From Candidatus Nitrosymbiomonas proteolyticus (GTDB lineage: Bacteria > Armatimonadota > Fimbriimonadia > Fimbriimonadales > Fimbriimonadaceae), in NCBI GenBank assembly GCA_017347465.1, contig AP021858.1, positions 1,320,472 to 1,384,471 of the forward strand: DNA of 64,000 bases, given 5' to 3'. The notes beneath the pieces were generated by a model. It worked only from the letters and a program-made list of their open reading frames with translations. It was not told where the DNA came from and made no database searches. How positions within the stretch are numbered: position 1 is the stretch's first letter; each line of letters begins with the position of its first letter. Made by a program: the position numbers and the translations under genes. Of the stretch, positions 1-64,000 are shown piece by piece.

Positions 1-679
1 GCACGTGGTTGGTGAGTCCGTCGGAGCAGAGCAAAAAGACGTCGCCGGGAAGGAGATCAAACTCGAGTACATCAGGCTCGACGTTGCGGTCGGTCCCGAT
101 CGCCCGAGTCAGCATGTGACGGTAAGGGTGAGCCTCCGCCTCTTCTTGCGTCATCGCGCCTGAGTCGACGGTCTCTTGCACCCAGGTGTGGTCGGTCGTC
201 AGGGCTTCGAGTTCGCCCTCGCGCAACCTGTAGACTCGCGAATCGCCCACTTGCGCCACCCAAGCGGACCGCTGAACGAGTGCGAGCGCGCTCAAGGTGG
301 TCCCCATTCCCCGCCGGGAAGGGATCGCGGTCGCCACGTCGTAAACGATGCGGTTCGCGCTTTTTACGGCGTCCCTCAGTGCCACCGCCGCCGAAGGAGA
401 CGCGTTGGACATGTAGCCTTCGATGAACCTCTTGGAGGCGAGTTCGCTCGCGATTTGGCCGGCTTCATGGCCCCCCATGCCGTCACAAACGACGAAGAGC
501 AGGCCACGGGCCGCCAGCCGAGCAGAGTCCTCAGGCAAGAAATACTCGAACTTGTCTTCGTTGTTTTCCCGGACGAGCCCGAGGTCGGTCTTGCAGGCGA
601 TCGTGACCTTGGGGACGACTTGCAGCTCCGGCCATTCGAGGGTAGCCTCGATGCCATAAACGGGAGTTACTTCACTCAT
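1..679 (-). CDS. PP2C-type protein serine/threonine phosphatase (3' end outside window)
   Basis: A metal-dependent PP2C/PPM phosphatase that would remove phosphate from Ser/Thr on kinase substrates in the cytoplasm. The visible 226 codons carry the family motifs in order: RENNED (37-42), DGMGGHEAG (66-74), GMGTT (124-128), GDSRVYR (145-151) and SDGLTNHV (219-226). The last metal-binding Asp and C-terminal strands lie past the window edge. The ATG at 679 overlaps the end of the upstream FHA gene by 8 nt, so translation is probably coupled. Pairing with an FHA phosphothreonine reader suggests a Ser/Thr-kinase signalling cassette; a kinase may lie just outside the window (inference). Family call is firm; the partner kinase is unseen. 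Confidence 0.93.
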   Translation of the reverse strand, partial: MSEVTPVYGIEATLEWPELQVVPKVTIACKTDLGLVRENNEDKFEYFLPEDSARLAARGLLFVVCDGMGGHEAGQIASELASKRFIEGYMSNASPSAAVALRDAVKSANRIVYDVATAIPSRRGMGTTLSALALVQRSAWVAQVGDSRVYRLREGELEALTTDHTWVQETVDSGAMTQEEAEAHPYRHMLTRAIGTDRNVEPDVLEFDLLPGDVFLLCSDGLTNHV

Positions 680-1562
680 CGTTGCCGTCCGTAATTCCTG
701 CGCGTTCGAATCGGATTTCGACGCTCCCGATTTTGAGAATCGTGCCTTCCCGCCAAGCTGTTCGGCTGTGGGGAGCGAGCGGATCGCCGTCGAGGACCGT
801 GCCGTTCGTACTTTCGAGGTCGGTGACGAACACGCCGTCGCTTTCGACCTCGATCTGTCCATGGGAGCCTGAGACGTAAGGGTCCGCGACCACGATGTCG
901 TTGCCTTCACGACGCCCAAACGTGTACGTTCCTTCAGGTAGCGGACGCGAGTCGTCCCCGACGAACAGAGCGATGGCGGCTTCGAGTTCTGTTGAGGGGC
1001 TGGCGGCGGGTTCTGGTTCGGAGGATGGGGCTGCTTGGGGGGTCATCGCGGCGGTCGCGCCCATCTTCCCCGGTACGCTGAGGGTCAATTCGAAGCCGCC
1101 GAACGCGACGCAGTCGCCCTGCTGCATCGACCTCGATTCTCCGGGAGGGAGCTTCTCGCCATTGACCGTCGTGCCGTTCGTACTTCCCAGGTCTTCGAGG
1201 GTGATTTCACCTTCTCCCAGAACGATGCGGGCGTGCTTCCGGCTGACCTTGGAATCTGCGAGCATCACATCGGCCTCGCGCCCAACGATGTTCTCGCCCA
1301 GGCGGAGCGTGTGTTCCCGCCCACCGCCTTCGACCAGCACAGGCAGCCTCACGACGGGAGCGCCGAACGCGTCGTCGGGAAGGGCCCTGTCGAAGATCAG
1401 GCCGCACTCGACGCAGAACATCACTCCTGCGGGATTGTGCGACTTGCAGATCGGGCATTGAATGGGTTTGATGGTCTGGGTGGCGTTCAGCGTGGGCGCC
1501 ACGCCCATCATCGTGCGGTTGGGGTCCGCTGTAAGGCTCTGCGTCTTGCCGAGTTCGCTCAC
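672..1562 (-). CDS. Zinc-ribbon protein with two FHA domains
   Basis: A 296-residue cytoplasmic phosphopeptide-binding adaptor. A short N-terminal tail with several Thr is followed by a four-Cys zinc ribbon (Cys36, 39, 50, 53), then FHA domain 1 (about 78-162, with SRKH at 107-110 and STNGT at 127-131). After a Pro/Ala/Glu linker comes FHA domain 2 (about 198-286, with SGSH at 231-234 and STNGT at 251-255). The layout resembles GarA/OdhI-type FHA regulators, but with a doubled FHA module. The start is GTG at 1562, preceded by a purine-rich GGGAGAAGG site and overlapping the upstream DUF167 stop by 4 nt (GTGA). It is encoded immediately before a PP2C phosphatase, supporting a role in Ser/Thr phosphorylation signalling. 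The bound targets are unknown. Confidence 0.92.
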   Translation of the reverse strand: MSELGKTQSLTADPNRTMMGVAPTLNATQTIKPIQCPICKSHNPAGVMFCVECGLIFDRALPDDAFGAPVVRLPVLVEGGGREHTLRLGENIVGREADVMLADSKVSRKHARIVLGEGEITLEDLGSTNGTTVNGEKLPPGESRSMQQGDCVAFGGFELTLSVPGKMGATAAMTPQAAPSSEPEPAASPSTELEAAIALFVGDDSRPLPEGTYTFGRREGNDIVVADPYVSGSHGQIEVESDGVFVTDLESTNGTVLDGDPLAPHSRTAWREGTILKIGSVEIRFERAGITDGNDE

Positions 1563-1843
1563 TTGCCCTTCTCCCTTTCAGAGGAACCTTGGAGCGCCGA
1601 AATGGCTTGTTCGAGGCTCAGGCCCTCGACGGCCAGCGTCTTCGTCTTCCACACATGGCCGCGGACGATCTCGACACGGGAGGGCGCGACGCCTAGGCGA
1701 TCGGCGACCAAGCGGACCACTGCCCGGTTGGCTTGGCCATCTACCGGCGGAGCGGTCACCCACACTTTGATTCCCGCCTCCGTCGCCTCGATCTTGTTGG
1801 CCGACGATTTAGGCACGACTTTGACATCGAATTCACACTTCAT
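1559..1843 (-). CDS. DUF167 / YggU family protein
   Basis: A 94-residue protein of the YggU/DUF167 family, usually a stand-alone small alpha/beta protein of about 95 residues whose biochemical role is still unknown. It has the expected N-terminal strand (VKVVPKSSANKIEA), the central VWVTAPPVDGQANRA motif and the downstream VEIVRG segment. The ATG at 1843 begins 4 nt after the DivIVA stop. Its own stop overlaps the FHA start. In many bacteria this family sits near DivIVA or YggT genes, which matches its neighbour here. No catalytic residues can be proposed from sequence. Confidence 0.9.
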   Translation of the reverse strand: MKCEFDVKVVPKSSANKIEATEAGIKVWVTAPPVDGQANRAVVRLVADRLGVAPSRVEIVRGHVWKTKTLAVEGLSLEQAISALQGSSEREKGK

Positions 1844-1847
1844 GGGG

Positions 1848-2378
1848 TCAGACGCCTTGTTCGCTCGGGGTCGAAGAGGGTTGGGAAGGTCCTTCGGCGT
1901 TCTCGACCTCGACAGCGGCCGAATCCGGCAGGGATGGGGTGTCGCCGAGAGCCTGGAGTTGCTGTTCGAGCAAGGAGCGGAACTGCCTCAAGAACTTCTT
2001 CTTATCGATTTCGAGCCGTTCGAGCTCCCATCGCAGGTCGTTGATCCTCGATCGCATCTCCTGCTGAACTTCCGCCGCCTGTTGCCTGGCCGATTCGAGA
2101 ATCAACTCGGCCTCCTTGTGAGCGGCGGCACGAGTTTCGTCGGCGGTCTTCTGCGCGAGCACGAGCGCGTCCTTGAGCGTCGACTCCTGCGTTTCAAAGC
2201 CCGCAAGCCGTTGTCTCATGCGCTCGCACTCGTTCTCGAGCTCCTGCTGCCGCCTAAGCAGGGTTTCGATCTCAATTCCGGCTCGGCGTAGCGTCTGGAG
2301 AACCGCCTCCTTTTCGAATCCCCTGAACGAGGTCGGCAAGGCGAGGTTTTCGAGATCGATCGGCTTCAGTCGTTCCAT
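1848..2378 (-). CDS. DivIVA-domain coiled-coil cell division/polarity protein
   Basis: A 176-residue DivIVA/GpsB-like protein. The N-terminal segment (PIDLENLALPTSFRGFEKEA) fits the DivIVA membrane-binding/crossover motif. It is followed by a long Glu/Arg/Gln-rich coiled coil (about 30-150) and an acidic, Ser/Pro-rich tail. Such proteins recognise curved membrane at poles or septa and recruit division or wall enzymes. ATG 2378 is preferred because AAAGGTG lies about 9 nt upstream. An alternative GTG at 2390 would overlap the upstream TPR stop as GTGA and add four residues. It lies in the gatB-to-PP2C operon, next to a phosphorylation cassette; DivIVA proteins are known kinase substrates in other phyla, so a link is possible but unproven. 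Confidence 0.85.
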   Translation of the reverse strand: MERLKPIDLENLALPTSFRGFEKEAVLQTLRRAGIEIETLLRRQQELENECERMRQRLAGFETQESTLKDALVLAQKTADETRAAAHKEAELILESARQQAAEVQQEMRSRINDLRWELERLEIDKKKFLRQFRSLLEQQLQALGDTPSLPDSAAVEVENAEGPSQPSSTPSEQGV

Positions 2379-2386
2379 TCGCTTGT

Positions 2387-2989
2387 TCACCTTTTGGGCG
2401 GGTCCAGTTCTCCCTTTATCTTTCGAAGAACCCGTTGCAGGTTCGCTTTCGCGGCCTCGTCTTCCGGGGTGAGTTTGATGAGTTGTTCCCACACCCGCTT
2501 CGAGTCCGCAAGGAGTCCCAGACGCTCGTACGCGTGGGCCAAGCGCCGAAACGTGTTGGGGTGGGGCTTGAGGGCCATGTGAATCACCGGCTCCAGCAAG
2601 GGCGGTACCAGAGCGTAGGCCCGCTTCATGAAGTAGTAGTTCGCCTCGGGAAACGGCGCCTCGGGGTCGGCGGGGTTCTCCAATCGGAAGCGAACGTAGA
2701 CCGCCAGAGCCTCGGCGTCTTGGTCCGTGCTTTCGAGCAGCCAGCCCAGACTGCTCGCGACGTCATAATCGGTCGGGTAAATCTCGTGCAGCATCCGGAG
2801 GCTCTGAATGCACCTGGGATAGTCGCCGATCTCGAACCACTGATCGTTCTGATGGTTGACCCTGTTGAGCACGCCCACCAAGATCGCCTGCATCCGGTCC
2901 GGATCCGGTTCGGACTTCTCCTGCGAAATCGCGCTCGCAAACAGCAACGTCATCGCCCCAAGGGCCGAGAGAAAGCGGAACACCCTCAT
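2387..2989 (-). CDS. Secreted tetratricopeptide-repeat-like protein
   Basis: A 200-residue protein with a clear signal peptide ([20 protein letters not shown], then ISQ) and a helical body. The pairs of helices look like two to four degenerate TPR units, for example around [20 protein letters not shown] and the run [20 protein letters not shown]-like segment near 145-165. It probably acts in the periplasm or on the outer membrane as a protein-binding scaffold; nothing indicates an enzyme. The ATG at 2989 overlaps the gatB stop by 4 nt (ATGA), which decides the start over longer in-frame options. The stop overlaps a possible GTG of divIVA. Specific function unknown. Confidence 0.8.
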
Positions 2990-4431
2990 AGTTTCGCCAG
3001 CACCTCTTTCAGTACTTCTTGTACGAGAGCGGGGTTCGCACGTCCTTCGCTCTTTTTCATCACTTGACCCACAAAGAAGCCCGCCACGCTCTCTTGTCCG
3101 GACTTGTATTTCGCCAGCACCTGGGGGTTCTCTGCGATGGACTGCTCGCACCACGCCACCACCTGGTCCCGGTCGGAAATCTGAGTGCGTCCGCCTTCGC
3201 TCACGATTTCGGAAGGCATTCGCCCCGAATCGAAGGACTCTTCGAACACGTCCTTGGCTATTTTGCCGCTGATCGCCCCGGATTCGATCAGCCGTGACAG
3301 GTCCACAAGGTGCGCGGGCGTCACTTTCGATTGACGGACCGGCAGGCCCCGGTTGTTCAGGAGTCGGGCGAAGTCGGCGTTCATCCAGTTGCAGACCGAC
3401 TTCGGTTGACCGCCCAACGCAACCGCTTTTTCGAAGAACTCCGCCCAGTCCAATTCGGCGACGAGGAGGGTTGCGTCGTAGGCGCTCAGGCCGAAGTCCC
3501 TCTCATAGCGCAGGCTCCGAGAGAGCGGCAACTCAGGGATCGTGGTCGCCAGCCCTTCGATGTAGGGCTCGTCGAAGGTCATAGGTGGGATGTCGGGTTC
3601 GGGGAAGTAGCGGTAATCGTTCTCAAACTCCTTGATGCGCATGGCGAAGCTGGATTCGGTGCCTTCGTTCCACCCCCGCGTCTCCTGCAGCACCGTGCCG
3701 CCCGACTCCAGAAGCTCGCGCTGACGTCGAACTTCGAATTCGATCCCCAGTTGCACGCTGCGGAAGGAGTTGAGGTTCTTGAGCTCGGTCTTGGTGCCGT
3801 ACTCAGCGCCTCCTCGCGGGCGGATCGAAATGTTGGGCTCGCAACGCAGAGAGCCCTCCTCCATTTTCCCGTCGCACACGTCGAGGTACAGGAGCACTTG
3901 CCGCAATTGGACGAGATACTCCTTGGCTTCCTCGGCGGTCTCGATGTCGGGTGGGAAATCCGTGACGATCTCCATGAGGGGAACGCCGGACCGATTGAAG
4001 TCGATGCCCGAGTCGCCCCCAGGGAGGTGGAAGAGCTTACCGGTGTCCTCTTCCAGATGGACTCGCCGAATCCGCACCGTCTTGATCCCGTTCGAAGTGC
4101 GGATGTCGAGGCTCCCGTGATAGCCAATCGGGTTCGTTTCTCCGTACTGGCTGATCTGATACCCTTTCGGCAGATCGGGATAGAAGTAGTTTTTGCGGTG
4201 GAAGACCGAATGTCGGGCGATCGTGCAATGGAGAGCGAGAGCCGTTCGCGCCACTCGTTCGATCGCAGCCCTGTTGGGCACGGGCAACGCCCCCGGCAGA
4301 CCCAAGCACACGGGGCAAACGCGCGAGTTCGGCGAGCCTCCAAACGCCACGGGGCAGCGGCAAAACATCTTCGACGCCGTATTGAGCTCGGCGTGAACCT
4401 CCATCCCGATGCTGGCCACCCACTCCGCCAT
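2986..4431 (-). CDS. gatB: Asp-tRNA(Asn)/Glu-tRNA(Gln) amidotransferase subunit B
   Basis: GatB, the kinase/transferase subunit of the GatCAB complex that converts misacylated Glu-tRNA(Gln) or Asp-tRNA(Asn) into Gln- or Asn-tRNA. The 481-residue product has the GatB opening ([11 protein letters not shown]), a Cys4 zinc site (Cys24, 26, 39, 42), the cradle domain to about residue 290, and the helical plus YqeY-like tRNA-binding tail to the end. ATG 4431 is chosen because a TACAAT hexamer ends 7 nt upstream, giving a leaderless arrangement; an ATG nine bases further up (4440) overlaps that hexamer. Neither gatA nor gatC is in the window. It heads an operon with TPR, DivIVA, DUF167, FHA and PP2C genes. 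Confidence 0.95.
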
Positions 4432-4438
4432 GACCCGC

Positions 4439-4444
4439 ATTGTA
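4439..4444 (-). promoter_or_regulatory. -10 element of the gatB operon (leaderless type)
   Basis: TACAAT on the minus strand ends 7 nt before the gatB ATG, with no Shine-Dalgarno sequence between. The arrangement matches at least ten other genes in this window. Confidence 0.5.
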
Positions 4445-4478
4445 CCGACTCAGCCGCCTCGGAACGGCTCCCCAAAAA

Positions 4479-4517
4479 TGCGAGCGGCCCAAACTTAGGG
4501 TTCAGGCCGCTCGGGCA
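4479..4517 (-). terminator. Rho-independent terminator of the upstream subtilase gene
   Basis: On the minus strand a 9-bp perfect stem (CCGAGCGGCC side at 4505-4513, GGCCGCTCG side at 4481-4489) with a 15-nt loop is followed by CATTTTTGG. It lies just past the subtilase stop at 4531 and before the gatB promoter, so it separates the two units. Confidence 0.8.
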
Positions 4518-4530
4518 TTAGGGAGGGCGA

Positions 4531-6156
4531 TCAGTTGCTGATCGGTTGTCGAATCATCAGCCTCACCCGGTCGGTGCGGAACAAGTACTGGTTCACGAAC
4601 CCCCTTCTCGGGCTGATGGTTCGAAGCGCGATTCGGATCTGCCCGCCCGACACGTACCTGCTGTAAGGTTGCGGTACCGTGGTGCGGAGCGTGCTGGACA
4701 TCGAGCTCGAAACCGGGAATGCCCTGAGGAACTCCCAGTCGTTCGTGTTGTAGTTCCAAATGTGAACGAACGAGGTCGCGTTGGCCATCCCTGCTACGTT
4801 CATTTCCACCTGGATTCGCTGAATGTCGCTCAACGGCGTCGTCGTGGAGAAGTCCGCTCGAATCGCAGCCACGTCACCGAGGCTGCGGACGTTGATGCTC
4901 GTCACGTTGTAGGTATTGCCATCGACGTTGTGAAGCGAGTTCACATCGCCACCGCCGTAGAACCCCTGAATCGTCTGAACGTCGCCCGCGACGTGGGGCA
5001 CGTCAGTGAACGTGGGGATCGGCACGAGAGACTTGAAGACGTTGACCCTGCCCTTGCGGAGCCACGAGCCCACCGGGTCCGTGTTCTCCTCGATGGCGAG
5101 GCGAACCGCCGCAGGAGGAGTCGCGATTCCCATGTGGGAAAAGACCAGGCCCGCCTGGCCCGCGACGATCGGGCACGCGAACGAGGTGCCGCTACCGGAG
5201 CTATAGGCACCACCGATGTTCGTGCTGACGACGCTCGAACCTGGCGCGGCGACATCGACCCAGTTGCCCCAGTTGCTGAAGCTCGACTTCTGGTCGGACT
5301 GGGTCGTTGAGCCGACGGCCAAACAGTTGGCGTATGCGGCAGGATAGAAGAGATTGGAAACATTGTCGTTTCCTGCCGCTCCGACAACGAGGGTTCCAAG
5401 GCTTGTTGCTTGGTCCACAGCGTTCTGTAAGGTCTGCGACTGGCCATAACTGCCCAAAGAAAGGTTGGCGACTTTCGCGCCGTTCTGGGCCGCGAACAGG
5501 ATGCCGTTGGCAACGGAAGTATCCGAGCCGCCCCCTCCTCCGCTCAGGACCTTGACGGGCATGAGCCAGCAGTTGAAGCCGACTCCGGCTACTCCCACGT
5601 TGTTGTCGGTTTGGGCGGCTGCGAGGCCCGCGCAGAACGTCCCGTGGCCGTTGTCGTCCGTGGCGTCGTCGTCGTTGTTGATGAAGTCATAGCCGGCGAC
5701 GATCTTCCCCGCGAGATCCGGATGCGTCATGTTGATGCCGGTATCGCAGATCGCGACGATGATGCTCGCGTCGCCGCGATTCACGTCCCACCCTTGCAGC
5801 GCCTGAATGAGGTTGTGATGCCACTGCTGGCTGAGAAGCGGATCGTTGGGTGTGTATACGGCGCGATAGAGGTTGTTCCGATGGGCGTACTCGACGTAAG
5901 GAAGTTGCGAGTAGTACTTGACCGCCGTCACTTCGCTGAATCCCGGCCGCAGTTGAACCTCTTGGACGTTGAGCACACGCACCATGTCGCTCACGCGGGA
6001 GCCAAGGGAAGAGTGAACCCACTGGCTCACCGCTTCATACCCAGGCTTGAACTTCACCATGATCGAGCCTGGAACGTATTCGACGCGGGGCGCCCCAAAT
6101 CCGAAAACGGCGAGCGCCAGCGTCAACGCCGACAGTAAGAACCTACGAAGCCTCAT
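4531..6156 (-). CDS. Secreted subtilisin-like serine protease (S8 family)
   Basis: A 541-residue exported endopeptidase. Residues 1-22 are a signal peptide. Residues 27-100 resemble an inhibitor-I9-like propeptide (PGSIMVKFKPG). The S8 catalytic domain spans about 115-370 with the triad Asp138 (DTGINMTHPDL), His171 (NGHGTFCAG) and Ser325 (GTSFACP), plus oxyanion Asn263 (GAAGND). The C-terminal 170 residues form a beta-rich region that could be a carbohydrate- or cell-surface-binding module; I do not recognise its family. ATG 6156 has an AAGGTG site 5 nt upstream. It is a single-gene unit with its own terminator. A second, unrelated-looking subtilase lies on the other side of rimO. Substrate unknown; a nutritional or surface-processing role is likely. 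Confidence 0.93.
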   Translation of the reverse strand: MRLRRFLLSALTLALAVFGFGAPRVEYVPGSIMVKFKPGYEAVSQWVHSSLGSRVSDMVRVLNVQEVQLRPGFSEVTAVKYYSQLPYVEYAHRNNLYRAVYTPNDPLLSQQWHHNLIQALQGWDVNRGDASIIVAICDTGINMTHPDLAGKIVAGYDFINNDDDATDDNGHGTFCAGLAAAQTDNNVGVAGVGFNCWLMPVKVLSGGGGGSDTSVANGILFAAQNGAKVANLSLGSYGQSQTLQNAVDQATSLGTLVVGAAGNDNVSNLFYPAAYANCLAVGSTTQSDQKSSFSNWGNWVDVAAPGSSVVSTNIGGAYSSGSGTSFACPIVAGQAGLVFSHMGIATPPAAVRLAIEENTDPVGSWLRKGRVNVFKSLVPIPTFTDVPHVAGDVQTIQGFYGGGDVNSLHNVDGNTYNVTSINVRSLGDVAAIRADFSTTTPLSDIQRIQVEMNVAGMANATSFVHIWNYNTNDWEFLRAFPVSSSMSSTLRTTVPQPYSRYVSGGQIRIALRTISPRRGFVNQYLFRTDRVRLMIRQPISN

Positions 6157-6197
6157 AATTGCACCTTGCCCGCGGGTTGCGCCGCGCGGCTTCCCTT

Positions 6198-6203
6198 ATT
6201 GTA
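6198..6203 (-). promoter_or_regulatory. Putative -10 element of the first subtilase gene
   Basis: TACAAT on the minus strand, 41 nt before the ATG at 6156, leaving room for a conventional leader with the AAGGTG ribosome site. The -35 match is poor. Confidence 0.4.
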
Positions 6204-6271
6204 CATAAAGTTGACGCAAATTGAGGCAGAGATCGCTCACGGGAGTTCGACGAAATCGAAACCTGGGCCGT

Positions 6272-7678
6272 CTATTTGGGTTCAGCCGGCGTCGCAACGC
6301 GCAGCGGGCTGAGCGACGTTCGCGTGCGCCGGGAACGGCTGGGAAGGCTCGCGCGGGCGTAGAGGTCATAAGGTTCGGCGGCGACCACTTGAACCTGGGC
6401 GAACTGCCCCAAGGGAAGCTCGCCCTCGACGAAAACGAGGCCATCGATCTCAGGAGCGTCCCGGAAGGAACGTCCCACCGACCATCCATCGGCGTGGGAC
6501 TCGATCAGAACGTCCAGCGGTTTTCCCATCCAAGAAGCGTTGATCCTGTGGCTGATCGACTGCTGGAGGGTCATCAAGCGATCAAACCGCTGCTGCTTGA
6601 TCGCGCTGGGGACTTGGTCGGGGAGATCGTGGGCAGGCGTTCCGGGTTCTGGGGAGAACTGGAACGCTCCGACCCGGTCGAGTTCGGCGGCCTTCAGGAA
6701 GTCGAGAAGGGATTGGAAGTGGCGCTCGTTCTCGCCGGGGAACCCCACGATGAACGTTGTGCGGATCGCAACGCTGGGGATCGCCTTCCGGACCTTTTCG
6801 AATAGGCGCAAATACCTCTCGCCGTCCCACGGCCGCTTCATCGCCCGGAGGATCTCCTTGTCCACATGCTGGAGAGGAACGTCGATGTACGGCAGCACCT
6901 TGGGCAGGGTAGCCATCGCCCCGATCACGTCGTCGGTCAGGCGGTTCGGATAGAAGTAGAGCAGCCGAACCCACTTGAGGCCCTCGACCTCGTTCAACTC
7001 CTTGAGGAGACGCGGGAGGGTGAACTCGCCGTAGATGTCATAGCCGTACTGTGTGACGTCTTGCGCGATGAGGTTGAGTTCGAGTGCGCCGCGGCGAACC
7101 AGCAACCGGGCTTCTTCGACGATGCGTTCGAGCGGCTTGCTCTGGTGGGGACCTCGAAACGAAGGAATCGTGCAGAACGTACACCTGTGGCTACAGCCTT
7201 CGCTCAACTTGAGATACGCCGAAGCCGGTGCGCCGGATCGGGCGCGCGTGCCAACGTCGGCCCAAAGGTGTTGGGGCGGCGCTACCTCAAGCCGGGGCTG
7301 TCCGCCCTTGAGAGTTCCTTGGACGATGTCGGCGAAGCGTGACATCTGGCCGACGCCCACATAAGCGTCCGCGCCCGGAGCCAGTTGGATCAGTTCAGCG
7401 CCGAGCCGCTGGCTCAGGCATCCGGCGACGATCACCCGTTGCAGTCGGCCGGCTTTCTTTCTTCGGACCGCGTCGCGGATCGCGCCCACCGACTCCTTTT
7501 GGGCCGCTTCCAAGAACCCGCACGTGTTGATGACCTCGATGTCCGCGGAAGGTCCGCCTACGATCGAGTATCCAGCGGCCAGCAAGACGCCGGCGATCTC
7601 TTCCGAATCTACGTCGTTCTTTGCGCATCCGAGCGTCACCACTCGAATCGACACGCCGGAGCGCGCGGGATCGGTCAT
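6272..7678 (-). CDS. rimO: Ribosomal protein S12 (Asp) methylthiotransferase
   Basis: RimO, a radical-SAM methylthiotransferase that thiomethylates an aspartate of ribosomal protein S12. The 468 residues contain the UPF0004 domain with its three cluster cysteines (Cys18 in TLGCAKND, Cys53 in NTCGF, Cys87 in AGCLS). The radical-SAM CxxxCxxC triad follows at Cys162/166/169 (GCSHRCTFC), and a TRAM domain at about 390-440. The NDVDSE segment after Cys18 favours RimO over MiaB. The C-terminal 30 residues are a basic extension beyond TRAM. ATG 7678 lies 6 nt after a CATAAT hexamer; GAGGG also touches the ATG, too close for normal spacing. It stands alone between two protease genes. Confidence 0.95.
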   Translation of the reverse strand: MTDPARSGVSIRVVTLGCAKNDVDSEEIAGVLLAAGYSIVGGPSADIEVINTCGFLEAAQKESVGAIRDAVRRKKAGRLQRVIVAGCLSQRLGAELIQLAPGADAYVGVGQMSRFADIVQGTLKGGQPRLEVAPPQHLWADVGTRARSGAPASAYLKLSEGCSHRCTFCTIPSFRGPHQSKPLERIVEEARLLVRRGALELNLIAQDVTQYGYDIYGEFTLPRLLKELNEVEGLKWVRLLYFYPNRLTDDVIGAMATLPKVLPYIDVPLQHVDKEILRAMKRPWDGERYLRLFEKVRKAIPSVAIRTTFIVGFPGENERHFQSLLDFLKAAELDRVGAFQFSPEPGTPAHDLPDQVPSAIKQQRFDRLMTLQQSISHRINASWMGKPLDVLIESHADGWSVGRSFRDAPEIDGLVFVEGELPLGQFAQVQVVAAEPYDLYARASLPSRSRRTRTSLSPLRVATPAEPK

Positions 7679-7684
7679 CCCTCG

Positions 7685-7690
7685 ATTATG
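7685..7690 (-). promoter_or_regulatory. -10 element of rimO (leaderless type)
   Basis: CATAAT on the minus strand ends 6 nt before the rimO ATG. Confidence 0.45.
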
Positions 7691-7721
7691 TCTGCCGAGC
7701 GGGTGGGACCGCCGAGCCGAA

Positions 7722-9881
7722 CTACCCGACTCCTACCGACGAGCGGCCGAGTCCCGTAAACGTCTCGCCGTACGAGTTGCTGTTGACGGTCACGGTAACG
7801 ATCAACTCGCCCGAGTTGCGCGGCATACGCACGGTCCAAGTCGCAAGCGCGGATTCGCCCGCTGGGATCGAGCCGAGGTTGACCGTCTGGGGACCCGAAG
7901 CGATCTCCAGGGCATGGAGTGTCGCCTGGACATTGTGGGCGGGAACGTCTCCAGTGTTCTTGACGTACACCCGGTAGCTCACGACCGCTCCAGGCACAAA
8001 GTCCGCCTCTTCGGTGAACTGCACGAGAAACGCAGGGCCGGCGGCTTCGCTGAAGTTCTCTTCCGTCGCCAGCGCATAGGATTCCGAGGTCACAGCGGAA
8101 TCGAAGTTCCCCCGTGTCCAGGTCTTGAGGACCACGTTTTCGGTTCCGCTGACGCTGATCTGCTCGACGTTGTCGATCAGCGATGCGCTCTGCATGAGCA
8201 ACGCGTTGTTCGACTGGCGGAAGCAATCGAGGTTCAGGTCGGAGAGCGCCCGGACGACGGACGGATACTGCGCGCCCGCGAACGTGACGTGCCGATTCCA
8301 AACAAGGGTGGCTTTTTCCCCGGCGAACATCGTTCCCTTGAACAGCTTGAATCTCCTTTGGGCGGAGACGGGAGCGGGGAACGACCGCACGAACACGTCG
8401 GTCGCGTGCAGAAACGCTCGTGAGAGGTTCAGGTAACCCCACCCATAGGTTTTGTTCCAATGGGAGCCCGAGACCCAAGTGTCGTCTGAGGTCGAGGACG
8501 TGTTCGCGTCGTTGATAGCGTCCGTGTTGTTGAGCAGGATCGCCTTGGTTGCAAAGGTGTCCATCGTCCCCCGAGCGTTCAGCAGCAGGATGGATGCGCC
8601 GGTGTGGGGGCTTGCAGGGCTCGTCCCCGTGATGCTCGTGTAGCCGCCCGTCCGATTGGGGGCATTGATGTTGGTTCCCGGCGCAGTGATGTCGGGCTTC
8701 TTTCGGCCGCCGAGCGTGGGACCTCGGCTACTGGACGAGTTGATGCGGTCGTCCGCGCGGTTGACGGTGTTGAAGTCGTTCATGTTGGCGGACGCGAGGA
8801 GGTTGAAAGCGGGCGCGGGGTGCGTGATGGTGGTGGTCCCCCAGCCTCCGTTGCCGGTCGACTTCGAAACCATGTACCGGAACGTGTCGATGACCCCGTC
8901 GAAGAACTTGTCGAGGTTCCCGTAATCGGTGTCATTCGCCCGACCGTTGCCGAAGCTGTAGTTGACGTTTTCGGGCTTCTCGACGGTGCCGGTGGCGATG
9001 TAGTTCATCCCGTTCATCGAGGTGGAATCGGCGCCTGCGATCGCGACGCAGATCGTATCGAGCCCGAAGGCGATTCCGCGCAGCGTGGCGTGGGTGCCCG
9101 CCATGATCCCCGCCATCGCCGTGCCGTGGCCGTTCGAGTCCGTCGTGCCTGCGTTCGATTCAAATCTGTGGCTCGAAAGGTCGGGGTGGGCTTGATACAC
9201 TCCGGTATCGAGGACTCCGCAATCGAAGGGATTCCCTGTTGCCCCGGCTCCCCAAAAGCTGGCCGCGCCGAGGGTGGGGCCGCTGACATCGAGTTCGGGG
9301 CTTCCGGGCATGTCGAGGTCGATCGACAGGACTCTCGCATCGTTTGCCAGGGCCCACACGGACCTTGAGGGCAAGGTGCCAAAGACCGCGTTGACCGCTG
9401 AGGTCGCGCCCGAAAGCGATCCGCCGAGCCTTGCGAATTGGGCGCGCATGGCGTCGTGGTCGGGGGCGGTTTCGAGGGCAGCGCGGGCGGCCACGTTATG
9501 TCGAACGGAGTCGATGATCTCATCCAGTTCTCGGAGGATCGCGATCTCCATGGGATCGAGCACGAACGTCTTGCCCTGGAGCCATCTCATTTCTTCGGCT
9601 GGGGGCAGGCTGACGCTCGGCGACTTCATCTTATGGAGAACCGCCATCTGCGCGGAGAGCCGCTTCAGAGAGGGCTCATAGACGGGCCACATTTCGTTCG
9701 CGAACTGAGTTGCCGGCTGGCTTTTCAGCAGAACTGTGACCTTCACCACCGAGCTTTTGCCCGCGTTCGAGATCGCGCGGCTCAGCCTTGAAGAAACCAC
9801 TTCGTCGCCTGAAATCCGCTGTGCGAAAGCCGAACATGAGATTGCCGCCACAGCGGCCGTTCCAAGAACCCACTTATTCAT
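7722..9881 (-). CDS. Secreted subtilisin-like serine protease with C-terminal CARDB-like domain
   Basis: A 719-residue exported S8 protease. Signal peptide 1-20 (ends CSAFAQ). A long helical propeptide-like region follows to about residue 200, then the catalytic domain with Asp225 (DTGVYQAHPDL), His252 (SNGHGTAMAG) and Ser421 (TGTSPASPH). The oxyanion Asn is probably Asn344 (STGNGG). The region between His and Ser is longer than usual. Residues about 615-719 look like a CARDB/NEW3-type beta sandwich (VVSYRVYVKNTGDVPAHNVQ), suited to adhesion. ATG 9881 is chosen over an upstream in-frame start because GAGGAA lies 8 nt before it and the signal peptide begins there. It is transcribed alone. The substrate cannot be predicted. 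Confidence 0.93.
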   Translation of the reverse strand: MNKWVLGTAAVAAISCSAFAQRISGDEVVSSRLSRAISNAGKSSVVKVTVLLKSQPATQFANEMWPVYEPSLKRLSAQMAVLHKMKSPSVSLPPAEEMRWLQGKTFVLDPMEIAILRELDEIIDSVRHNVAARAALETAPDHDAMRAQFARLGGSLSGATSAVNAVFGTLPSRSVWALANDARVLSIDLDMPGSPELDVSGPTLGAASFWGAGATGNPFDCGVLDTGVYQAHPDLSSHRFESNAGTTDSNGHGTAMAGIMAGTHATLRGIAFGLDTICVAIAGADSTSMNGMNYIATGTVEKPENVNYSFGNGRANDTDYGNLDKFFDGVIDTFRYMVSKSTGNGGWGTTTITHPAPAFNLLASANMNDFNTVNRADDRINSSSSRGPTLGGRKKPDITAPGTNINAPNRTGGYTSITGTSPASPHTGASILLLNARGTMDTFATKAILLNNTDAINDANTSSTSDDTWVSGSHWNKTYGWGYLNLSRAFLHATDVFVRSFPAPVSAQRRFKLFKGTMFAGEKATLVWNRHVTFAGAQYPSVVRALSDLNLDCFRQSNNALLMQSASLIDNVEQISVSGTENVVLKTWTRGNFDSAVTSESYALATEENFSEAAGPAFLVQFTEEADFVPGAVVSYRVYVKNTGDVPAHNVQATLHALEIASGPQTVNLGSIPAGESALATWTVRMPRNSGELIVTVTVNSNSYGETFTGLGRSSVGVG

Positions 9882-9915
9882 CGATCGTTTCCTCGTCGGC
9901 AAGAGCGCCGATTAC

Positions 9916-9921
9916 AGTGTA
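9916..9921 (-). promoter_or_regulatory. Putative -10 element of the second subtilase gene
   Basis: TACACT on the minus strand about 34 nt before the ATG at 9881, consistent with a leader carrying GAGGAA. A -35 box is not obvious. Confidence 0.35.
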
Positions 9922-9978
9922 GTATCAACCTGATTCTGAATCCCCCAAAACAAGGGTGAACCCCGCAATTTTTCCTGG

Positions 9979-10392
9979 TCATTCGCCGAGGGTGCGCTCC
10001 GCGAGAATGAGGGCGACGAAGTCGTCCACGGGCTCCGGCGGAACCGACATCGTCGAGGGCAGAAATCGCTTCAGGCCTCTGCGAGGGTGGTGCTCCCAAT
10101 AGCGCTCGCGCGCCTGAAGGGTCGTGTCGCGCTCATCGATCACGAGCACTCCGATGCTGGGCAGAGCCTCGCGAATCCGATGGACGATGGCTTGGGAGCG
10201 CGTCCCCGAACCTACGACGATGAGGTTGAAGTCTCGGACCTGTTTCGCTTCGAAGACCCGCTCTTCGAGCTGATCTGTCGGGCACACGCTCCGCCAAAGA
10301 AGTTCAAGTTCTCCGGAAGCGTGGCGATGCACGAGCGCCATTCCGCACTTGGAACTGCCTGGGTCGATGGCGAGAACGGTGCGGGCTTCCAT
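9979..10392 (-). CDS. RuvX/YqgF-like RNase H-fold nuclease
   Basis: A 137-residue RNase H-fold protein of the YqgF/RuvX superfamily, whose members process pre-16S rRNA ends or resolve Holliday junctions. Visible features are the first acidic strand (AIDPGSSKCGMA), the VVGSGTRSQ turn, the second acidic strand (LVIDERDTTLQARERYW) and the C-terminal PVDDFVALILAER helix with its acidic residue. This is the divergent DPG-type subclass that I associate with cyanobacteria rather than the classic DVG type. It is the last gene of the rlmN-lpt operon, 22 nt after the DUF3084 gene. The same DUF3084-RuvX pairing is, to my recollection, common in cyanobacteria. Exact substrate uncertain. Confidence 0.8.
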   Translation of the reverse strand: MEARTVLAIDPGSSKCGMALVHRHASGELELLWRSVCPTDQLEERVFEAKQVRDFNLIVVGSGTRSQAIVHRIREALPSIGVLVIDERDTTLQARERYWEHHPRRGLKRFLPSTMSVPPEPVDDFVALILAERTLGE

Positions 10393-10414
10393 GTCGAGTG
10401 GGGTCTGAAGTCGT

Positions 10415-11923
10415 CTATCGGAGTCGAAACTCGAGTTTGAGGGGATCGCCGGCGTAGGTCTCTTGGGTGGCGATCGCTTGCACTCTCACCCTCCGCCCTG
10501 CCGACTTTACTAACTCTACGAGGTCGAGAATCTGGGCGTTGCTTACTGCGCCGTACGTTTCGTTCGGACCCAGAAGCGGGATCATTCCCCGGAGTTTGGC
10601 CTGACGTCGAACTTCCTCGCTTAAGAGTTGCATGACGCCCTCCAGCACCACTTGGTTGCTGCCGGAGCCGTCGATCCGGGATTCCGCTACCACTTCGCCC
10701 GCGTTGAAGACCAGCCGATTGGGGAACCAATGAACGTCGAGCGACACCGGCTCGCCGCGAAAGGCGTTGATGCTGGACGTGGCGACGATCACCATCCCTT
10801 GATTGACGCCTGCGAGTCGAGCGATAATGCGGTTCTCCATCTCCTGGCTGCTCACCCGAACCCCTTCGATCTCGCGTTCGAAAATCCCCGCGGACGGAAT
10901 GCGAACGGTCCCCCTCGCTCCGCGGGCCTCGGCCTCAAACCTCGAGGAGCGCAGCAATCTGGAAAGCTCGCTGCGCGCGGCGGCAACTGTGAGGTCCGGT
11001 TCGATGAGGATTCGGGCGACCTCCTCGCCCGCCGCAAAGATCATGGGTTGGCTCCGGCTGGTGCCAAACATCCCGCTGACGACCTCGAGCTGGTTCTCCA
11101 ACTCGGCAAGTTGGGTCAGTCTGCGGTTGATTTGGATCTCCGCTTCATCCAGTTCCTTCTGTTTCGCGCTCAGTTCTTGGGCATGGCGAGCCTGCGCGCT
11201 TTCGAACTCCGACTGCAACTTGGCAAGCTGATTCCCGCGCTCGGTGATGTCGGCTCGCATAAGGGCGATATCCGATTCGAGCTTCGCCTTCTCTTGCTCC
11301 AATTGCCGGAACTCGCGATCGACTTCGATGCTCCTTTCGATCAGGTCCTGATGCTGGAGGTAAAGCTGGCTATGCGAGGTCTCAAGCTCTTCGCGCTTTT
11401 GCCGGATGTCCGCATACAGGGTTTGCAGTTCGCTGTAGTCCTTCTGAAGCCCCTCGTACTTCGCCGAGAGCGAGTTGACTCGTGACGTGAGTTGGCTCGC
11501 CTCCTGCGTCAGACCCTCGACCTCTGAGGTCAATCGAAGGGACTCCTCCTGGGAGGTGCGGAGCTGCGCTTGGGTGGCCTTGAGGTCGGTTTCGGTCTGT
11601 TTGAGGATCGAGCGCTGCGTTTCGACATCCCTGCTGAGGCCCTCGCGTTGTTGCCGAAGGTCTCGGACTTCTTGGATCGCCCTCCGCCCTTCGACGATCC
11701 ACTGACGGACGTCGCTGCTCGCCACCATAACGATCGCGACCGTGACGAGCGGGATCAGGACGCCCGCGGTGACGGTGATCAACTCGGCGGTGCGGCGAGG
11801 CCTAAGGCCGAAAAGGCTCAGGCGTTTCCGTCCGAGGGTGCGGCCCAGCCGATCGGCGAAGAAGGCGATCACGCCGCCAAGCGCGATGACCAAAAGCAGA
11901 AAGGCGAGGCTCAATACGTCCAT
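10415..11923 (-). CDS. DUF3084 membrane-anchored coiled-coil protein
   Basis: A 502-residue protein matching the DUF3084 pattern. Two N-terminal membrane helices (about 3-22 and 48-68) have a basic GRKRLSLFGLRPRR loop between them. A long coiled coil follows (about 75-285), then a C-terminal alpha/beta domain with the IFAAGEEVARILIEP segment. The family has no assigned biochemical role; the layout suggests an inner-membrane scaffold reaching into the periplasm or lying along the membrane. It starts 19 nt after the lptF stop and is followed by the RuvX-like gene. Its place in an LPS-transport operon suggests an envelope role (inference). Confidence 0.85.
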   Translation of the reverse strand: MDVLSLAFLLLVIALGGVIAFFADRLGRTLGRKRLSLFGLRPRRTAELITVTAGVLIPLVTVAIVMVASSDVRQWIVEGRRAIQEVRDLRQQREGLSRDVETQRSILKQTETDLKATQAQLRTSQEESLRLTSEVEGLTQEASQLTSRVNSLSAKYEGLQKDYSELQTLYADIRQKREELETSHSQLYLQHQDLIERSIEVDREFRQLEQEKAKLESDIALMRADITERGNQLAKLQSEFESAQARHAQELSAKQKELDEAEIQINRRLTQLAELENQLEVVSGMFGTSRSQPMIFAAGEEVARILIEPDLTVAAARSELSRLLRSSRFEAEARGARGTVRIPSAGIFEREIEGVRVSSQEMENRIIARLAGVNQGMVIVATSSINAFRGEPVSLDVHWFPNRLVFNAGEVVAESRIDGSGSNQVVLEGVMQLLSEEVRRQAKLRGMIPLLGPNETYGAVSNAQILDLVELVKSAGRRVRVQAIATQETYAGDPLKLEFRLR

Positions 11924-11942
11924 GTCTCAAGTCCCATCCTGT

Positions 11943-13055
11943 TCAAACGTTTTTCTTGGCCATTGCAGCGCCCACCGCGACGATTCCGACGAAAAGTGGG
12001 AAAAAACTCGCCACGAACGGCGAGATTGCGCCCGACTTTGCGTAAACCGCGAGCCAGTTTACGACGATGAGGTAGCCGAAGCTCAGCCCGATGGAGATCG
12101 CAAAACCCGTCCCGACTCCCGAGCGTTGGTTTCGAATTCCCAGCGGGGCGCCCAACAGCGCGAAGATCACCGACCCGAGCGGAAGCGCGAACTTGTTGTA
12201 CATTCCGAATTCGAGGTTGGCGAGTTTTCGCTTATCGGCATAGGGGTCGGCCCGCATGACGCGAATTTCTTCGAGGATTTGGCTCAGGCTGAAGGCGTCG
12301 AGATCGTCCGCGAATCCGGCGAGGAGGTTCCGGGGCGTGAATTTTGGGGGCTCGATCACCTTCGGCCACGCGCCTCCGTGAACGGTGGTCACCTGCGATC
12401 CGTCGGCGTCGATAAGCCGCGCGGACCCCGAGATTCGCCAGTCCTGCGGCCCTGTATAGGCCAGTTCGTCGGCGATCAAAATGTACGTCGTTCGCCCCTC
12501 GGGCCCCAAAACGGAGATGACGACGTCCTTGAGCGTCTGCTCCACGGTGTTGAAGTCGCGGGCCATGATGAGCGCGGTTGCCCCGTTCTCCCCGGGCACG
12601 GCATAAAACACCGATCTCTCTCGCTTGCCCCCGTCGAGTTCCTTCTTGATCTCCACCGTGAGCGTTTGAGCGCGATACGAAGCCTCCGGGACGACGAATT
12701 CGTTGATGCAAAACGTAAGCAGCGCCACCGCGATGCTAAAGAGAAGGACGGGCCGCAGGATTCGCGTCAGGCTCGCCCCGGCAGCTCGGAGGGCGGTGAT
12801 TTCGCTGTCGTTACTGAGTCTGCCGAACGAAAGCAAGGCCGCCAGGAGCAGGGCCATCGCAAGCGTCTTGACGGCAATTCCGGGAAGGAGGAGGAGGATG
12901 ACGTGAAAGATCGTCCCCGGTGAAATCCCCCGCGTCACCCACTCCGTAATACGTACGAGCAGGACCGAGGTGAAGACGAGCGCCGTGAACATGGCAACCC
13001 CGAAGAGCCACGGCCCGACCATTTCGCCGAAGATCAACCGGTCGATCCGTTTCAC
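11943..13055 (-). CDS. lptF: LptF/LptG-family LPS export permease
   Basis: A 370-residue YjgP/YjgQ-type permease, the membrane part of the LptB2FG transporter that extracts LPS from the inner membrane and passes it to the periplasmic bridge. There are three membrane helices near the N terminus (starting at about 12, 52 and 99), a periplasmic beta-jellyroll domain (about 120-265), and three helices at the C terminus. Only one such permease is encoded here, so it may pair with itself or with a partner elsewhere. GTG 13055 overlaps the lptB stop by 4 nt (GTGA), which fixes the start. It could equally be labelled LptG; the family call is secure, the F/G choice is not. Confidence 0.9.
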   Translation of the reverse strand: MKRIDRLIFGEMVGPWLFGVAMFTALVFTSVLLVRITEWVTRGISPGTIFHVILLLLPGIAVKTLAMALLLAALLSFGRLSNDSEITALRAAGASLTRILRPVLLFSIAVALLTFCINEFVVPEASYRAQTLTVEIKKELDGGKRERSVFYAVPGENGATALIMARDFNTVEQTLKDVVISVLGPEGRTTYILIADELAYTGPQDWRISGSARLIDADGSQVTTVHGGAWPKVIEPPKFTPRNLLAGFADDLDAFSLSQILEEIRVMRADPYADKRKLANLEFGMYNKFALPLGSVIFALLGAPLGIRNQRSGVGTGFAISIGLSFGYLIVVNWLAVYAKSGAISPFVASFFPLFVGIVAVGAAMAKKNV

Positions 13056-13792
13056 GGAGACGACTCCGAAGGGCCAGGGTCGAATTGAGTCCCCAAATAG
13101 AACTTGCGGACGTGCTCGTTGGAGGAGATTTGGTCTGCGTCGCCTTCGGCGATGATCTTCCCCGAGATGAGGATGTAGTTACGGTCGGTGATGCGAAAGG
13201 TCGCCGAGACGTTGTGGTCGGTGATGAGAATCCCGATGCCTTGTTTGCGGAGGCCCGCGATGATGCCCTGAATCTCCTCGATCGTTACGGGGTCGATCCC
13301 CGTGAACGGCTCGTCGAGGAGAATAAACCTCGGTTGAGTCGCCAACGCTCTCGCGATTTCGACTCGGCGGCGCTCGCCCCCCGAAAGCACCCCGGTGATC
13401 TGGTCGAGGAGGTCCGCGATGTGGAACTCCTCAGCCAGCATCGCGGTCGTTTCTTCAATCTGCTTCTTGCCCGCGCCCGCGAGTTCCATCACGAGCTTGA
13501 TGTTGTCGCGCACGGTCAACTTGCGAAAGACGCTCGCTTCCTGCGGCAAGTACCCGACTCCTGCTCGCGCTCGCTTGTACATGGGCCAGCGAGTGACCTC
13601 CTGATCGTCGAAGAGGACCTTCCCACCGTTCGGCCGGACGATGCCGGTCACCATGTAGAAGGTCGTTGTCTTTCCTGCTCCGTTGGGGCCCAGCAGTCCC
13701 ACGATCTCCCCTTGGTCGAGGTGAAACGACACCCCGTCCACGACCTTTCGCCCCCGATATTGCTTGACGAGGTCTTGGGCGATGATCTTCAT
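13052..13792 (-). CDS. lptB: LPS export ABC transporter ATP-binding protein
   Basis: The 246-residue ATPase that powers LPS extraction with the LptF/G permease. All ABC motifs are intact: Walker A GPNGAGKT (35-42), Q-loop Gln84, signature LSGGE (136-140), Walker B FILLDEPFTGIDP (156-168) and switch His193. The sequence closely follows the LptB subgroup (YLPQEASVFRKLTV and GVLSGGERRRVEIARAL). ATG 13792 overlaps the lptA stop (ATGA) and its own stop overlaps lptF, so lptA-lptB-lptF are translationally linked. Confidence 0.96.
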   Translation of the reverse strand: MKIIAQDLVKQYRGRKVVDGVSFHLDQGEIVGLLGPNGAGKTTTFYMVTGIVRPNGGKVLFDDQEVTRWPMYKRARAGVGYLPQEASVFRKLTVRDNIKLVMELAGAGKKQIEETTAMLAEEFHIADLLDQITGVLSGGERRRVEIARALATQPRFILLDEPFTGIDPVTIEEIQGIIAGLRKQGIGILITDHNVSATFRITDRNYILISGKIIAEGDADQISSNEHVRKFYLGTQFDPGPSESSP

Positions 13793-14685
13793 GGGGTTCT
13801 GCCCCCGCGCGCCGCCGTACCGAGCGCAACCCCGAACCCAAGAAGCAGCGCCGTCGCCGCGACGCGAGTTTCCGTTCCGGGGGGAGGCTTGAGGACCGTC
13901 TTTCCGGGGCTTCCTTCAAATTCGATCTTCGTCACGTTGCCTTCCGCGTCCAGAGTGAGCGTGGCCACGCTGGCGCTGACCGCTCCCAGTAGCGCGGGCG
14001 AATCGCCGTCGAGAGACACGTTTCCTCGTAAGGTGAGGGTTCCTTTGGCGTTCTCAAACACGAGGTGATCGGTCGAACCCTTGAGCGTCGAGGTCTGAGC
14101 CTGTCCTTCCTTGACCTCCTTTCGGGTCCACTGAAACGTGACGCCGCCCTTCAGTTCGAATTGAGTCATTCCGAACCTCGCAGGCTTGGCTGCGTTGGGC
14201 GCGGCGAGCGCGGCGCTTCCTGAATTGCCCTTGGCCGAAAACGAAACCCCCGCTGCAGGGTCGGACTGCCTGAGCGCGACCGCGGACTTAAGTGTCCAGG
14301 TAAACGACTGGGCGAGGTACGTCGCCGATCCTGCTTCGACCTCCACGGATTGGACCGCCGACGCGCCCTGCGCGCTTGGGAGCTTCTGACGGGCCCACAC
14401 AGCGCCCTGGAGGTCGGCGGAAATCAAGGTCAGGAGTCCCTCTGCCTGAACGGAGGCGCTCCCCGACAGCGAGTTCGTCCGGAGTTCGATCCGCTGGCCG
14501 GCCCATTCGGCCTGCAGCGGCTTGCCTTCGCCCTTAAACTCGACGAGCGAATCGCTCACCCGGTGAATCACGAAGCTCGTCCAGTTCTTGACGGACATGT
14601 TGTTGCGCTTATCGACGAAAACGCCGTCTTGGGCGAGCGTGGTGGCAGCCAGCAGCACGATCCCCAACCCTATAGCCAGCCTCAA
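13789..14685 (-). CDS. lptA: LptA/OstA-like periplasmic LPS bridge protein
   Basis: A 298-residue exported protein in the position of LptA. It has a signal peptide (RLAIGLGIVLLAATTLAQDG) and then a beta-rich OstA-like body that would form part of the jellyroll bridge carrying LPS across the periplasm. Unlike classical LptA (about 160-185 residues), it is nearly twice as long and ends in a hydrophobic stretch near 270-290 followed by basic residues, so it may be membrane-anchored at the C terminus. The start is TTG 14685, which overlaps the lptC stop as TTGA and has GAGGTG 5 nt upstream. Assignment relies on operon position and beta pattern more than on sequence identity. Confidence 0.72.
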   Translation of the reverse strand: MRLAIGLGIVLLAATTLAQDGVFVDKRNNMSVKNWTSFVIHRVSDSLVEFKGEGKPLQAEWAGQRIELRTNSLSGSASVQAEGLLTLISADLQGAVWARQKLPSAQGASAVQSVEVEAGSATYLAQSFTWTLKSAVALRQSDPAAGVSFSAKGNSGSAALAAPNAAKPARFGMTQFELKGGVTFQWTRKEVKEGQAQTSTLKGSTDHLVFENAKGTLTLRGNVSLDGDSPALLGAVSASVATLTLDAEGNVTKIEFEGSPGKTVLKPPPGTETRVAATALLLGFGVALGTAARGGRTP

Positions 14686-15245
14686 CCCTTCACCTCGCGG
14701 GACTTCGCAAAAAGGTCGGGCGTTCCTGCGCGGCGAAGGTCCGGCGAGCACCATAAGGTCTCGATCGGTCCTAACTTGTAGTCGCGAGACTCGAGCCTGA
14801 CTCCTCCGGAGGCTTGGATGACCTCAGAATCGGCGAGCCATTTCACTTCGCTGCAAAACACGGTCCCGTTGGGGTTCAGCGCCTCGACCCAAACGTGCCC
14901 CCGCAGGATCAGCGTGTCGGACGCTTTGTCCGCATACGCCGAATCGGCTCGAAACTCCGCCACGGGCTCGTTCTTGGCGTAAAGCGCTCCGCTGACGTGG
15001 TCCATTTTCATGCTGAACTCCTCTGCTTCCGAATACTCCAAGTCCGCGGTTCGCCATCGAACCGACCAAAGCTTGGGACGGTCCTCCCCCTTGCCGTAGC
15101 GAACCAGTTCGGCGGTTCCCGTCGAGACGGTGCTGACGGTCCGCGCCCCCTCGGGTTCGCTCGATGTGTCTTTGGGAATGCCGGGCGAGCCGCACCCCGC
15201 GCCGATTCCTATGGCGGCGATCAGGCTGAGACAGGCAAACCTGAT
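14682..15245 (-). CDS. lptC: LptC-like periplasmic protein, probable lipoprotein; start codon unusual
   Basis: An LptC-like protein of about 187 residues that would link the LptB-LptF pump to LptA. A membrane-spanning or lipoprotein signal (ACLSLIAAIGIGAGCGS) is followed by a beta-rich domain with the LptC/YrbK-type pattern (LYAKNEPVAEFRADSAYADK and DTLILRGHVWVEA). The Cys in GAGC could be lipidated. The start is unclear. A perfect AAGGAGG site at 15254-15260 points to AUC codons at 15248 or 15245. The only canonical in-frame option is TTG 15299, which has no ribosome site, gives a 20-residue n-region and overlaps rlmN by 79 nt. The coordinates here use AUC 15245. Confidence 0.75.
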   Translation of the reverse strand: MRFACLSLIAAIGIGAGCGSPGIPKDTSSEPEGARTVSTVSTGTAELVRYGKGEDRPKLWSVRWRTADLEYSEAEEFSMKMDHVSGALYAKNEPVAEFRADSAYADKASDTLILRGHVWVEALNPNGTVFCSEVKWLADSEVIQASGGVRLESRDYKLGPIETLWCSPDLRRAGTPDLFAKSREVKG

Positions 15246-16297
15246 GATTTCGACCTCCTTGCGAACCGACCCTGATGCTCTCCTGCCAGTTGCCCACAAG
15301 CCGCGGCGACGTCGTGCCCGCGCTCCACTCGCTGCGTCACCTGGACTCGGCGGGACTCCAAGACCCTTCGAAACTTGCGGATCGCCTCGGGCTTCGGGCG
15401 CGCGAAACCCTCATCTGTGGAAACGGCGTTGTAGGGAATCAGATTGACCACGTGCGGCACGCCCCGGAACAAGCTGGCGAGCCGTTCGGCCTGTTCCTCG
15501 GTGTCCGTCACCCCCGCGATCAGCAAGTACTCGACCGTGATCTTGCGGCCGGTTCGCGCTTGATAGTCCTTCATCGCCTGCACAACTTCACTTACGGGCC
15601 ATCGCTTATTGACGGGCATGAGGGTGTCGCGGATACGGTCGATCGGGGAATGCAGCGAGAGCGCCAAGTGAATCGGAAGCTCCAACTCCGCAAGTTCGCG
15701 AATCTTGGGCACGATGCCCACGGTCGAAAGGGTCATTCGACGGTAGCTGATCCCTGCGTGTTCGTGAAGGAATCGGAGCGCCTCGACGACATGAGCGAGG
15801 TTCAAAAGCGGCTCCCCCATCCCCATCATCACGAGGTGGCTGATCCTTCGATCCGTGAGCCTCTGGAGTAAGACGAACTGGCTGACGATCTCTTGGGGCG
15901 TCAGGTCACGGTCGTATCCGCCGAGCCCGGTCGCGCAGAACTTGCATCCCATCGGGCAGCCGACTTGCGAGCTGAGACAACAACTCACCCTGTCTTCGAA
16001 CGGCAATAGCACGCACTCGAACGACTGCTCATCGCCGCCGTGGACCAAGAGCTTGTGAACCCCGTCTCGGCTGACGACGTGACGTCCGATCGAGAGGGGA
16101 TCGATGCGGAATTGGGTCGAGAGTTCGGCTCGCAAGTCCGCTGGGAGGTCGGTCATCTCCTCGAAGCTGCCGGCTCGTTTTTGGTAGATCCATCGAAAGA
16201 TTTGCCGGGCGCGCATCGAGGCATCGGATCGAGGCGCAAGCCAAGTCTGAACCTCGCTCAGTCCTTGCCCGACCATCGCCCGACGCTCCGCATCCAC
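15221..16297 (-). CDS. rlmN: Dual-specificity 23S rRNA/tRNA adenine C2-methyltransferase
   Basis: RlmN, a radical-SAM enzyme that methylates C2 of A2503 in 23S rRNA and A37 in some tRNAs. The 358-residue protein has the N-terminal RARQIFRWIYQKR helix-turn region, the radical-SAM CxxxCxxC cluster (GCPMGCKFC), the MGMGEPL motif, LSLHSP, and the conserved C-terminal Cys in DVAAACGQL. The tail extends about 20 residues beyond that Cys. Start GTG 16297 is chosen because it lies 7 nt after a TACACT hexamer; ATG 16276 is an alternative. It heads the lpt operon, and its 3' end overlaps lptC. Confidence 0.94.
   Translation of the reverse strand: MDAERRAMVGQGLSEVQTWLAPRSDASMRARQIFRWIYQKRAGSFEEMTDLPADLRAELSTQFRIDPLSIGRHVVSRDGVHKLLVHGGDEQSFECVLLPFEDRVSCCLSSQVGCPMGCKFCATGLGGYDRDLTPQEIVSQFVLLQRLTDRRISHLVMMGMGEPLLNLAHVVEALRFLHEHAGISYRRMTLSTVGIVPKIRELAELELPIHLALSLHSPIDRIRDTLMPVNKRWPVSEVVQAMKDYQARTGRKITVEYLLIAGVTDTEEQAERLASLFRGVPHVVNLIPYNAVSTDEGFARPKPEAIRKFRRVLESRRVQVTQRVERGHDVAAACGQLAGEHQGRFARRSKSSGLPVSA
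15254..15260 (-). promoter_or_regulatory. Perfect Shine-Dalgarno site before lptC
   Basis: AAGGAGG lies inside the 3' end of rlmN and 5-8 nt before two consecutive AUC codons in the lptC frame. No ATG, GTG or TTG follows in that frame at a usable distance. Confidence 0.55.
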
Positions 16298-16304
16298 GGG
16301 CTGG

Positions 16305-16310
16305 AGTGTA
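16305..16310 (-). promoter_or_regulatory. -10 element of the rlmN-lpt operon (leaderless type)
   Basis: TACACT on the minus strand ends 7 nt before GTG 16297. It sits in an 18-bp sequence (16302-16319) that is repeated exactly before the SRPBCC gene at 22080-22097. Confidence 0.5.
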
Positions 16311-16398
16311 CCTTTGAGGGCTTGGCTGCTCGGGAACGCCCGCCCGCTCGTTTCGAGTTCGTGTTTAAGAAGGTGATTCGCAGGGCAACGGACCTGGG

Positions 16399-16404
16399 TA
16401 TCGT
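16399..16404 (+). promoter_or_regulatory. -10 element of the htrA-like gene (leaderless type)
   Basis: TATCGT ends 7 nt before GTG 16412, with TTCGCA 16-17 nt further upstream as a weak -35. No ribosome-binding site lies between. Confidence 0.4.
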
Positions 16405-16411
16405 TGAAAAC

Positions 16412-17551
16412 GTGTCGAAGAGCAGACCTTCTTGGCTCCTCATGGCCGGTCTTGCGCTCGCGGTGTTCGTAGGCGTGCTTGCCGCGCTTCGAACCAGCCA
16501 TTGGCTCGACCGCAATGGGACAGAGGAACTCATGCCCCTGCTGAGGCTGGAAGACGGCATGGAGGTCCAAGAGAACGGCTCGGTCGCCGCTCCCGCGGAC
16601 TTTCGCGCGGCCGTCGAGAAGGTCCTTCCTGCGGTGGTGAGCGTCGATCGCCTGAGTCGGATGTACGATTTCTTCGACGATGAAGTGCGGATCGCGCCTT
16701 CGGGCTCAGGCTCGGGGGTCGTCATCAGTTCCGACGGCTACATCGTCACGAACAACCACGTGGTCAGGGGCGGGGATACCATTGCCGTCCGCTTCAAAGA
16801 TGGAAGGACTTTGGTGGCGGAGATTGTGGGTGCGGACCCGCGCTCCGACCTCGCGCTTCTCAAGGTCGAGGCGAAAGACCTGACTGCGGCTAGGGTGGGC
16901 GATAGTTCCAAGCTGAGAATCGGGGAGTGGGCCATCGCTTTTGGCAACCCGCTCGGATATAGCCACACCGTGAGCGTCGGGGTCATCAGCAGCCTCAATC
17001 GGACGATGGAGACTCCGGGCGGGGTGCTCGTCGATGCGATCCAAACCGACGCCGCGATCAATCAGGGCAATTCAGGCGGGCCGCTCACCAACGCGCAAGG
17101 CGAGGTAATTGGGATCAACTCAGTCATCGTGAGCAATTCCGGCGGCAGCATCGGACTTGGGTTTTCGATTCCCTCCAACCGAGTCGCGCGGGTGGTCAAC
17201 GACTTGCGGAAGCATGGGCGAGTTCGGTATGGCTATTTCGGCGCGGAGACGTATTCGGATAGCGCCGTTCTGCAAAACGACCGCAACCGCGCCGTCCTCA
17301 AAGGCGAGCTTGGAGTCGACCCTCCGCGTGAGGGGCTCTTGGTGCGGTCGGTGTACCGCGACAGTCCCGCCCAATCCGCAGGGATTCAGCGATGGGACGT
17401 AATTCAGCAATTGAACGGCAAGCCGGTCCGAAGTACGATGGACTTGTATTTGGTTCTCCTCGACCTCCGCGCCGGAGACGTGTTGAAGGTGAGGCTCTGG
17501 TCGAAAGGCGCGGCCAAGACGCTCGACGTGCGACTGGTCGAAGCGCTGTAG
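16412..17551 (+). CDS. Membrane-anchored HtrA/DegP-type serine protease
   Basis: A 379-residue trypsin-like periplasmic quality-control protease. A single N-terminal helix (about 8-27) anchors it. The S1C protease domain has His116 (TNNHVV), Asp146 (DPRSDLALLKV) and Ser221 (GNSGGPL). One PDZ domain follows (about 275-375, with SPAQSAGIQRWDVI), so the layout is like DegS or HhoA rather than two-PDZ DegP. Start GTG 16412 gives a positively charged n-region and lies 7 nt after a -10 hexamer; an ATG at 16442 would shorten the anchor. It is divergent from rlmN. The role is probably degradation or sensing of misfolded envelope proteins. Confidence 0.93.
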   Translation: MSKSRPSWLLMAGLALAVFVGVLAALRTSHWLDRNGTEELMPLLRLEDGMEVQENGSVAAPADFRAAVEKVLPAVVSVDRLSRMYDFFDDEVRIAPSGSGSGVVISSDGYIVTNNHVVRGGDTIAVRFKDGRTLVAEIVGADPRSDLALLKVEAKDLTAARVGDSSKLRIGEWAIAFGNPLGYSHTVSVGVISSLNRTMETPGGVLVDAIQTDAAINQGNSGGPLTNAQGEVIGINSVIVSNSGGSIGLGFSIPSNRVARVVNDLRKHGRVRYGYFGAETYSDSAVLQNDRNRAVLKGELGVDPPREGLLVRSVYRDSPAQSAGIQRWDVIQQLNGKPVRSTMDLYLVLLDLRAGDVLKVRLWSKGAAKTLDVRLVEAL

Positions 17552-17637
17552 GCCCGCGCGCGGTGGGTCCGAGGGCTTGTTTTTGGGGCGCCCGATGAGG
17601 CTCGCTGGTACGCTTTTGCCTTGCAACAAGCAAGAAC

Positions 17638-17664
17638 ACCGGGTGCGGAAGCTCCGGTCTTTTC
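17638..17664 (+). terminator. Weak terminator-like hairpin after the htrA-like gene
   Basis: A 5-bp stem (ACCGG/CCGGT) with an 11-nt loop is followed by CTTTTCG. It lies in the 154-nt spacer before the Ycf45-like gene; nothing else is recognisable there. Confidence 0.35.
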
Positions 17665-17705
17665 GTTGTTCTAGTAGGACCTTTTCGCTTTGCGATTGAA
17701 CTGAA

Positions 17706-19325
17706 ATGTCTTTGGAAACTGACGGGATCAGGGAGTTCTTGGCCATATTGCCGGCCACGATCCGGGAGCGCTTGGAGACGGGCGAGGACCTCGGCGACCT
17801 CATCGAGGTGGTCTTGGACTATGGCCGTCCGGCGGAGGCGAGGTACCGTGAGCGCACGCTTCGGTGGCCGGACCTTTTCGTGTCCGAACACGATATCGAC
17901 TTCGTGACCCGTTCGATTGGCGAGTTCGGAGAGGACAATCGAGCCGGAATCGAGCGAACCCTGCATCGCATCTCCTGCATCCGAAACCGCCACGGGAAGA
18001 TCGTCGGACTGACCTGCCGTGTGGGGAGGGCGCTCGAAGGCACGATCGACATCATCGACGACATCGTGCGGTCGGGAGCGTCGATCCTGTTGCTCGGAAA
18101 GCCGGGCGTGGGCAAGACGACGAAGTTGCGCGAGGTCGCGCGGGTCCTCGCCGACGAGGTCGAAAAGCGGGTCGTCATCGTCGACACCTCGAATGAGATC
18201 GCAGGCGACGGCGACGTGCCTCATCCTGGGATCGGGACCGCGCGGAGAATGCAGGTGCGAATCCCCTCCGAGCAGCATCAAGTGATGATCGAAGCGGTCG
18301 AGAACCACATGCCCGAAGTGATCGTGATCGACGAGATTTCGACGGAGGCGGAGGCCAACGCCGCGAGGACCATCGCCGAGCGCGGGGTGCAACTCGTCGC
18401 TACCGCGCACGGGCAAACCCTCGAAAACCTGATGCTCAACCCCTCGCTGGCCGACCTGATCGGCGGGATTCAGGCGGTCACGCTCTCCGACGACGAGGCC
18501 AGGCGACGAGGAACCCAGAAGACGGTTCTCGAACGGAAGGCGCCGCCTACGTTCGACGTTGTGGTGGAACTCGTGGACTTCGACCGGCTTGCGGTTCATC
18601 ACAACGTCCAGAAGACGGTCGATCTGATTCTGCGAGGGGTGCCTTCGAGACCCGAAGTTCGAGTGCGGCTCGAAGGCGGCGAGGTCGAGGTCGTGCAAAG
18701 GGAAGAAACCGTAGATATCGAAGAACCTGGTTTCAACAAGAGGTTTCCGGCCCTCGTTCGCGCGCCGCAAAGCGAGCCTAAGCGCAAGCGGCAGCCCCCT
18801 GTTCCAGCCGCGCCGATCCCGCCCAAATCGGAGCCGACGGGGAACGGGCAGAAGACCGGTCTGATCCGTGTGTTCCCTTATGGCGTCGCGCGGACCCGGC
18901 TCGAACGGGCGATACGCGAAAGGCGCGCGCCGGTATATGTGACGACGGACATCCAGCAAGCCGACGCCGTGATCGCCATGCGCTCGACCTACCAGACTCG
19001 TCCCAAGAAGCTCCGCGAGATTGCAGGGCGGGACGTGCCGACGATCGTCGTCAAGTCGAACACTTACGCCCAGATCGCCGCGGCTCTGGACGAGGTTCTT
19101 GCGGCGAGCGGCGTCAGCAGCGAATCGGAGTCTCGGGCGCTCGATGAGGTGCTGGGAGCCATCGACATGGCCTTCCAAACCGGGAAACCGTTCGATCTTG
19201 CCCCTCAGCCTGCGCCGGTGAGAAAGAAGCAACACCTCCTCGCGGAGTCGAAAAAGGTCGCCAGCGAGAGCATCGGAGACGAGCCGCAACGACGCCTTCG
19301 CATCCTGCCGATCCGTCTGGCCTGA
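17706..19325 (+). CDS. Ycf45/SpoIIIAA-like AAA+ ATPase with C-terminal nucleic-acid-binding region
   Basis: A 539-residue ATPase of the Ycf45 type found in cyanobacteria and plastids, related to the stage III sporulation protein AA and secretion ATPases. It contains an N-terminal helical domain, Walker [10 protein letters not shown] (131-139), a Walker B strand with VIVIDE, and the sensor region [13 protein letters not shown] Pro-rich linker follows (about 355-390). A C-terminal domain contains the [19 protein letters not shown] segment, where Ycf45 proteins often carry R3H-like nucleic-acid-binding sequence. The family's role is unknown. It ends 2 nt before the convergent GH78 gene, with no terminator between. 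Confidence 0.88.
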
Positions 19326-19327
19326 AC

Positions 19328-21580
19328 CTAGAACTTCTGTTTGCCCGGAGGCTGCTCCTCGTCGCGCCCGAGCCAGCGCAATCGGTAGGGTACGGGACTG
19401 TCGACCGTTAGCGCGCCGTCCTCGAACCCAACCCGGAGCTCGCCGTCCGGGTGAGCGATTTGAGCCTCGAATCTCCTGAGCGAACCCGGTCGGGGCATGA
19501 TTTTGGCTTTCTTCCACCCCGGCGCGATGCTGGTGGCACCCGCGACGATCTGAAAGAACCCGAGGATCGGATGCGCGCTCCAAGCATGGCAGTCGGACCG
19601 CGTAGGCTCTGGCGTTTCAGCGAAGGTTGTGAGGCCGGATTCGATCATCTCCTTCCAAGGCTGGAGTTCGGCGAGGTAGTCGTAGGGGTTGTCCTCACGA
19701 GCGAACATGGCGAGGTGCTTGTAGTAGCTGAAGTAATGGGAGCAGCGGGCGGCATCGGCCTGAGCGAGGGCATCCGCCGGCCAGGGGTGGGGCGTTCCCT
19801 CAAACATGAGAAGATGGCAGATTTGCAGCGACTCGGCGTGTTCAGCCGGGGTGTTGTCGATCCCTTTCTTCCTGCTGGCAGCGAGCGCACCCCTAGGGCC
19901 GCTATCGGACGTCCACTCGCGACTCGTCTGTGCCCAACCCTGCCAGAACTTGACGCCTCGACGCTCGGCCTCGCCCACCTCCAGGAACCCCTTGATCCTC
20001 TCGGCCACCGTGGTCGCGATTTCGAGAGTGAGTTGGTGCATCAGGGAGTTGAGCCTGCCCGGTGGGACGCCCCAACGCCAACCTGGAACCCAATCTCCGA
20101 ACGGCCAGAACTGCTCAGACTCTCGTTGAAGCTTGCGGAATCGGCCGAGGATTCGGCTAAGAGTCTGGAACGATACGAAATCGGGCATCGCCGAAGGGTC
20201 GTCGTAGAGCAACTGATCCCCCACCATCATCACCCACCACAGGCTGAACGGCGGGATGACCTGGCACTGGCGGCTGGGATAGCGCGATTGAGTCAGACCG
20301 TTTTCCATCAGCGACCAGCCCAGCGTTTCGACCGCGTTGCGTTGCAGCGCTCGATCCCGGCCCAAGTAATAGCCGAGGAGAGCCTGAATCCTCGTGTCGC
20401 CCGCGTACTGGAGTTGCTCGTAATAGGGACAATCGAAGTAGGTCTCTCCGGCGCAGCGCTCTGCCGTTCGGACGCCCACCTGCCAAATCCGGTCCACCCA
20501 CGGGTCTTCGGCGGTGAAACGGGAATCGACGCTCAGGGGGTATCCGGTCTCGACGGCCTCGATATCGAGCAGTTCGGCCGGCCGGTCCGACTCGAGGGTC
20601 AGAAAGCGAAACGTACGCCACCAAAGGGGCTCGAATTCAAAGGGTTCGTCCGTCGTTTCGAAGCGGTCTTGATACCCTCTTGCATGCTTGCCGCGAACTT
20701 CATTTCGGTTCCCTTTGACGCCATCTGGGCTCCAAAGCGCCTCGTCGTAAGTGATCCTGAGGCTGGCGCCTTCCGCCGAACACACCTTGAGTCTCGGATA
20801 GGCGCACACTAGCTCGCCGAAGTCGAGAACCACCTTCGATCCTGAAGGTAGCTTGAGCGGAAGAGTGAGCCGAGCGCCGTCCTCCCCTTCGCACGTGTCC
20901 CCCTCGAAACCATGCCGCCTGACGATTCTGCCTCCAAAGGGCCGAAGCAGCATCGGCGGAAGTGATCGGGGGACCAGCATCCACGGGGTTCCGCCGCTGC
21001 AAGCGCCCCGAAGCTCGGCGGCGCAGATTTCATGCGGGGGCGCCCAGTTCCATCCATCTAAGGCGCTCTGGCCGGGGGAATGAAGCCCCGCGAGTCTGGG
21101 GTCGGCGCGGACGATCTCTCCGGGGCCGACGTCGATGTAGAACTCCCCCACACCGGAGTGCATCATCTCGAAGCTCCATTCGGAAACCCGCGCGACCTCC
21201 CATTGCCCAGGTGTATCGAGGTCGAACTGAGGGTCGCTCGACCAAGCCACGAAACCGGTTCGCGCGCTGATCTGCGCCATCGGCGCCCACCGGCCAAAGT
21301 TCCAAACGAGCGCGACGAGCGAGTTCGAACCGGGCTTAAGGAACGGCGCGAGCTCGTAAGTGTCGAAAAACCAGTGCTGCAGGTCGCCCCGCTGGGGCCC
21401 GAAGCCGATCAGCTTGCCGTTCAAAAAGAGCTTATAGCGCTGGTCGGCGGAAATGGCGAACTCCAGCGATTCCGGTACTTCGGCCAGTTCGAGCCTTCTT
21501 CGGAATGCAAAGACCCCAAGCTCCTCTTGAGGATGGAGGGCAAGGGAAATCCACCTAGTGGTCAGGTTGGGAGTCAGCAC
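19328..21580 (-). CDS. Alpha-L-rhamnosidase-like glycoside hydrolase (GH78)
   Basis: A 750-residue protein with the order of domains seen in GH78 enzymes. Two N-terminal beta-sandwich modules occupy about 1-350 (YKLFLNGKLIGFGPQRGD). An (alpha/alpha)6 catalytic barrel with the core motif DCPYYEQLQYAGD (383-395) follows, where the acidic residues correspond to the general acid region, then a C-terminal beta domain. No signal peptide is visible, so it probably acts in the cytoplasm on imported rhamnosides, or is mis-started. The GTG start at 21580 lies 45 nt after the SRPBCC gene. No sugar transporter is nearby. Substrate prediction beyond rhamnoside-type is not safe. Confidence 0.88.
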   Translation of the reverse strand: MLTPNLTTRWISLALHPQEELGVFAFRRRLELAEVPESLEFAISADQRYKLFLNGKLIGFGPQRGDLQHWFFDTYELAPFLKPGSNSLVALVWNFGRWAPMAQISARTGFVAWSSDPQFDLDTPGQWEVARVSEWSFEMMHSGVGEFYIDVGPGEIVRADPRLAGLHSPGQSALDGWNWAPPHEICAAELRGACSGGTPWMLVPRSLPPMLLRPFGGRIVRRHGFEGDTCEGEDGARLTLPLKLPSGSKVVLDFGELVCAYPRLKVCSAEGASLRITYDEALWSPDGVKGNRNEVRGKHARGYQDRFETTDEPFEFEPLWWRTFRFLTLESDRPAELLDIEAVETGYPLSVDSRFTAEDPWVDRIWQVGVRTAERCAGETYFDCPYYEQLQYAGDTRIQALLGYYLGRDRALQRNAVETLGWSLMENGLTQSRYPSRQCQVIPPFSLWWVMMVGDQLLYDDPSAMPDFVSFQTLSRILGRFRKLQRESEQFWPFGDWVPGWRWGVPPGRLNSLMHQLTLEIATTVAERIKGFLEVGEAERRGVKFWQGWAQTSREWTSDSGPRGALAASRKKGIDNTPAEHAESLQICHLLMFEGTPHPWPADALAQADAARCSHYFSYYKHLAMFAREDNPYDYLAELQPWKEMIESGLTTFAETPEPTRSDCHAWSAHPILGFFQIVAGATSIAPGWKKAKIMPRPGSLRRFEAQIAHPDGELRVGFEDGALTVDSPVPYRLRWLGRDEEQPPGKQKF

Positions 21581-21625
21581 GCTTGCTTGTTCGACGCGGC
21601 TGCGCTCCAGCCCTTGCGAACTTCT

Positions 21626-22072
21626 CTACGCGGCCTGCTCGGCCCGCTTCTTGATCGCTCCCAAGACGTTGTCCATGTTCTTGACGACGATGGAATGAAC
21701 GACCTTGCGGACGAGGGGTCCGAGCGTCGGCACGTTGTATTCATACTCGACCACGCTGTCGAACCTCGTGCCGCCGTTCTCCTCGCCGAACGACCATGAA
21801 CCCTCCAACTGGTCATAATCTCCGGAGAGTTGTCGAAACTTGCAGACATGCGCCTCGTCGTCCCAGATGTCCTCTTGACGCCACCTCACCTTGAGGAGGA
21901 ACTGCGGGACGATTCCCACCCAATCGCTGACGACGCGGCTGCCTTCGGTTTCGACGATTTCAAGCGATTTCACGTCGCTCATGAACTCGGGGAATGACGC
22001 GTTGTCTTTGGCGATCTCGTAGACCCGGGCGAGCGGGGCATCGATCCAAACGCTGGTTTCGACGGTGGGCAT
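21626..22072 (-). CDS. SRPBCC (polyketide cyclase/Coq10-type) ligand-binding protein
   Basis: A 148-residue helix-grip protein. The opening (TVETSVWIDAPLARVYEIAKD) and the closing amphipathic helix are typical of SRPBCC/Coq10-like proteins that bind hydrophobic ligands. No catalytic residues stand out. Start ATG 22072 is chosen because the family's first strand begins there and a TACACT hexamer ends 10 nt upstream. It is followed by the GH78 gene 45 nt later and may share its transcript. Ligand unknown. Confidence 0.88.
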   Translation of the reverse strand: MPTVETSVWIDAPLARVYEIAKDNASFPEFMSDVKSLEIVETEGSRVVSDWVGIVPQFLLKVRWRQEDIWDDEAHVCKFRQLSGDYDQLEGSWSFGEENGGTRFDSVVEYEYNVPTLGPLVRKVVHSIVVKNMDNVLGAIKKRAEQAA

Positions 22073-22082
22073 GGGCGGGTGG

Positions 22083-22088
22083 AGTGTA
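22083..22088 (-). promoter_or_regulatory. -10 element of the SRPBCC gene (leaderless type)
   Basis: TACACT on the minus strand ends 10 nt before ATG 22072. The surrounding 18 bp (22080-22097) are identical to the rlmN promoter. Confidence 0.5.
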
Positions 22089-22223
22089 CCTTTGAGGCGC
22101 GCATGGCCCTGTGGGTCGAACGGCGCTTGGGGGGAACTGGCGCGGGCGGAGCGCGTCGTAAGAGGGGAATGCGGGACCAACCGCGAATGCGGATAGGCTC
22201 TTGGTTCGTCAAACTATAGGAAA

Positions 22224-23435
22224 ATGTTAGCTTTAGGACTGGCTCTGGCAATGGCTATGGAAGGCGGCTCGCCCGTGTTGCCGTGCGCCGAGTTGAGTCC
22301 GAAGGTCCATGCGATTGTCGAGGCCGCATGGCAAGAAGCCGGCCAGCAGGCTCAATCCCAACTCGATCCCAAGCACCAAGCCGACCTCAAGGCCGACCGT
22401 GAACTGGGGGCAGAATACGCTGCGATGGTCGAGAAAGAGGAGAAGGTCTCGACGAATCAAGCCTACATCGACCGCCTCCAAAGAATCGGAGGCGAGATCG
22501 CGCGGATCGCCAATTCGAATCAGGTGTCGGTTTCGTGGGGCGACCCTCGGCTGAACCCCTTTGCCTATGAATTCAAGGTGCTCGAAGGCAAGGAGGTCAA
22601 CGCCTTTTCGCTTCCGGGCGGTTACCTGTATTTTTATGAGGGTCTGATGGCGTACGCGGAGTCGGACGACGAGCTTGCGGGCGTCGTCGCGCATGAGATT
22701 TCGCACTCGAGCTTCCGGCATCTGGCGACTCTTTCGAAGGAGCAGAGCAAGTTCGATACGATGTCGATCCCGATGATCCTCGCCGCGCTGATTTTGAAGG
22801 GCGACGCGGGGATGGGGGTCTTAGTTCTGCGCGACTTGGTGGGCCTTTCCTCGAAGTCTGGGTGGAGCGTCAAGGCGGAGCTTGCAGCTGACTACGGGGC
22901 TTTTCAGTACATGAGAATGAGCCCCTACAACCCTGTGGGGATGCTGACCTTCATGGAGCGGCTGGCCAAGGACCAGAGGGCGCTGGAAGCCATCGATTGG
23001 GGCATCTACCGCACCCACCCACCGTCGCGCGACCGAGCGGATCGGCTCACGAAGTACCTCAAGGAAGCAAAAATCCCGATTCTGCGTAGCGAGGTTTCGA
23101 GTTCGTTCCGGGCGCAGGTCCGTCCGGCGGAGCCGGGCTTCGAAATTGTGTTCGGCGGGCGCCGCATCCACCTGTTCGGCGGAGCGCAGGCCAACGCTCG
23201 CGCCGTAGAAGCCCTGAAGCGGCTCAACACGTTCTTCGACGCGGTCCCGGACCTTTATGAGGTGCAAGCCGGGCCGGACGGGGTGGTATTGGGCCGACGC
23301 AAGGCGCTGTTCGTCGTCACACAAGAGGACGCCGAAGCGCTCGGCTTGATGCAGGAAGACGCAACGGAAGAAGCCGTACGGTCGATCAAGCGCTCTCTTT
23401 ACATGCTGGCGTACCGCATTTGGGACATCCGGTAG
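22224..23435 (+). CDS. M48-family zinc metalloprotease, exported
   Basis: A 403-residue M48 peptidase of the Oma1/BepA/LoiP type, acting in envelope protein quality control. A short signal-like segment (2-12) precedes a helical region, then the zinc motif HEISH (157-161), with the third ligand probably Glu219 in the AELAAD motif. The C-terminal 120 residues contain a beta-rich domain. ATG 22224 follows AGGAAA; spacing is short. The final 37 nt overlap the end of the convergent ceramidase-like gene. Nearby HtrA and PPIase genes fit a protein-quality theme, but substrates are unknown. Confidence 0.88.
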   Translation: MLALGLALAMAMEGGSPVLPCAELSPKVHAIVEAAWQEAGQQAQSQLDPKHQADLKADRELGAEYAAMVEKEEKVSTNQAYIDRLQRIGGEIARIANSNQVSVSWGDPRLNPFAYEFKVLEGKEVNAFSLPGGYLYFYEGLMAYAESDDELAGVVAHEISHSSFRHLATLSKEQSKFDTMSIPMILAALILKGDAGMGVLVLRDLVGLSSKSGWSVKAELAADYGAFQYMRMSPYNPVGMLTFMERLAKDQRALEAIDWGIYRTHPPSRDRADRLTKYLKEAKIPILRSEVSSSFRAQVRPAEPGFEIVFGGRRIHLFGGAQANARAVEALKRLNTFFDAVPDLYEVQAGPDGVVLGRRKALFVVTQEDAEALGLMQEDATEEAVRSIKRSLYMLAYRIWDIR

Positions 23436-24646
23436 CGCTCAGGGAAGGCGAGTTTTTCGAGGGCAAGTTTGGCGGCCTCGACGACGCGCGGCCCGATCTC
23501 CCGCCCGTGGAACGCCAACGTGGCTTCGTAGCCTCCCCGGTCGTAGTCTTCAGGGGCAAGGATGTATCCCATCCACCCGCCGGCGTGGCTGACCACAAGA
23601 ACGGAGCGGAATCCGATCCTGCGGCCCCAGTTCCTGATCTCGCTGCCCAGTTCGGAGGTCGGCTCTCCCGGAATCCCCACGATCGCGATCTTGCCCAGGC
23701 GGAACCCGATCACTTGGGCGTGAGGGGGAGCGAATCGCTTCACGACCATCTGGGACAGCGCATCCGGCACTCCATAGGCCGTTGAGAACTCCGGATGAGG
23801 GGTGGGCTCAGGGAGTTCGATGGGCGCCTCCGCCCATCCCAGCTTCGGTTCCGGTCCCTCGTCGAGCGTTTGAGACGGGTACTTCAGCGCTTCCTGACTC
23901 GCCGCCGTGAAGTTCTGAATCCTCTCTTCGGGCGAGCCGCCGCTTGCGCTGGGCGACACGTCCCCGATGGCCCCCACCAGAACAGGAGCCTCGAGCGCTT
24001 GGGCCAAGGCCCCCGGCCAGTCCCCGCTTGTGCGGTTGTGTTCGTGCCCGAAGAACACCGGGTGGGCCGTGTAGTGATACACGTAGCCGATGTGTTTTCC
24101 GCTGCCGTAGAGTTCAACGAACGTCGCCAGAGTGTCGGGGCTCGCGCCTGGCCTGCGGCTCCGGTTGAGTGGAAGCCGGACCTCGCGGGTGGCTACCACG
24201 GACAGCCACGACTTCGGGCCCTCCAGCGCTTGGCGCACGGCCTCGGCGATGCGGCCTGAGTACTCTTCGAGCCACCTCTGCTTGAACGAAGCGATGCCGG
24301 GCACCTTGAAGGTCATGCGGTCGTTCAGCATTTGGCTGTCGGGCGCGCAGTGGGTGTGGGTGGCTGTCAGGAACAAATGAACGTCTTTCGGGATCTTCGC
24401 GCGAACTGCCTCTGCAAGGCTTTCGGGAATCGTGAGCATCTCGGCCGAAACCAGTGCGATGCGGATTCCCTCTTGCTGGAGGACACGCACGCGGGCAAAA
24501 AGCGGTTGTCCGCCCGCCTCCATCACCTTATCCGACCTTTGCGTGTACCCGCCCAGCGGCAGGAGATCGTTCGGCGATAGGTCGATGATACTGGCGCTGA
24601 AATAGGTTCCAAATGCCAGGGAAGTCGCAACGAGCGCGCCGGTCAT
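23399..24646 (-). CDS. Neutral/alkaline ceramidase-like hydrolase (N-terminal domain only)
   Basis: A 415-residue protein resembling the catalytic half of neutral ceramidases, zinc enzymes that cleave the amide bond of ceramide. It shows the opening DLSPNDLLPLGGY, the ALVSAEMLTIPESL strand and the TATHTHCAPD zinc-ligand motif. A later YHYTAHPVFFGHE segment carries further His ligands. Canonical neutral ceramidases are about 650-700 residues; the C-terminal immunoglobulin-like domain is absent here. An N-terminal hydrophobic segment may be a signal peptide. ATG 24646 lies 6 nt after TAGAAT. True substrate may be another amide or lipid, since many bacterial members of this superfamily are uncharacterised. 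Confidence 0.82.
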   Translation of the reverse strand: MTGALVATSLAFGTYFSASIIDLSPNDLLPLGGYTQRSDKVMEAGGQPLFARVRVLQQEGIRIALVSAEMLTIPESLAEAVRAKIPKDVHLFLTATHTHCAPDSQMLNDRMTFKVPGIASFKQRWLEEYSGRIAEAVRQALEGPKSWLSVVATREVRLPLNRSRRPGASPDTLATFVELYGSGKHIGYVYHYTAHPVFFGHEHNRTSGDWPGALAQALEAPVLVGAIGDVSPSASGGSPEERIQNFTAASQEALKYPSQTLDEGPEPKLGWAEAPIELPEPTPHPEFSTAYGVPDALSQMVVKRFAPPHAQVIGFRLGKIAIVGIPGEPTSELGSEIRNWGRRIGFRSVLVVSHAGGWMGYILAPEDYDRGGYEATLAFHGREIGPRVVEAAKLALEKLAFPERYRMSQMRYASM

Positions 24647-24652
24647 GGGAGG

Positions 24653-24658
24653 ATTCTA
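24653..24658 (-). promoter_or_regulatory. -10 element of the ceramidase-like gene (leaderless type)
   Basis: TAGAAT on the minus strand ends 6 nt before ATG 24646. An identical hexamer serves the divergent gene 30 bp away. Confidence 0.55.
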
Positions 24659-24688
24659 GCCGGTCCCATTGCGTCCTCGCCATTCTGC

Positions 24689-24694
24689 TAGAAT
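24689..24694 (+). promoter_or_regulatory. -10 element of the Ig-domain membrane protein gene (leaderless type)
   Basis: TAGAAT ends 8 nt before ATG 24703 with no ribosome site between. Confidence 0.55.
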
Positions 24695-24702
24695 CGTGCC
24701 CT

Positions 24703-26256
24703 ATGAGCTTCACCGTCCGCCTGGGAGCGGACCTCATCGCAGTCGAGGCGGGCGCTACGTTGCCCCTGACCGTCGAGATTGCCAATCGGTCGGACGAACT
24801 CGATGAGTTCGAGATTTCGGTGGAAGGTGTCGATCCTGAGTGGATCGCGGTACCCGTCCCGACGTTCAAGGCAGACGCCCGCGACGTTCACGAGGAGCGC
24901 ATTTTCGTCAAGCCTCCACGAGTGAGCGAGAGCTTGGCAGGGAACTACCCGTTCGTCGTTCGGGTTCGGTCGCTGCTTTCGGGAGAGGACCGTTCGGCGC
25001 AGGGCGTGATCTCGATCAAGCCCTACGACCACCTCAGCATGGAGCTTAACCCCAAGAAAGGCGTGTTGTCCCCTTGGCGGAAGGAGAACCTCTTTCAAGC
25101 GACGCTCATGAACCTTGGCAACTCGGAACACACGGTCCAGCTTTCTGGCGCCGACACCGAGGACATGCTCGCGTTCGAGTTCTCGACGGACTCGGTTACG
25201 ATCGGGCCGGGCCACACGCGCGTGGTGGATTTTTCCGTGAAGCCCACGCAGAACCGCCCGATTTCGAGCGCGAGGCTGCACGGGTTCGCGGTGAGCGCGC
25301 GAAGCGTTTCCTCGCCTTCGGTAATGTGTTCGGGGCAAGCTCAGTTGGAGCAGCGGGCGTTGCTTTCACCGGGAAGCTTGACGCTGCTGTTGCTGTTCGT
25401 GCTCCTGTTCGTCGGCTGGTTCGTGCTGTTGCCCAAGCCCCCGATCATGGAGTCGGTCGCGCTCGATAAGTACGAACCGCTGGCGGGGGAAACGGTGACC
25501 GTCAGTTGGAGGAGTTCCCATGCCCAAGGCGTGAGAGTGCTGCTGGACGGACGGGTGCTTACGGAGGCCGGCGAAGCCAACGGAAGCTTGACGTTCGTCG
25601 CGAAGGAACCCGGAACGGTCGAGGTGATCGCTTTTCGAGAGAACAAGCTCAGCATCCCGCTTCAGCGCAGTTTTAGCGTGAACCAGCCTGAGCCCGTTGC
25701 CCCTCCGACGATCGAGGCCTTCGACATCGCGCCCAAGGAGTTGGCTTACGGCCAGTCGTTCATCGCCCAGTACCGGGTGGGCGAGTCGGTGGTGAAGGCG
25801 AGCATTTCTCCTCCGGGACTCGATCTCGACTTGAATCTCGATCAGGTAAAGCTCACCGCCGACGTGCTGGGCGAAATTCAGTACACGTTGGTGGCTGAAA
25901 ACAGCGCAGGCGTGGTCACGCGGCGTTCGGTGAAGGTGAGCGTGCGCGAGGTGAGCGACGCGGCCATCGTGCTGTTCAAAGTCGAGCCCATGACGGTTCC
26001 GCAGGGCGGTGGGCAAGTTCTGGTGACGTGGCAAGTCTCCGAGGGTGCGAGGCAGGAGCTTCAGGTCGGCACCATGACCTTGGAGTTGGAGGGCCCGCAG
26101 GGGTCGCGGCCCATGTTCCTCGAATCCAGGACCGACATTACGCTGATCGCTTACGATCGCAAGGGTCGGACCGTTTCGAAGACTCTTCAGGTGAACGTCG
26201 AGCCACCACCGCCAGCAAGCGAGGGCTCGGGCGGGACTGGCGGAGGGTCAGGGTAA
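24703..26256 (+). CDS. Single-pass membrane protein with Ig-like domains on both sides
   Basis: A 517-residue protein with no signal peptide. Residues 1-225 hold two beta-sandwich domains of the COG1470/NPCBM-associated type (VEIANRSDELDEFEISVEG). One strong membrane helix follows at about 228-248 (LTLLLLFVLLFVGWFVLL). Residues 255-500 contain further Ig-like repeats (SWRSSHAQGVRVLLDGRVL) and a Gly/Ser tail. Either the N-terminal sandwiches are cytoplasmic and the C-terminal ones periplasmic, or the topology is reversed; sequence alone does not decide. The stop is followed immediately by the purH GTG. Function unknown; it may be a structural or adhesion-like envelope protein. Confidence 0.75.
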   Translation: MSFTVRLGADLIAVEAGATLPLTVEIANRSDELDEFEISVEGVDPEWIAVPVPTFKADARDVHEERIFVKPPRVSESLAGNYPFVVRVRSLLSGEDRSAQGVISIKPYDHLSMELNPKKGVLSPWRKENLFQATLMNLGNSEHTVQLSGADTEDMLAFEFSTDSVTIGPGHTRVVDFSVKPTQNRPISSARLHGFAVSARSVSSPSVMCSGQAQLEQRALLSPGSLTLLLLFVLLFVGWFVLLPKPPIMESVALDKYEPLAGETVTVSWRSSHAQGVRVLLDGRVLTEAGEANGSLTFVAKEPGTVEVIAFRENKLSIPLQRSFSVNQPEPVAPPTIEAFDIAPKELAYGQSFIAQYRVGESVVKASISPPGLDLDLNLDQVKLTADVLGEIQYTLVAENSAGVVTRRSVKVSVREVSDAAIVLFKVEPMTVPQGGGQVLVTWQVSEGARQELQVGTMTLELEGPQGSRPMFLESRTDITLIAYDRKGRTVSKTLQVNVEPPPPASEGSGGTGGGSG

Positions 26257-27798
26257 GTGCGTCGCGCACTGATCTCCGTTACCGACAAATCCGGAATCGT
26301 CGAGTTCGCTCAGGGGCTTCAAGAACTCGGGTTCGAGGTTGTGGCTACGGGAGGGACTTCAGCCCGACTGCAGGAAGCGGGAGTCAGCGTGACGGACGTG
26401 AGCGAGGTCACTGGGTTTCCAGAAATACTGGACGGCCGGGTCAAGACGCTCCACCCTCACGTTCATGCGGGGCTGCTCGCCGATCGATCGAACCCAGAAC
26501 ACGTCCAGGAATTGGCCCGCAAGGGGATCCCGCCCATCGACGTACTTTGCGTGAACCTCTACGACTTTGAGTCTGCGACCCAAACGCGGGCGGAGCTTGG
26601 GCGCTTGATCGAATCCATCGATATTGGCGGCCCTGCGATGATTCGCGCGGCGGCCAAGAATTACGGCAGCGTCTATGTGGTCGTCGAGCCTAAGGACTAT
26701 GCGGCCGTGCTGGACTCCTTGCGTTCGGGCGGCGACGAGAGCCTGAGGCTGGGGCTGGCGGCAAAGGCCTTTCGCCACACGGCTTTTTATGATTCGATGG
26801 TCTCGCGAACGCTCACGGGCCTCACCGAAGAGGGCCCCTTCCCCGAGAAACTGACGATTGGATTTCGCAAGGCGCCCGAGCCGATGCGATATGGGGAGAA
26901 CCCGCATCAGGCAGGCGCGAAGTACCTCGACCCGCTCCAGGTCGCCGCGTCCCTTGTGCCCTTGGGTCAGCAGGCGAAGGAGATCAGCTACAACAACTGG
27001 CTCGACGCCGATTGTGCCTGGAATCTGGTGCTCGACTTGCAGCCTCGAACCTGCGCCATCCTCAAGCACGGCAACCCTTGCGGAGTGGCGCGGTCGACCA
27101 GTCTCGCGGCGAGCTACCGACTCGCCAAGGCCGCCGACCCGGTTTCCTCTTATGGGGGCATCGTTGCGTTCCGCGGAGCCGTCGATCGGGCCTGCGCCGA
27201 GGCGATGACCGAGAAGGGCAACTTCATCGAGGTGGTGGTGTCGGAGGGTTGGGAGTCGGAGGACGTGCTCAAGCGGTTTCGCGAGGGCGCGGCATGGGCG
27301 CCAAATACGAGGGTGCTCGTCGGAGACCCCGCAGCGGCGCGTCCGCCCACACAGTTGCGATCGATTCGGGGCGGAGTTCTCGTGCAGGAGTCCGACTTCG
27401 ACCCTGAAGACCGGGACTGGGTGACGGTGACCGCCCGCAAGCCGACCGACTTCGAGCTAGCGGCAATGAAGTTTCTCTGGAAGATCGTTCCGCACGTGAA
27501 GTCGAACGCGATCGTCGTGGGAACGGCCAACGAGTTGCTCGGCGTAGGCGCGGGACAAATGAATCGGGTGCAGTCGGTGCGGCTAGCCCTCGAACAAGCG
27601 GCGGAGCGATCGGTGGGCGCGGTTTTGGCGAGCGACGCGTTCTTCCCCTTCAAGGATGGGATCGAGACTGCCGCTGAAGCTGGGATTACGGCGGTCGTTC
27701 AGCCCGGGGGCAGCAAGCGGGACGAAGAGGTGATTCTCGCCGCCAACGAAGCGGGAATGGCGATGGTGTTCACGGGAGTGAGGCACTTTCAGCATTGA
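26257..27798 (+). CDS. purH: Bifunctional AICAR transformylase / IMP cyclohydrolase
   Basis: PurH catalyses the last two steps of IMP synthesis. The 513-residue product has the N-terminal cyclohydrolase (MGS-like) domain (ALISVTDKSGIVEFAQGL, VATGGTSARL, GRVKTLHPHVHAGLL). The C-terminal transformylase domain carries ILKHGNPCGVA (about 268-278) and the SDAFFPFKDGIE end motif. It starts at GTG 26257, directly after the stop of the membrane protein, so it depends on that transcript and probably on translational coupling. No other purine genes are nearby. Confidence 0.97.
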   Translation: MRRALISVTDKSGIVEFAQGLQELGFEVVATGGTSARLQEAGVSVTDVSEVTGFPEILDGRVKTLHPHVHAGLLADRSNPEHVQELARKGIPPIDVLCVNLYDFESATQTRAELGRLIESIDIGGPAMIRAAAKNYGSVYVVVEPKDYAAVLDSLRSGGDESLRLGLAAKAFRHTAFYDSMVSRTLTGLTEEGPFPEKLTIGFRKAPEPMRYGENPHQAGAKYLDPLQVAASLVPLGQQAKEISYNNWLDADCAWNLVLDLQPRTCAILKHGNPCGVARSTSLAASYRLAKAADPVSSYGGIVAFRGAVDRACAEAMTEKGNFIEVVVSEGWESEDVLKRFREGAAWAPNTRVLVGDPAAARPPTQLRSIRGGVLVQESDFDPEDRDWVTVTARKPTDFELAAMKFLWKIVPHVKSNAIVVGTANELLGVGAGQMNRVQSVRLALEQAAERSVGAVLASDAFFPFKDGIETAAEAGITAVVQPGGSKRDEEVILAANEAGMAMVFTGVRHFQH

Positions 27799-27895
27799 GA
27801 ACCTGTTTTCTTGTTCGGTTGTCACGTAAGAAGTCGCGGCAACGTCAAACCTTTCGGGAGTGGGGTATCGTCTCCCATCAAGTGAGGCAACAAAA

Positions 27896-28219
27896 GTGAA
27901 GAGCCAAACCGACATGATTTTGATGATCTCGGCCGTGCTTCTGGCGCTCATCGTGGGCGGAGTGTTCTTGTTCACTCGCCGCGAGCCCCAGGCGCCCGCC
28001 GCTCCAGCGCCCGTGACCGTCAGCGCGCCGACGTACCCTGAAGGTTCCGTGACGTACGCGAACTCCTTGCCTGGAGGCGGTAGCGGCATGAGCGCGGGAG
28101 GTCCTGGAGGCGCACCCGGCGGCGCGGCTCCCGCAGGAGCCCCTCCTGGCTCGGCGGCTCGCGGACGCGGCAACCCGGCCGAAATGGTGGGCGTCCAGTC
28201 CGTAGCTGGCGGCGGGTAG
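27896..28219 (+). CDS. Small membrane-anchored Pro/Gly/Ala-rich protein
   Basis: A 107-residue protein with one N-terminal membrane helix (about 7-24, MILMISAVLLALIVGGVFLF) and a low-complexity extracytoplasmic tail rich in Pro, Gly and Ala. Start GTG 27896 has TGAGG 8 nt upstream. No domain is recognised. It is followed by a strong hairpin and then the RemA-MreBCD genes. It could be a cell-envelope linker protein, but there is no direct evidence. Confidence 0.6.
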   Translation: MKSQTDMILMISAVLLALIVGGVFLFTRREPQAPAAPAPVTVSAPTYPEGSVTYANSLPGGGSGMSAGGPGGAPGGAAPAGAPPGSAARGRGNPAEMVGVQSVAGGG

Positions 28220-28237
28220 AACCTTTCGATTTCGATC

Positions 28238-28268
28238 GGGGATGCGGCGACAAGCTCGCTGCGTCCCC
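28238..28268 (+). terminator. Strong intergenic hairpin, probable terminator
   Basis: A 13-bp stem with two G-U pairs (GGGGATGCGGCGA with its partner ending TCCCC) closes a 5-nt loop. No clear U-run follows (CCTTCGTTG), so it may be a stabiliser or processing site rather than a classical terminator. It separates the small membrane protein from remA. Confidence 0.45.
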
Positions 28269-28336
28269 CTTCGTTGCGAATCGGGCGCCATTTCGATCAA
28301 ACTCTAGCGGCTCCTTCGTCGTTCGGAGACCCGAAA

Positions 28337-28603
28337 ATGCCCGCGCCCACAGTGCTCAACGTCGGATTCTATAACTACGTCATGACCGACAAAGTCGTGG
28401 CGGTGGTCAGCAGCGAGTCGGCCCCTATGCGCCGGCTCATTCAAAGTCTCCGCAAGACGGGCAACCTTATCGACGCCACACAGGGCCGCCGAACAAAGTC
28501 GGTGGTGTTCACGACTTGCGATTCGGTCGTGCTGTCGGCGATATCTCAAGAGACCCTTGCCAAGAGACTGATGACAGGTGAACTGATTGGGGATGAAGAG
28601 TAA
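28337..28603 (+). CDS. remA: RemA-like (DUF370) DNA-binding regulator
   Basis: An 88-residue DUF370 protein. It matches RemA in the opening [18 protein letters not shown], the [18 protein letters not shown] loop and [19 protein letters not shown]. In Bacillus, RemA forms ring-like oligomers on DNA and activates biofilm-matrix genes. ATG 28337 has GGAG 8 nt upstream. Its 3' end overlaps mreB by 11 nt, an unusual location, since RemA genes often precede gmk. The linkage suggests coordination of a DNA-binding regulator with rod-shape genes (inference). Confidence 0.9.
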
Positions 28604-29657
28604 CGGACGATCCTCGATCCTGAGACAGCTTCTCTCGCGCGTAACCCGTGACATCGGCATCGATTTGGGTACGGCCAACACGCTGGTACATGTAGCCGAC
28701 CGGGGAATCGTTCTCCGCGAGCCGAGCGTGGTCGCCATCAACAAGGACACCGGCGAAGTGCTGGCCGTCGGCGAGGAAGCCAAGAGGATGCTGGGGCGGA
28801 CGCCCGCAAGCATCGTCGCCATCCGCCCCTTGAAGGACGGGGTCATCGCCGATTACGACCAAACCGAAAAGATGCTGCGCTACTTCATCAGCAAAGTGAC
28901 GCGGCGGTCGCTGGTTTGGCAAACGGTGGTCGTCGGGATTCCGAGCGGGGTCACCGAAGTCGAGAGGCGGGCGGTCATCGAAGCCACAGAGCGCGCCGGC
29001 GCATCGCGCGCCTACGTCATCGAGGAGCCTATGGCGGCGGCGATCGGCGCGGGGCTGCCTATCGAGGAGCCTATCGGCTCGATGATCGTCGATATCGGCG
29101 GAGGAACGACGGAGGTCGCCGTAATCTCGCTTGCGGGCATCGTCCACTCGAAGTCGATCCGCATCGCGGGCGACGAAATCGACGAGGCGATCGCCGCCTA
29201 CATCCGCCGGGCCTACAACCTCTTCATCGGCGATCGAACGGCGGAAATCGTGAAGATCGAAATTGGGAGCGCATTCCCATTGGAGACCGAGTTTGAAATG
29301 ACGGTCAAGGGCCGCGACCTGGTCTCGGGCCTCCCCAAGAGCGCGGTCATCACCAGCGAGGAGGTTCGGATGGCGATCGCAGAGCCGCTCAACGCGATTG
29401 TCGAGGCCGTCAAGCTGACGCTCGAATCGACCCCTCCCGAGCTTGCGTCGGACGCGATGAACCACGGGATCGTGTTGGCCGGGGGCGGAGCGTTGATTCG
29501 CGGCATCGACAAGCTGATCTCGCAGGAGACCGGGATGCCTGTGCTGATCGCCGAGGACCCGCTGGGTTGCGTCGCATTCGGAACAGGCAAGGTCGTCGAG
29601 GCAATGCACGAGAACCCGGCGATTCGGAAGATGTTGGAGAAGTCATCAAAGCGGTAG
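28593..29657 (+). CDS. mreB: Rod-shape-determining actin homologue MreB
   Basis: A 354-residue bacterial actin that forms membrane-bound filaments guiding lateral wall synthesis. Phosphate 1 (DLGTANT from Asp24), the [16 protein letters not shown] segment, phosphate 2 ([13 protein letters not shown]) and the adenosine motif ([15 protein letters not shown]) are all present. A 15-20 residue N-terminal extension may be an amphipathic membrane helix. The ATG at 28593 lies inside the remA 3' end. The downstream mreC begins within or just after its last codons. Confidence 0.97.
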
Positions 29658-30460
29658 AGAGCCACCTGGGCCGTGAGGTCGTACTTCTCATCCTCTTGTG
29701 CGTCGTTGGGGGAGTTCTGGGGCGGCTTCAAACGAACGCAAGGACCGACGGAAACTCCGACGGGGTCACGCGATTTGTGCAATCGGCCGTTCACCCGATC
29801 TCTCGCCCAGTTAGGAACGCGCTTCTCTCGATGGGTGGGTTCTTTTCTGGAATCGCCAACTCAAGCACGCTGGCCGAGGAAAACCGCCGACTCAAGTCCC
29901 TTGCCGCCGCCGCAGCGATGTATGAAGACCGGGTCGGGGAGGCCCACCGCGAGATTCAGAGGCTCCGTGCCCTATTGGACCTCCCGCCGATGCCCGGAAC
30001 CGATCGGCTGGCCGCGGCGGTGGTCGCTTACTTTCCCCATGAGAACCGAATGACGCTCGGAGTCGGGACCCGGCAAGGGGTGAGGCCCGGACAGCCTGTC
30101 GTCGTGCCCGAAGGCCTGGCGGGCAAGATTCAAACGGCCGACGCCGACTCTTCCCAAGTGCTGCTGGTCTCCTCCCCCCGGCTCGTTGTCGGCGCGATGA
30201 CCTTGCGGAACCCTCCGGTCGCGGGGCTGCTGCGCGGGGAGTCGGAGTCCGTGCTGATCCTGGAGTTTGTGAGCGCGGGCGCATCGCTCGATGTCGGCGA
30301 CCGAGTGATGACCTCGGGGTTTTCGTCTCAAACCCCTCCAGGAATTCCGATTGGGGAGATCGTTCAGGTGTGGGAAGACCCCGAGTTTGGCTCTCGCCGT
30401 TGCCAAGTGTTTCCGAACGTGAACTTTGGCTCGCTTCGTGAGGTTTACGTGTTGCGATGA
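29645..30460 (+). CDS. mreC: Rod-shape-determining protein MreC; start codon unusual
   Basis: MreC bridges MreB and the periplasmic wall synthases. The reading frame gives about 271 residues: one membrane helix (about 10-28), a coiled coil (about 65-95, [20 protein letters not shown]), and two beta barrels containing the family motifs ([13 protein letters not shown] and [20 protein letters not shown]). No ATG, GTG or TTG lies at the expected start. AUC at 29645 has GGAG 5 nt upstream and gives [15 protein letters not shown] 29666 and TTG 29567 (91 nt inside mreB) are alternatives. It ends with an ATGA overlap into mreD. Confidence 0.87.
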
Positions 30461-30939
30461 GGGCAGCCCGGCCTTGGATCGTGGTTGGGGCCGGACTCTA
30501 CCTCGCGGCCGTGCTCGATGCGGGGGCAGCCGAGCCCTTGAGCATCGGCGCGGCCCGGCCTCAGTTCCTCCTGGCCTTTCTCACGGCCTTCGCCCTCTGC
30601 CTGCCCCCCCGCGGAAGCCTGCTTTGTGGGTTCGGTGCGGGGGTCCTTCAGGGCGCGCTGGCTGGAGCGAATCTCACACACTACGTGATCAGCCGGACTC
30701 TGAGCGCCTTCTTGGTGTCGTGGTCGCGAAGCCTGAAGCTGGACCCGAAGTGGTGGGTCGTGGGGCTGTATGGAGCCGCGACCTGCTTCGTCGCCCAGGC
30801 GATTCTCATGTTTTTGGCGCCTCCCCCTGAGATCGGCCCCTTCCTGGGAGCTACAATACTGTCGGCCTTCTCTACGGGCGCGATCACTGTGCCCACGTTT
30901 GCAGCGGCAAGGCGCGTTCTCGAATTCACGTATGGGTAG
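30457..30939 (+). CDS. mreD: Rod-shape-determining protein MreD
   Basis: A 160-residue integral membrane protein with about five hydrophobic segments, in the invariant position after mreC. MreD is poorly conserved; assignment rests on position, length and hydrophobic pattern with a RPQFLLAFLTAFAL segment like the family's second helix. ATG 30457 overlaps the mreC stop by 4 nt. It works with MreB and MreC in the elongasome. No pbp2 or rodA follows; glutamate dehydrogenase starts 21 nt downstream. Confidence 0.85.
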   Translation: MRAARPWIVVGAGLYLAAVLDAGAAEPLSIGAARPQFLLAFLTAFALCLPPRGSLLCGFGAGVLQGALAGANLTHYVISRTLSAFLVSWSRSLKLDPKWWVVGLYGAATCFVAQAILMFLAPPPEIGPFLGATILSAFSTGAITVPTFAAARRVLEFTYG

Positions 30940-30960
30940 GTCACGCATAAGGAACCTGAA

Positions 30961-32214
30961 ATGAGTCACGACACCGATGTCTTAGCAATGGCTCGCAAGC
31001 AACTCGCGATCGCCGCCGAACTTCTCGAACTCGACGATGGGCTCCATGAAGTCCTCGCCCATCCCAAGCGACAGCTCATCGTCCGCTTTCCGGTCGTCAT
31101 GGATAGCGGCGAAGTGCGCGTTTTCGAGGGGTATCGGGTCCAGCATAACGTAAGCCGGGGCCCTTCGAAGGGGGGCTTGCGCTACCACCCCGAAGTCGAC
31201 GTTCATGAGACTACGGCGCTGGCGATGTGGATGACATGGAAGTGCGCGGTCGCGAACATCCCCTATGGCGGGGCAAAGGGCGCGGTTAAGGTCGATACCA
31301 AGCGGCTTTCCAAGAGGGAATTGGAAAAGCTCACCCGGCGGTTCGTTTCGGAAATCAACATCGTGATCGGAGAGCGCGCCGACATCCCTGCCCCCGACAT
31401 CGGCACCAACCCGCAGGTCATGGCTTGGATCATGGACACGTTTTCGATGCACGCCGGCTATACGACGCCGGGCGTTGTGACCGGAAAGCCCATCGAACTC
31501 GGGGGGTCGGAAGGACGCGTCGAAGCGACCGGGCGGGGCGTCGTCGTCTGCGCTGCGGAAGCCGCCAAAATGTTGGGGATCAACTTCAACGGAGCGCGGG
31601 TGGCGGTGCAAGGCTTTGGGAACGTCGGCTCGGTCGCTGCGCGGCTCGCCGAAGAGCAAGGGGCGACGGTCGTTGCCGTGAGCGACGCTCGCGGAGGAAT
31701 CTACAACCCGAAGGGCCTTCCCGCCGGAGAACTCTACCATCGCTATTCTGGCCGCGATGGAGGCATTTTTGAGTACAAGGACTGCGAGAGGGTCTCGAAC
31801 GACGAATTGCTCGAGCTCGAGTGCGATATCTTGATGCCCTGCGCGATCGCCGCGCAAATCGACGGCCACAACGCCGACAAGATCAAGGCTTCGCTCGTGG
31901 TTGAGGGCGCGAACGGCCCCACAACTCCCGAAGCGGACGCGATCCTTTCGGACAAGGGCGTGTTCGTCGTTCCCGATATCCTTGCCAACTCCGGAGGGGT
32001 CATTGTCAGCTACTTCGAGTGGGTCCAAGACCTTCAGAACTTCTTCTGGGAAGAGGACGAGGTCAACAAGAAGCTCGAACGCATCATGGTTCACTCGTTC
32101 GCCCACGTCGAGGGCACGAGAAAGCAGCACAAGGTGGATATGCGAACCGCCGCCCTTATCATCGGAGTGAAACGGGTCGCCGAGGCGACGATTACGAGGG
32201 GCATCTACCCCTAA
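30961..32214 (+). CDS. gdhA: Glu/Leu/Phe/Val dehydrogenase, probably glutamate dehydrogenase
   Basis: A 417-residue amino acid dehydrogenase that interconverts glutamate and 2-oxoglutarate with ammonia. The substrate domain carries GPSKGGLRYHPEVD and the catalytic-lysine motif KCAVANIPYGGAKGA. The Rossmann domain has GFGNVGS (about 219-225). The length and the PYGGAKGGV-like motif fit the NAD-type hexameric glutamate dehydrogenases common in Armatimonadota and archaea. ATG 30961 has AAGGA 7 nt upstream. It follows mreD closely but probably has no functional link with it. Confidence 0.93.
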   Translation: MSHDTDVLAMARKQLAIAAELLELDDGLHEVLAHPKRQLIVRFPVVMDSGEVRVFEGYRVQHNVSRGPSKGGLRYHPEVDVHETTALAMWMTWKCAVANIPYGGAKGAVKVDTKRLSKRELEKLTRRFVSEINIVIGERADIPAPDIGTNPQVMAWIMDTFSMHAGYTTPGVVTGKPIELGGSEGRVEATGRGVVVCAAEAAKMLGINFNGARVAVQGFGNVGSVAARLAEEQGATVVAVSDARGGIYNPKGLPAGELYHRYSGRDGGIFEYKDCERVSNDELLELECDILMPCAIAAQIDGHNADKIKASLVVEGANGPTTPEADAILSDKGVFVVPDILANSGGVIVSYFEWVQDLQNFFWEEDEVNKKLERIMVHSFAHVEGTRKQHKVDMRTAALIIGVKRVAEATITRGIYP

Positions 32215-32241
32215 CGAGTCGCTGCCCCTGGACGGGAGGTG

Positions 32242-32247
32242 TACACT
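32242..32247 (+). promoter_or_regulatory. -10 element of fabZ-lpxA-lpxB (leaderless type)
   Basis: TACACT ends 7 nt before the fabZ ATG at 32255. Confidence 0.5.
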
Positions 32248-32254
32248 GGACGGC

Positions 32255-32719
32255 ATGTCAGCGGAGCGTGAGGGCGATCTTGTTTACGATATTCAGCGGA
32301 TCATGGAGTTTCTTCCGCACCGGTATCCGATGTTGCTCGTCGATCGGGTGACGGACGTCGAAGCCGGAAAACGGTGCAAGGGACTCAAGAACGTCACGAT
32401 CAATGAGTCGTTCTTCCTGGGCCACTATCCCGGCCACCCGGTCATGCCGGGGGTCTTGATTCTCGAAGCGATGGCGCAGGCGGGCGCTGTGCTGTTGCTG
32501 ACGAACCCAGACAACGTGGGGAAGACGCCGCTTATCGGCGCGATCAACGGCGCCCGGTTTCGGCGGCCCGTAGTCCCCGGCGACCAACTCGTCATGCACG
32601 TCGAACTCGCCTGGACGAAGGCGTCCTATGGATGTCTTCGAGGAACTGCTACGGTGGACGGAGAGGTCGCCGCCGAGATGGAGATCACATTCAAGTTGGA
32701 GTCGAAGGAACGACCGTAG
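32255..32719 (+). CDS. fabZ: 3-hydroxyacyl-ACP dehydratase
   Basis: FabZ dehydrates 3-hydroxyacyl-ACP in fatty acid synthesis and competes with LpxA/LpxD for hydroxyacyl-ACP. The 154-residue hot-dog protein has PHRYPMLLVDRV near the N terminus and the catalytic GHYPGHPVMPGVLILEAMAQ motif with His61 and Glu71. It is a free-standing protein, not an LpxC-FabZ fusion as in some phyla. The ATG is 7 nt from a -10 hexamer. It is followed directly by lpxA. Confidence 0.96.
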   Translation: MSAEREGDLVYDIQRIMEFLPHRYPMLLVDRVTDVEAGKRCKGLKNVTINESFFLGHYPGHPVMPGVLILEAMAQAGAVLLLTNPDNVGKTPLIGAINGARFRRPVVPGDQLVMHVELAWTKASYGCLRGTATVDGEVAAEMEITFKLESKERP

Positions 32720-33508
32720 TTGGCCCTCATTCACCCGTCCTCATACGTTGATGCTAAGGCCGAGATCGCCGACGATGTCGAAATTGGCCCCTTCTGCATC
32801 GTCGAAGCCGGGGTCAAGGTTGGAGCAGGGAGCAAGCTCGATTCCCATGTGATCCTCAAATCCGGCACGGAGATTGGCCGAGAGAACTACATCGGCCAGT
32901 CTGCCGTGTTGGGAGGCGCGCCCCAAGACCGGAAGTACGACGACGCGCCGACGTACCTGAAGATCGGCGACCGCAACAAGATTCGCGAGTACGTTACGAT
33001 GCATCGGGCGACCGGCGAGGGCATGTCCACGGTCGTCGGCAACGACTGCTACATCATGGCGTACTGCCACCTCGGCCATAACGTCACCCTGCACGATTCG
33101 GTCACGATGGCGAACCTCGTTCAACTTTCCGGCCACGTGACCGTCGAAGAGAAGGTGACGATCGGCGGCTTTGTGGGAGTTCACCAATACGTTCGGATCG
33201 GGAAGATCTCGATGGTGGGCGGATTCGGCAAGATCGTCCGCGACGTGCCCCCCTTCATGATTTACAACGCGGTAGAAGAGAAGGTCGCCGACATCAACGC
33301 AGTGGGATTGCGGCGCGTCGGGGTCAAGCCTGATGCCCGCCTTGCGCTGCACAAAGCCTGCAAGCTGATCTTTCGCTCGCAACTGGGCCTCGACAACGCG
33401 CTTGCGGCGGTCCGGCGCGAGCTGCCGCACACAGCGGAAATCGAGTACTTGGTCAAGTTCCTCGAGCGGTTGTATCGAGGCAAGAACGGGCGCGGCGATC
33501 AGCCTTGA
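32720..33508 (+). CDS. lpxA: UDP-N-acetylglucosamine acyltransferase
   Basis: LpxA performs the first step of lipid A synthesis, moving a 3-hydroxyacyl chain from ACP to UDP-GlcNAc. The 262-residue trimeric left-handed beta-helix shows hexapeptide repeats throughout residues 1-190. His120 (CHLGHNV) lies in the region of the catalytic His, and the C-terminal helical domain follows (RRVGVKPDARLALHKACKLI). The start is TTG 32720, placed directly after the fabZ TAG, with AAGGAA 9 nt upstream. Confidence 0.95.
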   Translation: MALIHPSSYVDAKAEIADDVEIGPFCIVEAGVKVGAGSKLDSHVILKSGTEIGRENYIGQSAVLGGAPQDRKYDDAPTYLKIGDRNKIREYVTMHRATGEGMSTVVGNDCYIMAYCHLGHNVTLHDSVTMANLVQLSGHVTVEEKVTIGGFVGVHQYVRIGKISMVGGFGKIVRDVPPFMIYNAVEEKVADINAVGLRRVGVKPDARLALHKACKLIFRSQLGLDNALAAVRRELPHTAEIEYLVKFLERLYRGKNGRGDQP

Positions 33509-34638
33509 GGGTGGTGTTCTCGACCGGCGAAGCTTCGGGAGACGCTTATGCGGCCCATCTCAAGCAGCGCATGGAGCACTTCTTGCGGGTTCGGGGCCGA
33601 GACCCCTCGACGTGGACGTGGGAAGGCAACGGAGGCGCGGCCTGCCGCAACGCCGGAATCCAAATCCTCGCGGACTCGTCATCGTGGGGCGCGATCGGTC
33701 TCGGGGCCGCGCTGAGGGCCGCACCGAAGGTCTACGCCGGTCTCAAGAGACTGAAACGAGCCCTCCGAAGGGGGCCGAAGGGACTCTTCATTCCGATTGA
33801 CTTTGGGTTTGCCAACGTCAAAGCGGCTCGAATCGCCAAGAGCCTGGGCTGGAAGGTGCTGTATTTCATGCCACCGGGCAGTTGGCGAAGGGATCGGCAA
33901 GCGTTCAACTTGGCGTCGCTGGCGGACGCGATCGTCACGCCTTTTTCGTGGTCGGCCGAGATGCTGAGCGAGGCCGGGGCGAGCGCCTACTGGTTCGGCC
34001 ATCCGCTCTTGCAGCGATCTAAGATGGCCGGGGCCGCCGATCAGGAGGAAGTCGAACGACGTGGGGTTGCGGTCTTACCGGGAAGCCGCCGTGCCGAACT
34101 CGGCCAGCTACTCCCGGTGATCGCCAGGGCCCTAAGGGACTTTGGTGAACCCGTGACGCTTAGCGTTGCACCGACGTTTGCGGCCGAGGAGGTCGAGCGG
34201 GGGTGGCGAGCGCTTTCGGGCAGGGAAGGCGATCGCTTCGAGCGCGGGACTCACGAGTTGCTCCGCCATGCGAAAGCCGGGATCGTTTGCAGCGGAACCG
34301 CAACGCTTGAAGCGGCCATTTGCGGGTGCCCCCAGGTCGTGGTGTACCGCGTGGGCTGGGTTTCCGTGCTGCAGGCGATCGTCACGCGGTTTCACGTTCA
34401 GTTCATCTCCCTCCCCAACATCCTCTTGGGGGAGAGCTTGGTGCCGGAATTGATCCAGGGCAAAGCCACGCCCGAGGCGATTCGAGATCGGCTTGAAGGC
34501 TTGCTCGCAGAGGGCGAGGCAAGGGAACGGCAACTTGAGGGGTATCGAAGGATCAGGGAGATGCTGGGACCCGACGACGCCCTCGACCGCACGGCCGAAT
34601 TGGCGATCGGTCTCGCGGAAGGCTCAGCCTCCCGCTAG
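33505..34638 (+). CDS. lpxB: Lipid-A-disaccharide synthase
   Basis: LpxB (GT19) condenses UDP-diacylglucosamine and lipid X to make the lipid A disaccharide. The 377-residue protein has the STGEASGDAYAAHL opening, FIPIDFGFANVKAARIAK, VAVLPGSRRAEL and the sugar-binding SGTATLEAAICGCPQVVVY motif. The start TTG 33505 overlaps the lpxA stop (TTGA). The end overlaps the convergent lexA by 4 nt. Together with lpxA, this shows the organism makes lipid A; lpxC, lpxD, lpxH and lpxK must lie elsewhere. Confidence 0.94.
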   Translation: MRVVFSTGEASGDAYAAHLKQRMEHFLRVRGRDPSTWTWEGNGGAACRNAGIQILADSSSWGAIGLGAALRAAPKVYAGLKRLKRALRRGPKGLFIPIDFGFANVKAARIAKSLGWKVLYFMPPGSWRRDRQAFNLASLADAIVTPFSWSAEMLSEAGASAYWFGHPLLQRSKMAGAADQEEVERRGVAVLPGSRRAELGQLLPVIARALRDFGEPVTLSVAPTFAAEEVERGWRALSGREGDRFERGTHELLRHAKAGIVCSGTATLEAAICGCPQVVVYRVGWVSVLQAIVTRFHVQFISLPNILLGESLVPELIQGKATPEAIRDRLEGLLAEGEARERQLEGYRRIREMLGPDDALDRTAELAIGLAEGSASR

Positions 34639-35264
34639 AACGCCATCCCCGTATAGTCTCGAATCAGGCCAATCACCTTGCCGATGATCCGGGCATCCTC
34701 GCGCCGGACGGGGATCGGGTCGTAGGAAGGGTTGCTCGGCATCAGTTGGTAGCCGGACTTGTCGTGGTGCAGACGTTTGACGGTAGCTTCGTCGCCCAAG
34801 AGAACCGCAACGAGTTCGCCGTGGTTGGCCGTAGATTGGGGTTTCACGACTACCAGGTCGCGCGGGAGAATCCCCTCGCCGATCATGGAATCGCCCTTCA
34901 CTCGGAGAAGAAACGCACGCTCGATGTTGCGAACGAGCTGCGCAGGAACGGGGATCAGGTCTTCGACGTGCTCCTCCGCTGCGATGGGAACTCCGGCCGC
35001 GATTGTGCCCACGAGCGGGAGCATCGCGGTCTTATCCGACGTTTGAAGGGTGGGATGGACGAGCTTGATCGACCTCGGCGTATTCGAGCGCTGAATGTAG
35101 CCCTTTCGGGCCAGTGCATCGAGGTGTACCGTAACGCCGCGAAGCGAACCGATGCGGAATTGACTCCCGATTTCTCGGATCGAGGGCGGGTAGCCCTCCG
35201 CCTGAATGTACTCGACGATGAAGTTCAGGATGTTGCGCTGCTTTTCGGTCAGACCCTTTGCCAT
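34635..35264 (-). CDS. lexA: SOS repressor LexA
   Basis: A 209-residue repressor-protease. The N-terminal winged helix-turn-helix ends with the recognition region IGSLRGVTVHLDALARKG (38-55), which differs from both E. coli and Bacillus LexA. The autocleavage site is Ala90-Gly91 (TIAAGVPIAAEE), and the catalytic dyad is Ser126 (GDSMIGEG) and Lys163 (EATVKRL). ATG 35264 has AAGGAGA 6 nt upstream. A perfect TATAAT lies 45 nt upstream, overlapped by a palindromic operator candidate. LexA controls the DNA-damage response after RecA-stimulated self-cleavage. Confidence 0.96.
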   Translation of the reverse strand: MAKGLTEKQRNILNFIVEYIQAEGYPPSIREIGSQFRIGSLRGVTVHLDALARKGYIQRSNTPRSIKLVHPTLQTSDKTAMLPLVGTIAAGVPIAAEEHVEDLIPVPAQLVRNIERAFLLRVKGDSMIGEGILPRDLVVVKPQSTANHGELVAVLLGDEATVKRLHHDKSGYQLMPSNPSYDPIPVRREDARIIGKVIGLIRDYTGMAF

Positions 35265-35301
35265 ACAGTTCTCCTTGCGGTCGCCCGCTACCGTTATTGC
35301 T

Positions 35302-35331
35302 GTAGACGAATTATACACACTGTCTGTCTAC
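35302..35331 (-). promoter_or_regulatory. lexA promoter with candidate LexA operator
   Basis: On the minus strand a perfect TATAAT (35310-35315) is embedded in two nested palindromes. One is GTAGAC-N18-GTCTAC (35302-35331). The other is a 13-bp imperfect palindrome of form ACAnACnGTnTGT (35315-35327). Position over the -10 box is as expected for autoregulation. Confidence 0.6.
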
Positions 35332-35412
35332 TGAATCATTCTCAGAGGGCAAACATTCCGCGATTTTCGGCCAAACGTGCCATACTTTCACGCTGTATTT
35401 GAGGTCAAAACC

Positions 35413-37359
35413 TTGTCGATCACCAAGACTCGCACTTTCATCGAAAAATCCGGCTGTGGGTACGTCACAGGCATCGTTCTTATGATCGTTCTGATCGTGG
35501 GGATGGTGTATTACGGGTTCGGCAATCGCAACGACTCGCCGACGGCATCTCGTCCGCAAACCGTGATCGCCGCGGTCGGCAAGCACGAAGTGTATCTGGA
35601 GGACATCCAAGAAGCGACGGCTCGCGCAACCGAGAACTTGGTGCAATCGAACCCAGCGTTCCAGGCTTCGCTCGGCCCTGAGTTTCAAGCGATGATCCTT
35701 GCGGACCAGGTGGTCATGTCGGTCAACGAGGCGGTCATCGCCGAGATCGCGGGCCGGGAGAATTACGTCCTGACCGATGAAAAAATCTTGCAACTGGTGA
35801 TGGAGCAGGTGGATTCGTCGATCTTGCAACTGAGGTTTCAGATGATGCAGCAGGGCATGCTCAAGCCCGACGCGACCGAGCAGGATTTTCAGGCGGCCCT
35901 CAAGTTGAACGTCGGTAAGGACGTCGCCGAACTCAAAGCCGAAGCCGAAGTGACCGCCCAGGAGAACCTCAAGAAGCCGGAGGAGCGCAGAAAGTACGAG
36001 TCGCAGTTCCTCGGAATGGGCCTCCTCGAATCGTATCGAAGCAAGACCAAGGTCAGCGACGACGAACTGAAGAAGAGCTTCGACACGTGGATCACCAAGC
36101 GCGTCTTCATCGACCCCACCAAGCACACGGATGAGGACCCTCACGAGATCGCCGAGCGAGTTCGCGCGGAGATTCAGGGGGGGCTTGCGTTTGAGTCGGC
36201 GATGGAGAAGTACTCCGACGATACCGCGCCCGAGGGCAAGACCAAGTCGGAATCGAACGTGAACTACACGCTCGCCAACCTGACTTATGACGACTCAATT
36301 CGGCCGATCATGGACCTCAAGAAGGGCGAGGTGTCGGAGGTGCTCTGGACGAGTTCCGGACCCGCCGTCTACAAGCTCATCGACCTTCAGCCCAAGGTCC
36401 CGGAGAACTTCGAGGAATTGAAGGAGAACTTCAGGTCCACCCGAGTGAACGAAATCTCCTCGAAGAAGCTCCAGGACGAAATGAAGCAGATCATCGACGG
36501 CGGCGGCGTCCAGTGGCAAAGCGAAGCGTTGAAGATCGCCTTCGAATGGGCGAGGATGCGCAACTCGCTCACGTCACCCAAAGGAAAGAAGGAAATCGCA
36601 GCCGCGCTGCTCGAGTTGGAGAACCGGGCGCTCGAGGTCGTGCAAGAGAATGCGGACATCGTGGGGGGCCAACCGCCCGCGCTGATCCTCTACGCGATCT
36701 TCAACCAGCGATTGCAGTCGCTCCCCGAAGCGGAGCGTTCGAGCCTCGACGAACGAAAGCTGGAAGTGCTTTCGATCGTGACCGAATTCGACGCGAGCGC
36801 GGATTTGCTGATCGAATTGGCCGAGCTCCGGCTTGCGAAGGGAGACGGTCCGGGCGCGACCGACGCCCTCAAGCAGGCCGCACAAGCGAACGCCGACTTC
36901 ACCACGGTCGGGGAAGGGCGGTACACCCGCATTCAGAACCTGAGGAACCAATTGGTGGCCAAGAAGCTGGCCTCAGAGGAGGACGCCGCAGCCATCGACT
37001 CCGAACTCGCAACTTGGAGAATCGACCTCGCCGACTACTTGGTGTACCTTGCCGAGAGCAACCAGGACTTTGGCGATATGGGCCAGAGCGCCTATAACGA
37101 AATCAACTCCCGGCTCGCAGCCCTGATCAGCAAGGGGTGGATTTCGGACGAGGCCGCGACTGAAGTCCGGCGCCTTCAGGCGGTTTGGCGAGAAGAGAAG
37201 CTCAAGTTCGACAAAGAGGAGGAACAGGCTCGCAAAGAGGCTGAAAAAGAGGCCAAGGCCGCAGAAGCCGAGAAGGCGAAATCGCCTGGCTCCGCCGGTG
37301 GAACGCCTCCGAGTTCGTTCAACCCTCTTCCTGGCCCCGCGCCCGGTTCGGGCAACTAA
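35413..37359 (+). CDS. SurA/PpiD-like peptidyl-prolyl isomerase, inner-membrane anchored
   Basis: A 648-residue folding factor. One membrane helix (about 17-36) anchors it. Residues 40-215 form a SurA-N-like chaperone region. A parvulin/PpiC-type domain spans about 220-345 (RVFIDPTKHTDEDPHEIAER, LMDLKKGEVSEVLWTS-like end). A long helical, TPR-like region follows, and a charged coiled coil ends in a Pro-rich tail. The start is TTG 35413 with GAGG 8 nt upstream; no ATG fits. Compared with PpiD it has one parvulin domain and a longer helical tail. It probably assists outer-membrane protein folding, alongside HtrA and M48 proteases in this window. Confidence 0.85.
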   Translation: MSITKTRTFIEKSGCGYVTGIVLMIVLIVGMVYYGFGNRNDSPTASRPQTVIAAVGKHEVYLEDIQEATARATENLVQSNPAFQASLGPEFQAMILADQVVMSVNEAVIAEIAGRENYVLTDEKILQLVMEQVDSSILQLRFQMMQQGMLKPDATEQDFQAALKLNVGKDVAELKAEAEVTAQENLKKPEERRKYESQFLGMGLLESYRSKTKVSDDELKKSFDTWITKRVFIDPTKHTDEDPHEIAERVRAEIQGGLAFESAMEKYSDDTAPEGKTKSESNVNYTLANLTYDDSIRPIMDLKKGEVSEVLWTSSGPAVYKLIDLQPKVPENFEELKENFRSTRVNEISSKKLQDEMKQIIDGGGVQWQSEALKIAFEWARMRNSLTSPKGKKEIAAALLELENRALEVVQENADIVGGQPPALILYAIFNQRLQSLPEAERSSLDERKLEVLSIVTEFDASADLLIELAELRLAKGDGPGATDALKQAAQANADFTTVGEGRYTRIQNLRNQLVAKKLASEEDAAAIDSELATWRIDLADYLVYLAESNQDFGDMGQSAYNEINSRLAALISKGWISDEAATEVRRLQAVWREEKLKFDKEEEQARKEAEKEAKAAEAEKAKSPGSAGGTPPSSFNPLPGPAPGSGN

Positions 37360-37368
37360 GGAGGCCCG

Positions 37369-38067
37369 GTGCCAAATCCTGGGCGGCTGGTCTTGGTTTG
37401 CACGCCTATCGGGAACCTTGGCGACCTCTCGCCCCGCGCTGCCGAGGCATTGAGTCTGGCTGACTTCTGGCTCGTCGAAGACACGCGGGTGAGCGGCAAA
37501 CTGCAAGCGCATTTGGGGCTGAAGAAGCCGATGCGAGTGTTGAACGAACACACGACTCCAGCCGCGCGCGGAAAGTTCTTGGATGAAGTCGAGGCGGGGG
37601 CTTGCACCGCGTTGCTCACCGATGCCGGCGCACCCACAATCAGCGATCCCGGCGCGCTGCTCGTCGACGAGTCGTGGAGTCGCTCGATCGAGGTCGACGC
37701 GATCCCGGGTCCCAGCGCGGTGATCGACGCCTTGATGCTGAGTGGCTTCTTTGCCCAGCAGTTCAGCTTTTTGGGGTTCCTTCCTCGGAAGCCGGGCCCC
37801 GCTCTCAAGGAACTTTCAGCTTTTGCGGATTCGACCCACACTCTGGTCCTCTTTGAATCGCCGTTTCGAGCCGAGAAGATACTGAGCGTCGCCTACGAGG
37901 CGCTTGGCGAGCGAAGGTACGCTGTCTGCAGGGAGTTGACGAAAATGCATCAACAGGTGTACCGTAATACTCTGCCGGCGTTGCCCAAGGCAGGGGAAGT
38001 CCCCGCGAAGGGGGAATTCGTGATCGTGGTCGAGGGAAAGCGGCGCAATCGAAATGAGGACAAATGA
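37369..38067 (+). CDS. rsmI: 16S rRNA (cytidine1402-2'-O)-methyltransferase
   Basis: RsmI methylates the ribose of C1402 in the 16S rRNA decoding centre. The 232-residue SAM-dependent tetrapyrrole-methylase fold begins VCTPIGNLGDLSPRA and has VEDTRVSGKL, LLTDAGAPTISDPG and IPGPSAVIDALMLSG. It lacks the C-terminal helical extension present in the roughly 285-residue E. coli enzyme, which is common in shorter homologues. GTG 37369 has GGAGG 4 nt upstream. It starts 9 nt after the PPIase gene and may be cotranscribed. Confidence 0.94.
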   Translation: MPNPGRLVLVCTPIGNLGDLSPRAAEALSLADFWLVEDTRVSGKLQAHLGLKKPMRVLNEHTTPAARGKFLDEVEAGACTALLTDAGAPTISDPGALLVDESWSRSIEVDAIPGPSAVIDALMLSGFFAQQFSFLGFLPRKPGPALKELSAFADSTHTLVLFESPFRAEKILSVAYEALGERRYAVCRELTKMHQQVYRNTLPALPKAGEVPAKGEFVIVVEGKRRNRNEDK

Positions 38068-38074
38068 GTTTAGG

Positions 38075-38080
38075 TACAAT
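38075..38080 (+). promoter_or_regulatory. Putative -10 element of the Wza-like gene
   Basis: TACAAT lies 42 nt before ATG 38123, leaving a leader that ends AGGGAACAGGA before the ATG. Confidence 0.45.
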
Positions 38081-38122
38081 ACCGCCGCTACGACCGTCTG
38101 ATATGAGGTACAGGGAACAGGA

Positions 38123-39070
38123 ATGCGCGGATTAGCAAGGATTGCCAAGCGACTGGGTCTCGTAGGTGTGTTGGTTTTGAGCGCGCTCGCGGGCGCCCAG
38201 GACGAAACGTACCGGCTCCAGCCTGAGGACATCATTCGAATTCAGGTTTACAACGAGACGCAAATCAACGCCGAACTGCCCGTGGGTATCGACGGGAAGG
38301 TCAGCGCGCCGTTCGTGGGAATCATCCAGGCGGCGGGCCGAACGACGGCCGAGATCGAAGCCGAACTTGCCCGTTTGTACGTCGACAAGCTCCGACTTCG
38401 CGAGCCCCGGGTGGCGGTCACGATCATTCGTTTTCGTCAGCTGAAGGCGACCGTGGGTGGAAGCGTGTCGCGCCCCGGAACCTACGAGGTTCGGCCTGGC
38501 GACACGGTGGTCACGTTGCTGAACTACGGCGGCGGAGCCATTCCGGATCGGGCCGACCTTAGACGAGCGACCTTGCGACGCGCCGGCTCCAATGAGAAGA
38601 TCCCGCTGGATCTCTATTCGGTTTTGATGCGGGGGGACACGTCTCAGAACTACGAGGTTCAGGACGGAGACGAGCTCCTCATCCCGGAAGAGAACTCGAG
38701 TCGCGTTCTCGTGATCGGGACCGTGTCGCAGCCCGGATCGTATCTCTATCGAGAGCCAATGACGCTCGCCGATGCACTTTCCATGGCGCGCGGTGAGGTT
38801 CCCACCCGGTCGAAGCTCAGCGAAATCACGATCATCCGCAAGGCGCCCGGAATGCCGGGCCAGTACGTGCGGCTCAAAGCCAACTTCGTGAACTTCGTTC
38901 GCAAAGGCGACTTCACGCAGAATGTGATGCTCGAACCTGGAGATCTCGTGTTCGTTCCGTCGACCAAGACTCCGGACATCGGCCAGGTCACGAACAGCTT
39001 GATCGCCGCGAACATCCTTGAGCGGTTCCTTCGGGAGGGCCTCCTCGGATTCCGGTTGCTCGGGCGATAG
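38123..39070 (+). CDS. Polysaccharide biosynthesis/export protein (Wza-like, SLBB domains)
   Basis: A 315-residue exported protein of the OPX family that forms the periplasmic/outer-membrane channel for capsule or exopolysaccharide. It has a signal peptide (1-25) and then the Poly_export domain (YRLQPEDIIRIQVYNE and the LPVGIDGKVSAPFVG segment, about 30-105). Two SLBB domains follow (about 107-195, GGSVSRPGTYEV; about 200-285, GTVSQPGSYLY). The signal peptide lacks the lipobox Cys of E. coli Wza. No polymerase, Wzc-like kinase or glycosyltransferase lies nearby, so partners must be elsewhere. Its end is 3 nt from the convergent osmC. Confidence 0.92.
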   Translation: MRGLARIAKRLGLVGVLVLSALAGAQDETYRLQPEDIIRIQVYNETQINAELPVGIDGKVSAPFVGIIQAAGRTTAEIEAELARLYVDKLRLREPRVAVTIIRFRQLKATVGGSVSRPGTYEVRPGDTVVTLLNYGGGAIPDRADLRRATLRRAGSNEKIPLDLYSVLMRGDTSQNYEVQDGDELLIPEENSSRVLVIGTVSQPGSYLYREPMTLADALSMARGEVPTRSKLSEITIIRKAPGMPGQYVRLKANFVNFVRKGDFTQNVMLEPGDLVFVPSTKTPDIGQVTNSLIAANILERFLREGLLGFRLLGR

Positions 39071-39073
39071 GGT

Positions 39074-39484
39074 CTATTCGACCTGCCACGAAGTCTCGAT
39101 CTCGACACCTTGGCGGAGGGTCGAGGCCACTCGGCAATACTTCTCGTCGCTGAGTTGAACGGCTCGCGCCACAGCTTCCGGGTCGATCTCCTTGCCTGAA
39201 ACGTAGTGCCGAACGATGATCTTCGACATCGGCCTCGGCCACGCATCGGGGTCGAAGTACTCGTTCTCGACCTCGACGCGATAGGATTCGACGATTTGCC
39301 GCTTCTTTTCGAGAATGGAGATTACGTCCATCGCCGTGCAGGCTCCTACGGCGGCCAGCAGCATCTCGGTTGGACTGGGGCCATGAGGCTCCGTTCCCAG
39401 GGAGGCCGAGTCCAAAACAACGGGCTTACCGCTCGGAGGCATCGCCTCAAAGGCGAGGTCGCCCTTCCAATCGATCCGAACCAT
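39074..39484 (-). CDS. OsmC-family peroxiredoxin-like protein
   Basis: A 136-residue OsmC/Ohr-fold protein that reduces organic hydroperoxides through two Cys. Cys49 lies in LLAAVGACTAMDVI and Cys117 in SDEKYCRVAS, as required. It resembles the YhfA/OsmC subgroup more than Ohr. Start ATG 39484 is chosen because the family begins there and a TACCTT hexamer ends 6 nt upstream. It is convergent with the Wza-like gene with no terminator between. Confidence 0.93.
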   Translation of the reverse strand: MVRIDWKGDLAFEAMPPSGKPVVLDSASLGTEPHGPSPTEMLLAAVGACTAMDVISILEKKRQIVESYRVEVENEYFDPDAWPRPMSKIIVRHYVSGKEIDPEAVARAVQLSDEKYCRVASTLRQGVEIETSWQVE

Positions 39485-39490
39485 TTGCGC

Positions 39491-39496
39491 AAGGTA
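39491..39496 (-). promoter_or_regulatory. -10 element of the osmC-like gene (leaderless type)
   Basis: TACCTT on the minus strand ends 6 nt before ATG 39484. Confidence 0.4.
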
Positions 39497-39540
39497 CCGC
39501 AGGCGAGAGTCCCGCCGCATACCGTCAGCATTTGCCTCGC

Positions 39541-40959
39541 TCAGGGTTTCGGGGCCTGTCGCAGGAGGTCCCGCACGTACAACTCGCAAACCGGGCGCTT
39601 CCAATACTCCTTGCCGAGAAGCGTTATCAGCCTTCGGAGGGCTTCGTCACGCGTTACTCCTGTGTCGAGTTCGTACCGGGCCCAAAACATCTCCCACCAA
39701 TCGCGCGGCATCACCTTCACTCCGTCGTATTCGGTGATCCGGCCGGTCGACCCCCCGGTGACCAAGCTGCCGACGCTGTCGCTGGTTCGGTAGACCCGGT
39801 CGATGTCCGATTTGATCTGGCGGATGTCGGACTCGGAAACGACCCCGTTGGAGGTCGCCTTGTAGAACTGCACGGTGACTCGGATCGGGAATCGTGGGTC
39901 GCGTTCGACAGGGAGGTCGTCCATCTCGATGAAGGGCCCTTCCCATTCGCCGTGGCCGATCACGGCGCGCTCGACGTCGCTCGACCTTGACTTGAATTCC
40001 ATCGCTCCGGCGGACGCTGCCTCCATCAAAGGCATCGGCGCACGGCCGGGGCTCTTCTGCTTGAGAGGAACTTGGATAAGAAGCACCATGTCGGGCGCCC
40101 AAGGGCCGGCCGTTCCTCGCTCCGCGCTTGGGCCCACATCGCTCAAGCGTTGCCCCGTCAGGCTTGCGCGCATTCCCTTATCGTTGAAGAAGAGCCGCTG
40201 GCCCCAGTTCCAACCCGTATCGAAGGCGTCGCGGTGGTTGTCGATCACCGTCGTGCTCGTTCCTTCACGGGTCGCCAAGATCGTCAGCACCGCGGGGTCG
40301 CCCTTCACGGACTGGTAGTTGAACACCACGGGGTTGAAGGTCGCGATCCCGCTCCTGGGCACGGGCAAGAAGCATGCCTGCGCGCTGACCAGCACTCGGT
40401 AGTCCCTCGGCGCAACCAGCGTGTGCTTGGCAGGCCATGAGTTGGGCCGAGTGAGATAGCGATCGGGTTGGACCAAGAAGTCATACAGCGAAATCCGTCG
40501 GAGCGGGCGTCCGTGTTCGTTCCCGACGAGCAGCGTAAACGCCCTGGGATCGAGATCGCACGTGAGGTCGCTGAAGTTGGGATACCGGATCACGGGCATA
40601 AGCGAAATGCGGGTTTGCCCCGATCGGGGTTCCTTCACGGCGACCTGAATCGTCATGTCGCTGATGTTGGGGCCGACGGAGCTGTTCTTGTACCTGCCCG
40701 TGTCTTCCCAGGTGAGGTTGAGAACGTTGAGGCCCTGTCGTCGGGCATAGGCTTGGGCGTTGCGGTCGCTGACCATCCCCGCCGTTAGCTCGATGGCCCG
40801 CAAATACTCGCTGTATTGCTGAGGGCTCAAGCGCGTGGCCTGGGGCGGCGTGTCGCCCTTCGAGGGAGGATATTCGACCCCGGCGATCTGGGCGTTGCCC
40901 GTCATCGCCAAGGCGAGCCCAAGCGGGCCCAGTTGCCAATAAAACTTTCCGACTTTCAT
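39541..40959 (-). CDS. Secreted protein of unknown function
   Basis: A 472-residue exported protein. A signal peptide (MKVGKFYWQLGPLGLALAMT, cut near GNAQ) is followed by a beta-rich body with no family I recognise. Segments such as DLTCDLDPRAFTLLVGNEHG and LSVSD-type turns recur without a clear repeat. Two Cys only in the mature chain's first half suggest a possible disulfide. ATG 40959 follows GGGGTG 5 nt upstream. It lies downstream of comEA on the same strand after a 95-nt spacer. It is probably a periplasmic or surface protein. Confidence 0.72.
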   Translation of the reverse strand: MKVGKFYWQLGPLGLALAMTGNAQIAGVEYPPSKGDTPPQATRLSPQQYSEYLRAIELTAGMVSDRNAQAYARRQGLNVLNLTWEDTGRYKNSSVGPNISDMTIQVAVKEPRSGQTRISLMPVIRYPNFSDLTCDLDPRAFTLLVGNEHGRPLRRISLYDFLVQPDRYLTRPNSWPAKHTLVAPRDYRVLVSAQACFLPVPRSGIATFNPVVFNYQSVKGDPAVLTILATREGTSTTVIDNHRDAFDTGWNWGQRLFFNDKGMRASLTGQRLSDVGPSAERGTAGPWAPDMVLLIQVPLKQKSPGRAPMPLMEAASAGAMEFKSRSSDVERAVIGHGEWEGPFIEMDDLPVERDPRFPIRVTVQFYKATSNGVVSESDIRQIKSDIDRVYRTSDSVGSLVTGGSTGRITEYDGVKVMPRDWWEMFWARYELDTGVTRDEALRRLITLLGKEYWKRPVCELYVRDLLRQAPKP

Positions 40960-41054
40960 GGTTGCACCCCGTCGAGCGATTCCCACGCAGGACCGTTCTC
41001 AAATGTGAGTGTCGCCCACTGGCTCGGACGTTCAAGGCATCCTTCGGATTACGA

Positions 41055-41804
41055 TCATAAGCGCACGTACGGCCGAACGTCTTCGAGTTTCTTCGGGCCG
41101 ATGCCTTTGACCGCGAGAAGCTCGTCAACGGAACTGAACCCTCCGTGAGCGCGGCGATAATCGAGGATTTTCTGCGCCGTAACCGGGCCGATTCCAGGGA
41201 GTCGTTCGAGCTCGGACTGGGAGGCCGTGTTGAGCGAGATCGAGTGGGGGGCGGGCAGTGACTTCGCAGATCGGGACGATCCCGAGGTCGAGCTTCCGCT
41301 CGAAACTTCTGCGGAGACTTCGGGTTCTTCGGGCGTCGTCGCGGAAGCATATCGAGGAGTCGGAACGGTCTTCGCTTGGTAGCTGCTCGCTCCTCGGCTC
41401 GCGGGTCGCTGGGATTGGGGTTCCTGAGGCGCGCCGGGTTTGGGTTTTTCGGGCACGTAAAGCTGCGTGCCATCCTCGATCTTGGCGGCGAGGTTGAGGG
41501 CTTCGAGATCGGCTTCGGGCTTGGTTCCCCCTGCCGCGGCGATCGCATCGGCTACCCGGGCACCGTTCGGCAGCCGTACGACCTTCCCCTCTCGGACCGC
41601 GCCGGCGACGTGAACCACCACCTCTGCTGGCGGAGCGGAGGCCGCGGCTTGGGTCTGTGTTTTGGAGGCAAGAGTCTCTACCTGGATCGGCGACGAACGG
41701 CCCGAGCCAAGCTGCCTCGATCCAACGAAACCCAATACTCCCAGCACGACGACAGCGATGCCCAGATAGGCGAATCGTTCATGCGGAGTCAAACTGTTGA
41801 GCAT
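41055..41804 (-). CDS. comEA: ComEA-like DNA-binding competence protein
   Basis: A 249-residue membrane-anchored DNA receptor for natural transformation. A membrane helix (about 12-29) leads to an SLBB domain (about 60-117, [20 protein letters not shown]). A Ser/Pro/Thr-rich linker follows, then a C-terminal pair of helix-hairpin-helix motifs ([20 protein letters not shown] and [18 protein letters not shown]). The SLBB-HhH order is that of Bacillus-type ComEA. ATG 41804 overlaps the end of the ppx-like gene by 26 nt. ComEC is not in the window. Confidence 0.93.
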
Positions 41805-42756
41805 TTTTCTGCACCCCGCCGGTCAATTCGCCGGGGCGCCACCAGGATTCCTGCTCGATCATTGCATGTCTCCAGCCGCGAACACTGACGGAGCAGGTTT
41901 CGGCTCGGAGGTAGTGCAGGCACCGTTCGAGGATGAGCGCTCCTCCTGGAAGAGTGGCTTCTCGGCCCGGCTCGATCCCCCGGAGTTCGCGGCGTTGTTC
42001 GAGGCTCAGGGCGCTCAGCTTCTGCACGTACCCGCTGATCGTCGCGAGCCCGAGTTCGAACCCGTGAATCGCCTCTGGATCCCATTCGGTGAGTCCGAGT
42101 TCGATCCGCGTGAGGTTAACTGGAGTCGCCCCAAGGCTTACGATGCGTCCGGCGGGCAACTCGGGGAGGCGGGCGTTCAGGCACTCGTCGATCTCCGTCG
42201 AGGCGCGAACGAGGGCAGCCGCGTCGGGACTCTCTGCCTCGAGTGGCCCCTCCAGCAGCCCCAACGCGCCTACCGCGAATGAACTCTCAAACTTCTGGCT
42301 CCAACCCGCGCCTTTCCTCTCGCTCGTGACGATTTCGGTGCTGTGGCCCCCAGGGTCGAGGATGGTGATCCGGCGATCGCCCGCCCACCTCGGATCGGCG
42401 GAAACCGATTCGAATCCGAGCCTTGCCTCATCTTCGCCAGAAATCACCGTGACGGGAGTGCCTTGGGATCGAGCGGCACCGAGGAACTCGTCGGCATTCG
42501 TGGCGATGCGCAGGGCCATCGTGGCGGCCGCGAGGGTCGATTCGGCCCCGTGGTGGGCGGCCTTCTCGAACGCGCCTCGAAGCGCTTCGAGGGTTCGATT
42601 CATGGGCTCGGCTTGGAGAAGCCCGGACTGCCGCGCCCCTGTTCCTAGCCCGGTGACTTGCGCCGACTCGAACACCGGCTTCCAGCGACCTTCCCGAAGC
42701 TCGGCTACTGCAAGCAGAACCGAATTCGAGCCGACGTCCACGACCGCCCTTCGCAC
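41779..42756 (-). CDS. Ppx/GppA-type exopolyphosphatase-like phosphatase
   Basis: A 325-residue member of the exopolyphosphatase/pppGpp phosphatase family with the ASKHA fold. The first phosphate loop is [12 protein letters not shown]. The [17 protein letters not shown] segment and second loop [12 protein letters not shown] follow, with the conserved Glu in [12 protein letters not shown]. It lacks the extra C-terminal HD-type domain, so it corresponds to the short form. GTG 42756 lies 6 nt after TACACT. Its 3' end overlaps comEA by 26 nt. Substrate could be polyphosphate or (p)ppGpp. Confidence 0.9.
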
Positions 42757-42762
42757 CGACCC

Positions 42763-42768
42763 AGTGTA
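42763..42768 (-). promoter_or_regulatory. -10 element of the ppx-like gene (leaderless type)
   Basis: TACACT on the minus strand ends 6 nt before GTG 42756, inside a 42-bp divergent spacer. Confidence 0.5.
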
Positions 42769-42787
42769 CTTCGCCAATGGGGCGTGG

Positions 42788-42793
42788 CAGAAT
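42788..42793 (+). promoter_or_regulatory. -10 element of xylB (leaderless type)
   Basis: CAGAAT ends 5 nt before GTG 42799. It is the weakest of the divergent pair. Confidence 0.35.
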
Positions 42794-42798
42794 GGGCC

Positions 42799-44241
42799 GT
42801 GGCGAAGCTGTTGGGAATCGATCTTGGAACGAGCGGGTGCAAGGCGGTCTTGATCGACCCGAGCGGCCGGGTGTTGGCGCAAGCGTCCGCGCCGTATCCG
42901 TTGCGAACTCCGCAGCCGGGCTGGACCGAACAGGACCCTGAGGACTGGTGGTCGGCGGTGCAACAGGTCTTGAGTCGCATCGGAGTCCGGAGCCCTGACG
43001 CGATCGGGCTTACGGGGCAGATGCACGGGGCGGTATGCCTCGACGGACGAGGGGACGTTATTCGCCCCGCGATCCTTTGGAACGACCAGCGCACCGTCGC
43101 GGAGTCGGCCGAGATCGACCGCGTGATCGGCACGTCGCGATTCCGTTCGATCACCTGCAATCCGCCGCTCACGGGGTTCCAAGCGCCGAAACTCCTCTGG
43201 ATTCGAAATCACGAACCCGAGAATTTCGCGCGAATTCGAAAGGTGTTGCTGCCCAAAGACTACGTCCGCTTCCGGCTTTCGAGCGAGTTTCTTTCGGAGG
43301 TCTCGGATGCGAGCGGAACTGCGCTGTTCGACGTGCCGAATCGAAGGTGGTCGAGGGAGGTGATTCGGGAACTCGGATTCCGGGAAGACTGGTTCCCTGA
43401 GGTCAGCGAGTCTGATGCAGCTTCTGCAGAAACGAAGGGAAGCGCATATTTTTCGGAGGGGATTCCCATTGTCGGCGGGGGCGGAGACCAAGCCGCAGGC
43501 GCCGTCGGCGCGGGGTGCGTGGCTGAGGGCCGGGTGAGCGCGAGCCTAGGCACGAGCGGCGTGGTGTTCGCCCCGACCTCTGCGCCTGTCTACGACGAAG
43601 CTGGAGCGACGCACACGTTTTGCCATGCGAACCGTGCTTGGCATCTGATGGGTGTGATGCTCAGTTGCGGGGGCGCGCTCCAGTGGTTTCGCGATGAGTT
43701 CCTCGCGGGCGGAACTTATGATGAACTGGCGGAGATGGCCTCGAGGGTCTCGGCGGGGGCGAAGGGCCTGACCTTCTTGCCCTACCTCGCCGGTGAGCGG
43801 ACTCCCCACAACGACCCTCACGCTCGCGCGGCGTTCGTGGGGGCGACCCTCTCTCATGGAAAGGCCGAGTTCGCCAGGGCCGTGTACGAAGGGATCAGCT
43901 TTGGTATTGCCGATGGGCTCGATCTCCTTCGCGGGCTTGGCGTCGCCCCCGATGAGATCCGAATCGTGGGAGGGGGGGCCAAGAGTGAGTTCTGGGTTCA
44001 GATGCTTTCTGATGTGCTCGGAGTCGCTTGCGTCAGGTTGGAAGCCGACGAAGGCCCAGCCTTTGGCGCGGCTCTGTTGGCGGGCGTGGGGTGTGGAGTC
44101 TGGAGCGACGTCGAAACCGCGTGCCGCGACACCGTGCGCGTCAAGGACCGGTTCGTACCTTCCCACGAAGGCGCGTATGACTCCGCGCTCGAACTCTTCC
44201 GATCGCGCTACTCGTGCGTCGTCCGGAAGCCCCGCCAGTAA
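42799..44241 (+). CDS. xylB: Xylulokinase (FGGY family)
   Basis: A 480-residue sugar kinase that phosphorylates D-xylulose. It has the N-terminal phosphate loop (GIDLGTSGCKAVLID), the substrate-binding LTGQMHGAVCLD and ILWNDQRT motifs typical of XylB, the FGGY signature region (LGTSGVVFAP) and the C-terminal adenosine loop (RIVGGGAKSEFWVQM). Start GTG 42799 fits a leaderless arrangement. No xylose isomerase or transporter is nearby. Confidence 0.93.
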   Translation: MAKLLGIDLGTSGCKAVLIDPSGRVLAQASAPYPLRTPQPGWTEQDPEDWWSAVQQVLSRIGVRSPDAIGLTGQMHGAVCLDGRGDVIRPAILWNDQRTVAESAEIDRVIGTSRFRSITCNPPLTGFQAPKLLWIRNHEPENFARIRKVLLPKDYVRFRLSSEFLSEVSDASGTALFDVPNRRWSREVIRELGFREDWFPEVSESDAASAETKGSAYFSEGIPIVGGGGDQAAGAVGAGCVAEGRVSASLGTSGVVFAPTSAPVYDEAGATHTFCHANRAWHLMGVMLSCGGALQWFRDEFLAGGTYDELAEMASRVSAGAKGLTFLPYLAGERTPHNDPHARAAFVGATLSHGKAEFARAVYEGISFGIADGLDLLRGLGVAPDEIRIVGGGAKSEFWVQMLSDVLGVACVRLEADEGPAFGAALLAGVGCGVWSDVETACRDTVRVKDRFVPSHEGAYDSALELFRSRYSCVVRKPRQ

Positions 44242-44282
44242 GGCTCAAACCCCCTTTCCCTATCCTTCAGCGAGTTTTCAGA

Positions 44283-44288
44283 TATAAT
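44283..44288 (+). promoter_or_regulatory. rpsA promoter -10 element
   Basis: A perfect TATAAT lies 43 nt before the ATG at 44332. A matching -35 is not clear. The leader has no strong ribosome-binding site, as is common for S1 mRNAs. Confidence 0.55.
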
Positions 44289-44331
44289 AGGCGCACCTTA
44301 AGGGATTCTGTCTCGCGAGTGACCATTTAGT

Positions 44332-46056
44332 ATGCCAATTGACCAAGACCTGACGCCGCACGGGGAACCAGAGATGACCCCGTCTCCCGAGGCAACGGGA
44401 GAGGCGCCCGATACGTCCGCCGACATCGATGTCGATGTCCCCTCTACCTTGCCAGAAGCCGAGGAATCCACGGCTTCGACTGAACTCGACGCTGCCCCGG
44501 AAGTGGAAACGCCTCCTGTGCCGGAAGCTGACGAGCCGGGCGAGCCCGCTTCTCAGCCGGGGCCGGTAGAAGAGTCGATCGCCGCCTCGGAGTCCGAACC
44601 GGAACCGACGCCTGAACCGGAGCCTTCGCACGAGCCGGCGCAGCAACCCATAGCGGCGGCAGCCCCAGCCAACGACGAGGACCTTTTTGAGCAGGCGATG
44701 ATCGCCATGGAATCGGAAGATTCGGTCGGCGACATCGACGCGGCTTACAAGCGGCTTTCGCGCGGCGACCGGATCGAGGCAACGGTCATCCAAGTGGACC
44801 GCGACCGTGTGTTCGTCGATCTCGGCACCAAAGCCGAGGGCATCGTCCCGCTGGGCGAGCTGTCGGAAGATCCGGTGGAAGACGCGACCCACCACTTCAA
44901 GATCGGGGACAAGATCAACGTCGTCGTGATCCGCCCGGAGGGGAACGAGGGCAACCCGATCGTCTCCAAGAAGCGTGCGGACTTCGAAAAGACTTGGGTC
45001 CGCATCGAAGAAGCGCATCGTAACGGCACGATTCTCCACGCCCCTGTGTTGGAGCGCGTGAAGGGCGGATTGGTCGTGGACATCGGGGTGCGCGGGTTCA
45101 TCCCGGCAACGCACGTCGGGACGGGCAAGCTTCGCAATATCGATCGGTTCGTGGGCGAAGTGATCGACTGCCGAGTCATCGAGATCGATCGTGATCGGAA
45201 GAAGGTCGTGCTCTCCAACCGTGAGGCCGCGGAAGAAGTGCGGAAAGAAGCGAAGGAGAGGCTGTTCCGCGAGGCTAAACCTGGGGACGTCCTCGACGGT
45301 ACGGTTCGGCGCCTTACGGATTACGGCGCGTTCGTCGACTTAGGCGGCGTGGACGGTTTGCTGCACATCAGCGAGATGAGCTGGATGCGAATTCAGCATC
45401 CGCGAGAGATGTTTAAGGAAGGCCAGGACATCCAGGTGATGATCCTTCGGCTCGACCCCGATCACGGGAAGATCAGCCTTGGGCATCGGCAGGTCTTGCC
45501 CGACCCTTGGAACCTGATTCGGGAGACGTATCGCCAGGGTCAGAAGCTGACCGTCGTCGTCAGCCGATTGGTGCAAAACGGCGCGTTCGTCAAGCTGCCC
45601 GAGGGCGCGGAGGCGTTCCTGCCTCTCAGCGAGATGTCGGTTCGCAGGCTACGAAAACCGTCCGAAGCCGTCGAGGAAGGCCAGGAGGTCGAGGTTCAGA
45701 TCATCGACCTGAAGCCCGACGAGCGGCGCATGGTCCTCAGCATGAGGGCTCTGGGATCGAGCACGATGCCGCAGGTGACGTTCGACGAACCGGACCGCGA
45801 GATGCGCCGAGTTCCGAGCGGCGGGAAGAAGCGCAAGAAAGGGCGCAAAGGCCGCGACGAAGAGGATGTGGAGGAGTTCATCGCTGGGCCGACCCGACGG
45901 GGCTTCTCAGGGTCGAGCGGCGTCACGATCGGCGAGCGTCTGGGGATGTTGAAGGGTTTCGCCTCGCGGGACGAAGACATTGAAGACGAGGTCGCCGAGA
46001 TCGACATCGAAGAGCCTGAGGAGCCGGCCGAAGCTCCCGCAAGCGACAACGAGTAA
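44332..46056 (+). CDS. rpsA: Ribosomal protein S1 with long acidic N-terminal extension
   Basis: S1 binds mRNA on the 30S subunit and helps unfold structured leaders. The 574-residue protein has four S1/OB repeats: about 145-213 (VFVDLGTKAEGIVPLGEL), 230-297 (VDIGVRGFIPATHV), 315-384 (GAFVDLGGVDGLLHISEM) and 402-470 (GAFVKLPEGAEAFLPLSEM). Ahead of them is an unusual 130-residue Glu/Pro/Ala-rich tail, and behind them a mixed-charge tail (KKRKKGRKGRDEED). The repeat count is typical of non-proteobacterial S1. Four domains plus an acidic extension may change mRNA selection, relevant because many genes here look leaderless (inference). Confidence 0.93.
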   Translation: MPIDQDLTPHGEPEMTPSPEATGEAPDTSADIDVDVPSTLPEAEESTASTELDAAPEVETPPVPEADEPGEPASQPGPVEESIAASESEPEPTPEPEPSHEPAQQPIAAAAPANDEDLFEQAMIAMESEDSVGDIDAAYKRLSRGDRIEATVIQVDRDRVFVDLGTKAEGIVPLGELSEDPVEDATHHFKIGDKINVVVIRPEGNEGNPIVSKKRADFEKTWVRIEEAHRNGTILHAPVLERVKGGLVVDIGVRGFIPATHVGTGKLRNIDRFVGEVIDCRVIEIDRDRKKVVLSNREAAEEVRKEAKERLFREAKPGDVLDGTVRRLTDYGAFVDLGGVDGLLHISEMSWMRIQHPREMFKEGQDIQVMILRLDPDHGKISLGHRQVLPDPWNLIRETYRQGQKLTVVVSRLVQNGAFVKLPEGAEAFLPLSEMSVRRLRKPSEAVEEGQEVEVQIIDLKPDERRMVLSMRALGSSTMPQVTFDEPDREMRRVPSGGKKRKKGRKGRDEEDVEEFIAGPTRRGFSGSSGVTIGERLGMLKGFASRDEDIEDEVAEIDIEEPEEPAEAPASDNE

Positions 46057-46143
46057 AAGCCGTCTGAAGGCTGGAATCGTCGCCGGGAAGGCCGAAGTCG
46101 ATGGCAGCGCGCGAGAATTGCGCTTGGCTACAGGTGGGTCTTG

Positions 46144-46704
46144 ATGGCGAGCGGAGAACTCCCCAGAATCGCAATCACCGGGGGCATCGCCGAAGGCAAG
46201 ACCACCGTCCTGGGCTATCTCCGCGAAATGGGAATCCCGACGGCTTCAGCCGACGACGTCGCGGCAGAAGTTTTCGCCGACAAAGCGACGCAAGCCAGAA
46301 TCGCAGAAATTGCGGAACTTTCCATGCCCCTCGACCGGGCCCGGCTCAGGGCGCGGATCGCTGCGGACCCTTTCGCGCGGCGAAACCTGAACCGCCTGCT
46401 GCATCCCCTGATTCTCGATCGTTTGAGGAAAGAATCCGCTCATTTTTTTGAAGTGCCGCTCCTCGTCGAAACTTGTTTGCAGCGTGAGTTCGACGAGATT
46501 TGGGTTGTGACGTGCGGACGAGCCGAACAGCGGCGGAGGCTGGCCGAGCGGCTGGGAAGCGAACTCGAAGTGGACGCGGCGTTGTCGACACAGTTGCCCA
46601 CCGAGGTAAAACTGTGCTTCGCAGACGTTGTTTTGCGAACCAATCAAGCGGAGCCCACCGTCAAGGCAAATGTAGCCGAGCACATCCATCGGATTTTTAG
46701 GTAG
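46144..46704 (+). CDS. coaE: Dephospho-CoA kinase
   Basis: CoaE adds the 3' phosphate in the last step of coenzyme A synthesis. The 186-residue P-loop kinase has the Walker A ITGGIAEGKT (11-20), ASADDVAAEVF (the substrate Asp region), HPLILDRLR and VPLLVETCLQ motifs, then a VVTCGRAEQRRRLAER segment. ATG 46144 follows a TTG in the same frame; AGGTG lies about 7 nt upstream. It is a single gene between rpsA and the surface-protein cluster. Confidence 0.92.
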   Translation: MASGELPRIAITGGIAEGKTTVLGYLREMGIPTASADDVAAEVFADKATQARIAEIAELSMPLDRARLRARIAADPFARRNLNRLLHPLILDRLRKESAHFFEVPLLVETCLQREFDEIWVVTCGRAEQRRRLAERLGSELEVDAALSTQLPTEVKLCFADVVLRTNQAEPTVKANVAEHIHRIFR

Positions 46705-46706
46705 CG

Positions 46707-46735
46707 TTGCAGGTAGCTGAGCAACGTGCTATACT
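46707..46735 (+). promoter_or_regulatory. Strong sigma-70-type promoter of the surface-protein cluster
   Basis: TTGCAG (46707-46712) and TATACT (46730-46735) are separated by exactly 17 bp. It is the best-matched promoter in the window. The predicted start is near 46742, about 10 nt before a small ORF. Confidence 0.75.
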
Positions 46736-46751
46736 GCTCCCGGCTCAATGG

Positions 46752-46970
46752 ATGGATGCGGCCAAGGGGTACATGTTGCTTGAACGCAAGCGAATAGTGA
46801 GGGAACACGGAGGCCGTATCGGTTTTGCGCTCCAAAGCGGGGTAGCTATCGTCTGTTACATCGGGCGGAGCTTCCCACGCGGACAGAGCTGGGGCCAGAC
46901 GGCCGCGCAGGTTTGTCGCCGGTGGGGCCAAACAAACATGTACAGGACTGACAAGGAGGACTCGTCATAG
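46752..46970 (+). CDS. Possible 72-residue leader ORF overlapping the CsgG-like gene start
   Basis: An ORF that begins about 16 nt after the -10 box and fills the whole leader to the next gene. Its TAG at 46968-46970 shares one base with the GTG start of the CsgG-like gene (TAGTG). The peptide is basic with aromatic and Cys residues (VAIVCYIGRSFPRG) and no recognised domain. An AAGGAGG site near its end serves the following gene. It may be a real small protein, a coupling leader peptide, or chance; the third-position G+C is moderately high but not decisive. Confidence 0.35.
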   Translation: MDAAKGYMLLERKRIVREHGGRIGFALQSGVAIVCYIGRSFPRGQSWGQTAAQVCRRWGQTNMYRTDKEDSS

Positions 46971-48826
46971 TGAGGCGGTTCATCAATTCGTTCTTCGGAA
47001 GAACGGTTGGCCAGGTGATGATTTTGAGCTTGGTCATGCCGTTCGTTACACTCGGCCTGGTCAATCGCGCGGAAGCGCAGATTCAGGGTGCGCCGACGTG
47101 GGCGGTTATCGAGTTCGTCGATAAGAGCCCTGAAGGTCGCGCCGGTATCGGCGCTTTGGCTGCGGAGGCGGTTCAAAGCGAGCTCGCGAAGCTCCAGCGG
47201 TACGACATGTTGCCGCAGGAGACCGTGAGTCGCACGATCTCGTCTTTGGGTCTGCAGAATCCGCCGACCGACCAGGTTAGCTTGCTTCGTCTTGCGGGCG
47301 AACTGCGAGCTACGACCCTGGTCACCGGTGAGGTGGTCAACTGGCGCGTCGAGAGCGTGGGCGGCGGAAAGCGCGCCGACGTGATCCTTCGCGTGGTCGT
47401 CATGGACGTGGCGTCTGGCTTGCCGGTCAATGGCGCAGCGCTATCGGCCTCTTCGAGCGTACGCACGGGCGACATCGAAGATGCGACCGTCGTTCAGGAA
47501 GCGCTCGTCACCGGGGCCGCCAAAGCGGTTTCGATCATCAACTCGCAGACACTTCCCGTCGCCACAGTGCTCAACACCCGTGAGAACACGGCCCTGATCA
47601 ATCAGGGTTCGCGAACCGGGTTCCGAGACGGCATGGAGGTGATCGTGATTCGTGGCCGCGATCAGGTTGCGACCGCTAAGGTGAGCGATCTCGAGCCCGA
47701 CAGCGCCATCGTCACCATCACTCGCCCGATTCGAGGCATTCAGCCGGGCGACCGGGTGCGCGCGGTATTCGCCGTGCCGGTAGCGTCGCCTAAGTTCGGC
47801 GCCGAAGGTGGCATCGAAGTCATGCGGCCGCGAGAGCGGGGACGTTCGCCCGGAAGCGGTTTCGGAACCCTTCTGATCGTCCTCGGCTTGGCGGCTCTGC
47901 TACTTACAGGAGGGAACTCAACCGGCTTCTCGCCCGCTGAGAGCGTGAGCGCGGAAGCGCTGATGTACCCGGACAGTTCGGGCCGCTCGGCCGTGAAGAT
48001 TTCCTGGAAGCGAGACATCTTCGCACGGGGCAACTCGCAGACGATGCAGTGGCAAGTGTTCCGGGATGACGTGCTGGGCACTCCAGTTCAGGTTGCCGAC
48101 GGGATCGCAGGTAGCACCATCGACGACGACGCAGTGACTCGGGACATCAGTTGGGGCAACTTCGAGGGCGTGATCGGTGGGAACACCTGTAACGTCACGG
48201 AGATGCCGCTCGAAGACGCAACCGTAGCGGGCGTCATTGCCGGCCGGGCGTATTCCTACGCCGTAGCCCTAGTCTATAAGCTGTCCTCGATCGATCTGCC
48301 GGATGGCGGCGGTACGGGCGGCGGCACGGGCGGAGGGACCGGCGGTGGCGGTGGTGGCGGTGGAACCGCCTCCGACTGCTATTTCGTGTCGAAACAGGTC
48401 GCCGCGAAGGGCGTCGCAACGCCCCTTCCCAGACCGAGTCTCGTGAACCCGGGTTCCAACGCAGTCATCGCTGGAGACACAATCTTCACGTTCGGCTCGG
48501 TGGTGAACGCGTCGTTCCCGATGAACATTGAGTACGCGCTGCAAGTGAGCCCTGATCCTAACTTCCCCAAGGCCAAGTCGAAGGTGTATGCCCGCGTAAC
48601 CCGGGGAGACCTCGGAACGCTGAGCAGCGGGACGGTGACCAACCTGTTGAGCCGGCTATCTTCCGACTTCGGCGCCGGAGTGACCGAGTTCTATTGGAGA
48701 ATCGGCGCTCGCAACGTGGCCGACAAGCCGGGGCCTGTGCCGGATCAGAGCGGCGAAAGATACGTGTTCAGCCCGTCTCGGCGGTTCACGATCCCCGCGC
48801 CTCCCCCTCCTCCTCCCAGTCTGTAG
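46970..48826 (+). CDS. Secreted protein with CsgG/FlgT-like N-terminal region and Ig-like C-terminal domains
   Basis: A 618-residue envelope protein. A signal peptide (1-36, ending RAEAQ) is followed by a CsgG-like nucleotide-fold region (about 40-195, PTWAVIEFVDKSPEGRAGIG). A FlgT-C-like barrel comes next (about 196-268, INQGSRTGFRDGMEVIVI). There is an internal membrane helix (about 298-315). After it come fibronectin-like domains separated by a poly-Gly/Thr linker (about 444-463) and a Pro-rich end. CsgG-type modules build outer-membrane export complexes; here the fold is fused to a membrane helix and Ig domains. GTG 46970 follows AAGGAGG by 10 nt. It is first in a four-gene surface cluster. 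Confidence 0.72.
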   Translation: MRRFINSFFGRTVGQVMILSLVMPFVTLGLVNRAEAQIQGAPTWAVIEFVDKSPEGRAGIGALAAEAVQSELAKLQRYDMLPQETVSRTISSLGLQNPPTDQVSLLRLAGELRATTLVTGEVVNWRVESVGGGKRADVILRVVVMDVASGLPVNGAALSASSSVRTGDIEDATVVQEALVTGAAKAVSIINSQTLPVATVLNTRENTALINQGSRTGFRDGMEVIVIRGRDQVATAKVSDLEPDSAIVTITRPIRGIQPGDRVRAVFAVPVASPKFGAEGGIEVMRPRERGRSPGSGFGTLLIVLGLAALLLTGGNSTGFSPAESVSAEALMYPDSSGRSAVKISWKRDIFARGNSQTMQWQVFRDDVLGTPVQVADGIAGSTIDDDAVTRDISWGNFEGVIGGNTCNVTEMPLEDATVAGVIAGRAYSYAVALVYKLSSIDLPDGGGTGGGTGGGTGGGGGGGGTASDCYFVSKQVAAKGVATPLPRPSLVNPGSNAVIAGDTIFTFGSVVNASFPMNIEYALQVSPDPNFPKAKSKVYARVTRGDLGTLSSGTVTNLLSRLSSDFGAGVTEFYWRIGARNVADKPGPVPDQSGERYVFSPSRRFTIPAPPPPPPSL

Positions 48827-48866
48827 AAACAACTCGTGCCTTCAGACAGTCAGTCCTATGAAAAGC

Positions 48867-48894
48867 GGCCCCTGCAGTCCCAAATGCAGGGGCC
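48867..48894 (+). repeat. Perfect 10-bp intercistronic stem-loop
   Basis: GGCCCCTGCA pairs with TGCAGGGGCC around an 8-nt loop, between the CsgG-like gene and the next. No U-run follows on the plus strand, so it looks like an mRNA-stabilising or partial-termination hairpin rather than a full terminator. On the minus strand CTTTT follows. Confidence 0.6.
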
Positions 48895-48928
48895 CCCAAA
48901 CCGAAAACAGAGACTCAAGGTAGCAACG

Positions 48929-51754
48929 ATGAGAGCAGCAATCGCAAGAGTACTCGGAGTCGCAGCGGTAGGCGCCGTGGCTTCTGCCCTTTCCTTCGCG
49001 CAGGGCGACTGGGGCTTCCAGTGCGTGGACCCCGAAAACGAAACTCCAAGAACGACGGACCACGCCGCGACCGGAGTGGGAAACGATCTTATGATCAGCG
49101 CGATGGGCGTCAGCGGATCCGTCACGTACGGCGGCCAGAACGGGCCCTGCTATGCGCCGAACGCGGTGACCAACAACCTCGCGGGACGCTTCGGGTTCCA
49201 GGTCGGCTTCCTGGGTTCGGTGCAAGACCAGAACCCCGCCGACCCGCAGAACTCCGGCTTCCGCGACGACCTCATGGCGCTGACCGTAGGTATGCCCACC
49301 GACCCCTCGGGCTCCTATTGCTATGCCACCACGACCAAGAACGAAACGCGCACGCTTTGGGGTAGCGCTGGGTTTTCCCTTCTCTTTACGGGCGCCTCGA
49401 ACCGCTACTACTACGCGGAGTCAACGCTCGACAACGTATTCGTCCAGCTCAAGATCGACGTCGTCGCTGACGCCACGCGGATGCAGTGGAGGCTCACGAA
49501 CCTCGATACAGAGACCGCCAACCTTGGCCTCTGGTTTGGCGCCAGCATGGGGATGCTTACGGTCGCCGACTTTATCACGGACCTCAACGGGGCCAACCAG
49601 TCCCACAGCAACCTAGGGACCCTCACGCGAGGCTTTACAAGCAAACCCGGCTATGTGTATCTCCCGGTAGGAAGGCCGCCGCGGACCGACCAGCGCTACA
49701 CTCGCGCACTCGATCCGGCCAACTTCCCGACGATGATCGACTTCGTGTTCGGGCAGACCGCAAACTACGGGTTGAGGATCGAGACCGGCGCCTCGCCTTC
49801 GACGACCGATCCGATTTCAGGGCAGAGCGACGCCACCGAAGCATCCGAATTCGTTCTCGGGAAGCAGACTTTCCTCATGGGCGGTCCCGGTGGCGACCCT
49901 ACGTTTAGCGACGTCACCTTGCCAGACACGACCTTCCTCCAAAGTGCCGGCTTCATTCAGAAGTACGCGGAGTTGCCCGTGCCGGCCAATGGCTCGCGAA
50001 CGATCGTTCAGTACGTGCGTTCGACCTGGGGCGAGGCGAATTATGCGCTTCCGTACGCTGCCGTAGTCGATGCTCCAAGGCTCGTGGCCAACGACCCCAA
50101 CGATCCCGCAGAGTTGCGGCCGAACCCGATGACGATTCGGGTCTATGTGGACAACGTGGGCGGCTATGCCTTGGTCAACCAAGAGATTCCGCTCAACGAC
50201 GTGAAGATTACGCTGACGCTGCCCCCAGGGCTTTCGATGGCCCCGGGCGACACAGCTCAGAAGACGATTACTGTCGTTCAGCCTTATGCGATCGAGTTCG
50301 TCGACTTCTCGGTAGTGTCCGACGGGATCATCAATGGCAGCTTGCCGTACTCGGTGAAGATCGAGCCGATCCCTGGCCCCACGAAGGTGATCAGCGGCAA
50401 TATCCAGGTGGCGACGGCGCCTCGACTGGACGTTCTCGCCGATGCGAACCTAGTGACGTTCCCTTGGCAGTTCCAGGACACCTCGCTGGAGAACATTTTG
50501 GGCCTGAACAACCCGACCGACTTCCAGGCGTATCGTTGGGACCCGCAACTGAGCGGCTACATTCCTGCGACCAATGCCGAGCGCGGAAAGAGCCTTTGGC
50601 TCGTGAGCAACAGCAATCAAGGCTCGGTGGTCCTCGGCGGCTCCCCGCAGATTCCTGGCGACATCGCCACGGGAGCTCCTCTGATCCAATTGCACTCGGG
50701 ATGGAACCTGATCGGTAACCCGTATCCCTATGCGGTTCCGCTCGGCCAACTCGTCGGGGTCTCGGCCGCCAATCCGCAGTTCTCTTACACATTCGCTGAA
50801 CTTGTCGCGCAGGGCGTACTGAGCGGCGCAGTCGTGTTCTGGGACAACAACACGCAGGATTACACGTTCGTGCAAGGCTCTGACGCGGTCCTCCAAGCCA
50901 ATCGAGGCTACTGGATGTTCGTCAACACCTTGCAGGACGTGACGATCTCGTATCCCAGCGTCTATGCCCTGGGACTTCCCGGTTCGTTCCGAGGCGGAGA
51001 GTCTTGGAGCCAGTCGGACAAGCAGTGGCGGTTGCAGCTTTCGGTTCGGTCAGAGAGCTCGCTCGACGCGCAGAACTTCGTGGGCGTCGCGCGAACCGAG
51101 GCCGAAGCCCGGCTGAACCGGATCTACGAGCCGCCGACCTCACCCGTTCATGACGTGAACCTCGCGGTGGAAGAGATCATCGACGGTTCGCCGGCGCGAT
51201 TGGCGCAGACTCTCACGACCGGCCAGGCTCGAAAGACGTGGAAGCTCATGGCGACGGCGCAAACCGCGGGCCAGTTCACTCTCACGTGGCCTAACCTCAC
51301 GACCGTGCCGAAGAACGTTCGGTTCCGGATCACGGACGTCGCCACGGGCGAGACCCGCGACCTTCGCCAGACTTCGGGCTACACGTTTGTGATGAACGAC
51401 GCCGGCACCCGCGAGTTTCGACTCGAAATGAGCCCCGGCGCAGCGTCGCGAGCCGTGATTGGCAACGTCGTCGTGAATCGGGATGGCCGTGATGCGATCT
51501 CGCCTTTCGTCATCAACTACTCGCTATCGAGCGAAGCGACGACGACGGTCCGAATCCTCTCAGGCAGCGGACGCGAGGTGTTCACCGTCTCGCGGGGCCG
51601 AGCGGATTCCGCGGGCGAGAACTCCGTGACGTGGATGCTGCGGGACAACGCGAATCGGCTGGTGGCTCCAGGGTCCTACCGGGTGGAGATCCTTGCCGAG
51701 ACCGATGGCGGCGACCGCGTGAGAAAGGTCATTCCTATCAACGTGGTGCGCTAG
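48929..51754 (+). CDS. Large secreted protein with C-terminal FlgD-Ig-like domain
   Basis: A 941-residue exported protein. Signal peptide 1-27 (ends LSFAQ). Residues 30-380 are beta-rich, with an aromatic TLDNVFVQLKIDVVADATRM segment. Ig-like regions lie near 400-520. A SLWLVSNSNQG/WNLIGNPYP region near 560-630 resembles modules seen in large secreted proteins. The last 85 residues match a FlgD-Ig-like fold (INYSLSSEATTTVRILSGSG, then DNANRLVAPGSYRVEI). Such C-terminal domains often mark surface delivery. ATG 48929 has AAGG 8 nt upstream. It has no catalytic motif I recognise. It sits second in the surface cluster and may be a structural or adhesive surface protein. Confidence 0.72.
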   Translation: MRAAIARVLGVAAVGAVASALSFAQGDWGFQCVDPENETPRTTDHAATGVGNDLMISAMGVSGSVTYGGQNGPCYAPNAVTNNLAGRFGFQVGFLGSVQDQNPADPQNSGFRDDLMALTVGMPTDPSGSYCYATTTKNETRTLWGSAGFSLLFTGASNRYYYAESTLDNVFVQLKIDVVADATRMQWRLTNLDTETANLGLWFGASMGMLTVADFITDLNGANQSHSNLGTLTRGFTSKPGYVYLPVGRPPRTDQRYTRALDPANFPTMIDFVFGQTANYGLRIETGASPSTTDPISGQSDATEASEFVLGKQTFLMGGPGGDPTFSDVTLPDTTFLQSAGFIQKYAELPVPANGSRTIVQYVRSTWGEANYALPYAAVVDAPRLVANDPNDPAELRPNPMTIRVYVDNVGGYALVNQEIPLNDVKITLTLPPGLSMAPGDTAQKTITVVQPYAIEFVDFSVVSDGIINGSLPYSVKIEPIPGPTKVISGNIQVATAPRLDVLADANLVTFPWQFQDTSLENILGLNNPTDFQAYRWDPQLSGYIPATNAERGKSLWLVSNSNQGSVVLGGSPQIPGDIATGAPLIQLHSGWNLIGNPYPYAVPLGQLVGVSAANPQFSYTFAELVAQGVLSGAVVFWDNNTQDYTFVQGSDAVLQANRGYWMFVNTLQDVTISYPSVYALGLPGSFRGGESWSQSDKQWRLQLSVRSESSLDAQNFVGVARTEAEARLNRIYEPPTSPVHDVNLAVEEIIDGSPARLAQTLTTGQARKTWKLMATAQTAGQFTLTWPNLTTVPKNVRFRITDVATGETRDLRQTSGYTFVMNDAGTREFRLEMSPGAASRAVIGNVVVNRDGRDAISPFVINYSLSSEATTTVRILSGSGREVFTVSRGRADSAGENSVTWMLRDNANRLVAPGSYRVEILAETDGGDRVRKVIPINVVR

Positions 51755-51837
51755 GCCGAGAGGCCGTAAGACCAAGAAATGGGGTCAGCCTTGCGCTGGC
51801 CCTTTTTCGTCCTTACCAAGAGAACGATGGTACTTGG

Positions 51838-51843
51838 TAGACT
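51838..51843 (+). promoter_or_regulatory. -10 element of the invasin-Ig/LptD-like gene (leaderless type)
   Basis: TAGACT ends 10 nt before ATG 51854, suggesting an internal promoter in the surface cluster. Confidence 0.4.
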
Positions 51844-51853
51844 CGTCGAAACA

Positions 51854-53851
51854 ATGATGGGCTGGAAGCGAGGATTCCTAACGGTCGCTTGCGTTGGGGC
51901 GTTGAGTCTGATCGCCTTCGCGCAGAACGCTTCCATTCGGCTCACTAGCTATCCGGCCATGAGCGTTGCCGACGGACGCAGCAGCCTTACGATTACCGCA
52001 GAGGTCAGGGAGCGTGGGGGCAAGCTGGTGCCGGACGGCACGAAGATCGTGTTTTCCACGACGATGGGGAGTTTTCGGGAGCCGGTCGTCGAGACCAGCG
52101 GCGGAATGGCTCGGGGCATCCTCGTTGCAGGATCGATCGCCGGAACGGCTCGAATTACGGCTTCGGCGCTCACCTTCAGCGCCGTTTCCACACTCGACAT
52201 CGAATTCGTCAGCGATCGGTCGCTGCTGAATTCCGCCAAAGAGTACATCGAGGTCACCGCAAACCCCTACCTCATGTACAGCACCGACCTTCGGATTCTT
52301 GGCGCCGCGGGTTCTGACCGAGGGGTCTCGCTTCGCTACCGCGAGGTCGAAGTTGACGCGGACGATGTCCAACTCAACGTCCCCACCTACGAGCTGCGAG
52401 CCCGGAAAGCGCTGCTGAGGATCGGCAAGCACAAGTACTTCTTCGACGACCTCTACCTGAAGCTCAACGAGAGAAGGGGGTATGGCACGACGACGGCGAC
52501 CCTTCCGGTGCCCCGATTGGTGCAAGTGGGAACGAAGTTCGTTCCCGTAGTCGAGGAGCGCGAGAGGTACGGGATCGTTCAGATTTCGGCCTCGTCGCTG
52601 CGACTGCCTTCGGAGTTCGTCCCGCCTTCGCTGTTCGAGTTTGAAGACTTGAGCGAGGCGGCCACCGCGATCTCTGCGAAGAAGGCTGTCGTGTTTCCTC
52701 GTAAGGAGGTCCACTTCCATAGCACTGAGATCTATGTCGGACCTACGCGGGTCCTCAAGCTGCCGCTCTTCCAGGTCAGCATCTACGGCCAGACGCCCAT
52801 TTTGACCGAGCAGATATTCAACGTCTACGACAACCAGGTCTCGGTCAATTACCCTCATTATCTTTCCCTTCGACCCGGAACCACGAGCCTGCTTCGGTTC
52901 CGCGCGGGCGACCAGTACGGCAGGAACTATTCCACCAGCGGCGGGATGTTCATGGATTACGAGTTGAACTGGAACCAGGGCGACGACATGGACGGGGGCA
53001 TGATCTTTAGTGGAATCGGGAGGAGCGATTGGGGAGCGGGCATCCGGCAGTATTGGAAGTTCAACGATCGGGCGAGCATGAGCGCGCAGGTCGATTTTCC
53101 CGCCCACAAGAGCCTCTTTGGCTCCGGAATGGTTCAGCACGTGTTCGATGGGTTTCAGGCCACGCTCAGCGCGAATAGCTCTCGGTCGATCCGAGGCCCC
53201 AAGTATCAAAGCGAAAACTACGCGTTCGTCGTAGAAAAGGACCCGACGCGCCTGGGCTCTTACGGCAAGCTCTATCTCGGACTGACGGCGACGCAGAGCC
53301 GAACTCAATCGACCTACTTCAATCGAGAACAGGAAGCCTACGGAGCCCGCGCGAGATTCCAGATGATCCCGAAAGCGGTTGATCGGGATACGACGCTCAA
53401 CGCTTCGGCCATGGTGAGCCGCCTTTATGGTTCGAACACGAACGAGGGCTTGACCTTCCTGGCGGATTTCTCGCTCAGCCGACGATTGGGGAGGAGCGCT
53501 TCGATGCTGGTCTCCTACAACTTCGCCGAGGACGCCTACACCAGTTCGCTCACAGGCAGGCACTCGTTGAGTTTGCAGACCTACTATTCGGCAGGCAATA
53601 CGTCGATCTCGCTTTTCGGCAGCAAGAGTCTCGACCTCGACCGGCACAACTACTTCGTGGATGCGAGCTACCGGCTCAGCAGCCTTTGGAGGCTTTCGAG
53701 CTCCCACACGATCTCGCGCTATGTGGGCCAGTCCTACGTCGACGGCTACTACATGATTTCCTATCGACTCGGGTATCGAGAAGTCGGTTTGCTGTATTCC
53801 ACCGACACGAAACGCCTCGGAATCCAGATACTCGGTGCTTACATTGATTAG
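51854..53851 (+). CDS. Outer-membrane LptD-like barrel with N-terminal invasin-type Ig domain
   Basis: A 665-residue exported protein. After a signal peptide (1-24) comes a Big_1/invasin-like Ig domain (about 25-120, LTITAEVRERGGKLVPDGTK). An OstA-like region follows (about 125-290, YREVEVDADDVQLNVPTYEL). The rest is a long stretch of alternating amphipathic strands with aromatic girdle residues (about 290-665). The segment VLKLPLFQVSIYGQ followed by YPHYLSLRPG resembles the plug-barrel transition of LptD. If so, it would insert LPS in the outer leaflet, completing the Lpt pathway at a distant locus. ATG 51854 is 10 nt after TAGACT; ATG 51827 is an alternative. The LptD call is an inference, and the Ig fusion is unusual. 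Confidence 0.6.
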   Translation: MMGWKRGFLTVACVGALSLIAFAQNASIRLTSYPAMSVADGRSSLTITAEVRERGGKLVPDGTKIVFSTTMGSFREPVVETSGGMARGILVAGSIAGTARITASALTFSAVSTLDIEFVSDRSLLNSAKEYIEVTANPYLMYSTDLRILGAAGSDRGVSLRYREVEVDADDVQLNVPTYELRARKALLRIGKHKYFFDDLYLKLNERRGYGTTTATLPVPRLVQVGTKFVPVVEERERYGIVQISASSLRLPSEFVPPSLFEFEDLSEAATAISAKKAVVFPRKEVHFHSTEIYVGPTRVLKLPLFQVSIYGQTPILTEQIFNVYDNQVSVNYPHYLSLRPGTTSLLRFRAGDQYGRNYSTSGGMFMDYELNWNQGDDMDGGMIFSGIGRSDWGAGIRQYWKFNDRASMSAQVDFPAHKSLFGSGMVQHVFDGFQATLSANSSRSIRGPKYQSENYAFVVEKDPTRLGSYGKLYLGLTATQSRTQSTYFNREQEAYGARARFQMIPKAVDRDTTLNASAMVSRLYGSNTNEGLTFLADFSLSRRLGRSASMLVSYNFAEDAYTSSLTGRHSLSLQTYYSAGNTSISLFGSKSLDLDRHNYFVDASYRLSSLWRLSSSHTISRYVGQSYVDGYYMISYRLGYREVGLLYSTDTKRLGIQILGAYID

Positions 53852-55655
53852 CGCGATTGCGGCGTCCCTGCTGGGGATGTCGGTCGCCTTCGGGCAATCG
53901 TTTGGCAGATTCGGCTATACGGGCGCTTTGCCGGTTCCGGGTTTCGAGGTCGACAAGGCTGGCTTCCGGGTTCGTCACGACGCGGCGGACTGGTTTCGAT
54001 TTCAGAAGCCCTCCGACGTCTGGCGTCCGCTCTTGGTGAACGAACTCGGACAAACGGTTATGCTCTCCGGCGTGGCGCATTCTCCGGGGAAACTGAAAGT
54101 GGACCTTCTTGCGCCTGGGTTCCTCCTGCACTTTCATTACGGTTTCTCTTTCAGCGTGTCCTCGCTTTCGAGCCCCTATCTGACGTGGTTTGAAGGAAGC
54201 GTCGGCCCCGGGTTGCCAACGCCGGAGACAAGCTGGGTGCTTGTGACGTTTCGCGACAACCAACCTCCGGTGTTGCTCGCGTTTCCATCCTCGCCCCAAG
54301 CGGTGAAGATCACAGGAAAAACGGGAGACTGGAAGATTCAGTCCGCCAAGCCTTTCGAGGGGTGGGTCCGAATTTGCGCTCCGATCGGGGCGGTTCCGTT
54401 TGCTGCGAATTCGGTTTCGCGGTTGGGCGAGTTGGTGCAGAGGATCACTTCGTCGACCCCCTACTTCGTTCAGGAGTCGCCGAGGCTCCTGGAGTCGAGC
54501 TTGGTGGACGATCCTGGCGGCGTCACCCTCACCTGGAAGTTCGATCGGGCAGGGGCGCTCTTGCCGACGCCGGCCACCCTAGCCCAACTCGGAGGCTACG
54601 ACCTCAAGCTGCGAGGGGACACGGTGCGGCTATCGAGTTTCGATGAGAGCGGCCCGCACGTGGTGGCTAGGGGAACTGACGTTTCGTTGCGGTTCCCCGT
54701 GATTCGGATTCCGACGGGCAGAAGTCTTGCGACGGGCGGTATCGATCTCGCCCCTCCGGCGACGGTCTCCTGGGCCGACATTCCGAGCGTGGTCGAATTG
54801 GGCCTGGCGAACCTCATTTCCGCCCGGCCCCCAGAATCCCGCGCGTTGGCAGAGCAACTGTACGGGGAGTTCATGGCGCAGACGATCTACGTCGAAGAGC
54901 CTCTGACTCAAGCCCGGCTGCCGTTCGACTCGGATGGGCGGGGCGCAGACCTTGCGGCAGCCCACGCGCTCCTCTCGCAATGTATGATGACCGCCGAAAA
55001 GGCGACCTCGGAGCCGAATTCGCTGCTGACCTCGCTCACCTGGCGGAGGGACTGGAGAACCTGGCGCTTCTGGGGCAAGGACCCCACGGCTTCAAGGAGG
55101 GCGACGGCGATCGCGGCGGTTGCGGGCGCGCTTTGCCCCGAGCCGATTCGCAGGCTCGACGCAGCGATGTTTCAGGCTGGATTGGCAGCCGAAGAGGGGC
55201 TGCGAACTTGGCAGGGCAGGCAGGGGCTTCCGATTTCGGGCCCGCCCACCGTCGAACCTCTCGATTCTCTTCGGAGGGCCTTGTTCGCGATGAAGCCCAC
55301 AGACGCGGGGGTAGCTCTCTTGGAGGGGTTTTTGAGCGAAATCCGGGTGTATGGACCTCAGGCTTTTTGCGCTTCCTCAGTCGAGGGCGCGGTCATGTTG
55401 GAGTGGCGCGAGGCCGCGGGAACGGAGTTCTCGGTCATCCTCGCTTCGGGTTATCCGGTCGATATCGCTCCGGGAGAGAACGTGGACCTCAAAGAAGTCG
55501 GTGAAGCGCTTGGGTTCACGGTTGTCAAAGGAATATCGAAGGGCGAAGGCGTTTGCAGCCTGAGAGTGACCCTTCCCACTTGGGCCAAGCCCCTTCCCAA
55601 GATGCCCGCTGCGCCGCGGTACTCGGAATCCGTCATTGCGCCCGATCCGCGTTGA
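53835..55655 (+). CDS. Large exported protein of unknown function
   Basis: A 606-residue protein with a signal peptide (MLTLISAIAASLLGMSVAFG) and no recognised domain. The first 330 residues are beta-rich; the second half contains helical stretches and a C-terminal mixed region (GTEFSVILASGYPVDIAPGE). It starts at GTG 53835, 17 nt inside the end of the barrel gene, which implies translational coupling and possibly a partner role, for instance as a periplasmic plug or LptE-like partner. That is inference from position only; LptE is much smaller. Its last 23 nt overlap the convergent nadB. Confidence 0.68.
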   Translation: MLTLISAIAASLLGMSVAFGQSFGRFGYTGALPVPGFEVDKAGFRVRHDAADWFRFQKPSDVWRPLLVNELGQTVMLSGVAHSPGKLKVDLLAPGFLLHFHYGFSFSVSSLSSPYLTWFEGSVGPGLPTPETSWVLVTFRDNQPPVLLAFPSSPQAVKITGKTGDWKIQSAKPFEGWVRICAPIGAVPFAANSVSRLGELVQRITSSTPYFVQESPRLLESSLVDDPGGVTLTWKFDRAGALLPTPATLAQLGGYDLKLRGDTVRLSSFDESGPHVVARGTDVSLRFPVIRIPTGRSLATGGIDLAPPATVSWADIPSVVELGLANLISARPPESRALAEQLYGEFMAQTIYVEEPLTQARLPFDSDGRGADLAAAHALLSQCMMTAEKATSEPNSLLTSLTWRRDWRTWRFWGKDPTASRRATAIAAVAGALCPEPIRRLDAAMFQAGLAAEEGLRTWQGRQGLPISGPPTVEPLDSLRRALFAMKPTDAGVALLEGFLSEIRVYGPQAFCASSVEGAVMLEWREAAGTEFSVILASGYPVDIAPGENVDLKEVGEALGFTVVKGISKGEGVCSLRVTLPTWAKPLPKMPAAPRYSESVIAPDPR

Positions 55656-57141
55656 AGTGGAGCCCTACGTTATCCTCGCGCCGGATCGCCCCCTCCACCA
55701 CGTAGCTGGCCGCAGTAAGTAGGTTGAGCGTTTCGAGCGGGTACGGCGAGTGCGGCGCTTCGTGAGCCGCGGAGTACTCCTCAAACAGCTTTGAGATCTG
55801 TCCGCGCGCCCGGAGCAACCCCTCATCCGTCCTCACGACGCCCGCAAAGTCCGACATCGTGTGCTGAAGCGTCCGCCGGATCACGATCGCTTCCGTCTCG
55901 GGGATGCACTTCGGGCATTGGAATTCAGCGACTTCGCCCGGCAAAGGAGGTTCGGCGGTGCAGGCGCTTGCCGCTTCCGATCCGAACACCAGGGCCTCCA
56001 AGAGGCTGTTGCTCGCGAGCCGGTTCGCCCCATGAACGCCCGTACACGAAACCTCTCCCGCCGCATAGAGCCCAGGGATCGAGGTGCGTCCCGAGAGATC
56101 GGTCTTGACTCCTCCGCAGGAGTAGTGCTGGGCGGGCGTCACGGGAATCCAGTCCTTATCGGCTTCGAGCCCGATCGAAAGGAGCCTTTCGTAGATTGTG
56201 GGGAACTTCGTGCGGATCTCGCGCGACGACAGGTGCGTCATGTCGAGGTACACGCACCACGTCTTGTGCTTCTTCATCTCGGAGTCGATCGCCCTTGCGA
56301 CGATGTCTCTTGGCGCGAGTTCGAGGCGTTCGTCGTAATCGTACATGAACCTCCGCCCAAGGTGGTTGCGCAAGGTCCCACCGGCCCCTCGACACGCCTC
56401 GGAGATCAGGAATCCCCGGAGTTGAGGATGATAGAGCGCCGTCGGGTGGAACTGCATGAACTCCATGTTTTCGACAGCGGCGCCGAGCGCGTGAGCCAGC
56501 CCGACGCCGTCTGCCGTGGCAACGCGCGGGTTGGTCGTGTGAAGGTACATCACGCCGCAACCCCCAGTGGCAAGGAGGGTCGCCCGGGCCTCCATCACCC
56601 GCGGCCCCAATCCTTCGACCTGGACCGAAGCGCCGACGCAGCGCCCTTCGAACGCGTGCAGGGCCGTCGCGTACGCGTTTTCGATGACCGTGATGTTGGG
56701 ATGGGCGCGAATGGAGTCGATCATGGTCCGCTCGATCTCCCAGCCAGTGCGGTCCTTCGAGTGAACGATTCGCCTCTGGCTGTGGCCGCCTTCGAGGCCG
56801 AGGTCCAGACCCCCAGGCCCGCGATCGAACGGAACGCCGAGCGACAGCAACCACTCGATTGCGGCGGGCGCGTTTTGCACAAGGAATCGAACGGCGAGGG
56901 GATCGCAAAGCCCCGCGCCCGCGATCAGCGTGTCCTGCTCGTGGAGTTCCCACGAGTCGGCCTCACCCACCGCCGCAGCGATTCCGCCCTGAGCGTAGCT
57001 GGTGTTGGCTTCGCTGGCCGCGGACTTTGTAACGACGCCGACGGTCCCCTGCTCAGCCGCGCGAAGGGCGAAGGTCAGCCCTGCCAGACCGCTCCCAATG
57101 GCCAAGTAGTCGAACCTCAAACCCACCCTCGCACGAACCAC
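55633..57141 (-). CDS. nadB: L-aspartate oxidase
   Basis: NadB oxidises L-aspartate to iminoaspartate for NAD synthesis. The 502-residue flavoprotein has the FAD dinucleotide motif (IGSGLAGLTFAL), SYAQGGIAAAVG, the substrate-binding FMQFHPTALYHP and GTLRNHLGRRFM segments, and the FAD-closing ASNSLLEALVFG. The start is GTG 57141; GTG 57126 and TTG 57120 are in-frame alternatives closer to the family's usual N terminus. nadA and nadC are not in the window. The 3' end overlaps the unknown exported protein gene by 23 nt. Confidence 0.95.
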   Translation of the reverse strand: MVRARVGLRFDYLAIGSGLAGLTFALRAAEQGTVGVVTKSAASEANTSYAQGGIAAAVGEADSWELHEQDTLIAGAGLCDPLAVRFLVQNAPAAIEWLLSLGVPFDRGPGGLDLGLEGGHSQRRIVHSKDRTGWEIERTMIDSIRAHPNITVIENAYATALHAFEGRCVGASVQVEGLGPRVMEARATLLATGGCGVMYLHTTNPRVATADGVGLAHALGAAVENMEFMQFHPTALYHPQLRGFLISEACRGAGGTLRNHLGRRFMYDYDERLELAPRDIVARAIDSEMKKHKTWCVYLDMTHLSSREIRTKFPTIYERLLSIGLEADKDWIPVTPAQHYSCGGVKTDLSGRTSIPGLYAAGEVSCTGVHGANRLASNSLLEALVFGSEAASACTAEPPLPGEVAEFQCPKCIPETEAIVIRRTLQHTMSDFAGVVRTDEGLLRARGQISKLFEEYSAAHEAPHSPYPLETLNLLTAASYVVEGAIRREDNVGLHFNADRAQ

Positions 57142-57253
57142 CTCATCGTATGGCGATTATGGCGGAGGCGGTCCGATTTCGGACGGAGAGGCTCGACTTC
57201 GCCGGATCGCGAAGGAATCGCAAGCGCAAGAAGCGAATCCAAAGTGACCTGAC

Positions 57254-58012
57254 ATGAGCAAGATTCCAATCGCTTTGCAACTGTATTCTGTGCGCGACGA
57301 GTGCCAAGAGGATTTCCTCGACGTGATTCGCAAAGTCGGGGAAATGGGCTATCAAGGCGTCGAGTTCGCAGGGTTTCATGGCCGGACTGCAGGTGAGGTG
57401 AGGTCGGCCCTCGACGCGGCGGGCCTCGCTTGCGCGGGGAGCCACACCGGCATCGCTGCGCTGGCCGACGAATCCTTCGACGCCACTCTCGACTACCTTG
57501 CTGAAGTCGGATGTCCCTACGTGATCGTGCCGGGGATTCCGGAGGAGATGCGAAGTACGCCCCATGCTTGCGCCGACACCGCCCGCCGGTTCTCCGATCT
57601 TTGCGCGAGGATCGAAGAGAGGGGGATGCGGGCGGGGTACCACTGCCATTACGGCGACATGGTTCAGCTCTCCGACGGGCGGACCGCTTGGTACATTCTC
57701 GGCTCGATGACCCCCCGATCGTTCGTCCTGCAATACGACACGGCGAACGGGATGTCTGCGGGCAGCGACCCCGTTCAGCCGATTCGAGACTGGCCCGGCC
57801 GCGGCGAGACGATCCATCTGAAGGAGTGGGCCGGCAGACACGGAGCAGCGCCGATCGGTGAAGGGGATGTCCCTTGGACGGAGGTCTTCGCAGCTTGCGA
57901 GCAACTGGGCGGGACGGTTTGGTACATCGTCGAGCACGAGGGCGAATCGAACCTGCCTTCGCTGGAAGCGGCGCAGCGTTGCCTTTCCAACTTGAGGGCG
58001 ATGGGGAAGTGA
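57254..58012 (+). CDS. Sugar phosphate isomerase/epimerase-like TIM-barrel protein
   Basis: A 252-residue xylose-isomerase-like TIM barrel (AP endonuclease 2 superfamily). It opens IALQLYSVRDECQEDFLDVI and has the metal-ligand segments GVEFAGFHG, SHTGIAAL, AGYHCHYGDM, VLQYDTANGM, IHLKEWAG and VEHEGES, consistent with isomerisation or epimerisation of a sugar or inositol derivative. The family covers many substrates, so none is assigned. ATG 57254 has AAGTGA about 8 nt upstream. It is divergent from nadB with a 112-nt spacer. Confidence 0.88.
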   Translation: MSKIPIALQLYSVRDECQEDFLDVIRKVGEMGYQGVEFAGFHGRTAGEVRSALDAAGLACAGSHTGIAALADESFDATLDYLAEVGCPYVIVPGIPEEMRSTPHACADTARRFSDLCARIEERGMRAGYHCHYGDMVQLSDGRTAWYILGSMTPRSFVLQYDTANGMSAGSDPVQPIRDWPGRGETIHLKEWAGRHGAAPIGEGDVPWTEVFAACEQLGGTVWYIVEHEGESNLPSLEAAQRCLSNLRAMGK

Positions 58013-58154
58013 GGGGCTCGTCGTTATCGAGGTTCCGCACCCCCTCGTGGATCGAGTTTGCTCCGGTCGGCCTCTGGTTGGGGCAAAGTCCCTCGCTTGG
58101 GGTCCGCTTTGCTAGGGGCCTTTGAGGGCCTCCAGGGTCGCGCTCCAGAAGAGG

Positions 58155-58160
58155 TATATT
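58155..58160 (+). promoter_or_regulatory. Putative -10 element of the tRNA-Val gene
   Basis: TATATT lies 45 nt before the mature tRNA end. A GC-rich imperfect hairpin (58171-58199) lies in the precursor leader. Confidence 0.4.
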
Positions 58161-58204
58161 TGAGTTCCTTGAGAGGGCCGGACTAAAGGTCGGCTCTCAC
58201 GCTC

Positions 58205-58279
58205 GGGCGGTTGGCACAGTGGTAGCGCGCCTCGTTCACACCGAGGAGGTCACTGGTTCAAATCCAGTACCGCCCACCA
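58205..58279 (+). tRNA. tRNA-Val (anticodon CAC)
   Basis: Full cloverleaf: acceptor GGGCGGT/ACCGCCC, anticodon stem CCTCG/CGAGG with loop TTCACAC giving anticodon CAC, T-arm ACTGG/CCAGT with TTCAAAT loop, and an encoded CCA end. The D-stem has one A-C mismatch (GCAC/GCGC). It decodes GUG. Confidence 0.97.
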
Positions 58280-58370
58280 CCTTCTTCTTGGTCCATACCG
58301 GACACATAGGTTACACCCTGACGGCTTCGAGGGGATCTGCCGCGTCCACCCTTGCCACCTGACCGGGTCA

Positions 58371-58388
58371 GAGCCGGGTATCCGGCTC
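58371..58388. terminator. Short perfect hairpin between the convergent tRNA and PEP-CTERM genes
   Basis: GAGCCGG-GTAT-CCGGCTC, a 7-bp stem with tetraloop, flanked by a second TGACCCGGTCA palindrome. No U-run on either side, so terminator function is tentative. Confidence 0.4.
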
Positions 58389-58399
58389 GTCAGTTCAAT

Positions 58400-59065
58400 C
58401 TATCTGCGCCGACGTCGACGAGCGAAGTAGCTGCACGCGACGCCTGCTCCCAAGACCAGCATGCTACTCGGCTCCGGAACGACCGTAAGCTCGATCACGC
58501 CATGGTAGTCGTTGCCGCCCCCCGGAATGTTGTTGTAGCCCTGCACAAGATCCTGAACCGGAGGCATCGTCGGGGTCATATAGATGAACTTGGTCAATGT
58601 GGCGGTGAGCCCGCCGCTCGAATATGATAGGCTGTTCGGCGTTGGACGCAGGACGGAGTTCAGATCGTAGACGCTGCCCGACGAAGTCACGGAGAACCCG
58701 GTGTCACTTCCCGCCGAGGGATTGTGGGCGGCGATCCTAGGCGCATTGTCCGTGCCATCAAACATCAAAGAAACGCCGAAGTGGCTGCCGGAACCTGGCT
58801 GGCCGTAGATATCGAAGAAATGGACACCCGGCGCGAGAGGAACGTCGATTCGCGCTTCCGCACCGTTACCGGAATTGACCCATGCGGTTCCTTGTCGCAA
58901 ATACAAGTTGTAGGTTACCTCGCCTCCGAGGGTGTTCCATAGCTGGCCCCCGCTGGGGTTGCCACTCGTGTCAGCCGAGAACAAGGCGATTCCGGTTAGG
59001 TTGAGCGCGAACGCACACGTGCTGGCGCCAATGGCAAGAAAGACGGTCGCAAGTACGGGCTTCAT
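58400..59065 (-). CDS. PEP-CTERM sorting-domain secreted protein
   Basis: A 221-residue exported protein with a signal peptide (1-20, ending CAFA) and a beta-rich central domain. It ends in a textbook PEP-CTERM tail: VPEPSSM, a hydrophobic helix (LVLGAGVACSYFA) and a run of six Arg. PEP-CTERM tails are cut by exosortase (EpsH/XrtA), usually in bacteria that make exopolysaccharide. No exosortase is in the window, so one is expected elsewhere. ATG 59065 follows GGGAGG. The central domain has no assigned function. Confidence 0.93.
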   Translation of the reverse strand: MKPVLATVFLAIGASTCAFALNLTGIALFSADTSGNPSGGQLWNTLGGEVTYNLYLRQGTAWVNSGNGAEARIDVPLAPGVHFFDIYGQPGSGSHFGVSLMFDGTDNAPRIAAHNPSAGSDTGFSVTSSGSVYDLNSVLRPTPNSLSYSSGGLTATLTKFIYMTPTMPPVQDLVQGYNNIPGGGNDYHGVIELTVVPEPSSMLVLGAGVACSYFARRRRRR

Positions 59066-59091
59066 TGAGGTTTCCCTCCCTAATCTGGTGC

Positions 59092-59097
59092 ATTGTA
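59092..59097 (-). promoter_or_regulatory. -10 element of the PEP-CTERM gene
   Basis: TACAAT on the minus strand, 26 nt before ATG 59065, with GGGAGG in the leader. Confidence 0.5.
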
Positions 59098-59216
59098 CAG
59101 CACACTCGGAGCAGCCGGGGTGAGCAGGGCACTTTCCGGCAATTTTGCTGGTGGGAGACCTTCCGTCGGGAGGGTGTGAATGCGGACCTGCCGTGTGGTC
59201 CAGACCCGGCCGTCTT

Positions 59217-59267
59217 GGGGCGTGAAGGTTGCGCCCCTGGAATTAGTTCATTCCGCACCGACGAGCG
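59217..59267 (+). repeat. Hairpin-plus-tail repeat, copy 1
   Basis: A GGGGCG/CGCCCC stem followed by a conserved tail (GTTCATTCCGCACCGACGAG). Matches copy 2 at 59473-59526 in order and sequence. Confidence 0.6.
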
Positions 59268-59327
59268 GACCCCCGCCCCTCCCTGACAAACGGCACGGCC
59301 AGCCGCCTGTCCTGGTCACCCGGAGAG

Positions 59328-59375
59328 TTTCCCTCACCCCCTGGCCCCCTCTCCCGCGGACGGGCGAGGGGGAAA
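59328..59375 (+). repeat. C-rich palindromic intergenic repeat
   Basis: CCCTCACCCCCTGGCCCCCT leads into CTCCCGCGGACGGGCGAGGGGG, a stem-loop of the kind found scattered in many environmental genomes, whose translation reads like SLTPWPPLPRTGEGE. Confidence 0.6.
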
Positions 59376-59472
59376 TTCCTCCAATTCCCCGGTCTACTCA
59401 ACGAGTCAGGCCGGGTCACCCGGTACTGAGTGGACACGCTCCCTAGCCCCGCATGCTCTACGAGTCAGACAC

Positions 59473-59526
59473 GGGGCGCTCCGCCTTCGTCGCCCCTCGA
59501 TAGAGTTCACTCTGCACCGCCGAGCG
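59473..59526 (+). repeat. Hairpin-plus-tail repeat, copy 2
   Basis: Second copy: GGGGCG/CGCCCC stem with a 12-nt loop, then GTTCACTCTGCACCGCCGAG, differing from copy 1 at about three tail positions and in loop length. Confidence 0.6.
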
Positions 59527-59617
59527 TAATCTCGGCTGCAGCACGCCCCTTCAAGGTTTGGGAGGTCGGGGGTCGAACCTGCCGCCCGGAGCGCCTGATT
59601 CTCCCATTCTCGGAGAA

Positions 59618-60013
59618 CTACAGCTTTTGGAGAAGCTCGCGGACGTGGGAGGAGATGAGGTCGCGAACCTTGTTGAACTCATCAGCGGACAAATCCTTGG
59701 GATCAGGGATGGACCAGTCGCATCGAACTCTTGCTTGGACGTGGGGGCAAGCGTCGCCGCATCCCATCGTCACGACGGCATCGAAATCGCCCTCCGGGAC
59801 TTGGCCGAGAGACTTCGAGTTGTGCGAGGTGAGGTCGTAGCCGACTTCGCTCATGGCCGAAATCGCCTTCTTGTTCACCTTTCCCGAAGGGCGTGAGCCC
59901 GCGCTAAATGCCTCTACGCAATCGCCGCCGTACATCTTCGCGAACGCCTCCGCCATCTGGCTGCGATTGGAGTTCTCGACGCACACGAACAGCACCCGTT
60001 TCTTGGAGTTCAC
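59618..60013 (-). CDS. arsC: Arsenate reductase, thioredoxin-coupled low-molecular-weight phosphatase type
   Basis: A 131-residue ArsC that reduces arsenate to arsenite. The P-loop is Cys11-X5-Arg17-Ser18 (CVENSNRS). The redox relay is Cys85 and Cys89 (TMGCGDACP), as in the Staphylococcus pI258 enzyme, and the acid Asp lies in SIPDPKDL. GTG 60013 lies 6 nt after a TAAGGT hexamer. No arsR, arsB or acr3 is adjacent, so arsenite efflux must be encoded elsewhere. Confidence 0.94.
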   Translation of the reverse strand: MNSKKRVLFVCVENSNRSQMAEAFAKMYGGDCVEAFSAGSRPSGKVNKKAISAMSEVGYDLTSHNSKSLGQVPEGDFDAVVTMGCGDACPHVQARVRCDWSIPDPKDLSADEFNKVRDLISSHVRELLQKL

Positions 60014-60019
60014 CGTTCG

Positions 60020-60025
60020 ACCTTA
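60020..60025 (-). promoter_or_regulatory. -10 element of arsC (leaderless type)
   Basis: TAAGGT on the minus strand ends 6 nt before GTG 60013. Confidence 0.4.
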
Positions 60026-60057
60026 CCTGGGACGCCCTCGTTTGCGAGCTTGGCGCT

Positions 60058-63000
60058 TCACCTCAGCGAGATCTCGCCCATACACTCCAGGCCCCCGCTC
60101 CGGGTGATCTTGAAGAGCAACACCTTATTGCCCTTCCGGAAGTAGAACCACGTTTCCGAGGTGTTCTGTTTGGGTTGGATCACACCGCAGGGCTTGGGAG
60201 GGCGCTGTTCGAGAAGCTCGAGGGCGATGAGTTGTTTGGTGCGCTCGTCGATCTTCTTCGAGAGTCTGGCACAAGCCGCCTTGAGCTCGGCCTCGGCCCA
60301 CCAATAGAAGATCGTAGCGCCAAGGGCGGTGAGTCCGTTGGCGAGCCCCGTCCCGGTAGCGCCGGTTGAGACGCCTTCGAGGACCTTTCCGATCACGCCC
60401 ACGAGATCGGGGATCTTGCCTGCATGTTCGTTGAGCCAATTCTCGAATTTCTCAAGCGCGTCTTCCGGGAGGATTCCGCGGTCGATGTTGTCTTGAATCC
60501 ACTTCTTGAACTCTTCGATGCACTTGCGATGCTGCTCGGCTTCGGCTCGGGCCCGTTCTTCGTCGCGCTTCTTCGCCTCCTCCGCTGCCCTGGCCTCCTG
60601 CCGCCGCTTTTCGGCTTCGAGGTCGCTTGCGGCATTTTCTTCCCTGCGGGCTTCGTCCTCAAGCCCGTCCGCTTCTCCGCGAAGGTCATTTGCCTTGCCC
60701 CAATCGCCGTTGCCCTTGGCGTCCTCGGCCTCAGCTTCTTTCCTAAGGGCCTCCTCCACCTGTTGCTTTCGCTTGAGGAAGTCGTCGATCTCCTTCTTCA
60801 GAGCCTCCCATTCGTCGGAGTCGATCGGGAACTTTCCGCGGAGCCTGTCGAGTTTGTCCTTGAGGTCGGAGGGAAGGTCGGGGTTGCGGTCGAGGTAGGA
60901 TTCGAGCTCAGCCAGAGCCTTGTCGAGTTCAGCGACCGCCTCGTCGATCTTCGCTTCGTTCGCGGCGGCTTCGTCCTTCTGCTCTTGCGCTTTCTTGGCG
61001 TCTTCGAGGGCCTTCTTCTTCGCTTCGCACTCCTTCTCACAATCCGCCAAAGCGTCCTTGGCGTCTTCCAAGTCCTGCTTCGCCTTCTTGAGGTCCTTGG
61101 CGAGTTGGTTCTTCTTTTTCCTGAGATCGTTCACGCGCTGCGATTTCGGGCCCCAGTTGGCGATCTCCGAACCTGAACTGCCGTCTCGAACGAATCCCCA
61201 CCGGACGATTCCGGCTCCCTTGTCGAAACGCGCGTTGCCGGTCCAACCGTCGCCGTGGAACAGGTCGTTGACCTCGTTGGCGAGGTTCTCAAGCTCTTGC
61301 TCCAGGTCGGCGATCCGCTTCTCGGCGTCGGCGACGGCCCGTTTTCTCTTTTCGCACTCCTTTTCACAGTCGTCGACCGCTTGCTGGAGGTCCGCCACAG
61401 CCTTGTCGATGGCGGCAGGGTCGCCTTGTCCGGCCAAAGCCCCTTTGAGTTCCTCGATGCGCTTCACGAGGGCGTCGATTTGGGCGGCGGCGTTGCGCAA
61501 GACGTCCTCGATGTTCCGGTCGAGCCGTTCGAGCGCGGCGGCCTGAGACCGCTTGCGGGCCGCCCTTTCCCACGCCGCTCGTGCCGCGTCTTCGAGTTCG
61601 CGCGCGCGACGCCGTCGCTCCTCTGCGGCGTTGCGGAGATTCGTGGCCCGATTTCGTTTGCTGCGGATGGTCGAGTCAGATACCGTGACGATCGAGGCCG
61701 AAATCTGGGTGAAGTCTCGTTGGAAGTTTCGGTTTTCGAACTGCATGGAACCGGAGGGCAGGCCGTTCGGGTCTTCCATCGTTACGACGCGCTGGTCCGA
61801 GGCCTGCTGGCCATCGCCGCCGCTCGCATCGACTCGAATGGAGTACGTTCCGCCCGCATAATCGCTCCTGTCCCACTCCACGGAGAACCCGCCTTCGGGG
61901 TTGGAGTCCGTTCCGAGGGTCTCCCAGCTACCGTTGGGCTCGAGCCGAACTGAAAAGAGAGCCGCTTCGATCTGTACATCAGGGCGGACCGACTCCGCCA
62001 CGATTCGTAGCGGGCGGTTGCCTCGAATGGGATTCGGAAGTCCCGATAACCGGACCTCAAACGGGACCGGCGGCGGGTCGGAATCCGGCTCCACTGCGGT
62101 CGGGACGGGCGGCGAACTGCCCAACGGAACCTGAGAACGAGTCTCACCCCGGAGCGTCAGCGAATAGAGGCCCACCGAGCGCGCTGTGATTCGAAGCTGT
62201 TTGCGAAACGACCCGTCCGACCCGACTTGGCTGGGTTCGATTTGGATGGGCACCAGGTCGCCGCCTTCGAGCTCGACAATGCTCGGATTGTGGTTGATCA
62301 CCACGCACTTCACCGGATCGGAACCCATCTCGTCGAGGCCACCGATGCGGATCTGCGCGTTGGTCGATTGCCCGACTCGGATGACGGGGTCGGTGACCTG
62401 AATGTTGAACGTTACGAGCCTGACATCCCCTGCGGTCGAGTGAGGGCCGTCCGAGCATCCGAATCGAGTCTTCCCAAGAAGGGTCGGCGGAGCGCAGATC
62501 ATTTGTCCGGGGCTCTCCGCCAAGGGCTGGACGGGCAATCCACCGAAGGTCGTTTTAGTGTTGCCGAGGTCGCCATCGAACGGTCCGGGGACGGGGAACG
62601 GCCGACCAAGTACGCCAAGGTCTGGAGGGACCATGTTCGAAGGAGAGGCAACGCGTGCAGGCTGCACTCTGGCGACCAACTCTCCCACGCCCTTTCCCTC
62701 CGGAGAGACCATCTGGAACCTCAGCCCGGTCACTTGGGTGAACTTGGGCAACTGCCACTTGCGATACCCTCCGGCATCTGAGGAGGAGGTCTGCGGCGTC
62801 GTTATGCTGTATTTCGCAAGGGCGGCGGCGTTTTTCTCTCGCTCTGGGTCCGTGGCGCCTTTGGGCTCGGCGATCACGGTTCCCGAAATCGTGTCGCCTG
62901 CGCTAAGGTCTTCGGGTAGATAGACGCGGATCGTCCCTTCGGGCGCAGGGAACGAGAGGGTGAGCAAGCCCCCTTGTCGTTCGACGGTGGGGATGTCAGT

Positions 63001-63063
63001 CGGAGTCTGCAAAGGCGATAGGGCCGCCCCAACTGCCCACATCGCGAGCGCGCAATTCAACAT
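60058..63063 (-). CDS. Large exported coiled-coil protein with N-terminal beta domains
   Basis: A 1001-residue protein. A signal peptide (1-18) is followed by beta-rich, Ig-like regions (about 25-430, for example VGLYSLTLRGETRSQVPLG). Long Arg/Glu/Ala/Lys-rich coiled coils occupy about 460-890. Two Cys-bearing motifs of form DCEKECExxK recur in the coil at about 565 and 672, separated by a Gly/Trp-rich non-coil insert (about 600-645). Near 895-935 lies a glycine-rich hydrophobic stretch (GVSTGATGTGLANGLTALG), and the C terminus is a compact alpha/beta region with two Cys. ATG 63063 has GAGGAG upstream. No known family; it may be a surface fibre or periplasmic spacer, with Cys pairs linking chains. 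Confidence 0.75.
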   Translation of the reverse strand: MLNCALAMWAVGAALSPLQTPTDIPTVERQGGLLTLSFPAPEGTIRVYLPEDLSAGDTISGTVIAEPKGATDPEREKNAAALAKYSITTPQTSSSDAGGYRKWQLPKFTQVTGLRFQMVSPEGKGVGELVARVQPARVASPSNMVPPDLGVLGRPFPVPGPFDGDLGNTKTTFGGLPVQPLAESPGQMICAPPTLLGKTRFGCSDGPHSTAGDVRLVTFNIQVTDPVIRVGQSTNAQIRIGGLDEMGSDPVKCVVINHNPSIVELEGGDLVPIQIEPSQVGSDGSFRKQLRITARSVGLYSLTLRGETRSQVPLGSSPPVPTAVEPDSDPPPVPFEVRLSGLPNPIRGNRPLRIVAESVRPDVQIEAALFSVRLEPNGSWETLGTDSNPEGGFSVEWDRSDYAGGTYSIRVDASGGDGQQASDQRVVTMEDPNGLPSGSMQFENRNFQRDFTQISASIVTVSDSTIRSKRNRATNLRNAAEERRRRARELEDAARAAWERAARKRSQAAALERLDRNIEDVLRNAAAQIDALVKRIEELKGALAGQGDPAAIDKAVADLQQAVDDCEKECEKRKRAVADAEKRIADLEQELENLANEVNDLFHGDGWTGNARFDKGAGIVRWGFVRDGSSGSEIANWGPKSQRVNDLRKKKNQLAKDLKKAKQDLEDAKDALADCEKECEAKKKALEDAKKAQEQKDEAAANEAKIDEAVAELDKALAELESYLDRNPDLPSDLKDKLDRLRGKFPIDSDEWEALKKEIDDFLKRKQQVEEALRKEAEAEDAKGNGDWGKANDLRGEADGLEDEARREENAASDLEAEKRRQEARAAEEAKKRDEERARAEAEQHRKCIEEFKKWIQDNIDRGILPEDALEKFENWLNEHAGKIPDLVGVIGKVLEGVSTGATGTGLANGLTALGATIFYWWAEAELKAACARLSKKIDERTKQLIALELLEQRPPKPCGVIQPKQNTSETWFYFRKGNKVLLFKITRSGGLECMGEISLR

Positions 63064-63162
63064 AGCTTCTCCTCGATCCTTTCCAACCGGCCAGGTCAGT
63101 ACATAGATTACGACGGATCGTGAACGAAGGCAAGCCGCAGGTAAATCGCCAGGCCGCTGAAT

Positions 63163-64000
63163 CTAGGTCGTCGCTGCGGGCTCTTTGAACTGCTCGACGT
63201 ATCTAAGGCAACAGGCCCGGACCCTAGCTCGGATGCGCGTGATGTAGTCGGCTCGCGCCGTCGGCGAAATTGCGCCCCTCGCATCGAGAAGGTTGAAGGC
63301 GTGAGAGCACTTCAGCGCGAGGTCGTAGGCGGGGTACACCAAGGCGAGCCCCGCTTTGCGTTTGGCGAGCGGGTCTTGGTCATCCGCAGCCGCCGTCGTC
63401 AACACCCTCTTTTCCGATTCCCAATAAACGGGAGTCTCGATGACCCTCTTCGATTCGGACTCGTACATTTCGAAGAGCCGAAACAGCATTTCGACGTCGG
63501 CCACCTCGAAGTTGTATACATTGTGTTGCATTTCGAGTTGGTAGTCGGTTTGGAAGTAGGAGAGCGAGTCGTTCCACATCAGCCCCTCCCAAAAGGAGTG
63601 CCCCTTCGAGAGCATGAGGCAGAGCCGTTCGGGCCCATAGGTGATCTCCGCGCACACTGGGTTGCATTCGATGCCACCCATCTGCTGGAAAAACGTGAAC
63701 TGGGTGATCTCGGTCCCATCGAGCCAGACCTCCCAGCCGACTCCGCTCGCTCCGACCGAAGGAGACTCCCAGTCGTCCTCGACGAGCCTAACGTCGTTCT
63801 TGGTGACGTCGAACCCCAGCGCGTTGAGGGAGCCGAGATAGACGTCCACCACGTCCTCAGGGCTGGGTTTGAGCATGACCTGGTACTGGTAATACCGCTG
63901 GCTTCTCATGGGATTGCGCGTGTATCGCCCGTCCGCAGGTCGCCTCGAGGGCTGCACGTAGGCGACGTTCCAAGGTTCCGGCCCCAAAGCGCGAAGGGAA
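63163..64000 (-). CDS. glyQ: Glycyl-tRNA synthetase alpha subunit (5' end outside window)
   Basis: GlyQ, the catalytic subunit of the alpha2beta2 glycyl-tRNA synthetase. The visible 278 codons begin inside the conserved [17 protein letters not shown] motif, so only about 40 N-terminal residues are missing. [39 protein letters not shown] and [14 protein letters not shown] are as in the bacterial family. The tail (about 215-278) contains the [20 protein letters not shown] helix. The open frame runs to the window edge. glyS is not seen on the 3' side. Confidence 0.96.

Follow-up and report, generated by a model that had tools for sequence, protein, structure and literature searches.

A predicted AUC start codon for lptC within the rlmN tail, recurrent in the family of Candidatus Nitrosymbiomonas proteolyticus

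The lptC locus and its neighbours

The window, a stretch of 64,000 nucleotides from Candidatus Nitrosymbiomonas proteolyticus of the phylum Armatimonadota (contig AP021858.1), belongs to a genome of 2.81 Mb in a single contig. Its minus strand carries, in this order, rlmN, lptC, an lptA-like gene, a gene for an lptB-like ABC ATPase and a gene for an LptF/LptG permease. The rlmN gene was identified by its match to TIGR00048 (363.7 bits). The LptC protein of the window scored 15.2 bits against TIGR04409, for which the cut-off is 38, and was by itself unmatched by PF06835, a family matched by 16 of the 18 aligned LptC members (best E 2.1e-9). The neighbourhood of lptC, with the ABC ATPase and the LptF/LptG permease encoded downstream, fits the order lptA-lptB-lptF; the lptA-like gene had no Pfam or NCBIfam match and is named for its position. 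Among the relatives, the lptC frame is far longer in L014 (genome G021; 448 codons), L080, L084, L142 and L146, perhaps by fusion with the next gene.

The features around the start of lptC are the following:

15221..16570, minus strand: rlmN open frame, stop codon 15223-15221
15297..15299, minus strand: TTG, sole canonical upstream codon in the lptC frame, over the rlmN Ala-Cys codons, without Shine-Dalgarno sequence (SD)
15254..15260, minus strand: SD AAGGAGG, overlying the AGG AGG (Arg-Arg) codons of the rlmN tail
15246..15248, minus strand: adjacent AUC, alternative start one codon upstream, 5 nt 3' of AAGGAGG
15243..15245, minus strand: AUC, likeliest (predicted) lptC start codon, 8 nt 3' of AAGGAGG, aligning with relatives
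14682..15245, minus strand: lptC read from AUC 15245, 187 codons plus stop, with a lipoprotein-type signal
15194-15192, minus strand: signal Cys codon of lptC

The open reading frame listed for lptC runs from TTG 15299 to 14682. A preliminary description of this DNA had proposed that a perfect AAGGAGG precedes two AUC codons in the lptC frame, and this was confirmed at 15260-15254, with spacings of 5 nt (AUC 15248) and 8 nt (AUC 15245). The SD is followed by TCGAA, the two AUC codons and a lipoprotein-type signal that extends to Cys 15194, and the rlmN stop codon starts 22 nt after AUC 15245 does. The species has a second assembly (CP054189.1, isolate H1_ARM1; L031), identical at 731 of 739 bases, which retains AAGGAGG and both AUC codons, and their presence in two assemblies argues against a sequencing error. 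Homology favours the second AUC (15245-15243), which aligned with the start of relatives, AUC CGN, and, in the rlmN tail, with a Ser-x-Leu-Pro, over AUC 15248 as the likely lptC start. Tandem AUC AUC codons were also seen in L013, L052, L064 and L146.

Start codons of lptC among relatives

In the following, AUH stands for AUC, AUU or AUA, f1 for the family of the window and f5 for its sister family. With the window protein as query, lptC was detected in 80 of 85 f1 genomes; a profile search of the class (113 genomes, in this collection identical to the order) found it in 105, of which 82 belong to f1. The start region was viewed in 79 f1 loci, reduced to 78 by L045, which is cut by a contig end, and start labels were given by hand. 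Outside these 78 genomes stand L045 and the genomes G034, G036 and G080, in which the start was not read. The orientation of seven loci (L079, L140, L142, L143, L144, L146 and L147) was taken from the rlmN motif, and L025 and L046 were placed from search coordinates.

The 78 f1 starts comprise 48 AUC, 4 AUU, 24 canonical and 2 unclear; two of these genomes are of the window's own species (L032 is counted within the 48 AUC) and L036 was entered as AUC despite an odd signal region. The alignment of the start region across relatives, suggested earlier as a check, thus placed AUC or AUU at the site in 52 of 78 f1 genomes. Of the 30 f1 genera, 23 have one or more genomes with such a codon, and 6 are canonical only. 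Since 24 of the 78 genomes have a canonical start, the AUC is dispensable. Six f5 starts were read: AUC in L146 and L149, AUA in L084 and L147, TTG in L142 and an unclear start in L150. In f2/f3, L140, L143 and L144 have ATG on the rlmN stop; in the remaining f2 loci the rlmN motif was absent from the fetched stretch or lptC was more distant.

Starts were left unassigned in L054 (GTC or ATT), L055 and L150. At the homologous position L054 (G082) has GTC, which also serves as the start of sigR, directly preceded by ATT. In L055 (G062) an SD and an ATC persist at the rlmN end while the lptC match lies ~300 nt beyond; they are possibly a relict of an old start.

AUH codons behind the SD of the rlmN tail

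A comparison anchored on the SD core in the rlmN tail was made with the 81 f1 and f5 loci, of which 9 had no rlmN motif and 15 no core, so that 57 were used; L031 and L032, near-copies of the window, were excluded. An AUH codon in the lptC frame was found 3-10 nt past the core in 51 of these 57 loci, which share ancestry and are not independent trials, against a background of 2.04% AUH among 31,748 codons of that frame in rlmN bodies. AUH behind the rlmN-tail SD exceeds chance. By spacing, AUH was found in 27 of 49 loci at 5 nt, 23 of 49 at 8 nt, 2 of 49 at 2 nt and 0 of 49 at 11 nt. The spacings 5 and 8 repeat because the frame of the SD is fixed by one gene and that of the start by the other. 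The six anchored loci without AUH at 3-10 nt are L034 (AUC past a second core), L044 (ATG), L059 and L142 (TTG), L054 (GTC) and L040 (none).

The comparison showed that position, SD, AUH class and a 22-28 nt overlap with rlmN recur for the predicted start in most f1 genera read and in f5. The proposal that lptC starts at AUC is supported by this recurrence of codon, SD and position across the family.

Canonical codons upstream of the AUC

Upstream starts were counted in 53 AUH loci whose rlmN tail could be read, L032 among them; L072 (AUU) and L079 (AUC) were set by hand. In 20 of the 53, the stretch from the last in-frame stop to the AUH codon contains no ATG, GTG or TTG; the other 33 have some canonical in-frame codon upstream. 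An SD match of at least 5 precedes such a codon in just 3 of the 33, in each case at least 119 codons upstream. The lptC frame is closed 1-11 codons before AUH in seven loci, opening 1 codon upstream in L071, 3 in L035, 4 in L065, 8 in L003 and L042, 9 in L038 and 11 in L018.

These counts bear on the possibility that lptC starts at TTG 15299 and that the AUC is an internal Ile codon. TTG is a permitted start codon in an open frame, and the equivalent place reads TTG (15), GTG (9) or ATG (7) in 31 of the 53 AUH loci. However, this place reads NTG because the Ala-Cys codons of rlmN create it, and it is CTG in the 22 other loci. Moreover, a start there would put 18 residues before the lipoprotein-type signal, and the 20 loci lacking any canonical upstream start include seven with a stop at most 11 codons away. 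The preliminary description had held TTG 15299 to be the only canonical in-frame upstream start, one without a ribosome site; both points stood, as no SD match of at least 4 precedes it. Residue conservation between TTG 15299 and the AUC, named there as the finding that would speak against the AUC, was looked at and, given the 20 of 53 loci, does not refute it. A start at TTG 15299 is very improbable.

One codon in two reading frames

The bases of the lptC start codon occupy rlmN codon positions 3, 1 and 2, and the rlmN stop lies 22, 25 or 28 nt past the AUH codon in 49 of 53 loci. The lptC start site is thereby one codon read in two frames: in RlmN, AUC gives Ser, AUU gives Leu or Phe, AUA gives Tyr or stop, and AUG gives Cys, Trp or stop. 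The Arg pair of the tail is written AGG AGG in 28 of 53 AUH loci versus 1 of 21 canonical loci (the 53 AUH loci of this count and of the Ser count below leave out L032 and L147 and take in L080); AGG makes up 7.0% of the 1,820 Arg codons of rlmN bodies. Three loci with AUU or AUA (L028, L029 and L080) retain the start class with an altered RlmN residue. The rlmN tail is readable in 17 canonical f1 loci, of which 12 start at an NTGA that overlaps the rlmN stop; the rlmN motif was absent from the stretch in the 7 other canonical f1 loci (12 of 24 NTGA overall). Canonical codons at the AUC place itself occur in L044, L059 and L142 only.

It could be argued that RlmN's need for the tail Ser (Ser-x-Leu-Pro) alone conserves the AUC and that lptC starts elsewhere. 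LP(V/L) is a frequent ending of the rlmN tail, even where the start of lptC is elsewhere, and a TCN Ser codon supplies the UC of AUC. The A of AUC, however, is an rlmN third base; A stands at 12% of 22,512 third codon positions of rlmN bodies, yet AUH was found in 51 of the 57 anchored loci. Relatives with AUU and AUA do without the Ser. By a crude pattern, Ser two residues before LP (or VP/IP) is present in 22 of 53 AUH tails versus 1 of 21 canonical tails; the Ser therefore tends to accompany the start codon, and a need for Ser is an even less probable account than a TTG start. Least probable of all is a -1 frameshift out of rlmN yielding an RlmN-LptC fusion: relative to rlmN, lptC is indeed in the -1 frame, with an SD-like sequence present, but an in-register XXXYYYZ heptamer occurs in just 9 of 53 loci (six of these at least 39 nt upstream), the lptC frame is shut 1-4 codons before the AUC in L071, L035 and L065, and the lipoprotein signal would be buried in the fusion.

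Translation of lptC thus very probably begins within the rlmN tail at AUC 15245, possibly at AUC 15248. By comparison, the sole plausible start of lptC is AUC, AUU or AUA, which places it among predicted AUH-start genes.

Near-cognate starts in infC, ymdB and the genome at large

A known near-cognate start is that of infC, which begins at AUU, AUC or AUA and is autoregulated by IF3; Myxococcus infC starts at AUC, and pcnB of E. coli at AUU. Gene finders depend on AUG, GUG and UUG, and AUH starts are therefore easily missed.

Of 40 infC matches 30 were read, all by eye, 21 of them from f1 and f5. All 21 appear to have an AUH start: 14 AUA and 1 AUC (L097, the window's genome) in the 15 f1 loci, and AUA or AUU in the 6 f5 loci. 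An additional in-frame ATG lies further down in 5 of the 21. In the infC loci (L087-L116) the start often stands behind GAGGTGA, which combines an SD with an in-frame stop. The preference of lptC for AUC and of infC for AUA may be due to AUC reading as a harmless Ser in RlmN.

A ymdB-like metallophosphoesterase gene of the window's genome (L125:12024; G000:C1:732024) has no canonical start in reach and looks like starting at ATT behind GAGGAG; ymdB of genome G006 (L180) seems to start at ATA. As a further conserved AUU gene ymdB was rejected, since 28 of 30 loci read have ATG, GTG or TTG near the place. AUH starts, as predicted here, are rare in the window's genome yet occur outside lptC and infC as well.

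To see whether AUC starts are in general use, 20 segments of 20 kb each and the window itself were surveyed, together 464 kb or about 16% of one genome. Of the 327 genes called there, 85 show an SD match of at least 5 at a canonical codon. A match of at least 6 precedes ATC in 6 of 359 cases (two being lptC), ATT in 1 of 141, ATA in 2 of 34, CTG in 6 of 285, ATG in 26 of 387, GTG in 7 of 255, TTG in 8 of 253 and other codons in 136 of 11,012. Within these 464 kb, ATC is not clearly over-represented after SDs; for ATA the numbers are too small for a judgement. A scan for coding regions that lack a canonical start returned 15 frames, most of which looked antisense by eye. A special initiator tRNA dedicated to AUC (GAU anticodon) was set aside, as none of the 44 GGGNNGATNNCCC sites lies, by coordinates, inside the 45 tRNA genes; the CAU initiator pattern has one site, within a tRNA-Met gene.

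Evolutionary history

An RlmN tree of 82 rows was built by a quick method with the tail omitted, and 36 of its 79 inner branches are open. The tree requires at least 13 changes of start class, 12 of them within f1 and f5. The simplest reading would be one gain of AUH before the f1/f5 split, followed by repeated losses, a direction beyond the proof of this tree. SD and AUH were jointly present in 49 loci and jointly absent in 12, with 6 having the SD only and 3 AUH only; on independent supported tree pairs, of which there are only 2, the tie between SD and AUH was not significant. As judged from the predicted starts, AUH persisted in most of the genera read.

A possible role of the weak start codon

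In the mechanism proposed here, the ordinary initiator tRNA would initiate lptC at AUC 15245 (possibly 15248), with the 30S subunit positioned by the strong AAGGAGG, which overlies the codons for Arg-Arg in the rlmN end. The weak codon might hold LptC synthesis low and responsive to IF3, as in infC, the strong SD offsetting part of the loss, and AUC would leave RlmN a harmless Ser where AUG would yield Cys, Trp or stop. The literature describes that IF3 disfavours weak third-base pairs (PMC10158994), that the GUC start of sigR is repressed by IF3 and that the Streptomyces infC start is AUC (both PMC5472188), and that SDs raise re-initiation at coupled genes (PMC2268962). Low, IF3-sensitive synthesis of LptC through the AUC is a tentative proposal. 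It is likewise conceivable, though somewhat doubtful, that lptC of f1 and f5 is a second long-conserved AUH gene beside infC, selected for IF3-sensitive initiation.

A better chance, not far short of even, is given to the view that the AUC is the true start but is retained because it overlaps rlmN, or through drift in a lineage tolerant of near-cognate codons, with no useful IF3 control. It shares the AUC start with the mechanism above and contests only the IF3 part. In the 12 of 17 canonical f1 loci with an NTGA start, lptC begins outside the tail; the AUC place holds a canonical codon just in L044, L059 and L142, and an in-tail AUG would give RlmN a Cys, a Trp or a stop. Tolerance rather than control is possible also because AUH starts crop up singly in ymdB, as AUU and as AUA. 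On the other side, in L084 the AUA is followed by A, so that rlmN would stop with AUA or AUG alike, and AUA is present; AUH is also maintained across genera.

Comparison with known systems and significance

As in infC, the predicted near-cognate AUH start of lptC is retained across the lineage, and AUH starts of infC occur in the same families. Unlike infC, which prefers AUA there, lptC prefers AUC; it is an envelope gene, and a self-regulating loop of the infC type is therefore not expected. Like sigR of Streptomyces (PMC5472188), lptC has a conserved non-canonical start outside infC, one predicted by sequence comparison; sigR differs in using GUC and in being experimentally proven. Like genes with the NTGA start-stop overlaps and translational coupling treated in PMC2268962, lptC begins at the end of the upstream gene, and 12 f1 genomes use the NTGA form itself. 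The AUH start differs from such overlaps in that the rlmN stop follows 22, 25 or 28 nt later (49 of 53) and in mostly having its own strong SD. Among the matches listed from the open-licence PMC literature, no AUC start of lptC was found in titles or abstracts. Near-cognate starts are already known from infC and sigR, and the comparison suggests that lptC is a further case.

The occurrence of AUC or AUU in 23 of 30 genera means that such a start can be stable and not an accident, and suggests that a very rare start signal can last long in an ordinary envelope gene. The lptC loci offer a natural series of AUC, AUU, AUA, AUG, GUG and UUG with which it can be tested why a weak start is kept. If IF3-sensitive initiation of lptC were true, lipopolysaccharide export would be coupled to the condition of the translation initiation machinery.
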